32,338 bases of DNA from an uncultured bacterium (lineage in GTDB: Bacteria > Bacillota > Clostridia > Oscillospirales > Acutalibacteraceae), in the NCBI GenBank assembly GCA_949293385.1, contig CASFDQ010000061.1, positions 1 through 32,338 on the forward strand, written 5' to 3'. Positions 1 through 32,338 of this stretch are shown in pieces. Positions within the stretch are counted from its first letter, which is position 1. Each line of letters starts with the position of its first letter. The notes beneath the pieces were generated by a model. That model ran no database searches, had not been told where the DNA came from, and saw only the letters and a program-made list of their open reading frames with translations. The translations under genes and the position numbers were made by a program.

Positions 1-62
1 ATAATCTCTTTAAATTCCTTGATGCCTACTGCGCCGAATACGAGGCGGAGCAGAGTAAATAA
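1..62 (+). CDS. 3' end of an unidentified gene (partial)
   Basis: The reading frame beginning at base 3 is open from the window edge to a TAA at 60-62 and gives a 19-residue tail ending in EYEAEQSK. A good intrinsic terminator follows 12 bases later, which supports this as the true end of a plus-strand gene. The tail is charged and carries no recognisable motif, so no function can be offered. The gene continues outside the window. Confidence 0.55.
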   Translation, partial: NLFKFLDAYCAEYEAEQSK

Positions 63-74
63 TAAGTTAAAAGG

Positions 75-103
75 TCGGACGGCTGAAGCCGTCCGATTTT
101 TTT
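75..103 (+). terminator. Rho-independent terminator upstream of parA
   Basis: A 9-bp perfect stem (TCGGACGGC at 75-83, GCCGTCCGA at 88-96) closes a TGAA tetraloop and is followed at once by seven T (97-103). It ends the partial upstream gene and separates it from the parA promoter. Confidence 0.9.
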
Positions 104-136
104 ACGTTTGCGGCATTTTTTAAAGATAGATAGGTA

Positions 137-165
137 TTGCAATTTTTAAAAGGCTTTGGTATAAT
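137..165 (+). promoter_or_regulatory. Sigma-A-type promoter for parA-parB-serS
   Basis: TTGCAA at 137-142 and TATAAT at 160-165 are separated by exactly 17 bases. The start codon of parA lies 32 bases beyond the -10 box, after a strong AAAGGAGGCGGAGGAA ribosome-binding region. Confidence 0.75.
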
Positions 166-197
166 GTAATGTAACTATGTAAAAGGAGGCGGAGGAA

Positions 198-965
198 ATG
201 GGTAAGATCGTTTCGGTCGTAAATCAGAAGGGCGGAGTAGGTAAGACCACTACTGCCGTAAACCTTGCCGCAGGTATCGGGAAGCTCGGCAAAAAGGTTC
301 TTTTAGTCGACGCCGACCCACAGGGTAACACCACCTCGGCCTACGGAATAGAGAAAAAGCGTCTTACCGCCTCGGTCTACGACCTTCTTATCGGAAAGGC
401 CGCCGTCGGCGATACCATCGTCCCGACCAAGTTCGACGGGGTAGACGTTATCCCCTGCAATATGGACCTTGCAGGCGCCGAGGTAGAGCTTATCTCTCTC
501 GACGACCGCGAGTCCCGTCTTAAAAGCGGACTTATAAGGGTAAAGGAAAGCTACGACTATATTTTTATCGACTGTCCTCCCTCCTTGGGCCTTATAACCA
601 TAAACGCCCTCTGCGCTTCAGATACGGTCCTTGTTCCTATTCAGTGTGAATATTTCGCCCTTGAGGGACTTAGTCAGCTTATCGCCTCGGTAAGGCAGGT
701 TAAAAGGCTTTATAACCCGAGACTCGAGCTTGAAGGCGTCCTTCTTACCATGTTCGACGGAAGACTCAATCTGACTCAGCAGGTGGTAAGCGAGGTAAAG
801 CGCTTCTTTAGTAAAGAGCTTTACGGCACGACCATTCCCCGCGCCGTCCGCCTTTCCGAAGCCCCCAGCTACGGAAAACCCATACAGTATTACGACCCCC
901 GAAACAAGGGCGCCCGCGCCTACGACGACCTGGCGGCGGAATTTTTAAAGAGAAACGGAAGGTGA
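198..965 (+). CDS. parA: ParA/Soj chromosome-partitioning ATPase
   Basis: This 255-residue protein is a deviant Walker-A ATPase of the ParA/Soj family. In the family the ATP-bound dimer binds DNA non-specifically, and ParB stimulates hydrolysis to drive origin segregation; in Firmicutes Soj also affects DnaA. The sequence shows the deviant Walker A motif KGGVGKTT at residues 11-18 with the signature first lysine, then DADPQGN near 39-45, and FIDCPPSLG near 123-131 as the Walker B region. Length is typical and no N-terminal DNA-binding domain is present, which marks the chromosomal type. A strong Shine-Dalgarno site sits just before the ATG. The stop codon overlaps the first possible start of parB, so the two are translationally coupled. 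No parS-like palindrome (TGTTTCACGTGAAACA type) was found nearby by eye. Confidence 0.97.
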   Translation: MGKIVSVVNQKGGVGKTTTAVNLAAGIGKLGKKVLLVDADPQGNTTSAYGIEKKRLTASVYDLLIGKAAVGDTIVPTKFDGVDVIPCNMDLAGAEVELISLDDRESRLKSGLIRVKESYDYIFIDCPPSLGLITINALCASDTVLVPIQCEYFALEGLSQLIASVRQVKRLYNPRLELEGVLLTMFDGRLNLTQQVVSEVKRFFSKELYGTTIPRAVRLSEAPSYGKPIQYYDPRNKGARAYDDLAAEFLKRNGR

Positions 966-970
966 AGCTC

Positions 971-1807
971 TTGGCAGATAAAAAAGGCGGCCTCGGCCGC
1001 GGACTCGATTCCCTCTTTAACGCTAACAGTGAGGAGACCTTATCTACCGAGGTAATGCTTTCTCAGATAGAACCAAACAGGGATCAGCCCCGAAAGGATT
1101 TCGACGAGCAGGCCCTAAACGAGCTTGCCGAATCTATTAGAGAGCACGGACTATTACAGCCGATCCTCGTTCGCTCAAAACCCTCGGGCGGATATGAGAT
1201 AATCGCAGGAGAGCGCCGCTGGCGAGCATCCCGGATAGCGGGACTTCGTACCGTTCCCGTAGTTATAAAGGAGATGGACGAAAAGGAGGCCGCCGAGGTC
1301 GCCCTTATCGAAAATCTTCAGCGTGAGGACTTAAACCCCGTGGAAGAAGCAATGGGATACCGCTCCCTTATGGTCTCCTACGGCCTTACTCAGGAGCAGG
1401 TCTCCGAGCGTATGGGAAAATCCCGTTCGGCGGTAGCTAACGCCCTCCGTCTTTTAGACCTTACTCCAAGCGAGACCGAAGCCTTAAAGGCAGGAAAGCT
1501 TTCGGCAGGTCACGCAAGAGCGCTTCTCGGCGCCGAAAAGGGAAGTGACCTTCGCTCGGAAATGCTGAGGGTCGCTTTGGCGGGAGCCTCGGTTCGCGAG
1601 CTTGAGCTTATGCTTAAGAAGAAAAAAGAGGCTAAAAAGACCGAAAAAACGGTCGACACCTACTACACCGAGGTCGAGCTTGCCATAAAAAACGAGCTTG
1701 GACGTACTGTTAAAATAACACCCAAGGGTAAGGGCAAGGGAACCCTCACCATCGAGTTCTACAGTAAAAAAGAGCTTGAAGATTTTGCTAAAAGACTGAC
1801 TGATTAG
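971..1807 (+). CDS. parB: ParB/Spo0J partition protein
   Basis: This is a ParB-family CTPase clamp that loads at parS and spreads on DNA. From the chosen TTG at 971 the protein has 278 residues and begins [16 protein letters not shown], the classic ParB N-terminus that contacts ParA. The CTP-binding motifs GERRWRA (about 80-86) and ENLQRE (about 114-119) are intact, a helix-turn-helix follows (about 137-160), and the C-terminal dimerisation region is lysine-rich. I prefer TTG 971 because AGGTGA lies five bases before it. An in-frame GTG at 962 overlapping the parA stop would add three residues (MKL) and lacks a good ribosome-binding site. The gene sits between parA and serS in one operon. Confidence 0.95.
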
Positions 1808-1824
1808 TCAAAGGAGATATAAAA

Positions 1825-3096
1825 ATGTTAGACATTAAAGTAGTAAGACAGGACCCCGAAAGGGTAAAGCAGGCGGTTAAAAACCGTAACGGAAACCTCG
1901 ATAAAGAGGTCGATCAGCTTTTAGAGCTCGACCTTCAGCGCAGAGAGATAATCACCGCCGTTGAGGAGCTTAAGGCTAAGCAGAATTCGGTTTCCAAAAT
2001 GATTCCTCAGTACAAAAAAGAGGGTAAGGACGTAACCGCTATCTTCGCCGAGATGAAGGAGATCTCCGACAAGATCAAGGCCGACGACGCAAGACTTTCC
2101 GAGATCGAGGACAAGCAGAGAAGCCTTCTTCTTATGATCCCCAACATCCCCTCCGACACTACCCCCATCGGTGCTGACGATTCTTGCAATCCCGAGGTAA
2201 GACGCTTCGGCGAGCCCAAGAACTTCCCCTATGAGCCCAAGGCGCACTGGGATATCGGTCAGGACCTCGGAATCCTAGATCCCGAAACCGCCGCAAAGGT
2301 TACCGGCACCCGTTTTCATTTCTATAAGGGTCTCGGTGCCCGTCTTGAGCGCGCAATAATCTCCTACTTCCTCGATACGCATACCGAGTTCGGCTATACC
2401 GAGATACTCCCTCCCTTTATGGCCAACCGCGCTTCCATGACCGCTACGGGTCAGCTTCCCAAGTTTGAGGAGGACGCCTTCAAGCTTTCGAATAATGAGT
2501 ATTTCCTTATTCCTACCGCCGAAGTACCCGTTACCAATATGCACCGCGACGAGATCTTAGACGGCGCACAGCTTCCTATTAAATACTGTGCATATTCGGC
2601 TTGCTTCAGAGCTGAGGCAGGTTCGGCCGGAAGAGATACGAGAGGTCTTATCCGTCAGCATCAGTTTAATAAGGTCGAGCTTGTTAAGTTCGCCGACCCC
2701 GAAACCTCCTACGACGAGCTCGAAAAGCTCACCAACGACGCCGAGCGGGTGCTTCAGGGCTTAGGACTTCCCTACAGAGTCGTTTGCCTCTGCTCGGGCG
2801 ACCTTGGCTTCTCTTCGGCCAAGACCTACGATATCGAGGTCTGGATGCCCTCCTACGGACGCTACGTCGAGATTTCCTCCTGCTCCAACTTCGAGGATTA
2901 TCAGGCTCGCCGCGGCTCTATCCGCTTTAAGAAGACCCCCAAGGACAAGGCACAGTTTGTACATACCCTTAACGGCTCGGGCGTAGCCGTCGGCCGTACC
3001 GGTGCCGCCATCCTTGAAAATTATCAGAACGAGGACGGTTCGGTTACCGTACCCGAAGCCCTCCGCAAATATATGGGCTGCGACGTGATAAAATAA
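1825..3096 (+). CDS. serS: Seryl-tRNA synthetase
   Basis: This class II aminoacyl-tRNA synthetase charges tRNA-Ser in the cytoplasm. The 423 residues match the usual length. The N-terminal ~110 residues form the long helical coiled-coil arm that grips the tRNA extra arm. The catalytic core shows motif 2 as [22 protein letters not shown] and motif 3 as [17 protein letters not shown] near the C-terminus, and TAEVPVTN belongs to the serine-binding core. The gene starts 17 bases after parB with AAAGGAGAT as ribosome-binding site. No T-box leader is present, so it appears to be transcribed with parA-parB rather than controlled by uncharged tRNA-Ser. Confidence 0.98.
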
Positions 3097-3098
3097 TA

Positions 3099-3505
3099 GT
3101 GGTCAGAAAAGAGTAACGCCTTCGGCGTGAGTAGCGCTGCGCGCGAGTAAAAAGAGTAACGGATATCGAAAACGTAAATATATACGGTTGCCGTTAGAAA
3201 ATGAAATCAAATCCGTTTCATTCGCCGCATATATTTATTTGCGATTCGGCCGTCCCCCCGACGGGTCATCCTGAGCGCAAGTCGAAATTTTGCGACAATG
3301 AGATTCCGTCACCTACGGTGCCGCCCTTACGGGTTCGACAGGCTCAGAATGACCCATTGTCGCAAAATCGCCGTAGGCGGGATCTCGCCGGAGAGGGTAC
3401 TAACGCCTTCGGTATCCGTCGGCCTTCCCACGGCGAGCCGCCGCGCCCATACGCGAAGACAGTGGACAGTGATCAGTGGTCACTGTCCACTGCGCGAAGC
3501 GGTGT
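3099..3505 (+). repeat. Composite intergenic repeat, copy A
   Basis: The stretch between serS and the GH20-like gene has no credible gene and is a mosaic of repeat modules also found at the right end of the window. Bases 3110-3187 match 32085-32162 at 74 of 78 positions. Bases 3260-3363 match 32188-32289 closely, with a two-base length difference. The first module holds mini-hairpins with three-base loops (GCC-TTC-GGC and GCGC-TGC-GCGC) set between GAGTA spacers. The second contains two long inverted-repeat pairs in interleaved order (3263-3286 with 3334-3355, and 3287-3300 with 3355-3368). It ends in heptamer-like AGTGGAC/AGTGATC/AGTGGTC units. Small frames crossing the region follow the palindromes and are not genes. 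Confidence 0.85.
3460..3492. repeat. 13-bp perfect inverted repeat at the end of copy A
   Basis: CAGTGGACAGTGA (3460-3472) and its exact reverse complement (3480-3492) flank a 7-base loop. The arms consist of the AGTGGAC/AGTGATC unit that also occurs at 14867-14884 and 32070-32086. No T-run follows, so it is not a standard terminator. Confidence 0.85.
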
Positions 3506-3520
3506 CCCTAATTTATAGTA

Positions 3521-3549
3521 TTGACTTATTCACCACATAAATTTATAAT
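3521..3549 (+). promoter_or_regulatory. Near-consensus promoter for the GH20-like gene
   Basis: TTGACT at 3521-3526, a 17-base spacer and a perfect TATAAT at 3544-3549. It lies 30 bases before the ATG at 3579 and directly after the repeat block. Confidence 0.85.
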
Positions 3550-3578
3550 GATAAAAAATATCCCTTGAGGTGATAATT

Positions 3579-5183
3579 ATGGCAGTTTTTAAAAGAAGAT
3601 GGTTTATGTGGGACCTTGCCCGTCAGCGCAGGTTTGATCGGGAGGAGTTTTTACTCGTAACGGATAAGTTGGCCGATCTCGGATATAACGGACTCGGTCT
3701 TTATTTGGAGGGAGCCTTTGAGCTTAAGTGCCTCGGCGGCGGAATTCTTCGCCCCGGCGTTATGACCCATGAGGACGCCGCTTGGGCCAAGAAGATATGC
3801 GAAGAGAAGGGAATATTCCTCTTCCCGATGACCAACGTCGTCGGCCACATGGAGCATTTTCTCAGGCAGGAACGCTTTAAGCACCTCTGCGCAAATATTA
3901 AGCAGGGAAGCCTCGATATAAATTTTGAGCTTCCCGAGGCAAAGGATTTTGCCCTTAAAATAGTTTACGAATTTTTAGAAGCCCTCGATACCGATTATAT
4001 TCATATCGGCGGCGACGAGGCTAAGCTCAGCGACCGTACCCGTCCCCTTTATGCAGAGTTTTTATCCGGCCTTTGCGACGAGCTTTTGGCCGACGGAAAA
4101 AGGGTCGCGATATGGAACGACCTTCTTTGGGCACATCAGGAGCTTGTTGAGCCCTTCAGCCGCGATATCGAGATCTTCGATTGGTGGTATAAAGGTCACC
4201 GTCCTATGTCTATCGAGTTTTTCCTTAACGCAGGCTTTAAAAACGTTATCGCCTGTCCCTGCGAAAACTCCTGGGTCGGCTTTATAAGTCATCAGTTCCT
4301 GCGCGACTGGGTTCAGGACCCCGACGATACCCCCGTTGAGTCGGACGAGATAGAGGCCCTTTTATACGACGCGGTAAAGGTAGGAGACCCTGACAATCTC
4401 TGCGGACTTTATACGCACTGGGAGGACACTATGGGCCGCGACCTTTGGGGTCAGTGGTCACCGATAGCCCGTGCAGGCCTTTATATGCAGGGCAAATGGG
4501 AATATAAGACCCGTAACGACGAGGCCCTCGAAAAGGCGATCTTCGGAAGGGTCACCCCCTATACCGAGATAATGCATATAATTCAGGACGAGATACATAC
4601 CCTTTTCAGAAATCCCGCGTTGGTAAGCTACGTCAGAACGGCCCTCTTTACCAAAAAGAACTTTAACGACGCGGCGTTAGAATCCTTTGAAAGCGGAAGG
4701 GATTTCCTCCCCGAGGTCGAAGCGCCTATTGCCAAGATCGACGCCTTGCTTTCTAGCTGGACTCCCGAAAACGCCTTTGAGCGGTGCTGCAAGGCCGACC
4801 TCGTTTCGGTATCGGCTATGATGAAGGCTTCCTTTGCTCTTAAATCCGCCTTTGCAGGCTGCGGAAAGTATTATACCGAGGCCGCAAAGCTTCAGTTTAC
4901 CGACCCCGAAAAGGCAAAAGAGCTTATTTTTGAGTTTGCGGAAGGCTTTTACCGCGCCGCAAAGCTTAACCGCGAATACTATGAAACGCTTAAAGAATTT
5001 ATCGGCCTTACCGCTCATACCGAGACCGATCTTATAAAGCTTGATTTCGCCTATAAGTACACCACCGATTTTGCCGAGGCCTTAAAAGCCCAAGCCCTCT
5101 CCGAGAGCTTTAAGAAGATCGCTCTGCCGACGATAAACTTCGTTTTGGATTTCGTGCTCGACGATATTGTGATCGAAAAATAA
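3579..5183 (+). CDS. GH20-like glycoside hydrolase (beta-hexosaminidase superfamily)
   Basis: This protein of about 534 residues has a TIM-barrel N-terminal half resembling family GH20 beta-N-acetylhexosaminidases. The key evidence is HIGGDEA at residues 142-148, the GH20 Asp-Glu pair (D146, E147) in which Glu is the acid and Asp positions the substrate N-acetyl group. Strand-end motifs such as LYLEGAFEL, FPMTNVVGH and IWNDLL fit the barrel. No signal peptide is visible, so it should act in the cytoplasm on imported oligosaccharides. The usual N-terminal GH20b domain is missing, and the C-terminal ~200 residues are helical and unassigned. The ATG at 3579 is preferred over an in-frame GTG at 3570 because GAGGTGAT lies just ahead of it. 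The substrate is inferred only from family. Confidence 0.8.
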   Translation: MAVFKRRWFMWDLARQRRFDREEFLLVTDKLADLGYNGLGLYLEGAFELKCLGGGILRPGVMTHEDAAWAKKICEEKGIFLFPMTNVVGHMEHFLRQERFKHLCANIKQGSLDINFELPEAKDFALKIVYEFLEALDTDYIHIGGDEAKLSDRTRPLYAEFLSGLCDELLADGKRVAIWNDLLWAHQELVEPFSRDIEIFDWWYKGHRPMSIEFFLNAGFKNVIACPCENSWVGFISHQFLRDWVQDPDDTPVESDEIEALLYDAVKVGDPDNLCGLYTHWEDTMGRDLWGQWSPIARAGLYMQGKWEYKTRNDEALEKAIFGRVTPYTEIMHIIQDEIHTLFRNPALVSYVRTALFTKKNFNDAALESFESGRDFLPEVEAPIAKIDALLSSWTPENAFERCCKADLVSVSAMMKASFALKSAFAGCGKYYTEAAKLQFTDPEKAKELIFEFAEGFYRAAKLNREYYETLKEFIGLTAHTETDLIKLDFAYKYTTDFAEALKAQALSESFKKIALPTINFVLDFVLDDIVIEK

Positions 5184-5196
5184 TAATAATTAAATG

Positions 5197-5225
5197 TTGA
5201 AAAAATCCTCTTTTTATGGTATGTT
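5197..5225 (+). promoter_or_regulatory. Predicted promoter for the GH16-GH95 pair
   Basis: TTGAAA at 5197-5202 and TATGTT at 5220-5225 with a 17-base spacer, followed by GAAAGGGGATT as ribosome-binding site before the ATG at 5256. It implies that the GH16 and GH95 genes can be transcribed apart from the GH20-like gene. Confidence 0.65.
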
Positions 5226-5255
5226 AAAAGCAAATACCGGAAAGGGGATTTTGTT

Positions 5256-6131
5256 ATGTCAAAAATTATGAAAAAAGAAGCTGAAAAATTCGGTTTCGAG
5301 TATGAAAAAATGGGCCGCAAGCTCGTTTGGCACGATGAGTTCGATAAGGACTCTATCGACTTTGATAAGTGGAACTTCCGCCGCACCATGGGCGGAGCCG
5401 ACCGCATTTACGACAATTCGGAAAAGCACGCAAGGATCGAGGACGGTCACCTTTTAATGCAGGTGCACGGTACCGACGACCCCGAGCATCCTTGGTCGCT
5501 CTCCGAGGGCTTTACTACCTCCGAAACCATGCTCTTCACCTACGGCTACTTAGAGATAAAGGCGAGACCTCCCTTCCGTCACGGCGCCTGGCCTTCCTTC
5601 TGGATGCAGTCTGCAACCCCCTTCAGAACCGTTCCCTGGTTTAGTGAGGTCGATATCTACGAGATATTCTCCTCTGAAAATAAGGTCGTCGCCAATATTC
5701 ATAAGTGGGGACAGGGTCAGCATACCTCGCTTGACGGCGTCGAGAACGCTACGGGTCGCGCCTATTTCTTTAAGGACTACGAAAACCTTAATAACGAATA
5801 TCATATATACGGCTTCGAGTGGGACGAGAAATATATGTACTTCTACGTCGACGGCGAGATGTATATTAAGTTCGATATAACCGAAGAGGGCTGTCAGGTG
5901 CCCAACCACGTCCTCCCCGGTGCGCAGTGCTACCACGACCCTCATTTCATCATCTTCAACGACGAGATCTTCACTCCGAACGGCGGTTGGGTAGTACCCG
6001 GCTGGAGCCTTGTGGATGAAGATCCCCTGCCCATCGATTATTCTATTGACTACGTTCGCCTTTATCAGAAGGAGGGCGAGCGCCTTATCCTTAAGGACGA
6101 GATCGCAAAGAAGACCGCCGAGGCAAAATAA
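5256..6131 (+). CDS. GH16-family glycoside hydrolase without signal peptide
   Basis: This 291-residue protein has the GH16 (laminarinase/licheninase/agarase superfamily) jelly-roll pattern. The diagnostic ExDxxE active site is present as EVDIYE at residues 131-136, where E131 would be the nucleophile and E136 the acid/base. The family opening W-x-D-E-F appears as VWHDEF (24-29), and the aromatic stretch FRHGAWPSFWMQS (107-119) precedes the active site. GH16 enzymes cut beta-1,3/1,4 glucans or galactans and are normally secreted, but neither a signal peptide nor a carbohydrate-binding module is visible here. The stop codon overlaps the next ATG by one base (TAATG), so it is translationally coupled to the GH95 gene. 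The exact substrate cannot be told. Confidence 0.88.
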   Translation: MSKIMKKEAEKFGFEYEKMGRKLVWHDEFDKDSIDFDKWNFRRTMGGADRIYDNSEKHARIEDGHLLMQVHGTDDPEHPWSLSEGFTTSETMLFTYGYLEIKARPPFRHGAWPSFWMQSATPFRTVPWFSEVDIYEIFSSENKVVANIHKWGQGQHTSLDGVENATGRAYFFKDYENLNNEYHIYGFEWDEKYMYFYVDGEMYIKFDITEEGCQVPNHVLPGAQCYHDPHFIIFNDEIFTPNGGWVVPGWSLVDEDPLPIDYSIDYVRLYQKEGERLILKDEIAKKTAEAK

Positions 6132-8746
6132 TGAAGGATCTTATTTTAAGATACGCCGCTCCTGCTGAGGACAGTATCCTCGGCTGGGAGCGTCAGTCGC
6201 TGCCGCTGGGTAACGGCTATATGGGGGCAAACGTTTTCGGCCGATATGACCGCGAACGTATTCAGTTTACCTCAAACCGCCTTCAGAATCCCTTAGACCT
6301 TGGCGGAACGACCTCCTTTGCCGATATGTATATTGAACTCGGTCACGAAAAGGTCGAGAACTACGAGCGGGGACTGAACCTTAACCGAGGGGTTGCCTAT
6401 TGCCGATATAATTCGGGAGGAACCCACTACGAAAGAGAGTATTTCACTTCCTACCCCGACGAGCTTCTGGCCGTAAGACTTACCGCCGATAAGCCGACCC
6501 TTAGCTTTAGCCTTTCCCTTTCTATCTCTTATCTCGGAAAAAGGGCCCCCGAGGAGGGCGGAAAAGAGGGTTCGGTCAAAAACGAAAAGGGCGATATTAT
6601 TCTTCGCGGCCGCCTCTGCTCAAGAGACCTTATCTTCGAAGCGCAGGCCGCCCTTTATACCGACGGCGAAAGAATCGACGGTGAGGACTCGGTAGAGGTC
6701 AAAAACGCAACCTTTGCCGAGATATATTACCTTCAGGGCACGAGCTACGAGCTTTGTCCCGAGGTCTTCTTAGAGACCGATTTTTCTAAGAAGGCTCTCG
6801 GAGACGATCCTCACGAGGCCCTAAGGGAGCGGCTTGCTTTTGCTAAAGGGGAGGGCTACGCTTCCCTTTATAACCGTCATTTTGCCGATTACGGCGAGCT
6901 TTTCGGCAGGGTCGACATCGACCTCGGCGGAAAGGCTGAGGGCTATACCGACGAGCTTTTGGCCGAGTACAGAAAAACCGCCGACAACCGTTATATCGAG
7001 GAGCTTTATTTTCAGTTTGGACGATATCTCCTTATCGCCTCCTCAAGAAAGGGCACCTCGCCCTCTTCCCTTCAGGGAGTATGGAGCGCCTACGATAAGA
7101 CCCCTTGGTCGGGCGGCTTTTGGCACAATATAAATATTCAGATGAATTATTGGCCTGCTTTTTCCTGTAATCTTGCCGAGACCTTTCCCGCCTATGCCGA
7201 ATTTTATAAGGCTTATCGCCCCGTTACCGAGAAGCTTGCTTCCGAGTTTCTTAAAACCAACTATCCCGAGGGCTACGTCGAAGGAGAAGGAGAGTGCGGC
7301 TGGCTTATTCCTACCGCCTGCAACTCCTATGAGATCGCCGCAGAGGGTAGCGAAATGGAACATTCGGGGCCCGGTACGGTCGGAATGACCTCTAAGCTTT
7401 TCTGGGAATATTACGACTTTACCCGCGACGAAAGTGTGCTTAAGGAGCTGACTTATCCCGCCCTTCGCGGAGCGGCTCAGTTTTTAACCAAATGCGTTAA
7501 GGAATATGACGACGGGGTATGCCGTGCGGCAATTTCCGCCTCCCCCGAGCAGATAGTGGGCGCCGCCTGGGTAACTGACCGTAAGCATAATCAGTTTTAT
7601 TATCATACCGTAGGCTGTGCCTTCGATCAGCAGATGATCTACGAAAACGGCCTCGACTTTCTAAAGGCCTCCGAGCTTCTCGGTAAGGAGGATGACGAGC
7701 TTTACCGTCTTCAGAAGTCGCAGATAGACCGCTATGCCCCCGTCAGAGTAGGCTACAGCGGTCAGATAAAGGAATACGAGGAGGAGCATTTCTACGGAGA
7801 GATAGGCGAGCTTCACCACCGCCACATTTCTCAGCTTATGTCATTGGTTCCCGGCTCTGTAATCGGAAGCGCGACCCCTGCCTGGCTTGACGCCGCCAAG
7901 AAGACCCTGGAGCTTCGCGGAGATATGTCTACCGGCTGGGCTTTGGCTCACCGCCTTTGTGCCTGGGCAAGAACGGGGGAGGGCGACCGCGCTCACATCC
8001 TGTTTAAAAACCTGCTTCAGAACCGAACCTACGATAATCTCTGGGACTGGCATCCCCCCTTTCAGATCGACGGAAACTTCGGAGGAACGACGGGGGTTGC
8101 CGAAATGCTGCTTCAAAGTCACGAGGGCTATATAAATATCCTTCCGACCCTTCCGACCGTTTGGCATACCGGTGCCTTTAGCGGCCTTAAGGCGAGAGGA
8201 AACTTTACGGTCGACTGCAACTGGGAAAAGGGTCGCGCTACCGAAATAAAAATAACCGCCCCTAAAGGCGGCGAGGTTAAAATAAGGTATAAAGGAATAG
8301 GAAAGGCGAAAGTTTTCTGCGACGGTAAAGAGATATCCCCCGTATCGCAGGACGATCTGTTTATAACCTTTAATACCGAGGCCGAAAAGACCTATACCCT
8401 TTCGGGCTTTGAGGAGCTCTTTACCGCAAAGGAGCCGGCCGACCTTTCCTACCGTAAAAAGGACGGCGAGGTAGGCCTTTGCTGGCAGGGCGAGGGAGAG
8501 CTTTACCGCGTCTACTGCGCAAGGGACGACGAGAGCGATTATACCCTTCTTGCCGAAACTGCCGATACAAGCTTTACCTATAGCCTGCCCGACGAAAAGG
8601 CGGTCTATAGTTTTAAGGTTACCGCTCTTTATAAGGATATGCCTCTTTCGGAATCGACGGGCGCTCTTATAACCCTTCATCCGGCGGACGAGCTAGAACT
8701 CGACCGCTATACCCGACATATAAACAAGATATCACAGTACGGTTAA
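6131..8746 (+). CDS. GH95-family alpha-L-fucosidase (or related alpha-L-galactosidase)
   Basis: This 871-residue protein matches family GH95, inverting enzymes that release terminal alpha-1,2-fucose (some act on alpha-L-galactose). An N-terminal beta domain opens with SLPLGNGYMGANVFG (23-37). The (alpha/alpha)6 catalytic barrel holds HNINIQMNYWP (332-342) with the asparagines expected in the active site, SPEQ (471-474) with the candidate acid E473, and QIDGNFGGTTG (645-655) with D647. ILPTLP near 670 closes the barrel, and a fibronectin-like tail covers the last ~90 residues. No signal peptide is present, so it would trim fucosylated oligosaccharides after uptake. It is the last gene of the pair begun by the GH16 gene and is followed by a terminator. 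Confidence 0.92.
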   Translation: MKDLILRYAAPAEDSILGWERQSLPLGNGYMGANVFGRYDRERIQFTSNRLQNPLDLGGTTSFADMYIELGHEKVENYERGLNLNRGVAYCRYNSGGTHYEREYFTSYPDELLAVRLTADKPTLSFSLSLSISYLGKRAPEEGGKEGSVKNEKGDIILRGRLCSRDLIFEAQAALYTDGERIDGEDSVEVKNATFAEIYYLQGTSYELCPEVFLETDFSKKALGDDPHEALRERLAFAKGEGYASLYNRHFADYGELFGRVDIDLGGKAEGYTDELLAEYRKTADNRYIEELYFQFGRYLLIASSRKGTSPSSLQGVWSAYDKTPWSGGFWHNINIQMNYWPAFSCNLAETFPAYAEFYKAYRPVTEKLASEFLKTNYPEGYVEGEGECGWLIPTACNSYEIAAEGSEMEHSGPGTVGMTSKLFWEYYDFTRDESVLKELTYPALRGAAQFLTKCVKEYDDGVCRAAISASPEQIVGAAWVTDRKHNQFYYHTVGCAFDQQMIYENGLDFLKASELLGKEDDELYRLQKSQIDRYAPVRVGYSGQIKEYEEEHFYGEIGELHHRHISQLMSLVPGSVIGSATPAWLDAAKKTLELRGDMSTGWALAHRLCAWARTGEGDRAHILFKNLLQNRTYDNLWDWHPPFQIDGNFGGTTGVAEMLLQSHEGYINILPTLPTVWHTGAFSGLKARGNFTVDCNWEKGRATEIKITAPKGGEVKIRYKGIGKAKVFCDGKEISPVSQDDLFITFNTEAEKTYTLSGFEELFTAKEPADLSYRKKDGEVGLCWQGEGELYRVYCARDDESDYTLLAETADTSFTYSLPDEKAVYSFKVTALYKDMPLSESTGALITLHPADELELDRYTRHINKISQYG

Positions 8747-8750
8747 ATAA

Positions 8751-8800
8751 AAAACTTCGCTGAGGCATACTCCGTAAGGACGTGAGCCTCAGCTGTATTT
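8751..8800. terminator. Bidirectional terminator between convergent genes
   Basis: GCTGAGGC (8759-8766) pairs with GCCTCAGC (8786-8793). On the plus strand a TGTATTTTT tract follows; on the minus strand the stem is followed by GAAGTTTTTTATTT. It serves the GH95 gene on one side and the minus-strand membrane-protein gene on the other. Confidence 0.8.
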
Positions 8801-9274
8801 TTAATATCTTTTCTTTTTCTTTAAGGGCTTAGCGTCGGGATTTACCTTTACGATAAGGAATATAAGGTTTGCTATCGCGGCAAGCTGAATTACCGCGTAA
8901 AGGTAGAACCAAAAGGTTGGAGCGAAGGTGCCGGTCGTGGACATTCCTGCCGCAAGCACGAGTCCCATCCATATACCGTTAAGCAGGGTATAAAGGGAGG
9001 CTATGACTAAGGAAAATACCGCGGGCCAACGCTTTAAATACTTTAAAAAGCCGCCGATAAAAAGGGGCGCCGTTGCGAAGAAGTATACGATCATTGTTAC
9101 CGAGTATATCGAAGCCAGACCTATCTCCTCGTAAAAATAGGGCGTCGAATAGGAAAGGACCTCGCCGCTCTCCTTGTACGCGAAATGCGGCAGGAAAATA
9201 AGAAAACCGCAGATAAGCTGAATAAGAAAGGTAGCAAGATACCAAATTCTGTGTTTGGTAAAAAATTCTCTCAT
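8801..9274 (-). CDS. Four-helix integral membrane protein, unknown function
   Basis: I do not recognise a family. From ATG 9274 the protein has 157 residues with four clear hydrophobic segments: IWYLATFLIQLICGFLIFL (about 9-27), a second around ASIYSVTMIVYFFATAPLFIGG, a third around VFSLVIASLYTLLNGIWMGLVL, and a fourth around FYLYAVIQLAAIANLIFLIV. A lysine-rich tail (PLKKKKRY) suggests a cytoplasmic C-terminus. The ATG at 9274 is chosen because AGGTGAGACG lies directly before it; an in-frame start at 9310 would overlap the upstream gene. It begins eight bases after the zinc-ribbon gene, so the two form an operon. Confidence 0.75.
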   Translation of the reverse strand: MREFFTKHRIWYLATFLIQLICGFLIFLPHFAYKESGEVLSYSTPYFYEEIGLASIYSVTMIVYFFATAPLFIGGFLKYLKRWPAVFSLVIASLYTLLNGIWMGLVLAAGMSTTGTFAPTFWFYLYAVIQLAAIANLIFLIVKVNPDAKPLKKKKRY

Positions 9275-9282
9275 CGTCTCAC

Positions 9283-9819
9283 CTAAAACCTTGTGCCGCA
9301 GTTTGAGCAAAATGCGTTTTCATCCGGCATAACTGCGCCGCAGCTTCGGCAGACCTTTCCCTGAGGGGCAGGGGCGGGAGCGGCGACTTCTTCTATCTTT
9401 TTACCGCAGTTGGTACAGAAAAGGTTACCCTCCTTAACAGGAAAACCGCAGGCGGTGCAAGCTACGCTCTGAGCAACGGACATAGCGGGAGCAACGGGCA
9501 TAGCAGGCTGCAGCGGCGCGGGAGGAACATAAGAGGGGTTGGGGCATCTGCATACTGCGCAAGCGGGGGCGTTTTTCGGATATTCGTTTCTACAGTTTTG
9601 GCAGAGGGTAAGCCCTTTAAGCTCTCTTATCTCGCTCAGCATATTGCCGATAGCGTTCTGTGCGGCGAAGATCTTATTAAACTGAGGGGTAAAGGCAGGG
9701 TCGAAGGCAGGACCGTATTTACGGGCGTAGGCGTCACCAAGCTCGCGCAGAGCCTCGTTTATAAGCTTCTGCTGTTCGGCGATCTGCGCGTTTAATGCGT
9801 CTGTTTCGGGAGTATGCAT
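9283..9819 (-). CDS. Zinc-ribbon protein with three CxxC-CxxC modules
   Basis: This 178-residue soluble protein has a helical N-terminal region (about 1-70) followed by three zinc-ribbon modules. Ribbon 1 is CQNC...CAVC, ribbon 2 is CTACG...CTNCG, and ribbon 3 is CRSCG...CSNCG ending in GTRF. Ribbons are linked by proline/alanine-rich segments (VPPAPLQPAMPVAPAM; APAPAPQ). Such ribbons are common in small Gram-positive regulatory or membrane-associated proteins and do not define a function. GGAGG eight bases before ATG 9819 sets the start; an upstream in-frame TTG at 9834 would place the Shine-Dalgarno inside the gene. It is followed by a membrane-protein gene in the same unit, so a ribbon-plus-membrane module is likely. 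Confidence 0.8.
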   Translation of the reverse strand: MHTPETDALNAQIAEQQKLINEALRELGDAYARKYGPAFDPAFTPQFNKIFAAQNAIGNMLSEIRELKGLTLCQNCRNEYPKNAPACAVCRCPNPSYVPPAPLQPAMPVAPAMSVAQSVACTACGFPVKEGNLFCTNCGKKIEEVAAPAPAPQGKVCRSCGAVMPDENAFCSNCGTRF

Positions 9820-9849
9820 AATGTAAACCTCCAATATCTCTTTTAAACA

Positions 9850-9877
9850 ATTATAACATTTTTTCGCTAAAAAGCAA
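9850..9877 (-). promoter_or_regulatory. Minus-strand promoter for the zinc-ribbon/membrane operon
   Basis: On the minus strand TTGCTT (9877-9872) and a perfect TATAAT (9855-9850) are separated by 16 bases. It is divergent from the mnmE promoter 16 bases away. Confidence 0.65.
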
Positions 9878-9892
9878 CCGTTTTTGAAGGTA

Positions 9893-9921
9893 TTGATTAT
9901 TTATATGTTTTATGCTAAAAT
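9893..9921 (+). promoter_or_regulatory. Promoter for the mnmE operon
   Basis: TTGATT at 9893-9898 and TAAAAT at 9916-9921 with a 17-base spacer. The GAGGTGAT ribosome-binding site and GTG start at 9956 follow. Confidence 0.65.
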
Positions 9922-9955
9922 AAATTGTTAAATGCTATATCAGCGAGGTGATACC

Positions 9956-11317
9956 GTGTCAGAAAGAACCGTTGCCGCTATCTCTACTCCGATAGGTGAG
10001 GGAGGAATAAGTCTTATTCGCGTTTCGGGACGGGACGCGATAGAAATATGCGATAAAATATTTAAATCGGTTTCGGGAAAAAGACTTGAAAGTCTTTCGG
10101 GCTATACCGCCCTTTTCGGCCATATTATGGGAGAAGACGGCCCTATAGACGAGGCGGTAGTCACCGTTTTTCGCGAGCCTAAAAGCTATACGGGGGAGGA
10201 CGTCTGTGAAATATCCTGTCACGGCGGCCGATACGTTACCGCTGCGGTTTTAGAAGCCGTCCTTTCGGCAGGCGCTATGGCCGCAGGCCCCGGCGAATTT
10301 ACCAAAAGAGCCTTCTTAAACGGAAAGCTTGACCTTGCCGAGGCCGAGAGCGTTATGGGTCTTATAAACGCCAAAAGCGGTCAGGAGCTTAAACTTCAGC
10401 TTGCCGCAAAAAAAGGCAGGACCTCGGAGGAAATTTCCGAAATTGAGGCTCTGCTTTTAGAGCTTTCGGCCGATTTTGCCGCATACAGTGACTATCCCGA
10501 CGAGGATCTTCCCGACCTGTCCGAGGATAATTTTTTAAGGCTTTTAAAGATCGCGTCAAGTAAGCTTGAGCGCCTTCTTTCTACCTACTATAGCGGAACG
10601 GTGCTCAGGGAGGGCGTAAAGACCGCCATCGTCGGAAAGCCCAACGTCGGGAAATCGACCCTTATGAATCTCCTTTCCCGCGAGACCCGTTCAATAGTTA
10701 CAGATATTGCGGGAACTACCCGTGATATTATCGAAAATACCGTAAAGGTAGGGGATCTGACCCTTATTCTTGCCGACACGGCAGGCATCCGCGCCTCCCT
10801 TGATCCCGTCGAGGAGCTTGGGGTAGAGCTTGCAAAAGATCGGATCGCCTCGTCACAGCTCGTTCTCGCGGTGTTCGATATTTCTTCGGGACTCGACGGT
10901 AACGACCGAGATATACTTTCCCTTTTATCAAAGGAAAATACCGTTATCGTGCTCAATAAATCCGACGTGGGAAAAGTCCTTGACGAGACGGCCTTCGAAG
11001 GCTTTAAGACGGTACTCGTTTCGGCCAAGGAGGGTATCGGAGCCGAAGAACTGGAAAGAGCCGTAGCCGATACGGTAGGTCAGGGAAATCTCGATCCCGA
11101 CGCCGCGATACTGTTAAACGAGAGGCAGTTTGATCTGGTAAGAAAAGCGGCCGCCGCCGTAAAGGAGGCCGAAAGTCTTCTGCTCTCGGGCTTTACAATA
11201 GACGCCGTAGGAGTTTGCGTCGACGATGCACTGACTCTTCTTTATACCCTCGACGGAAAAAGAGTAACAAATGAAGTAGCCGACGAGGTATTCCGACGCT
11301 TCTGCGTAGGCAAGTAA
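9956..11317 (+). CDS. mnmE: tRNA modification GTPase MnmE (TrmE)
   Basis: MnmE works with MnmG to place the (carboxymethyl)aminomethyl group at C5 of the wobble uridine in certain tRNAs, using a folate one-carbon unit and GTP hydrolysis. From GTG 9956 the protein has 453 residues, the normal length. The N-terminal folate-binding domain begins TVAAISTPIGEGGISLIRVSG. The inserted G domain shows Walker A GKPNVGKS (227-234), GTTRD (253-257), DTAG (274-277) and NKSD (334-337). The protein ends in CVGK, the conserved C-x-G-K tail with the functional cysteine (C450). The start is set by GAGGTGAT seven bases upstream; an in-frame ATG at 9932 would put that site inside the gene. First gene of mnmE-mnmG-rsmG. 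Confidence 0.97.
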   Translation: MSERTVAAISTPIGEGGISLIRVSGRDAIEICDKIFKSVSGKRLESLSGYTALFGHIMGEDGPIDEAVVTVFREPKSYTGEDVCEISCHGGRYVTAAVLEAVLSAGAMAAGPGEFTKRAFLNGKLDLAEAESVMGLINAKSGQELKLQLAAKKGRTSEEISEIEALLLELSADFAAYSDYPDEDLPDLSEDNFLRLLKIASSKLERLLSTYYSGTVLREGVKTAIVGKPNVGKSTLMNLLSRETRSIVTDIAGTTRDIIENTVKVGDLTLILADTAGIRASLDPVEELGVELAKDRIASSQLVLAVFDISSGLDGNDRDILSLLSKENTVIVLNKSDVGKVLDETAFEGFKTVLVSAKEGIGAEELERAVADTVGQGNLDPDAAILLNERQFDLVRKAAAAVKEAESLLLSGFTIDAVGVCVDDALTLLYTLDGKRVTNEVADEVFRRFCVGK

Positions 11318-11407
11318 GCTCGGCCTGATATTTTTCCGCAGAACGGCTTTTTGCTCGGGGCAAAGAATTTCTGTCGGTCTACATCTTACATAAAGGATGA
11401 TAAAATT

Positions 11408-13285
11408 TTGAACTATTTTGCAGGTAATTTCGACGTTGCCGTGATCGGCGCAGGTCACGCAGGCATAGAGGCCGCTCTTGCCGCCGCAAGACTAAACCAA
11501 AAAACGGTAATGTTCTGTATAAATCTCGATTCTGTCGGCAATATGCCCTGTAACCCCTCTATCGGAGGTACCGCAAAGGGTCATCTCGTCCGTGAGATAG
11601 ACGCTCTCGGCGGAGAGATGGGGGTTGCCGCCGATAAGACCACGCTGCAGAGCCGTATGCTGAATTTAGGCAAGGGCCCCGCGGTGCACTCTCTCCGTGC
11701 TCAGATCGACCGTAAGGCCTATACCGCCCTTATGAAGCATACCGTTGAGCTTCAGGAAAATCTTATTTTAAAGCAGGCCGAGGTTATTGATATGTACCCC
11801 GCCGAGGACGGCTGGCATCTCGTTACCCGACTTTCGGCCGAATACGTCTGCAAGACGGTAATCCTCGCAACGGGAACCTTCCTTGCGGGTAAAATTTTCG
11901 TCGGCGAAGCGGCCTATTCGGGAGGCCCCGACGGCCTTTTTGCCGCAGAGGGTCTGTCGGATGCCCTTAAAAGACTTGATATTCCCCTTCGTCGCTTTAA
12001 AACGGGAACCCCTGCCCGTGTCCTTAAAAGCTCTATCGACTTTTCCGAGCTTGAGGTTCAGCCGGGGGACGAGCGGATAATTCCCTTCTCCTATAAAACC
12101 GAAAAGCTTCCCGAAAATTCGGTGGTCTGTCACATAAGCTACACAAACGACAAGACCAAGCAGGTAATTCTCGATAATATTCACCGTTCCCCCCTCTATT
12201 CGGGAGTTATCGAGGGGGTAGGCCCCAGATACTGCCCCTCTATCGAGGACAAAATAATGCGCTTTGCCGACAAGAAGCGGCATCAGCTTTTTATCGAGCC
12301 CTGCGGAGCCGATACCGAGGAAATGTACCTTCAGGGTATGTCCTCCTCCCTCCCCGAAGAGGTTCAGATCGAAATTTATCACTCTATAAAGGGTCTCGAA
12401 AATGTGCAGATAATGCGCAACGCCTACGCGATAGAATACGACTGTGTCGACCCCCTTGCCCTTTCGGCTTCCCTCGAGTTTAAGGACCATTCGGGTCTTT
12501 ACGGCGCAGGACAGTTTAACGGCTCCTCGGGATATGAAGAGGCGGCGGCGCAGGGACTTGTTGCGGGAATAAACGCCGCGAGAAAGAATATGGGACTTTC
12601 TCCCCTTATCCTTTCCCGTGCCTCCTCCTATATCGGAACCCTTATCGACGACCTTGTAACCAAGGGCTGCTCCGACCCCTACCGTATGATGACCAGCCGA
12701 AGCGAATACCGCCTTCTTCTCCGTCAGGATAACGCCGACGAAAGACTTATGCCCAAAGGCTACGAGATCGGACTTATAGACGAGGAGACCTATAATAAAT
12801 TCCTTAAGAGAAAGGCTATGAAGGAGGAGGAGATATACCGCCTTCGTCATTCTACTATAGCTCCCGGCGAGAAGATAAACGAAATTCTCGAAAGGCTCGG
12901 TACGACTCCGCTTTCTACCGGAATAAAGCTGTCCGAGCTTATAAAGCGTCCCGATGTATCCTATTTCGACCTTGCCGAGGTGGATGTCTGCCGTCCGGAG
13001 CTTCCCTATGAGGTAGCTTTAAAGGCCGAGACCGAGATCAAGTACGAGGGCTATATCTCCCGTCAGCAGGCCCAGGTCGACGATATGCTGCGACTCGAAA
13101 ACCGAAGGCTTCCCGAGAATATCGACTATATGTCGGTGGAGGGTCTAAGGCTTGAGGCAAGAGAAAAGCTAAGTAAGATACGTCCCGAAAACATCGGGCA
13201 GGCCTCCCGTATATCGGGGGTAAGTCCCTCCGACGTAACGGTGCTTCTAATACTGACTCAGAAAAAAACGGAGGATAAAAATTGA
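11408..13285 (+). CDS. mnmG: tRNA uridine-5-carboxymethylaminomethyl modification enzyme MnmG (GidA)
   Basis: MnmG is the FAD- and NADH-dependent partner of MnmE in wobble-uridine modification. From TTG 11408 the protein has 625 residues, matching family length. The dinucleotide-binding motif GAGHAGIEAALAAAR begins at residue 14, the conserved GGTAKGHLVREIDALGGEMG lies at about 53-72, and FAGQ-type FAD contacts (GAGQFNGSSGYEEAAAQGL) occur in the C-terminal half. A longer in-frame start at 11351 would add 19 residues of unconserved sequence; AAGGATGAT just before TTG 11408 supports the shorter form. The stop codon overlaps the rsmG start by two bases. The 90-base gap after mnmE shows no clear promoter, so cotranscription is likely. 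Confidence 0.97.
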   Translation: MNYFAGNFDVAVIGAGHAGIEAALAAARLNQKTVMFCINLDSVGNMPCNPSIGGTAKGHLVREIDALGGEMGVAADKTTLQSRMLNLGKGPAVHSLRAQIDRKAYTALMKHTVELQENLILKQAEVIDMYPAEDGWHLVTRLSAEYVCKTVILATGTFLAGKIFVGEAAYSGGPDGLFAAEGLSDALKRLDIPLRRFKTGTPARVLKSSIDFSELEVQPGDERIIPFSYKTEKLPENSVVCHISYTNDKTKQVILDNIHRSPLYSGVIEGVGPRYCPSIEDKIMRFADKKRHQLFIEPCGADTEEMYLQGMSSSLPEEVQIEIYHSIKGLENVQIMRNAYAIEYDCVDPLALSASLEFKDHSGLYGAGQFNGSSGYEEAAAQGLVAGINAARKNMGLSPLILSRASSYIGTLIDDLVTKGCSDPYRMMTSRSEYRLLLRQDNADERLMPKGYEIGLIDEETYNKFLKRKAMKEEEIYRLRHSTIAPGEKINEILERLGTTPLSTGIKLSELIKRPDVSYFDLAEVDVCRPELPYEVALKAETEIKYEGYISRQQAQVDDMLRLENRRLPENIDYMSVEGLRLEAREKLSKIRPENIGQASRISGVSPSDVTVLLILTQKKTEDKN

Positions 13286-13995
13286 ACTATCCAATAGAGC
13301 TTATGCTGACCCCTCTTGAGGGTCTCGGAATAACCGTTGACGAAAAGGCAAAGGAAAGGCTTATAAAATACGCCGACCTGCTTAGAGAGTGGAACGAAAA
13401 GATAAACCTTACCGCAATAACCGACCCCGAGGGTATCGTCGTGAAGCACTTTTTAGACTGTGCCCTTCTGCTTACCGCCGTGAAGCTGCCCGAAAAGGCT
13501 AAGGTGGTCGACGTGGGTACGGGGGCAGGCTTCCCGGGAATGGTTTTAAAGATCCTTCGTCCCGATATCGAAATAACCCTTATGGACGGCCTTAATAAAC
13601 GCCTCGTTTTCCTCGATGAAGTGGCTAAAGCCCTTGACCTTGAGGTAAAAACGGTGCATCTGCGCGCCGAGGAGGCGGGAAAAAATCAAAACTACCGTGA
13701 GCGCTTCGACCTTGCTACCGCAAGAGCCGTATCGAGGCTTAACGTTCTGTACGAATACTGTATTCCCCTCGTGAAGGTAGGCGGAGTCTTCTGCGCAATG
13801 AAGGGACCCTCTGCCGCCGAGGAGCTGAGCGAGGCGAGAAAAGCCGCAGGAATTTTAGGGGGAGGAAAGGCCGAAATTAAGGAGACGACCCTTACGGGAG
13901 AAGAGAAAAGATGCTTCGTTATTACCAAAAAGATTTCGCAAACTCCGCCAAAATACCCGAGAATATCTGCAAAAATATCTAAACAACCGCTTTAA
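13282..13995 (+). CDS. rsmG: 16S rRNA (guanine527-N7)-methyltransferase RsmG (GidB)
   Basis: RsmG methylates N7 of G527 in 16S rRNA using S-adenosylmethionine; its loss gives low-level streptomycin resistance in other bacteria. The 237-residue protein has the family N-terminal pattern LLREWNEKINLTAITDPEGIVVKHFLD and the SAM motif VVDVGTGAGFPG at about 75-86, followed by LMDGLNKRLVFLDEV. ATARAV near 150 is the conserved substrate-side loop. The start is TTG at 13282 with GGAGGAT six bases upstream, overlapping the mnmG stop. The reading frame ends inside the downstream terminator hairpin. The C-terminal ~20 residues are basic and extend a little beyond the usual end. Confidence 0.96.
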   Translation: MNYPIELMLTPLEGLGITVDEKAKERLIKYADLLREWNEKINLTAITDPEGIVVKHFLDCALLLTAVKLPEKAKVVDVGTGAGFPGMVLKILRPDIEITLMDGLNKRLVFLDEVAKALDLEVKTVHLRAEEAGKNQNYRERFDLATARAVSRLNVLYEYCIPLVKVGGVFCAMKGPSAAEELSEARKAAGILGGGKAEIKETTLTGEEKRCFVITKKISQTPPKYPRISAKISKQPL

Positions 13996-14008
13996 AACGG
14001 TTGTTTTT
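13981..14008 (+). terminator. Terminator after rsmG
   Basis: AAACAACCG (13981-13989) pairs with CGGTTGTTT (13998-14006), and the T-run continues to 14008. The rsmG stop codon lies inside the loop. A second GC-rich hairpin (TCGGTCG...CGACCGA) follows at about 14015-14036. Confidence 0.8.
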
Positions 14009-14094
14009 ATTATGTCGGTCGAATTTTCCCGACCGAAATTACTGGATTTTTCATTTGGGACAGGTTATCATTAAGGTGCAAAGGCGGTGAGACA

Positions 14095-14871
14095 TTGTTT
14101 GACGGAAAGCTGGTTATTCTAAAACCCGAAGACATAATCCCTAAAAAGGATCAGCCCCGAAAGACTTTTGACGAATACGAGCTTCAGAAGCTCTCTGTAA
14201 GCATAAAGGAAAACGGAATTCTTCAGCCCCTTATCGTCCGAAAGGCCGACAAAGGAAAATACCTCCTTATCGCGGGAGAACGGAGGCTCAGAGCGGCAAA
14301 AATGGCGGGGATCAAAAGAATTCCCTGCATAATCCGCGCCGCCGACGATATTACCGCCGACCTTTATACGATAATCGAAAATCTTCAGCGAAGCGACCTT
14401 AGCGTTTTCGAGGAGGCCGAGGGAATAAGCAGGCTCATATTCTGTCACGGGCTGAGTCAGACCGAGGTATCCGAAAGACTCGGTATCGCGCCCTCGACCC
14501 TTTCTAATAAGCTTCGGCTTTTAAAGCTCGGTGAAAAGCTTAAGGAACGTATAATTGCCGCAGGCCTTACCGAGCGCCACGCACGCGCCCTCCTTCGAAT
14601 ACCCGAGGAGGAAAGAGAAGCCGCCCTCGATTTCATCTTAGCCCGTCAGTTGAGCGTAGCCGATACCGACAGGTATATCGAAAAACTGCTTTCGCCTCCC
14701 GAGAAAAAGCGCGAGCCGGTCAGAAAGGCGGCTATCGGCGACCTTCGACTCTTCGCTAACAGCCTGACGAAAATGGTCGATACGATGAGGCTCGGCGGCG
14801 TTACGGCCAAAACCGAAAGACACGAGACCGATACTCATATAGAATATACCGTGATTATCAGTAAACAGTGA
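14095..14871 (+). CDS. ParB-family DNA-binding protein, Noc-like by position
   Basis: This second ParB-family protein in the window has 258 residues from TTG 14095 (AAGGCGGTGA just upstream). CTP-binding ParB motifs are present: GERRLRA (61-67) and ENLQRSD (95-101), followed by a helix-turn-helix around 118-142 (LSQTEVSERLGIAPSTLSNKL). In Bacillus the gene after rsmG is noc, the nucleoid-occlusion factor that spreads from its own sites and holds DNA at the membrane through an N-terminal amphipathic helix. Here the protein opens directly with the ParB domain (MFDGKLVILKPEDI), so that helix appears absent. It lies 12 kb from parA-parB. It may be a Noc relative that works differently or a second ParB; the ParB-fold assignment itself is firm. 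Confidence 0.85.
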   Translation: MFDGKLVILKPEDIIPKKDQPRKTFDEYELQKLSVSIKENGILQPLIVRKADKGKYLLIAGERRLRAAKMAGIKRIPCIIRAADDITADLYTIIENLQRSDLSVFEEAEGISRLIFCHGLSQTEVSERLGIAPSTLSNKLRLLKLGEKLKERIIAAGLTERHARALLRIPEEEREAALDFILARQLSVADTDRYIEKLLSPPEKKREPVRKAAIGDLRLFANSLTKMVDTMRLGGVTAKTERHETDTHIEYTVIISKQ

Positions 14872-14884
14872 TCAGTGGTCAGTG
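14867..14884 (+). repeat. AGTGATC/AGTGGTC short repeat remnant
   Basis: The end of the parB-like gene and the bases after it consist of AGTGATC-AGTGGTC-AGTGGA units, the same words that edge composite repeat copies A (3460-3492) and B (32070-32086). Part of this sequence is used as the last codons and stop of the gene. Confidence 0.6.
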
Positions 14885-14916
14885 GATAAAACGGTGTGGT
14901 CTATCCTACAGTTAAC

Positions 14917-15057
14917 GTTTTCCGTAAGGAAAACATATCGCTTGACCGAAGGTCAAATATAACACGGCGAAGCCGTATATCACTCGTGCGAAGCACGAAT
15001 ATCACTGCGGCGAAAGCCGCAATAATATGCCCCCCTTTTTATATGACTTTGTCATAT
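14917..15057. repeat. Tandem array of six mini-hairpins with A-rich tri/tetraloops
   Basis: Six short inverted repeats follow one another: GTTTTCC-GTAA-GGAAAAC (14917-14934), TTGACC-GAA-GGTCAA (14942-14956), ACGGC-GAA-GCCGT (14964-14976), TCGTGC-GAA-GCACGA (14984-14998), TGCGGC-GAAA-GCCGCA (15006-15021), and ATATGAC-TTT-GTCATAT (15041-15057). The linkers between units 2-5 are ATATAAC or ATATCAC. Stem sequences differ completely while base pairing, loop type and linker are kept. That points to selection for structure rather than simple duplication. It fills most of the ~300-base gap between the ParB-like gene and the next gene. Confidence 0.85.
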
Positions 15058-15064
15058 TTAACCG

Positions 15065-15097
15065 CAAAAGAGCAACGGAAAACCCGTTGCTCTTTTG
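15065..15097 (+). terminator. Strong hairpin terminator after the hairpin array
   Basis: A 14-bp stem (15065-15078 with 15084-15097) containing GAGCAACGG/CCGTTGCTC closes a 5-base loop. T-rich and A-rich flanks on the two strands let it work for the ParB-like gene on the plus strand. The inserted element begins 12 bases later. Confidence 0.7.
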
Positions 15098-15108
15098 TGA
15101 TTTATGTG

Positions 15109-15135
15109 ATATGCTTGTGCTACAATAGGGACAAA
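15109..15135 (+). repeat. Left terminal inverted repeat
   Basis: Outer arm ATATGCTTGTG and inner arm TAGGGACAAA are the exact reverse complements of the inner/outer arms at 17431-17457. Only the middle six bases vary. Confidence 0.75.
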
Positions 15136-15165
15136 AAATCTGCCGAAGAAAAATCCTCGGCAGAT
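15132..15165 (-). terminator. Minus-strand terminator of the unknown coiled-coil-like gene
   Basis: ATCTGCCGA (15138-15146) pairs with TCGGCAGAT (15157-15165) around a 10-base loop. Read on the minus strand, the stem is followed by TTTTTGTCCC. It begins six bases after the stop codon and overlaps the inner edge of the left inverted repeat. Confidence 0.85.
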
Positions 15166-15170
15166 ATTTG

Positions 15171-15806
15171 TTAACCTAAATGTCTAATGGTGTCTAACAC
15201 ATCTGAAATCGCAGCGATTTTTCCTTCATCATCAGCGGCTCTTTCTAATGCTTTCATAGCCATCTCTTTTAAAGAAGTTTGCTTTGATGTGAGGTCGTCA
15301 TACATCTTTTCGTAGAGAGCAATTAGCTTTTGATTTGTTGCTTCTCTTGCTTTGATAATTTCTCCGACTGCTTTTGCCTGTTCTTGTGTTCCCACATCAC
15401 CCGGTCCGCCTGATTTCATTTTTCCAAGTTCGGAAATTGCATCAGTAAGAAATGCCTGACCGAGTGAGATTTCTTCTAATTTGCCTAATAGGTAATCCAT
15501 AGTAAGCTTTTCAGAACTTCGTTTTCCTGTTGTTGAATCAAGTAAATTAGCCATAGCTTCAGCAATCTCTTTGGAAGTTCCACTATTGTTAGGTGTACTG
15601 TTATTATTAGAATCAACTTTTTTGTTTTCTGACATTATTTTGTCCTCCAATTCGATATTTGGCGGACACGCAAGGCATATAGTGTTTTCATCTATGAAGC
15701 GTGCCCTGCCATTTTTAACAAGACCTTTTGCCCTTTTTGGGTAGGTCGCCTCATATTCATTTCCTTGTTCATCTACAACAACAATGTTTTTTTCTATGGG
15801 TATCAT
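15171..15806 (-). CDS. Unknown protein with KRAKGLVKNGRARF N-terminal domain and helical tail
   Basis: No function can be assigned. From ATG 15806 the protein has 211 residues. A ~50-residue N-terminal domain reads VVVDEQGNEYEATYPKRAKG then LVKNGRARFIDENTICLACPP, a pattern I associate with uncharacterised Clostridia proteins. An Asn/Ser/Thr-rich linker (about 60-80) follows, then a helical, coiled-coil-like C-terminal part. GTG at 15863 would lengthen it by 19 residues, but that codon sits at the predicted transcription start. ATG 15806 overlaps the stop of a short leader frame (ATGA), which would explain its poorly spaced Shine-Dalgarno. Base composition is AT-rich, unlike its chromosomal neighbours. 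It is divergent from the ATPase within the insert. Confidence 0.75.
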   Translation of the reverse strand: MIPIEKNIVVVDEQGNEYEATYPKRAKGLVKNGRARFIDENTICLACPPNIELEDKIMSENKKVDSNNNSTPNNSGTSKEIAEAMANLLDSTTGKRSSEKLTMDYLLGKLEEISLGQAFLTDAISELGKMKSGGPGDVGTQEQAKAVGEIIKAREATNQKLIALYEKMYDDLTSKQTSLKEMAMKALERAADDEGKIAAISDVLDTIRHLG

Positions 15807-15880
15807 CCCCTTATTGTAAATAAAGTGATACTGTTTTTTGTTATGGGTGCCATCCCCGTTCACAAATAAAGTATATCATA
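15793..15880. repeat. Imperfect ~40-bp tandem duplication of the 5' leader
   Basis: Two copies, about 15793-15832 and 15841-15880, share the blocks TATGGGT, CATCCCC and AAATAAAGT in the same order and spacing on the plus strand. Confidence 0.65.
15803..15853 (-). CDS. Possible 16-residue leader peptide duplicated from the downstream gene start
   Basis: The frame starts at ATG 15853, encodes MAPITKNSITLFTIRG, and its TGA overlaps the ATG of the main gene. MAPITKN resembles the main protein's own start MIPIEKN, and the DNA around both starts is a ~40-base direct repeat (about 15793-15832 and 15841-15880). So the leader is a decayed copy of the gene's 5' end, possibly now serving translational coupling. 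Whether it is translated is unproven. Confidence 0.4.
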   Translation of the reverse strand: MAPITKNSITLFTIRG

Positions 15881-15898
15881 CTTTATTTACAATTTCAA
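15864..15898 (-). promoter_or_regulatory. Promoter with an overlapping 25-bp palindromic operator
   Basis: On the minus strand TTGAAA (15898-15893) and TATACT (15875-15870) are 17 bases apart. A perfect 11-bp inverted repeat, AAATAAAGTAT / ATACTTTATTT with a 3-base centre (15864-15888), covers the -10 box and most of the spacer. A further AAATAAAGT half site lies in the leader at about 15818. This is the layout expected for a repressor site; the regulator is not identified. Confidence 0.7.
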
Positions 15899-16121
15899 TA
15901 GCTATTTCTGAGTCAAGGCAGGAATAACTGTCATACTATCGGCGGATTTTCCGCTTAAAAACATAATTTTTAACAGTATTTTCGTTAGTATGATTTTAAA
16001 TGTGTCGGTATGATTTTTGTCATACCGATTATTTTTGCACACAAAATTTTTATAAGCTAAACAAATAATTGCCGTTTAACGAGGGTAAAATATAATAAAA
16101 TGCAATTTACACCTCCTTAAC
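15899..16121. other. AT-rich spacer between the divergent genes of the insert
   Basis: No gene is supported here. It contains several small inverted repeats: GCGGA..TCCGC near 15943-15954, TCATACTA (15931-15938) with TAGTATGA (15986-15993), and TCGGTATGA (16005-16013) with TCATACCGA (16020-16028), the last followed by TTATTTTTG. A minus-strand TAAGGAGGT (about 16113-16121) is a perfect Shine-Dalgarno word but leads only into a nine-codon frame. Confidence 0.5.
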
Positions 16122-16150
16122 TTGACATTAACTAAAGAATATGCTATAAT
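16122..16150 (+). promoter_or_regulatory. Perfect consensus promoter for the AAA+ ATPase
   Basis: TTGACA at 16122-16127, a 17-base spacer, and TATAAT at 16145-16150: both hexamers match the sigma-A consensus exactly. AGAGAGGAG follows as ribosome-binding site. No overlapping palindrome was seen. Confidence 0.9.
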
Positions 16151-16180
16151 GTCGATGCCATAAAGAGAGGAGTGTTGACG

Positions 16181-17410
16181 ATGAATCAAAAGGTTTACAC
16201 AAGGCAATATTACATTGACAAAATCCGAGGATTTTACCACAGCGACCTAATTAAGGTTGTTACGGGTATCCGACGCTCAGGCAAATCGTTCTTTCTGCTT
16301 TCTGTTATGGAGGATCTAAAAAAATCGGGTGTAAAAGAAAAAGATATTATTTATCTTAATCTTGACAGGCGCGGTTACAGAAAGATTAAAACCCCCGATG
16401 CTTTAGAAGAAGCCATTGAAAAGCAAATCACAGATGATGATTTTAAATATCTGTTTATTGATGAAGTTCAAAATGTAGTTGGCTTTGAAGAAGTTGTTAA
16501 CGGTTTCAGAGAGGACGGAAACCTTTCTATCTTCATCACAGGCTCTAACTCTTATCTGTTAAGCGGTGAGCTTTCCACTAAACTCACAGGCCGATATATC
16601 GAAGTTGAAATGTTTACCCTTAACTTCCGTGAGTATTTGGAAATGAAAGCGTTCCTAGGTAAGGAAGTCAATGCTGACAAAACGACAGAATTTAACGAAT
16701 ATCTCCGTTTTGGAGGTTTCCCAAAAACACTTGAATTTGATGAAGCCGCAGACAAAGACACTTATATTGCCGATGTTATAAAGCAGATACTTGAAAAGGA
16801 TGTTATTAAGCATAAAAAAATCCGCAACCGTGCCGTGTTTGATAAAGTTATGACTTATGTCATCAATAACTTCGGCGCTACTGTTAGTCTTGGAAGTATT
16901 GCTGAATACTTTGATAAACAAGAGAATATCAAAATTCGCACCGAAACTCTTAACAATTATCTTAAAATACTTGAAAACGCTAAAATTATTTATGGGTGCC
17001 CACGCTTTGATATTAAGTCTAAAAAATCGCTTCGGGGCGAACAAAAATATTATCTTGCTGACCTTGGTATCTACTTTTCCCGCAACGTAGATACAAGAAT
17101 AAATTATGGTCCGGTGCTTGAAAACATCGTTTACACTTATCTTTATGCAAAGAATTATAAAATCAGCGTAGGAAGAATTGGTAAATTTGAATGTGATTTC
17201 ATCACACGCATTAATGATGAATACCGATACGTTCAGGTTGCTATGACAATTATGAGTGAAAACACAGAGGAGCGCGAATATAAACCGTTTACAATGATTC
17301 GTGACAACTATCCAAAATATCTGTTTACCATTGATACGCTCTTGCAAAAGCGTGATGGCGTAATACACAAAAATATCATTAATTTTATTTCTGAAAATGA
17401 AAATCTCTAA
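16181..17410 (+). CDS. AAA+ family ATPase with DUF4143-type C-terminal domain
   Basis: This 409-residue protein belongs to the large, poorly understood AAA_14/DUF4143 group. Walker A is GIRRSGKS (29-36), Walker B is LFIDEVQ (91-97), and the TGSNSYLLSGELSTKLTGR stretch (120-138) is the group's sensor/arginine region. The C-terminal half (about 200-400) includes a winged-helix-like section and a domain with YLADLGIYFS, a nuclease-like region that is often degenerate. Members are frequently found in mobile or variable regions; their role is unknown. The ATG at 16181 is favoured over GTG 16172 because GAGAGGAG then has normal spacing. AT-rich composition sets it apart from neighbours outside the inverted repeats. 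Confidence 0.88.
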   Translation: MNQKVYTRQYYIDKIRGFYHSDLIKVVTGIRRSGKSFFLLSVMEDLKKSGVKEKDIIYLNLDRRGYRKIKTPDALEEAIEKQITDDDFKYLFIDEVQNVVGFEEVVNGFREDGNLSIFITGSNSYLLSGELSTKLTGRYIEVEMFTLNFREYLEMKAFLGKEVNADKTTEFNEYLRFGGFPKTLEFDEAADKDTYIADVIKQILEKDVIKHKKIRNRAVFDKVMTYVINNFGATVSLGSIAEYFDKQENIKIRTETLNNYLKILENAKIIYGCPRFDIKSKKSLRGEQKYYLADLGIYFSRNVDTRINYGPVLENIVYTYLYAKNYKISVGRIGKFECDFITRINDEYRYVQVAMTIMSENTEEREYKPFTMIRDNYPKYLFTIDTLLQKRDGVIHKNIINFISENENL

Positions 17411-17430
17411 TTGTAATAATGCAATACTGA

Positions 17431-17457
17431 TTTGTCCCTAATTTGACACAAGCATAT
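17431..17457 (-). repeat. Right terminal inverted repeat
   Basis: TTTGTCCCTA at the inner side and CACAAGCATAT at the outer side are exact reverse complements of the left end at 15109-15135. The middle six bases differ at four positions. Confidence 0.75.
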
Positions 17458-17464
17458 ATTTAAT

Positions 17465-18829
17465 TCAAGCGGATATCTTCTTTTCCTTCCAGGCGCCGGT
17501 AAGGTAGAAAGCTATTCCTATAAACATAGGGGTAAAGCCCGCCAGAGCGTCTCCCAGCCAGAAGCCGAGATAGCCCATATTAAAGGTTATTCCGAAGAGG
17601 ACCGAAAGTCCTATTCGAAGAATTATTCCGTCGAAAATGGCGGTGGCGAAATTCACCTTATAGTTTCCGCTTCCGTTAACGAGGGCGTTTGCGGGGCTTC
17701 TGCAGGCCGAACCGAAGAATATAAGTACCGCAATGGGAAGATATTCTGCGCCGATAATCAGTACGGCGGGGTCGGTGGTAAAGATTCCGAAGATCGTTTC
17801 GGGGAAGGCGTAAAAGACGACGCTTAAAAGGGCGGCTATGCCCATAGTTATGGCCGTAATGGTAAGGCAAATTTTGGGAACGCGTTCGTATCTTTTTGCT
17901 CCGATATTCTGACCCACCATAGAGGAGCCTGCGGTGTTAAGGGAGTTGGAGATAAGGTTCGAAACGCTGTTTATCTTGTTGGCGATTCCCGCAAAGGCCG
18001 ATACCGCGACCCCGTAGGAGTTTATCCAGGAGTTTACGAAAAGCTTGGAAAAATGAATAGAGGCGCTCTTTATGGCCATCGGAATTCCGAGCTTTGTAAG
18101 ATCTGAGAGCATAGTCTTGTCGGGTCGTTTCAAATCGGAAAGATTAAGGAAAAAGCCTAAAGAGGAGCGTTTACAATATAGGAATATAAGGCAGGAAACG
18201 AAGCTTACGCACTGACTTATGACCGTCGCCAAGGCCGCGCCCGCCGCACCCAGCGGTATAACTATAACGAAGATCAGATCCAGGAATATATTAAGAATGG
18301 CGGCAATGCTTATAAAAATAAAGGGGTGCCTGCTGTCGCCGAGGCCGCGAAGCACGGCCGAAATAGCGTTGTAGCCGAAGATAAATACCATTCCGCAAAT
18401 ACTTACCACGGCGTAACCGAAGGCCTCCGCTTCGGCCTCGGCCGGAGTATTCATAAGGGCTAAAAGTCGGTCGATAAAAATAAGGCAGAAAAGGCCGAAA
18501 GCGATAGCTATGCCGAAGAGGAGCATAAACATATTAAGAATAAAGCGTCCAACAAGGTCTCTTTTCTTTGCGCCTATGTATTTCGAAATAATGACCGAGC
18601 CTGCGTTTGAAAAGCCCATTGCGATAAAGGTTAAAAAGTTCGCGATATCTCCGCCTACCGAAACGGCCGAGATCCCCGTTTTGCCGAGAGCGTGTCCCAC
18701 GATTATCATATCGACCATACTGTAAAGGATCTGAAGCAGGGAGGACAGAAACAGCGGCGTCGCAAAGATTATAAGCTGCTTCGGAATACTTCCCGAGGTA
18801 AAATCGGTAATAAGGGTCTTGTTTTTCAT
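17465..18829 (-). CDS. MATE-family multidrug/toxin exporter
   Basis: This 454-residue membrane protein fits the MATE family (DinF/NorM-like), cation-coupled exporters of small organic compounds. The start GSIPKQLIIFATPLFLSSLLQ and following SMVDMIIVGHALG form the typical first helices. About twelve hydrophobic segments are arranged as two related halves; the second begins near KLGIPMAIKSASIHFSKLFVN. The loop IISKYIGAKKRD and its counterpart MVGQNIGAKRYERV are the equivalent repeated elements of the two halves. GGCGGAAA precedes the ATG. It is divergent from the ZIP transporter gene and borders the right end of the AT-rich insert. The substrate cannot be predicted. Confidence 0.93.
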   Translation of the reverse strand: MKNKTLITDFTSGSIPKQLIIFATPLFLSSLLQILYSMVDMIIVGHALGKTGISAVSVGGDIANFLTFIAMGFSNAGSVIISKYIGAKKRDLVGRFILNMFMLLFGIAIAFGLFCLIFIDRLLALMNTPAEAEAEAFGYAVVSICGMVFIFGYNAISAVLRGLGDSRHPFIFISIAAILNIFLDLIFVIVIPLGAAGAALATVISQCVSFVSCLIFLYCKRSSLGFFLNLSDLKRPDKTMLSDLTKLGIPMAIKSASIHFSKLFVNSWINSYGVAVSAFAGIANKINSVSNLISNSLNTAGSSMVGQNIGAKRYERVPKICLTITAITMGIAALLSVVFYAFPETIFGIFTTDPAVLIIGAEYLPIAVLIFFGSACRSPANALVNGSGNYKVNFATAIFDGIILRIGLSVLFGITFNMGYLGFWLGDALAGFTPMFIGIAFYLTGAWKEKKISA

Positions 18830-18852
18830 TTTCCGCCTTCTTTCTGCCTGCT

Positions 18853-18881
18853 ATTATACCATATTTTTCGGATTTTAACAA
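18853..18881 (-). promoter_or_regulatory. Promoter for the MATE gene
   Basis: On the minus strand TTGTTA (18881-18876), a 17-base spacer and a perfect TATAAT (18858-18853), 24 bases before the start codon. Confidence 0.7.
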
Positions 18882-18886
18882 AAAAT

Positions 18887-18916
18887 TTAACAAAAAAAAC
18901 CATAAAAACATAGAAT
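18887..18916 (+). promoter_or_regulatory. Possible promoter for the ZIP transporter
   Basis: TTAACA (18887-18892) and TAGAAT (18911-18916) with an 18-base A-rich spacer. It is weaker than neighbouring promoters; no metal-regulator palindrome is evident. Confidence 0.35.
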
Positions 18917-18933
18917 AAATAAGGAGTGATCTT

Positions 18934-19692
18934 ATGATGCCGGTTGTTTTGACCGCACTGGGAGTTGGAGGTGCCACCGTAATAGGTGCGTTTTTCGGTT
19001 TTATATTTAAAAAGCTCTCCCATAAATTCAGCGATATAGTTTTATCCTTTGCTGCGGGAGTTATGCTTGCGGCGGCCGTGATAGGACTTATACTTCCCGC
19101 CTTAGAGGGAGGGGACGCGGTAAATTTCGTTGTTGTTCTCGTCGGTATTTTTGCGGGCGCGGTATTTTTAAATTTTCTCGATAAGTTCGTTCCCCATCTT
19201 CATAAAATTGCGGGAATAGGGGAGGAGAAGCACCCCGAGCAGACCGATCGCCTTAACAAGATACTGCTTTTCGTTATGGCCATCGCAATACATAATCTTC
19301 CCGAGGGTATTGCGGCGGGAGTCGGTATGGGCGGCGAGGATATTGCGGGCGGAATTACGGTGGCAGGCGGTATCGCGCTACAGAATATCCCCGAAGGAAT
19401 GGTTATAATCGCCCCTATGCTGGCGGCAGGGATGAGTAAAGGCCGAACCTTTGTTTGCGCTTTTATGACGGGAGTAGTAGAGGTCATCGGAACCTTTATC
19501 GGCTACTTTGCCGTAAATATTTCCGAGGCGCTTTTGCCCTTTGCTCTGGCCTTTGCGGGAGGCACTATGCTCTACGTAATAAGCGACGAAATGATCCCCG
19601 AGACCCACGCTCACGGAAGCGAGCGGGGAGCGACCTTCGCCCTGCTTATCGGCTTTTGCGTAATGCTTGCTACCGATTTCTTCCTCGGCTGA
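18934..19692 (+). CDS. ZIP-family divalent metal transporter
   Basis: This 252-residue protein belongs to the ZIP family, which moves zinc, iron or manganese into the cytoplasm. Eight hydrophobic segments are visible. The paired signature sequences are HNLPEG in helix IV and QNIPEG in helix V, the family's metal-binding sites. A histidine-containing variable loop (HLHKIAGIGEEKHPEQ) separates helices III and IV, and DEMIPETHAHGSERG lies before the last helix. AAGGAGTGATC gives a strong ribosome-binding site before the first of two adjacent ATG codons. It is divergent from the MATE exporter. Metal specificity cannot be decided from sequence. Confidence 0.94.
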   Translation: MMPVVLTALGVGGATVIGAFFGFIFKKLSHKFSDIVLSFAAGVMLAAAVIGLILPALEGGDAVNFVVVLVGIFAGAVFLNFLDKFVPHLHKIAGIGEEKHPEQTDRLNKILLFVMAIAIHNLPEGIAAGVGMGGEDIAGGITVAGGIALQNIPEGMVIIAPMLAAGMSKGRTFVCAFMTGVVEVIGTFIGYFAVNISEALLPFALAFAGGTMLYVISDEMIPETHAHGSERGATFALLIGFCVMLATDFFLG

Positions 19693-19700
19693 CAAAACTG

Positions 19701-19729
19701 TTGACAGAACGGGTTTACAGTTGTATAAT
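19701..19729 (+). promoter_or_regulatory. Perfect consensus promoter for the small PQY membrane protein
   Basis: TTGACA (19701-19706), 17-base spacer, TATAAT (19724-19729), all matching the sigma-A consensus. It begins only eight bases after the ZIP stop codon. Confidence 0.9.
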
Positions 19730-19773
19730 TTAGTCGAATAAAGTCTTTTAAAGACTTATAGGAGGAAAAAAGC

Positions 19774-20169
19774 ATGTTCAAAAACATGGGTAAAAAGATC
19801 AAGGTCTTAGCGCAGGTCTTGATGTGGCTCAGCTTCGCAGTTTGGTGCATCTTCGGCCTCATAATGATCGCAAACGGCGTTATGATGCTCGAATGGGGTC
19901 CGCGGGGAATCGTTATGATAGTCGTCGGTCTTATTATGATCGGTCTCGGCTTTCTCTTCTCCTGGATCGGCTCCTTCATCACCTACGGCTTCGGTCAGAT
20001 AATCGATAATACCGATAAGCTCGTTGCCCTTATGGAGCATCAGACCGGCGTCACCGCCGACAGCATTATGCGTCCTCAGCCGCAGTATCAGCAGCCCCAG
20101 TACGGTCAGCCGCAGTATCAGCCTGAGTACACCGCATACGCCCCCGAAAACGATAATCCTCAGGCTTAA
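19774..20169 (+). CDS. Small two-helix membrane protein with a PQY-repeat tail
   Basis: I do not recognise a named family. The 131-residue protein has a basic N-terminus (MFKNMGKKIK), two transmembrane segments (about 11-35 and 43-70), a short helical stretch (about 72-95), and a tail in which PQYQQ, PQYGQ and PQYQ repeat. The arrangement resembles small Gram-positive envelope proteins with low-complexity cytoplasmic tails. AGGAGG precedes the ATG. It has its own consensus promoter and its own terminator, so it is a highly expressed monocistronic gene by inference. Confidence 0.8.
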   Translation: MFKNMGKKIKVLAQVLMWLSFAVWCIFGLIMIANGVMMLEWGPRGIVMIVVGLIMIGLGFLFSWIGSFITYGFGQIIDNTDKLVALMEHQTGVTADSIMRPQPQYQQPQYGQPQYQPEYTAYAPENDNPQA

Positions 20170-20173
20170 TGTC

Positions 20174-20203
20174 AAAAAAAGAACGCTTCGGCGTTCTTTT
20201 TTT
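20174..20203 (+). terminator. Terminator of the PQY membrane protein gene
   Basis: A 13-bp stem built on GAACGC-TTCG-GCGTTC, extended by seven A before and seven T after. A stable UUCG-type tetraloop caps it. The A-tract also allows function on the minus strand. Confidence 0.92.
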
Positions 20204-20205
20204 GC

Positions 20206-20233
20206 TTGATAATTTCTGAATAAGTATTAAAAT
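20206..20233 (+). promoter_or_regulatory. Promoter retained in front of the isomerase pseudogene
   Basis: TTGATA (20206-20211) and TAAAAT (20228-20233) with a 16-base spacer. CGGAGG then precedes the ATG at 20266. Confidence 0.5.
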
Positions 20234-20265
20234 ATAGGTAGACTATTATCTTCGGAGGCAAAACT

Positions 20266-20596
20266 ATGAGCAAGTATCTTGTCGGACTGTCTATCGGAAC
20301 CTATCAGTGGCGCTTCGGCGAGCCTGCTACTGCCGAGGTCATCCGTCAGATGAAGGGCGAGTTCACAATTCTTCACCTGAACGATAACGATACCCTGACC
20401 GATCAGCATAAAATGCCCCTTTCGGGTACTATCGACTGGAAGGATGTTCTTTTAGCCCTTAAGGAGACCGGCTACAGCGGCGTTTACAATATGGAGCTTA
20501 CCTTAGACCGCTACGGAAGAGGCCTTGCCGTCGACCACGGAGCCCTTTGCCGTTAAGGTTATGAGGGAGCTGCTTTCTTCGGTTTACGGCGAATAA
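20266..20596 (+). pseudogene. Internally deleted and frameshifted sugar-phosphate isomerase/epimerase
   Basis: The open frame of 96 codons starts with a plausible enzyme N-terminus (MSKYLVGLSIGTYQWRFG). It then jumps directly to the C-terminal part of a xylose-isomerase-like TIM-barrel protein, seen in FTILHLNDNDTLTDQHKMPL and GTIDWKDVLLALKETGYSGVYNMEL. Intact relatives are around 250-280 residues, so roughly the middle 170 are missing. Near the end the frame shifts: the annotated frame stops at 20556 after HGALCR, but the +1 frame from 20540 continues EPFAVKVMRELLSSVYGE to a TAA at 20594-20596, which reads as the true C-terminus. Promoter, ribosome-binding site and start are still intact. 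Confidence 0.75.
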
Positions 20597-20617
20597 AATT
20601 TAATTTTTCGAATAAAA

Positions 20618-20657
20618 TCACCCCGCTTTACAGATAATATTTCTGAAAGCGGGGTGA
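20618..20657 (+). promoter_or_regulatory. Hairpin sequestering the ribosome-binding site of the Asn/Gln/Lys peptide
   Basis: TCACCCCGCTTT (20618-20629) is the exact complement of AAAGCGGGGTGA (20646-20657). With one bulged A, three more pairs (CAG 20631-20633, CTG 20643-20645) extend the stem to 15 bp. The Shine-Dalgarno GGGGTGA (20651-20657) lies wholly within the 3' arm, six bases before the ATG, so translation should need this hairpin to open. Confidence 0.7.
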
Positions 20658-20663
20658 CTTTAA

Positions 20664-20771
20664 ATGAACGATCAGAATTATAATAATCAGCAGAACAAGA
20701 ATCAGAATAATCAGAATAAAAACAACCAGAATAAGAAGGAACAGAACAAAAAAGAACAGAACAAGCAGTAA
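20664..20771 (+). CDS. 35-residue Asn/Gln/Lys-rich peptide
   Basis: The frame runs from ATG 20664 to TAA 20771 and encodes a peptide made almost only of Asn, Gln and Lys with a few Glu (it starts MNDQNYNNQQ and ends NKKEQNKQ). It has a Shine-Dalgarno GGGGTGA at normal spacing, although that site is held in a hairpin, and a terminator follows at once. Similar short Asn/Gln-rich frames occur in Clostridia, but no function is known to me. Low-complexity expansion of AAT/CAG/AAA triplets is an alternative explanation, yet the good start signals and terminator argue for a gene. Confidence 0.55.
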   Translation: MNDQNYNNQQNKNQNNQNKNNQNKKEQNKKEQNKQ

Positions 20772-20774
20772 AAA

Positions 20775-20808
20775 AACCTGAGGAATTTTTCCTCAAGTTT
20801 TCAGGTTT
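20775..20808 (+). terminator. Two-part hairpin after the Asn/Gln/Lys peptide gene
   Basis: An inner stem TGAGGAA-TTT-TTCCTCA (20779-20795) sits inside outer arms AAACCTGA / TCAGGTTT (20801-20808). T-tracts follow on both strands, so it may also act on minus-strand transcripts. Confidence 0.6.
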
Positions 20809-20830
20809 CGGTATCCGTGTAACGGAAGAA

Positions 20831-20863
20831 AAAGGGCTACGATTTTTATGATCGTAGCCCTTT
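20831..20863 (-). terminator. Terminator at the end of the minus-strand rlmB-to-glycosyltransferase run
   Basis: A 13-bp stem (AAAGGGCTACGAT with ATCGTAGCCCTTT) and 7-base loop. On the minus strand it is followed by TTCTTCC after the T-rich end of the stem. It lies 27 bases beyond the glycosyltransferase stop. Confidence 0.85.
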
Positions 20864-20889
20864 AATCTTTTTGAGGATTTGCGATATAG

Positions 20890-21843
20890 CTATTCTTTCT
20901 CGTCGGTCTTCTTGCTTATAATATACCTGGGTCGTGCCTTGGTTTCCATATATATCTTTCCGATATATTCGCCGATAACTCCGATACAGAGTATCTGAAT
21001 TCCGCCGAAGAAGCAGATTATCGCGATTATCGAGGACCAACCCGCAACGGTAGAGCTTAAAAAGTAAGCAACTATCGACCAGATAATTCCCGCAAGGCTT
21101 AAAAGCACCGAAATTATACCGATAAGGAAGATAAGGTGAATTGGCTTTACCGAAAGATTGGTAATTCCGTCTGCGGCAAGCTTCAACATCTTTTTAAGAG
21201 GATACTTGCTCTTTCCTGCAAGCCTTTCGGTTCGGTCGTAGGCGACCGAGGTCGACTTAAAGCCCACCATAGGTACCATACCGCGAAGGTAGATGTTTAC
21301 CTCCTTGAATTTTTCGAGCTCAACGAGCGCCCTTGAGGACATAAGGCGGTAATCGGCGTGATTATATATGGTCTTTGCGCCGAGGCGGTTTAAGAGCTTA
21401 TAGAAAAACTGTGCCGAATGGCGCTTGAAAAAGCTGTCGGTCTTACGGGACTCTCTTACCCCGTAAACTATGTCACAGCCGGCTTTGTATTCGGCTATCA
21501 TCTTATCGACGGCGTTTATATCGTCCTGCCCGTCACAGTCGATACTGATCGTAACGTCACATTCCTCCTTGGCGGTCATAAGACCTGCAAGAAGGGCGTT
21601 CTGATGACCCATATTCCGAGAAAGGCAGATGCCCTTGATAAGGGTCTGCTCCCTTGAAAAGCCTTCAATGATCTCCCAGGTCGAATCACTGCTTCCGTCG
21701 TTTACGAAAAGAACGCGGCTCTTTTCGCTTATCTCCTTTTTTTCGATAAGCTCGCCGAGCTTTCCGACAAATATAGGGGCGGTTATGGGCAGTACCTGTT
21801 CTTCGTTATAGCAGGGAATAACAAGATAAAGTATTGGTGTCAT
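20890..21843 (-). CDS. GT2 family polyprenyl-phosphate glycosyltransferase (GtrB/DPM1-like)
   Basis: This 317-residue protein has a cytoplasmic GT-A domain followed by two transmembrane helices, as in enzymes that load a sugar onto undecaprenyl phosphate (GtrB, dolichol-phosphate-mannose synthase family). The N-terminus reads LYLVIPCYNEEQVL, then FVNDGSSDST near 46-55 and IDCDGQDD (101-108), the metal-binding DxD region. Helices lie at about 232-260 and 271-295, followed by the typical IGEYIGKIYMETKARPRY end. It is the last gene of a minus-strand run, 14 bases after tatD. Given the O-antigen-ligase-like gene in the same run, a role in cell-surface glycan modification is likely. The sugar is unknown. 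Confidence 0.9.
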   Translation of the reverse strand: MTPILYLVIPCYNEEQVLPITAPIFVGKLGELIEKKEISEKSRVLFVNDGSSDSTWEIIEGFSREQTLIKGICLSRNMGHQNALLAGLMTAKEECDVTISIDCDGQDDINAVDKMIAEYKAGCDIVYGVRESRKTDSFFKRHSAQFFYKLLNRLGAKTIYNHADYRLMSSRALVELEKFKEVNIYLRGMVPMVGFKSTSVAYDRTERLAGKSKYPLKKMLKLAADGITNLSVKPIHLIFLIGIISVLLSLAGIIWSIVAYFLSSTVAGWSSIIAIICFFGGIQILCIGVIGEYIGKIYMETKARPRYIISKKTDEKE

Positions 21844-21857
21844 TATATAAATTCCTT

Positions 21858-22643
21858 TTAAAGACTAAAAAGTTTTTCGGAGTTTTCGGTCGTGATGTTT
21901 ATTACTTCTTCTACCGTCATACCCCTTATTTCCGCCAGCTTTTCGGCAACGTAGATAATAAGGGCCGAATGGTTAAGCTTTCCCCTTATCGGCTCGGGAG
22001 CAAGGTAGGGCGCGTCGGTTTCGAGAAGTATCTTTTCTATCGGAACAGACTTCGCGACCTCGATAAGCTTTTTTGCGTTTTTAAAGGTCAAAACTCCTCC
22101 GATACCTATGTAAAGACCTAGGCTTACTACCTCTTCGGCCATCTCGCGACAACCCGAAAAGCAGTGAAGCACCCCCTTCGGACGGTACTCCCTTATAATA
22201 TCGAGGGTATCGCCGTGGGCCTCGCGGTCGTGCATTATTGCGGGGAGACCGAGATCGGCGGCCAGCCTCAGCTGATCGCAAAAGGCCTTTTTTTGAGCCT
22301 CCTTGTTGTCCTGCCGCCAATAGTAGTCGAGACCGATCTCGCCTATGGCGCATACCTTATCCGAGGCGGCCAAGGTCCTTAGCTTATTGGTATCGATATC
22401 CCCTTCGGGTAAGGTCTCGGGATGAAAACCGACGGCGGTGTAGCAAAGATCGTACCTTTCGCTAAGTCTCAGACAGGCGTCGATACTCTCAAGATCACAG
22501 CCGCAGTTTATTATCCTTTTTACCCCAAGCTCTCTTTGCTTTTTCATCAGCTCGTCGATAATTCCCTCAAAACGCTTGTCGTTATAGTGTGCGTGGGAGT
22601 CGATGATCTTGGCAGGGGATGAAATATCGGGAATAGGGTACAT
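21858..22643 (-). CDS. tatD: TatD-family metal-dependent deoxyribonuclease
   Basis: This 261-residue TIM-barrel metalloenzyme belongs to the TatD/YcfH family of 3'-5' DNA/RNA exonucleases involved in DNA repair. The metal ligands are visible: DSHAHY (15-20), GEIGLDYY (101-108), MHDREAHGDTL, LHCFSG and LLETDAPYLAP. Length is standard. Its ATG overlaps the metG stop by one base, a common pairing in Firmicutes, where the metG-tatD order is widely conserved. Compared with the usual MLIDTHAHL opening, an extra ~10 residues (MYPIPDISSP) precede the first motif; no better start is seen. Confidence 0.95.
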   Translation of the reverse strand: MYPIPDISSPAKIIDSHAHYNDKRFEGIIDELMKKQRELGVKRIINCGCDLESIDACLRLSERYDLCYTAVGFHPETLPEGDIDTNKLRTLAASDKVCAIGEIGLDYYWRQDNKEAQKKAFCDQLRLAADLGLPAIMHDREAHGDTLDIIREYRPKGVLHCFSGCREMAEEVVSLGLYIGIGGVLTFKNAKKLIEVAKSVPIEKILLETDAPYLAPEPIRGKLNHSALIIYVAEKLAEIRGMTVEEVINITTENSEKLFSL

Positions 22644-24562
22644 TATCGTATTTTGGAACCTGCGGGAACGCCGTCAAGGAATACTACCTTAACGTCCTCT
22701 TCGCCTGCTTCCGCCGCAAGGATCATTCCGCAGCTTTCAACTCCGCAAAGGGTTGCGGGCTTAAGATTCGAAACTAAGATGACCGTCTTTCCGATAAGCT
22801 CTTCGGGGGTATAATATTTAGCGATTCCCGAGGCTACGGTGCGGGGCCTTCCGCTTCCGTCGTCGAGGGTGAGCTTTAAAAGCTTCTTTGCCTTCCTGAC
22901 CGGCTCACATTCAAGGATCTTTGCCGCTTTTAGCTCTACCTTACAGAAATCTTCGATAGAAATTTCGGCAATAGTTGCAACGTTTTCTGCGGCCTCTTTA
23001 GCGGCCTTCTTTGCCTCTTCCTCGGCGGCTATCTCGGCAAGGACCTTCTCTGCGTCGATTCGGGCAAAGAGGGGAGAAGCCGTACCTACGGTGTAGGAGC
23101 CTTCGGTAAACTCGGTTCCGTCGGTGAACTTACCGATCTGCATACATATCTGTGCGGCTGCCTCAGGGATTATGGGAGCAAGGAGAACAGAAAGAATTCT
23201 GATGCACTCTAAAAGGTTAAAGAGAACGGCCTCGAGGTAGTCCTTCTTGCTTTCGTCCTTGGCAAGGGCCCAGGGCATAGTCTCGTCGATATACTTGTTA
23301 CAGCGCTTTGCAAGCTCCAAGACCGCGGTGCAGGCATCGGCGTTATGATAGGCGTCCATAGCCCTTTCGTAATCCTCTACACAGGCCTTTACGGTTGAGA
23401 GCAGGTCGGTATCACATTCGTTTTCGAACTTCTTGTAGGCGGCCGTTCCGCCGAAATACTTGTTGGTCATGGCAACAGTGCGATTTACAAGGTTGCCGTA
23501 GGTGTTGGCAAGGTCGGAATTAAACTTATTTATAAAGCTTTCGTAGGTTATAGAGCCGTCGTTTACGAAGGAGACCTCACTAAGAAGATAGTAGCGAACG
23601 GCGTCGGTGCCAAACCGGGCAGCAAGCTCGTCGGCATAAATGGTGTTGCCGCGGGACTTGCTCATCTTGTCCTCGCCTACAAGTACCCAAGGATGACCGA
23701 GTACCTGCTTGGGAAGGGGGAGATCTAAGGCCATAAGAATAATGGGCCAATAAATAGTATGGAAGCGGACGATATCCTTGCCGATAACGTGAAGGTCGGC
23801 GGGCCAGAGAGCCTCAAACTGCTCGGTGGAGCCCTTCGGGTTATAGCCGATGCCGGTTGCGTAGTTGGAAAGGGCGTCGATCCATACGTAGATAACGTGC
23901 TTCGGGTCGAATTCAACGGGAACGCCCCATTTAAAGGAGCTGCGTGACACGCAAAGGTCGGTAAGACCGGGCTTTAAGAAGTTATTTATCATCTCGTTTT
24001 TACGGGATTCGGGCTGAATAAACTCGGGATGCTCCTCGATATGCTTCATAAGGCGATCTTGATATTTTCCGAGCTTTAAGAAATAGGCCTCCTCCTTTGC
24101 ATCGGAAACCTCTCTGCCGCAGTCGGGACATTTGCCGTCTACGAGCTGACTGGGGGTGAAGAAGGACTCGCAGGGAACGCAGTATTTTCCCTCGTACTCG
24201 CTCTTATAGATATCGCCCTGCTCGTAAAGCTTCTTGAAGATTGCCGAAACGGCGGCCTCGTGGTCGGCGTCGGTGGTGCGGATGAACTTATCGTAGGTGG
24301 TGTTCATACTGTCCCAAACGGCCTTTATCTGCGCGGCGGCCTTATCTACGTACTCCTTGGGGGTGATGCCTGCGGCCTTTGCCTTTTCCTCGATCTTCTG
24401 ACCGTGCTCGTCCGAGCCGGTCATAAAGAAAACGTCGAAGCCCTGAGCGCGCTTATAGCGGGCTATCATATCGGCGAGAACGATATCGTAAGCGTTTCCG
24501 ATATGGGGCTTACTTGAAGCATAGGCAATAGCGGTCGTAATGTAAAATTTATTCTTGTTCAT
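22643..24562 (-). CDS. metG: Methionyl-tRNA synthetase
   Basis: This class I synthetase charges tRNA-Met for initiation and elongation. From ATG 24562 it has 639 residues. The HIGH motif is PHIGN (19-23) and KMSKS lies at 299-303. A zinc knuckle of four cysteines (C128, C131, C145, C148) marks the one-knuckle Gram-positive type. The C-terminal ~110 residues form the EMAP-II/Trbp111-like tRNA-binding and dimerisation domain (ISIEDFCKVELKAAKI to CGMILAAE), joined by an alanine/glutamate-rich helix. An in-frame TTG four codons upstream is possible but sits on the Shine-Dalgarno. The start overlaps the upstream gene by 14 bases, and no T-box leader is seen. Confidence 0.97.
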   Translation of the reverse strand: MNKNKFYITTAIAYASSKPHIGNAYDIVLADMIARYKRAQGFDVFFMTGSDEHGQKIEEKAKAAGITPKEYVDKAAAQIKAVWDSMNTTYDKFIRTTDADHEAAVSAIFKKLYEQGDIYKSEYEGKYCVPCESFFTPSQLVDGKCPDCGREVSDAKEEAYFLKLGKYQDRLMKHIEEHPEFIQPESRKNEMINNFLKPGLTDLCVSRSSFKWGVPVEFDPKHVIYVWIDALSNYATGIGYNPKGSTEQFEALWPADLHVIGKDIVRFHTIYWPIILMALDLPLPKQVLGHPWVLVGEDKMSKSRGNTIYADELAARFGTDAVRYYLLSEVSFVNDGSITYESFINKFNSDLANTYGNLVNRTVAMTNKYFGGTAAYKKFENECDTDLLSTVKACVEDYERAMDAYHNADACTAVLELAKRCNKYIDETMPWALAKDESKKDYLEAVLFNLLECIRILSVLLAPIIPEAAAQICMQIGKFTDGTEFTEGSYTVGTASPLFARIDAEKVLAEIAAEEEAKKAAKEAAENVATIAEISIEDFCKVELKAAKILECEPVRKAKKLLKLTLDDGSGRPRTVASGIAKYYTPEELIGKTVILVSNLKPATLCGVESCGMILAAEAGEEDVKVVFLDGVPAGSKIR

Positions 24563-25754
24563 TATCTTCACCAATCCTTTGGTTTTGTTCTTGTTCTTTA
24601 GCCTTTGCGACGCAGGCTAAAAGGCGTTTATGAAGGGCTCTTTCGTCTATTCCGACGCCGCCCATTATAAGAAGGGTAAGAAGACCGGTCTGTATCCACA
24701 TTGCCGTAAGGTCGGTGGTCATATGGATCATAATGGCCGCCGAAAGAGCTAAGATAAGGGTCGTGGCGGTATTGCTTCTGAGAAGCTCCTTACATTCGGA
24801 AACCTTACTGAAATAAGACCATAAAAGTATAAGAAGCATTACCGTACCGATTATTCCGAAGCTCAGAAGCGGCTCTATAGCGAAGTTGTGCGCGTGCTGA
24901 GTCTTGTAAACTATCTGACCGTCGCTTTCTAAGATGAAGCCCTGATTTCGGCAGTGAAAGAAGGTCAAAAAGCCGCGTCCGAAGAGGGGACTATGACGGA
25001 AAAGCTCCATACCGTCGTTCCAGATCTTTATTCGGCGCTCGGTACTTATATTCGATTCGGCAAGGCGCGGCATAAGCTCGGGTATGCAGTAGAGCATTAC
25101 AAGCATAAAGCATACCGCGAGTAAAAACATTGAAAGCATAAGGTGCTTGTGCTTTAAAATAAGAATCACGCATATCCCTACGAAGACCTCGGTAAAGGCG
25201 AAAAGACTTTCGCCCATAAACATTCCGACGGCGGCAAACACCGCACAGACGTAATAGATAAGAACGCCCTTTTTGTGTGAGGTGGCCTGAAATGCGCATA
25301 TAACGATGACCGCCGCAAGCATTGCGCAAAGGTAATTCTCGTTATAAAACCAAAGCATACAGCGCTTACCCGTTATAAGCCGCTCTATAACCGTTGCAAT
25401 TCCTATGGGGACGCCTGCATAGCAGCAGATATCGAGGCAGTTCTCGAAGCATTTTTCGGTAAAGGTGCTTCGAGCGTAGTAGCTTATGACTATCATAAGG
25501 AAGAGGGCTACCGAGCAGACGGCTCCCAAAAAGTTTCGGTTAAGGAGGGCTACCGTAAGGGTGTAAAGGATAAAGACGAAAAAGATTATCTTTCCCTTGT
25601 GGACGAAGATCTGCTTTCGGGTATTGGGACTTATAAGCAGATAAAGGCCGAGAACTATGATGACCGCCGCAGTAATGAGATAGTGAAGAAAAACGCTTAT
25701 AAAGGCGATGTACATAATTTTTTCCGGGGAAAGAAGCTTGGCCTTTTTAGTCAA
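24549..25754 (-). CDS. O-antigen ligase/polymerase-like membrane protein (Wzy_C domain)
   Basis: This 401-residue protein has about ten hydrophobic segments and the Wzy_C-type periplasmic/extracellular loop. The loop reads ERRIKIWNDGMELFRHSPLFGRGFLTF followed by the family HAHN motif (QHAHNFAIEPLLSFGIIGT). Members either transfer a glycan from a lipid carrier to an acceptor (WaaL type) or polymerise repeat units (Wzy type); in a Gram-positive host surface polysaccharide or wall-glycopolymer assembly is likely. The start is TTG 25754 with AGGTGAT five bases ahead. The C-terminus is hydrophilic (AKEQEQNQRIGEDNEQE) and overlaps the metG start. It follows the P-type-ATPase-like gene by 26 bases. 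Confidence 0.82.
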   Translation of the reverse strand: MTKKAKLLSPEKIMYIAFISVFLHYLITAAVIIVLGLYLLISPNTRKQIFVHKGKIIFFVFILYTLTVALLNRNFLGAVCSVALFLMIVISYYARSTFTEKCFENCLDICCYAGVPIGIATVIERLITGKRCMLWFYNENYLCAMLAAVIVICAFQATSHKKGVLIYYVCAVFAAVGMFMGESLFAFTEVFVGICVILILKHKHLMLSMFLLAVCFMLVMLYCIPELMPRLAESNISTERRIKIWNDGMELFRHSPLFGRGFLTFFHCRNQGFILESDGQIVYKTQHAHNFAIEPLLSFGIIGTVMLLILLWSYFSKVSECKELLRSNTATTLILALSAAIMIHMTTDLTAMWIQTGLLTLLIMGGVGIDERALHKRLLACVAKAKEQEQNQRIGEDNEQE

Positions 25755-25780
25755 GTAATATCACCTACGATTTTTCGGAA

Positions 25781-28333
25781 CTATTTTCCGACGTAATATG
25801 CCGTCATGGAAACGACGAGGGACACGAGCTGACACATAGCGCAGACCGCCGAGTTCATAAGGGTAAGGGAGCCGTTTAAGGACATTCCCGCAAAGAGCAG
25901 GCAGATGACCACGGTGCAGATTATGTGCAGCGCGAATAAAACGTTCGAGAGGGTACGGAGACGTATGCTTCCCGAAATTATAGATAAGAAGCTGAGCGCG
26001 CTTCCTTTATGGAAGCCGTGAGCCGAGACCCTTTCCTTAAAGGAGGTGGCGTCGTGATACTTTTCGGCTCCGTTATGATCGAGGACTTTAACGATATCGG
26101 GATAAAGACCGAAATAATCGCAAAGCATCTGCTCGGTAATATTGGGGTCGCAGTTATCTATAAGAAGGGTTATTCCCTTATCGGCAAGTCGGCAAAGCTC
26201 CCGTTCAAGATCCTCGTTTACGGTATATTTTACCATAAGGAGGGCGCAGGCCCTCTGATCGCAGGCCACGTATACGGGGAAATATCCCTTATGAAGTATC
26301 TTTTTATCGACCTCAAGATCGGGGACGCGAACTCCGTGAGACTGCATAAGGGAGCGGTTTCCGATCATAATATGACTATCACCGACCCAGCCCGAAATAC
26401 CTAAGTTTTCTTCGTATTTGACCGTATCGGCCTCGGGGAGCTCGACCTCTCCCTCTAAGATCTTATTGAAGACCTGAAAAAGAGGACTGTTCATTTCCTT
26501 TGCCACGGCCGCGGCATAGGTGATGGTCTCGTCTAAGTTGTTGGCGCCGAGGGGGGACATATTAAAGAGCTTTATCGAGCCTCTCGGGAAAATATCCGCC
26601 GAGGATACTACGAGGGCGTTGATCTCCTCTATTCTTTCGGCCGAGTATCTTCCGCAAACGGCGGCTCTTACCTTTCTGAGTCGTTCGCTTACTCCCGCAA
26701 AGGGAAGCATATCCGCGATAAAGAGCGAGGGCGCCGCGGCAAGGGAGGAAACGACTGCGGCCGTAAGAAGAGCGAGGCCGAAGGAGGAGTAGCTTACTCC
26801 GACGCTGAGGGAGATAACGGCGGTTATTATAAGGGTAATGACCATAAATACGTTAAGCTTTCCGCCGCAGGGACGGTCGCTCATTGTATGACGGAGGAAA
26901 TTCTTTATCTCGTCGGTCTCGGTAGAGCCTGCGGTAAGGATCTCGCCCTGAATTACCGTACGGGCCATTGCGGCGTTTACAGCGGGGTCGTTTATAAGGG
27001 TAAGGGCGGTCTTGGATCTTCTCATAGCTACGAGCTTAAAGTTCGAAAAGATCGCGGAGGCTCTTTTATAGGAGCAGTAGTTATAACAAAGGAAGGAGAC
27101 CATAGGAACGACTACCGGCTCATAGGGGTAGCTTCCGCAGATTATGCTGAAGAGGAGATATACCGTCATAAGTGTTCCCGAAAGGGCTAACGGAAATTCA
27201 ATTTTTGTCTTGGAGGTAAAGGCGCTTCCAAAGGAGGCGAAGACCCCCATATTTATAAGCAGGGTAAGGAGGAAGCTTATAAGAGATATGCTTGCGGGTA
27301 GGACGGGATTTTGATAAATTCCTGCCATAAAGGGCATATGTACCGAAGCGGCAAGCAGGGTAAGAATAGCGGTTACGACGGTCTTAAGCTTAAAGGATAC
27401 CATATTGTACTTAAGCTCTCCGCCGACCCTTGTAATATCCTTCTTTCCCTTAAAGTCCTCGACCTCAACGGGAGGAGCGGCCTCGTTAAAGGTTTTAACG
27501 GTTACTGCCTTTTTACCTGAGGAGGAAGAGATATCGGTTACGTTTACGGGACGGGTATGACTTAAAATATTCTCGTATTCGGTTTTTATTTCTTCTTCGG
27601 GCCGAAGCTCGGGGATTATCCTCGTAGAGCCTATCTCGGGGGTGGAATTCATTCCGCCCTGCTCCGAATAGGTTGTGGTAACGTTTTCCTCGGCGATCTT
27701 ATCGGTCCTTCTTGCCGAAAAATCGTCGAAAAGGGTGTTGGTGATCTTGGGGATCTGCGCCGTATCGAACTTGGTGGCGGTGACGCCGACCTCGCCGATC
27801 TTTAGCGGCTTCTTTATAGAGGTCTCCTTAAGACGGAGCTTTACCGGCTTTTCCTCTTCGGCAGGCGGCTCGGCGATCGGCTTTCCCCCGATGCTCTGAA
27901 CCTCCGAGGGCTTAAGATTATACATTCGCGCGATCTTTTCGTTGGCCCTTTTCTCGGCCGACTCGATTATATCCTCAACGCTTTCCAGAGTATAGTCGGG
28001 CTTTTCCTCGGCGTAGCTATGACCCTCGTCGTCGTATATATAGGGCATACACTTGGCAAGAAGACTGCTGGTCCTCGGCTTTTTGGGCTTACAATCGGTC
28101 GCAGGCGCAGGCTCAGGCGTCTTTTCGTGAGCCGCAGGCCCTTCGTTCTGCTTTTCCTCTTCGGCGCCCTGACGAACGGTGCTTTTAACGCTGTTCCTAA
28201 GGGCCTCAAGGGGATTTATTGCCGAAAAATCGACGGGGACCGACTCCCTTTTTGCGGTGTTGGTCGCGGGATTTTCTTTATTAACTTCGTCTGTTCTGGC
28301 GTTTTCGTCTTTTTCCTGAAACAGTCGATCCAT
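25781..28333 (-). CDS. Degenerate P-type-ATPase-like membrane protein with long disordered N-terminus
   Basis: This 850-residue protein keeps the architecture of a P1B-type ATPase but none of its catalytic signatures. Residues 1-310 are charged, Pro/Glu/Lys-rich and probably disordered. Membrane segments lie at about 318-340, 345-370, 379-400, 404-422, 494-513 and 518-545, with two more near 795-816 and 824-846. The CPx ion-site region reads LAAAPSLF (531-538). The phosphorylation motif DKTGT is replaced by VVSSADIFPRG (575-585), TGE of the actuator domain is not found, TGDN is LIDNCDPN (724-731), and no GDGxND is present. The nucleotide-domain fold is still suggested by GWVGDSHIMIGNRSLM (648-663). 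It therefore should not pump ions by phosphorylation; a structural, sensing or partner role is more likely. Its start has AAAGGAAT upstream. Confidence 0.7.
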   Translation of the reverse strand: MDRLFQEKDENARTDEVNKENPATNTAKRESVPVDFSAINPLEALRNSVKSTVRQGAEEEKQNEGPAAHEKTPEPAPATDCKPKKPRTSSLLAKCMPYIYDDEGHSYAEEKPDYTLESVEDIIESAEKRANEKIARMYNLKPSEVQSIGGKPIAEPPAEEEKPVKLRLKETSIKKPLKIGEVGVTATKFDTAQIPKITNTLFDDFSARRTDKIAEENVTTTYSEQGGMNSTPEIGSTRIIPELRPEEEIKTEYENILSHTRPVNVTDISSSSGKKAVTVKTFNEAAPPVEVEDFKGKKDITRVGGELKYNMVSFKLKTVVTAILTLLAASVHMPFMAGIYQNPVLPASISLISFLLTLLINMGVFASFGSAFTSKTKIEFPLALSGTLMTVYLLFSIICGSYPYEPVVVPMVSFLCYNYCSYKRASAIFSNFKLVAMRRSKTALTLINDPAVNAAMARTVIQGEILTAGSTETDEIKNFLRHTMSDRPCGGKLNVFMVITLIITAVISLSVGVSYSSFGLALLTAAVVSSLAAAPSLFIADMLPFAGVSERLRKVRAAVCGRYSAERIEEINALVVSSADIFPRGSIKLFNMSPLGANNLDETITYAAAVAKEMNSPLFQVFNKILEGEVELPEADTVKYEENLGISGWVGDSHIMIGNRSLMQSHGVRVPDLEVDKKILHKGYFPVYVACDQRACALLMVKYTVNEDLERELCRLADKGITLLIDNCDPNITEQMLCDYFGLYPDIVKVLDHNGAEKYHDATSFKERVSAHGFHKGSALSFLSIISGSIRLRTLSNVLFALHIICTVVICLLFAGMSLNGSLTLMNSAVCAMCQLVSLVVSMTAYYVGK

Positions 28334-28353
28334 ATATTATTCCTTTCGTAAAA

Positions 28354-29118
28354 TTACTTGCCCGAGCGGGAGCGTACTACGGCGTACATAAGTATACCTG
28401 CCGCTACCGAGGCGTTAAGAGAATTTATCTTTCCGAACATGGGAAGGCTGATTATTCCGTCACATTTTTGCGCAACGAGCCGTCCTATGCCCTTTCCTTC
28501 GTTTCCTATAACGATGGCGCAGGGGGAGGTGAAGTCGGTTCTGCTGTAGTCTTCGCCGTCCATATCGGCCCCGAATACCCAGACTCCCTGCTCCTTGAGC
28601 TTATCGATCTCGTTTGCGATGTTGGTTACCCTCGCTACTCTCATATATTCGAGGGCGCCGCTGGCCGATTTGGCAACCGTAACGTTAAGACTTGCACTGC
28701 GTCTTTTCGGGATAATGATTCCGTGGGCACCTGCGGCCTCGGCGGTGCGGATGATGGCTCCAAGGTTATGAGGGTCCTCTATCTCGTCGCAGATTATTAT
28801 AAAAGGGGCTTCGTTGCGTTCCTTGGCAAGGTCTAAAATATCGCTTACCTCGTAGTATTTCTGGGTCGCGATCATTACGGCGATACCCTGATGATTGGCG
28901 CCGTCGGTCAGATAATCGAGCTTCTGGGGGGAGACCTCCTTTATGAGTATCCCGCGCTCACTGCATTTGGCGATAACGGGTGCGGCCCAACCGCCGGTCA
29001 TACCGTGAGCAATAAGCAGGCGGTCGATCTCTCTGCCCGACTTTACGGCCTCGATCACGGGGTTTCGTCCTGCGATAATATCGTTTCCTTGTTCTTTAAC
29101 CTTTTCGTTTTCAGGCAT
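28354..29118 (-). CDS. rlmB: TrmH/SpoU-family 23S rRNA 2'-O-methyltransferase (RlmB-like)
   Basis: This 254-residue SPOUT enzyme probably makes 2'-O-methylguanosine at position 2251 in 23S rRNA. The substrate-binding N-terminal domain begins IIAGRNPVIEAVKSGREIDRLLIA. The trefoil-knot motifs are all present: motif 1 DPHNLGAIIRTAEAAGAHGIIIP, motif 2 IVIGNEGKGIGRLV, and motif 3 SLPMFGKINSLNASVAAGILMY. ATG 29118 is chosen because GGAGGAAGG lies nine bases ahead; an in-frame upstream start at 29145 would bury it. It is the first gene of the minus-strand run that continues into the P-type-ATPase-like gene 20 bases later. Some relatives modify tRNA, so the exact target is inferred. Confidence 0.93.
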   Translation of the reverse strand: MPENEKVKEQGNDIIAGRNPVIEAVKSGREIDRLLIAHGMTGGWAAPVIAKCSERGILIKEVSPQKLDYLTDGANHQGIAVMIATQKYYEVSDILDLAKERNEAPFIIICDEIEDPHNLGAIIRTAEAAGAHGIIIPKRRSASLNVTVAKSASGALEYMRVARVTNIANEIDKLKEQGVWVFGADMDGEDYSRTDFTSPCAIVIGNEGKGIGRLVAQKCDGIISLPMFGKINSLNASVAAGILMYAVVRSRSGK

Positions 29119-29160
29119 TCGGACCTTCCTCCAAAATGATAACATAAATATACAAAGTAT

Positions 29161-29169
29161 ATTATATCA
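29161..29169 (-). promoter_or_regulatory. Extended -10 promoter for the rlmB run
   Basis: Minus-strand TGATATAAT gives a perfect -10 box with an extended TG element, 42 bases before the start codon. No good -35 hexamer is visible, as expected for extended -10 promoters. It is divergent from the enolase promoter, whose -35 box starts eight bases away. Confidence 0.5.
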
Positions 29170-29176
29170 CAGGTAT

Positions 29177-29206
29177 TTGAAAAAGAGAAGTATTATTTTA
29201 TATAAA
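29177..29206 (+). promoter_or_regulatory. Promoter for enolase
   Basis: TTGAAA (29177-29182) and TATAAA (29201-29206) with an 18-base spacer, followed by a very AT-rich stretch before the ribosome-binding site. Confidence 0.6.
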
Positions 29207-29253
29207 TAAATAATAATATAATGGCTAAAATATGGAAGAAAGGACTGATTTTT

Positions 29254-30492
29254 ATGAGCAAAATAATTTCTGTAAAGGGCTACGAGCTTTTCGATTCAAG
29301 GGGTAACCCTACCGTAGGGGCAAGGGTGGAGACCGATTCGGGAGCGGTAGGCTTTTCGGTGGTTCCTTCGGGGGCTTCTACGGGAAAATACGAGGCGGTG
29401 GAGCTTCGTGACGGCGGAAAGAGACTCTGCGGTAAAGGGGTACGGCTTGCGGTTGAGAATATAAACAGCCTCATTGCTCCTACCCTTATCGGTATGGACA
29501 TTTCGGTTCCCGAAAAGGCCGACAAGGCTATGCTGGAGCTTGACGGAACCGAGGATAAAAGACGTCTCGGCGCAAACGCCGTGCTTGCCGTATCGGTGGC
29601 TCTCTATAAGGCGGCGGCAAAGGATAAGGGGGTGCCGCTATACCGCTGGTTTGCGGGAGAATACGGGGAAATTACTATGCCGAAGCCGATGATGAATATT
29701 TTAAACGGCGGCGCTCACGCCCTTAATAACATCGATATTCAGGAGTTTATGATAAAGCCGATGGTCGCCTCGTCCTTCTCCGAGAGTATGGAGATTTGTG
29801 CTGAAATTTACCATACCCTTAAAAAGCTTCTGATTGAAAAGGGAAGGGCTACTGCGGTAGGCGACGAGGGCGGCTTTGCTCCCGATCTTTCGGGTAACGA
29901 GGAGGCTATCGAGCTTATAGTCGAAGCCATAGAAAAGGCGGGCTACTCTACCGACAGGGTAAAGCTTTGTCTCGACGTTGCGGCAAGCGAATGGGCCGAA
30001 GGAAACGGATATTTTCTTCCTAAATCGAAGAAAAGATTTACTCGGGACGAGCTTATTTCCTACCTTTGCGAGCTTTCAAGAAAATATCCGATATGCTCTA
30101 TCGAGGACGGACTTTCCGAAGAGGATCTCGAAGGCACGGCAGAGCTTACGAAGAGGCTTGGAGACGCGGTCCAGATCGTTGGTGACGACCTCTTTGTAAC
30201 GAATAAAAAACGTCTGCAGGGTGGTATCGAAGCAGGAGCGGCCAATGCGATACTGATAAAGCCTAATCAGATAGGCTCGGTAAGCGAGACACTGGAGGTC
30301 ATCCGTCTTGCCAAAGAAAAGGGCTATAAAACGGTTATCTCTCACCGCTCGGGCGACACCGAGGATACCTTTATCGCCGACCTTGCGGCAGGTATGTCGG
30401 CGGGGCAGATAAAGACCGGCGCTCCCTGCAGAAGCGAGCGTACCGCAAAATATAACCGACTTCTTTTTATCGAGCAGGAAAATTTAGGCTAA
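29254..30492 (+). CDS. eno: Enolase
   Basis: Enolase converts 2-phosphoglycerate to phosphoenolpyruvate in glycolysis. From ATG 29254 the protein has 412 residues and opens MSKIISVKGYELFDSRGNPT, the family start. Catalytic residues are in place: E205 in GDEGGFAPDL, the metal ligands D241, E284 (SIEDG) and D311 (VGDDLF), K336 (LIKPNQIG), H364 (SHRSGDTEDTF) and K387. The C-terminus stops soon after YNRLLFIEQENLG, about 15-20 residues shorter than typical bacterial enolases, but the active site is unaffected. The in-frame ATG at 29221 would add 11 residues and bury the AAAGGA ribosome-binding site, so it is rejected. Monocistronic by context, with its own promoter. Confidence 0.95.
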   Translation: MSKIISVKGYELFDSRGNPTVGARVETDSGAVGFSVVPSGASTGKYEAVELRDGGKRLCGKGVRLAVENINSLIAPTLIGMDISVPEKADKAMLELDGTEDKRRLGANAVLAVSVALYKAAAKDKGVPLYRWFAGEYGEITMPKPMMNILNGGAHALNNIDIQEFMIKPMVASSFSESMEICAEIYHTLKKLLIEKGRATAVGDEGGFAPDLSGNEEAIELIVEAIEKAGYSTDRVKLCLDVAASEWAEGNGYFLPKSKKRFTRDELISYLCELSRKYPICSIEDGLSEEDLEGTAELTKRLGDAVQIVGDDLFVTNKKRLQGGIEAGAANAILIKPNQIGSVSETLEVIRLAKEKGYKTVISHRSGDTEDTFIADLAAGMSAGQIKTGAPCRSERTAKYNRLLFIEQENLG

Positions 30493-30497
30493 ACCTC

Positions 30498-30525
30498 TTG
30501 AAATTTTACCTTTTTGTGGTATTAT
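30498..30525 (+). promoter_or_regulatory. Promoter for the beta-lactamase-fold hydrolase
   Basis: TTGAAA (30498-30503) and TATTAT (30520-30525) with a 16-base spacer, 31 bases before the ATG at 30557. Confidence 0.6.
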
Positions 30526-30556
30526 TGCCTTGATATTACCGCAAGGAGGTATTTTT

Positions 30557-32032
30557 ATGTTTGAAAGAATAACGCCCGAGCAGGCAGGAATAAGCTCCCG
30601 AAAGGTCGTAAGGCTTATCGATACCCTTAACAGAAGAGGACTCGCGACCCACAGTCTCCTTCTTATGAAGGGGGATAAGCTTTTTGCCGAAGCCTACTGG
30701 GCTCCCTTTAATAAGGACTTTTGTCACAGAATGTACAGTCAGACCAAAAGCTTCGTCGGTGTTGCTATCGGCCTGTTGGAGCAGGACGGTCTTATCGACC
30801 TCGACCGACCGGTGCACGAATATTTCGAGGGACGCTTCGATAAGGAAAAGCTTACCAAAGAGATAAGCGAGGTAACCGTTCGCAATATGCTTATGATGCA
30901 TACCTCGGGTGAGCCTTCCTGGTGGTTTACCTCCGACGCCCCCGACAGAACGAAATTCTATTTTGAAAACCCCTACCCCAAGCGCCCCACCGCCACCCAT
31001 TGGCAGTACGACAGCGCGGGAAGTCAGGTTCTTTCCTCCCTTGTTGAAAAGATAAGCGGAAAGCCCCTTTTCGAGTTTTTGACCGAGCGCATCTTCGGTC
31101 ATCTCGGAACCTTTAAGACCGCATCTATGCTCAAGACCCGCAACGGCGACACCTGGGGCGATTCGGCAATGCTCTGTACCCTCCGCGACCTTGCCTCCTT
31201 CGGCCGCTTTTGTATGAAGAAGGGCGAGTGGGACGGAAAGCATATCGTGAATAAGGACTATATGACCAAGGCTACGACTCCGCAGGTCTCTAACTTCCTC
31301 GGTAATCACCCTGCAAACTCCTACGGCTACGGCTATCAGATATGGATAACCGAGCAGGAGGGCTTCTCTTTTAACGGAATGGGCTGTCAGTATACTATCT
31401 GCCTGCCGAAAAAGGACCTTCTTTTCTGTATAAATTCCGATAATCAGGGAACGGCTGAGGCCACCGACATAATCTTTAACGCCTTTTTCGACTTTATCGC
31501 CGACGAAATGGCCGACGCTCCCATAGCTGCCGACCCTGAGGGCGAAAAGCTCCTTGCCGAGGCCGAGAAGGGTCAGAGCCTCCGCTTTATGAAGGGCGAA
31601 AAGGAAACGGCCTTTGCTAAGGAAATTTCGGGTAAGAAATTTATCTGCGGTAAAAATAAAATGGGCATAACCGAATTTACCCTTACCTTCGATGGTGACG
31701 AGGGCATATTTGCTTACACTAACGAGCAGGGTGAAAAGGAAATTCGCTTCGGTATGGGTAAAAACGTCTTCGGAAAATTCCCTCAGCTCGGCTACTACGG
31801 CGACTACGGCGGAATCGAGACCACCGACGGCTCTATGTATGACTGCGCCGCCTCGGCAGGCTGGATGGAGGAAAGAAAGCTTATCTTAAACGTTCAGATA
31901 ATCGACCGCTATTTCGGAAATATGTTTGCCGAATTCTCCTTTAAGGAGGACTGCGTTTTCCTCTTTATGAAGCGAACCGCCGAAAACTTCCTCAACGAAT
32001 ACGAAGGCACCGCCATTGCGACCCAAGAATAA
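30557..32032 (+). CDS. Beta-lactamase-fold serine hydrolase (class C/PBP4*-like)
   Basis: This 491-residue protein belongs to the beta-lactamase/penicillin-binding-protein superfamily (Pfam Beta-lactamase type). The catalytic S-x-x-K is SQTK (61-64). The second motif, normally Y-x-N, reads YDS (151-153), so Asn is replaced by Ser. The local MHTSG turn (about 115) and a late GMGCQ element fit the fold. Family members include esterases, D-amino-acid hydrolases and peptidases; true beta-lactam resistance is unlikely. No signal peptide or lipobox is present, so a cytoplasmic role is inferred. The C-terminal ~150 residues form a beta-rich extra domain. GCAAGGAGGT directly before ATG 30557 rules out the in-frame TTG at 30530. 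Confidence 0.88.
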   Translation: MFERITPEQAGISSRKVVRLIDTLNRRGLATHSLLLMKGDKLFAEAYWAPFNKDFCHRMYSQTKSFVGVAIGLLEQDGLIDLDRPVHEYFEGRFDKEKLTKEISEVTVRNMLMMHTSGEPSWWFTSDAPDRTKFYFENPYPKRPTATHWQYDSAGSQVLSSLVEKISGKPLFEFLTERIFGHLGTFKTASMLKTRNGDTWGDSAMLCTLRDLASFGRFCMKKGEWDGKHIVNKDYMTKATTPQVSNFLGNHPANSYGYGYQIWITEQEGFSFNGMGCQYTICLPKKDLLFCINSDNQGTAEATDIIFNAFFDFIADEMADAPIAADPEGEKLLAEAEKGQSLRFMKGEKETAFAKEISGKKFICGKNKMGITEFTLTFDGDEGIFAYTNEQGEKEIRFGMGKNVFGKFPQLGYYGDYGGIETTDGSMYDCAASAGWMEERKLILNVQIIDRYFGNMFAEFSFKEDCVFLFMKRTAENFLNEYEGTAIATQE

Positions 32033-32069
32033 AAAAATCCCCTCCGCACCCGTTGCGGAGGGGATTTTT
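32033..32069 (+). terminator. Strong terminator after the serine hydrolase gene
   Basis: A 16-bp stem (32033-32048 with 32054-32069), including ATCCCCTCCGCA and its complement, closes a 5-base loop and ends in TTTTT. It starts at the base following the stop codon. Confidence 0.95.
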
Positions 32070-32338
32070 CAGTGGACAGTGGACAGAGTAACGCCTTCGG
32101 CGTGAGTAGCGCTACGCGCGAGTAAAAAGAGTTACGGATACCGAAACCGTAAATATATACGGATACGATAAAATGAGGCCATCACCCGACGGGTCATTCT
32201 GAGCCTGTCGAAATTTTGCGACGATGAGATTCCGTCACCTACGGTGCCGCCCTTACGGGTTCGACAGGCTCAGAATGACCCATTGTCGCTTGCATAGCCG
32301 CAGGCGGGATCTCGTCGGCGCACAAAACAAAAATTTCT
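32070..32338 (+). repeat. Composite intergenic repeat, copy B (runs to the window edge)
   Basis: Begins with AGTGGAC-AGTGGAC units, then the mini-hairpin module (32085-32162, 74 of 78 identical to copy A), then the interleaved inverted-repeat module (32188-32289). In this copy the main inverted repeat is perfect over 22 bp (32191-32212 with 32260-32281), whereas the second pair of arms is partly lost. Orientation is the same as copy A. No gene is supported here. Confidence 0.85.

Follow-up and report, generated by a model that had tools for sequence, protein, structure and literature searches.

Relaxase-less IMEs and MGIs, such as MTnSag1/tISCpe8 and the SXT-mobilised MGIs, are integrated elements that carry an oriT without a relaxase, are mobilised in trans, and encode a transposase or integrase of their own (PMC5704250). 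Tn4451 recombines at identical 2-bp sequences with low site specificity (PMC5704250). It encodes a serine recombinase and a MobV relaxase. Its circular form is reported to create a promoter for TnpX (Lyras and Rood 2000, cited in PMC13023037). Mobile insertion cassettes (MICs) and tIS elements have IS-like ends around passenger genes and are moved in trans. TnGBS and the p-MULT elements (ISLre2, ISKra4) are directed to sigma-A promoters by their own DDE transposase, in an orientation fixed by the asymmetry of their ends. Finally, integron cassettes are small, promoter-dependent units that form tandem arrays and exchange cargo.

The locus described here lies in a 32,338 nt contig (termed the window) from an uncultured bacterium of the Acutalibacteraceae. 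It is a 2.35 kb insert (15109–17457) whose terminal arms, 15109–15135 on the plus strand and 17431–17457 on the minus strand, match at 23 of 27 positions. An earlier note on this DNA had pointed to inverted-repeat ends, an AT-rich interior, a position between two convergent genes and a cargo limited to a protein of unknown kind and an AAA/DUF4143 ATPase, and each of these features was confirmed. Specifically, a search of the 2.1 Mb genome with the end pattern, permitting up to three mismatches, returned exactly the two window places and none with a reversed control, indicating that the match is not due to chance. The G+C content is 34–37% inside the insert versus about 50% in its neighbours, which are a ParB/Noc-like gene (plus strand, ending at 14871) and a MatE transporter gene (minus strand, ending at 17465). 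The only two long ORFs within the insert encode a 230 aa protein (minus strand) and an AAA_14 plus DUF4143 protein (plus strand). Two TA dinucleotides, at 15110–15111 and 17455–17456, delimit the mobile unit better than the outer limits of the arms do.

We consider it likely that this insert is a non-autonomous, oriT-bearing mobilizable cassette that is moved by a trans-acting enzyme, probably a large serine recombinase. Like the relaxase-less IMEs and MGIs, it would be an integrated element with an oriT (here putative) and no relaxase, and MTnSag1 is as small as such cassettes (PMC5704250). In contrast to those elements, complete cassettes of this type encode no transposase or integrase, exchange their cargo freely and reside within a promoter. 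The interpretation offered in the earlier note, a non-autonomous cargo element or a small two-gene system, was supported in part; promoter targeting, duplication of the TA and an oriT-like block had escaped it.

Other copies of the 27 bp ends, enclosing different cargo, were sought in related genomes as that note had proposed, and they were found. The ends are present in 8 of 60 relatives (the window genome included) and in 30 of 398 genomes of the bacterial family, where they occupy about 75 places versus 3 for the reversed control. They also occur in other families of the order. The exact pattern of the left end (LE) was found in 39 stretches of a public genome collection, nearly all of them from metagenome bins of ruminant-gut Clostridia; viral contigs yielded no matches to the LE or right end (RE) patterns. 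Altogether, 131 distinct ends (69 LE, 62 RE) were gathered, along with 29 complete cassettes ranging from 304 to 3396 nt; most of these sequences are metagenome-assembled genomes or bins, and the comparison rests on such assemblies. The two end types differ in a fixed way, the consensus being TATGCTTGTGCTACAATAGGGACAAA for LE and TATGCTTGTGTYAAATTAGGGACAAA for RE. In the window, LE (15109–15135) reads TATGCTTGTGCTACAATAGGGACAAA, and RE (17431–17457) reads TATGCTTGTGTCAAATTAGGGACAAA on the minus strand. A terminator-like hairpin just inside LE (15134–15169; inverted repeat I3) is common across the family. RE-like sequences, TATGATTTTGTCAAGTTAGGGACAAA, in other families were set aside because they precede genes that have neither LE nor the conserved block described below.

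The same ends bound many kinds of cargo, and other cassettes have naturally occurring empty sites, which supports the view that the window insert is a non-autonomous cargo element. The 29 complete cassettes hold 42 ORFs of 130 aa or more, which fall into 31 clusters and whose products include HTH regulators, sigma-70-like proteins, a tryptophanyl-tRNA synthetase, hydrolases, lipoproteins and DUF559 proteins. The same cargo can be present in different genomes and between different flanks, as in G217 (locus L033) and locus L089, which share 98.98% identity over 1377 nt. Further cargos shared between differing flanks are 95.7% identical over 785 nt and 84.8% identical over 1276 nt. DUF559 often adjoins RE and was examined as a mobiliser, but it is treated as cargo because many cassettes lack it.

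These loci have the appearance of a previously unrecognised family of very small mobile gene cassettes carried by Clostridia of the ruminant gut. Cassettes that lie inside −10 boxes and carry an oriT but no integrase were not described in the literature searched, which was incomplete. A motif scan of the cassette loci yielded no recombinase, transposase or relaxase, and none is present among the best 25 of 49 Pfam families listed for 36 cargo proteins. With neither integrase nor relaxase, the cassettes therefore seem to be moved wholly by other elements.

A tyrosine integrase acting on LE and RE to array units behind a promoter, as in integrons, would account for units that mostly have one or few genes, for cargo that is mostly co-oriented from LE to RE (33 of 42 ORFs), and for the tandem cassettes observed at two loci (L089 and L229), where RE-TA-LE junctions have one TA common to both units. 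However, each cassette has two inverted ends and a 2 bp TA crossover rather than attC or attI, no IntI is associated with them, and most insertions are single and scattered over many promoters. Furthermore, the motif scan revealed no tyrosine recombinase near the ends, which by inspection are not attC-like. We therefore give an integron-like origin very little credence.

The sequences that flank the cassettes reveal where they insert. Among 42 non-redundant flanks outside LE, 36 carry TTG exactly 17 nt from the TA, when about 2% would be expected per position, and no other TTG spacing occurs in more than 3. A TG precedes N-TA in 37 of these flanks, and TTGACA is present in none. On the RE side, the TA leads into a −10-like box (TAAT in 25 of 54 flanks, NANT in 45 of 54), and 43 of 54 flanks then show a ribosome-binding site and a start codon, versus 6 of 54 for an interior control. 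TTG located 17 nt outward of RE occurs in only 3 of these 54 flanks, and the orientation of the cassette is therefore fixed. When the two flanks are joined, they align with uninterrupted promoters elsewhere that have a single TA at the empty site. For example, locus L107 reads TTGCCC...TGC-TA-TAATGCACTCAAGAGG, and L077 holds a cassette at the same place. The cassette thus lies inside the −10 box with a TA on both sides, and these alignments show the target to be a sigma-70-type promoter-like sequence that is entered in fixed orientation.

The window conforms to this pattern. Its target is TTGCTC-N17-TATATT, which makes use of the stem of the noc terminator. Between the host −35-like hexamer TTGCTC (15087–15092) and the left copy of the duplicated TA (15110–15111) there are exactly 17 nt, and the right copy together with host TATT (17455–17460) forms the −10-like TATATT. 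That the TA is a duplicated target dinucleotide is indicated by the single TA at the empty sites of other cassettes and by the TA that tandem cassettes share. This target sits in a convergent gap with no downstream gene, which suggests that it is recognised by sequence and not by gene expression. At nine congener loci with the noc gene, neither window gene is present, in agreement with a non-autonomous cargo element. The comparison of this junction proposed in the earlier note was borne out only to that extent, because the right neighbour differs in the congeners and none of them offers an exact empty counterpart of the window locus.

Promoter spacing appears to be retained at both junctions, such that promoter-like sequences are rebuilt on either side. 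Across the family, RE places a TTGT(C/T) −35 sequence 17 nt from the host −10-like box. In the window RE, the replacement −35 is TTGTCC (17432–17437), exactly 17 nt before the box. At the left junction, the host TTGCTC is 17 nt before the TATGCT of LE. Because both edges rebuild this spacing, the host gene would not necessarily be silenced by insertion, which could also feed the cargo. A third promoter is predicted for a circular form. Computationally joining the window RE and LE through one TA yields TTGACA-N17-TACAAT, in which the −35 half comes from RE (17443–17448) and the −10 half from LE (15121–15126). The tandem cassettes L089 and L229 contain such RE-LE joints.

On these grounds, we propose that a cassette would be excised as a circle via recombination between its two TA dinucleotides, and that the joined ends would form a TTGACA/TTAACA-N17-TACAAT promoter. 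Both excision and insertion into the −10 box of a promoter would be carried out by a recombinase acting in trans, most likely a multi-targeting large serine recombinase. A serine recombinase fits best because the core is a 2 bp TA, the arms pair two conserved motifs across a variable linker, the target is structured, and in G013, where cassette ends are also present, one copy of the conserved block is located directly before a large serine recombinase gene of the DUF4368 type. The DUF4368 domain is typical of multi-targeting serine recombinases (PMC10083194). The cassettes also share with the Tn4451/TnpX type a 2 bp crossover, low or multi-site targeting and a promoter at the circle joint (predicted for the cassettes), but they lack both the serine recombinase and the relaxase of Tn4451, and their core is a TA inside a −10 box.

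Individual candidates for the mobiliser were rejected. No LE or RE surrounds the recombinase gene of G013, which was the only large serine recombinase found beside a copy of the block, and none was found inside the ends. Two close homologs of this recombinase, in the cassette carriers G126 and G243, are fragments at rhs loci. Tandem serine recombinases near the L103 cassette are part of another element without LE or RE.

A DDE transposase with TA duplication is also a possible mobiliser. The cassettes would then be mobile insertion cassettes of a DDE transposon, moved in trans by an IS that has matching ends and duplicates TA, and their promoter preference would be the target preference of its transposase. 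Inverted ends of about 25 bp with a duplicated TA are consistent with this (TA duplication is also a property of IS630/Tc1-like elements), tIS-type IMEs exist (PMC5704250), and elements of the TnGBS, ISLre2 and ISKra4 types insert upstream of sigma-A promoters (PMC3942029). However, no such transposase is present among the cassette genes, and neither a recombinase nor a transposase carrying these ends was found at any of the 131 ends, so that a parent IS of the kind expected for MICs and tIS elements is lacking. The two end types, the promoter target and the oriT-like block also distinguish the cassettes from MICs. Furthermore, the known promoter-targeting elements insert 15–17 bp upstream of the −35 (PMC3942029), whereas the cassettes split the −10 box at TA, and arms in which a variable linker separates two conserved motifs are more like a recombinase attachment site. 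Movement by a DDE transposase is therefore doubtful in our estimation, and a serine recombinase is the better fit.

Nearly every cassette contains one copy of a conserved block of 104–116 nt, in the LE to RE direction, located either just inside LE or 3′ of the cargo. In the window, this block is 116 nt in length (15911–16026, plus strand), extends from AAGGCAGGAATAAC to GTATGATTTTTGTCATACC and includes hairpins. A model of the block matches 27 of 398 genomes, which are largely those with cassette ends. Pairing in its four hairpins is preserved in 86.7% of cells, and 8 pairs are changed on both sides versus 4.3 in shuffles, a value of 8 being reached in 2 of 500.

The block is probably an oriT, because diverged forms of it are found just upstream of a MobP3 relaxase gene in two conjugative-element fragments. 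In MT836959.1 (locus L185), the block directly precedes a ribbon-helix-helix ORF, called MobC-like by inspection, and a MobP3-type relaxase gene. In G292 (locus L181), it lies upstream of a MobP3 relaxase gene (NF041499, 1.9e-69) whose product is a close homolog of the L185 relaxase. MT836959.1 is an 8.2 kb human-gut fragment that is labelled as phage. Elsewhere in G292, and in G366, MobP3 genes occur with no block nearby, and the match is therefore confined to one subset of these relaxases. A MobP3 gene was not found in the window genome, and the conjugative-element form of the block had no match among plasmids. The nick of such an oriT would be expected near GCAGGAATA. The complement of the block, TATTCCTGCC, resembles IncP-type nic sites, a likeness that serves only as a lead.

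The hairpins of the block, and its frequent position between LE and the cargo, might instead reflect a regulatory leader or an insulating RNA of the cassettes. We regard this as unlikely given that the block is often 3′ of the cargo, that no Rfam family matches it, and that it occupies the mobilization region before MobP3 relaxases, with the MobC-like ORF intervening in one fragment. An Rfam match to Gut-1 falls outside the element. If the block is an oriT used by the MobP3-type relaxase of a passing conjugative element, then a circle that carries it could be transferred between cells.

Taken to its full extent, this scheme describes doubly parasitic cassettes that have neither integrase nor relaxase, use a serine recombinase in trans to form circles and enter −10 boxes with promoters rebuilt on both sides, and spread by way of a MobP3-type oriT. 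We advance this complete version tentatively, at somewhat less than even confidence. Such cassettes would in effect form an integron-like gene-capture system that relies on serine recombination and on the splitting of promoters. If this version is true, gene sharing among gut Clostridia involves minimal units that require only about 50 bp of ends plus an oriT, are wholly dependent on other elements and can insert in a promoter without necessarily disrupting it. This would account for the passage between species, with no visible transposase, of single genes as varied as those for regulators, lipoproteins, a tryptophanyl-tRNA synthetase, a sigma factor and a candidate defence ATPase, and the ends and block would serve as search marks for further cassettes.

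The two window genes are best read as interchangeable cargo, neither of which would be needed for movement. The left gene (15171–15806, minus strand) encodes a KRAKGLVKNGRARF protein of 211 aa when read from an ATG, and it is present as one copy in its own genome. Homologs that are 76–93% identical are encoded in other cassettes, and one cassette that has LE plus the left gene at 90% identity over 888 nt carries DUF559, not DUF4143, in its right half. The left protein has at least three different partners, namely DUF4143 in the window, DUF559 in G124 and G217, and another ORF in G229; the pair is therefore not obligate, and the small two-gene system entertained in the earlier note found no support. 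The only Pfam match of the left protein, to RRXRR, falls below the cut-off (E=0.19), and an assignment as an IscB-like PLMP protein, which rests on this match, was not adopted. Its structure model has low confidence (pLDDT 48) and is too poor for a fold search.

The right gene (16181–17410, plus strand) encodes an ATPase with AAA_14 (3.4e-33) and DUF4143 (3e-15) domains by Pfam; a sequence search of the PDB returned nothing useful. The protein matches the candidate defence family PDC-S01 of PADLOC (4.5e-139), as would be expected if the pair were a defence or toxin-antitoxin unit whose island is merely marked by the ends. PDC-S01 is very common, and validation of most such defence candidates is pending (PMC12988326). 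A defence or toxin-antitoxin pair is nevertheless very improbable, in view of the exchange of partners by the left protein, of the relative of the ATPase that adjoins the MobP3 relaxase in G292 without a left-gene partner, and of the homology between the window and G124 cassettes, which stops exactly at the end of the oriT-like block. Each window gene is preceded by a candidate control sequence. A 14 nt perfect inverted repeat that resembles an operator (15813–15893; inverted repeat I4) lies upstream of the left gene, and a predicted promoter, TTGACA-N17-TATAAT (16122–16150, plus strand), precedes the ATPase gene.

One favoured target of the cassettes is a recurrent promoter module, consisting of TTGCgcCTCCgCCGCTTTTATGCTATAATACACccAAGGCGGTGAT plus ATG, that is intergenic and repeated in the genomes of four of the compared loci (L052, 5110-5240; L058, 6230-6360; L077, 4119-4190; L107, 2979-3203). 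An RE-like sequence, TATGATTTTGTCAAGTTAGGGACAAA, precedes several genes at loci L219-L227 from other families of the order, where it is accompanied by neither LE nor the block. These copies are perhaps representatives of a separate promoter or operator family.

Just inside the RE, many loci carry recurring DUF559 genes and the hairpin GGCTCCCTCTGACGAGGGAGC, which possibly constitute an older, separate mobile unit. One cassette type (L068, L229) carries tryptophanyl-tRNA synthetase as cargo. Outside the window cassette, in the gap that separates it from the noc gene, lies a match to the Gut-1 RNA family (Rfam RF01706; 14930-15007, minus strand; 55.7 bits, over threshold).

In the conjugative-element fragment L181, a DUF4143/AAA_14 ATPase (5181-6407, minus strand; PDC-S01, 4.9e-156) immediately adjoins a MobP3 relaxase (6502-7893, minus strand), and therefore conjugative elements may regularly carry ATPases of this family as passengers. 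Despite its record label, 'Bacteriophage sp.', L185 (MT836959.1) also looks like a conjugative-element fragment, with genes for TOPRIM-like, MobC-like and MobP3-type relaxase proteins. Finally, three cassette-bearing genomes (L169, 1927-3525; L234; L256) encode a large serine recombinase, complete or as a C-terminal fragment, amid pieces of rhs genes.

Follow-up and report, generated by a model that had tools for sequence, protein, structure and literature searches.

Few enzyme superfamilies have been studied as thoroughly as the P-type ATPases. The protein described here is closest to the CopA-type copper P1B ATPases (LpCopA, PDB 3rfu and 4bbj; ATP7B), which it resembles in eight-helix topology, in the folds of the P and N domains and in sequence. 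Unlike these pumps, it lacks the catalytic, nucleotide-contact and metal-ligand motifs, its A domain is halved, its GDGxND loop is deleted, and a long disordered tail takes the place of their heavy-metal-binding domains. Its P domain derives from the fold of the HAD-superfamily hydrolases (PF00702), and differs from these enzymes, as from P-type ATPases, in that catalytic motifs are lost or altered. We found no bacterial pseudo-P-type ATPase in the literature searched, and the family of catalytically dead P1B-type ATPases presented below, which is specific to one order, is apparently undescribed. The closest known case is a degenerate P4-ATPase-like domain found in apicomplexan guanylate cyclases, most of all in PfGC-beta (PMC6592433). 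However, PfGC-beta is eukaryotic, of the P4 type and fused to cyclase domains, whereas the protein considered here is bacterial, of the P1B type, free-standing and near-universal in one order.

The gene was identified in a stretch of 32,338 nucleotides from a member of the Oscillospirales (hereafter, the window). It lies on the minus strand (positions 25781..28333), where open reading frame analysis, relatives and profile search place it, and has an ATG start and an uninterrupted frame of 850 codons, as an earlier note made from the sequence alone had read it. It forms part of a tight same-strand run that consists of rlmB, the pseudo-P1B-ATPase gene, a Wzy_C O-antigen-ligase-like gene, and genes for methionyl-tRNA synthetase (by Pfam content), a TatD-family protein and a family-2 glycosyltransferase. 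The rlmB gene, for the 23S rRNA G2251 2'-O-methyltransferase (28354..29145, minus strand; TIGR00186, 3.2e-74), is directly upstream across a 20-bp gap, and the Wzy_C gene (24549..25754, minus strand; PF04932, 1.5e-15) is downstream across a 26-bp gap. An enolase-like ORF (by reading; 29221-30492) is divergent from rlmB and is kept there in the genus. Elsewhere in the window, ParA/ParB genes are followed by MnmE/MnmG (198-1807 and 9932-13285), which is typical of a replication-origin region; seryl-tRNA synthetase and glycoside hydrolases (GH16-like, GH95) are encoded between them. Positions 16172-17410 encode a protein in which AAA_14 and DUF4143 domains are combined.

A phmmer search against the PDB matched residues 498-752 of the window protein to LpCopA (3rfu, E=3e-11) and also recovered the CopA P/N-domain construct 3a1e (E 1.1e-5). 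The ungapped alignment pairs LVVDKTGTLTEG of LpCopA with LVVSSADIFPRG of the window protein. The NCBIfam CopA model covers residues 497-761 (E=1.9e-14), with a score far below the model cut-off. The Pfam search of the window protein gave no match up to E 1, and no Pfam or NCBIfam model specific to the pseudo-ATPase family was reached by it; four of 55 family members have weak PF00702 matches (best 1.5e-4). For the core (residues 305-850), structure prediction on an alignment of 55 relatives gave a model with a mean pLDDT of 91.6 and a pTM of 0.87. It consists of eight membrane helices, with M4 broken at a conserved proline, together with the N and P domains and a little beta structure left over from the A domain. 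The top PDB matches in Foldseek are copper P1B ATPases (4bbj, 1.2e-17), and VIA-align superimposes the core on LpCopA with Z 22.5 over 476 residues that span the whole core (rmsd 8.3 over the multi-domain molecule). As judged from sequence and model, the protein is a member of the P-type ATPase superfamily in both ancestry and fold, given the homology of M3-M4 and of the P and N domains and the eight-helix layout. The earlier note's suggestion that the membrane layout and nucleotide-domain outline of a P1B ATPase are kept thus holds. Chance resemblance and an unrelated fold were considered, and are ruled out by the phmmer homology, Foldseek and VIA-align.

Catalytic positions were compared in a joint alignment of the window protein and 55 relatives with 19 intact ATPases, namely 18 ORFs from class-sample genomes outside the order and one paralogue (L002) from the window's own genome. 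The protein parts are all on the minus strand. Following the N-terminal tail are the first four transmembrane helices (MA, MB, M1 and M2; residues 305-440, 27014..27421) in the predicted core, and a reduced A domain (residues 441-492, 26858..27013) in which Q-G-E stands at T-G-E, so that GE is still present. The family median for the A domain is 53 residues, compared with 115 in intact pumps. M3 and M4 (residues 493-556, 26666..26857), assigned from the model and alignment, have A-A-P in place of the C-P-C metal ligands of M4. At the position of DKTGT[LI]T, the window protein has SSADIFP (residues 577-583, 26585..26605; family consensus [DST]xx[DE][LI]FP), with Ser where the phosphorylated Asp would be. 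The N domain (residues 587-704, 26222..26575) is full length, at 119 residues in the family as in the pumps, and is where the family is best conserved (G645, G658, Y703), with Ser at the HP histidine. The second part of the P domain (residues 705-778, 26000..26221) has 74 residues versus 106 in intact pumps, and the GDGxND loop is deleted from it. Here DPNIT (residues 729-733, 26135..26149) stands for TGD(N/S)xxTA, and N-C-D aligned to T-G-D leaves the D in place. M5 and M6 (residues 779-850, 25784..25999) complete the predicted core.

Most of these losses are shared by the relatives. The Lys that follows the phosphorylated Asp is found in 0/55 and K-T-G-T in none; the Gly of DKTGT is likewise absent from all 55, with Asp or Glu there in 48, and the last Thr of the motif is mostly replaced by Pro (39/55). 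At the TGE position T is rarely kept, G is present in 34 and E or D in 35. Both Cys of CPC are mostly lost, and Pro is kept in 37. The HP histidine is found in 0/55, and the first Gly of GxG is kept in 12 (lost in 43), the second (G645) in 54. The D of TGD is kept in 53/55, and GDGxND is deleted in 55/55. New family-specific positions are [DE][LI]FP, G658 (invariant), Y703 (98%), D729 (96-97%) and N731 (83-86%). The phosphorylation-site Asp itself is kept in 20/55 relatives, e.g., L017 and L024 (VVFDSSDIF); in the tree, most of these Asp-keeping sequences fall together within a single region of the window's family. Neither DKTGT nor GDGxND occurs in any of the orthologous ORFs listed, including the close homologues at this locus. 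The earlier note, which had drawn attention to VVSSADIFP and LIDNCDPN and had reported DKTGT, TGE, TGDN, GDGxND and CPx as missing or replaced, is upheld by the alignment, except that GE of TGE and D of TGD remain. On its sequence, the window protein would not be a P1B ATPase enzyme, as it lacks an intact form of the DKTGT Asp, TGE, TGD with GDGxND, and CPx with HP. For the family, these substitutions bring pseudo-enzyme status close to demonstration, and phosphorylation need not have been lost in every member, since 20 of the 55 retain the Asp.

The N-terminal cytoplasmic tail (residues 1-304, 27422..28333) has no CxxC of an N-terminal heavy-metal-binding domain, by reading, and is mostly disordered in the full-length model (pLDDT mostly 33-56 to residue ~290). 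Low confidence applies to all of its ~300 residues apart from two predicted helices, at residues 41-61 (28151..28213) and 116-137 (27923..27988), in agreement with the ~310-residue disordered cytoplasmic extension proposed previously. Tail length varies in the family from about 70 to 630 residues. The second helix, LESVEDIIESAEKRANEKIARM, is predicted with pLDDT 82-86 and lies in the stretch of the tail that is best conserved within the genus. It is the proposed counterpart of a FSLDDILAEF-type motif found in other families. The motif pattern [FYWL][STADN][LIVMF][DE][DE][IL][LIDM] occurs near the N terminus in 12/55 tails, compared with 0.1 expected from shuffles. A strict DNA pattern of the motif gave 27 matches in 325 genomes of the order versus one for the reversed control; 19 of the 27 are in the pseudo-ATPase family by HMM and two more by reading. 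The window motif, YTLESVEDIIES, departs from the strict consensus, and we propose its equation with the FSLDDILAEF type after the fact; the segment taken to be the counterpart, also post hoc, is YTLESVEDIIESAEKRA. Rare extra copies occur on disordered tails of two other proteins named by reading, an LspA-like protein (L183), with EYSLEDILAEF at the C-terminal tail end, and an ABC-2-type export permease (L198), with FSIDDILAEI at the N terminus. It is possible that these proteins and the pseudo-ATPase share a docking partner in the order. Most other matches outside the family were treated as chance, as they are in globular proteins (by reading EF-Ts, Phe-tRNA synthetase beta chain, RecF-like and UbiB-like).

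The gene was found in 56 of 60 related genomes searched. A wider survey with a profile of the core, in 198 Oscillospirales genomes that are each at least 95% complete, gave exactly one match per genome in 193. The five order genomes without a strong match were searched again, and at nine of ten loci the top-ranking ORF encodes a conventional ATPase that has DKTGT; thus, the gene is missing from these genomes, falls in an assembly gap or is present as a very divergent copy. In a sample of the class, 12 genomes of the order give full-length matches at E 1e-93 or better. Outside the order the best match is 3.5e-41 and, among the matches listed, only the P/N region is covered; the 18 ORFs examined there, and paralogue L002, all have DKTGT and GDGxND. 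Only two of 149 genomes in a phylum sample match at 1e-50, and both are in the window's order. Thus, no full-length pseudo-ATPase match was found outside the order in the sampled class and phylum. The 19 intact ATPases fall on one side of a long branch in the tree (length 2.28, support 100/100), where long branches prevent firm rooting.

The reading frames of relatives are almost always free of stops. For one close pair (L037/L038), ratios calculated from dN and dS are 0.107 for the whole gene, 0.067 for the core and 0.155 for the tail. The whole-gene value from this pair, together with the stop-free frames, indicates that the gene is maintained. We conclude, from sequence comparison, that it is retained as a single copy under purifying selection across the order. 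A pseudogene or sequencing artefact is ruled out by near-universal intact frames, one copy per genome and dN/dS of 0.11. The same observations, and the lack of a DKTGT homologue at the locus, bear out the idea in the earlier note that a non-pump function is maintained.

The gene neighbourhood was examined in the 56 genomes. The rlmB gene is the immediate upstream neighbour, in the same orientation, in 52 of these genomes, drawn from about two dozen families; of the four exceptions, two lie at contig ends, so the pairing holds in 52 of 54 testable genomes. The gene downstream of the pseudo-ATPase varies among relatives. An elongation-factor-G-like gene (by reading, ~690 residues) is directly downstream in seven genomes from several families (L081, L085, L092, L099, L108, L114 and L117), and rlmB, the pseudo-ATPase and a translation factor may represent an old gene order. 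All ten genomes examined from the window's genus have the Wzy_C gene downstream, as does just one genome outside it. This result bears on a role in envelope glycan assembly, as suggested in the earlier note from the O-antigen-ligase neighbour. The constant pairing within the genus, the short gap and shared strand, and the occurrence of a related tail motif in two other genomes, on an LspA and on an ABC-2-type export permease, are in keeping with such a role, but almost the whole of the rest of the order has no Wzy_C gene beside the pseudo-ATPase gene. The link rests on a genus-level neighbour and so does not generalize; the conserved partner is rlmB. Partnership with Wzy_C as a general function is ruled out by the neighbourhood comparison, and we consider it highly improbable that the pseudo-ATPase is part of glycan assembly with this neighbour.

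Conservation was scored in alignment columns among relatives outside the window's genus. Columns above 2 bits make up 36 of 118 in the N domain and 19 of 271 in the membrane helices (8/135, 5/64 and 6/72 in the three segments), for which by-domain conservation of the intact pumps is a weak control, with three sequences alone diverse enough. The concentration of constraint in the N domain argues for a function in the cytosolic head and against substrate transport through the membrane part. With modest confidence, we favor the reading that the protein is a catalytically dead CopA-like pump turned membrane-anchored scaffold. Sequence comparison shows that a CopA-like pump has lost DKTGT, TGE with half of the A domain, part of TGD and the GDGxND loop, as well as the CPC metal ligands of M4 and nucleotide contacts (the HP histidine, and in GxG the first Gly). 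What it retains is the membrane part, with all eight helices, and an N domain of full length, in a gene that is found beside rlmB once per genome. As predicted from sequence, there would be neither ion pumping nor ATP hydrolysis. The N/P head may instead offer a surface to which proteins bind, and through its short helical FSLDDILAEF-type motifs the disordered cytosolic tail may recruit or tether cytosolic partners to the membrane. This is the simplest account of a protein that has shed its catalytic parts, conserves the motifs of head and tail and merely maintains its membrane part.

A scaffold role, which we infer, fits these observations, and the idea of a sensor is its leading rival; conservation of the N domain could equally mean ligand binding. 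The head might bind a nucleotide or small molecule in a non-canonical way and signal to the tail or membrane helices. The full-length N domain, the retention of G645 and G658 and the new near-invariant Y703, D729 and N731 in the head are as expected for a sensor, but the histidine that contacts ATP is gone from every relative and the first Gly of GxG from most, and we regard this alternative as unlikely. Genuine P-type ATPases, such as the intact L002 in the window's genome, are also encoded in other genomes of the order, so there are candidates for a pump that the protein could regulate as a partner subunit, e.g., in a hetero-oligomer. However, no P-type pump is seen as a recurrent neighbour, given the variable downstream gene and rlmB upstream, and such a partnership seems quite unlikely. 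A degraded transporter or hydrolase that is still active, via the Asp kept in some relatives, or a passive channel, would draw on that Asp and on the widely retained D of TGD. Against this are the Ser of the window protein, the absence of Lys, Thr and Gly of DKTGT and of the GDGxND loop, the lost metal ligands and the membrane helices, which are the least conserved part; we regard this reading as very unlikely. An extension of the preferred scaffold reading, which we offer as doubtful, is that this order-wide core protein is a membrane docking hub, in which the tail motif, also present on the LspA and ABC-2-type permease, binds one shared cytosolic partner that organizes envelope proteins.

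A free-standing dead branch of the P-type ATPases that a whole bacterial order carries as a single-copy core gene has no parallel in the literature searched. Pseudokinases would have in it a bacterial counterpart, with the fold of a pump put to new use as a platform that has no enzymatic role. Near-universal in one gut order and found nowhere else in the samples, the gene is a lineage marker and a candidate for a conserved cell function.
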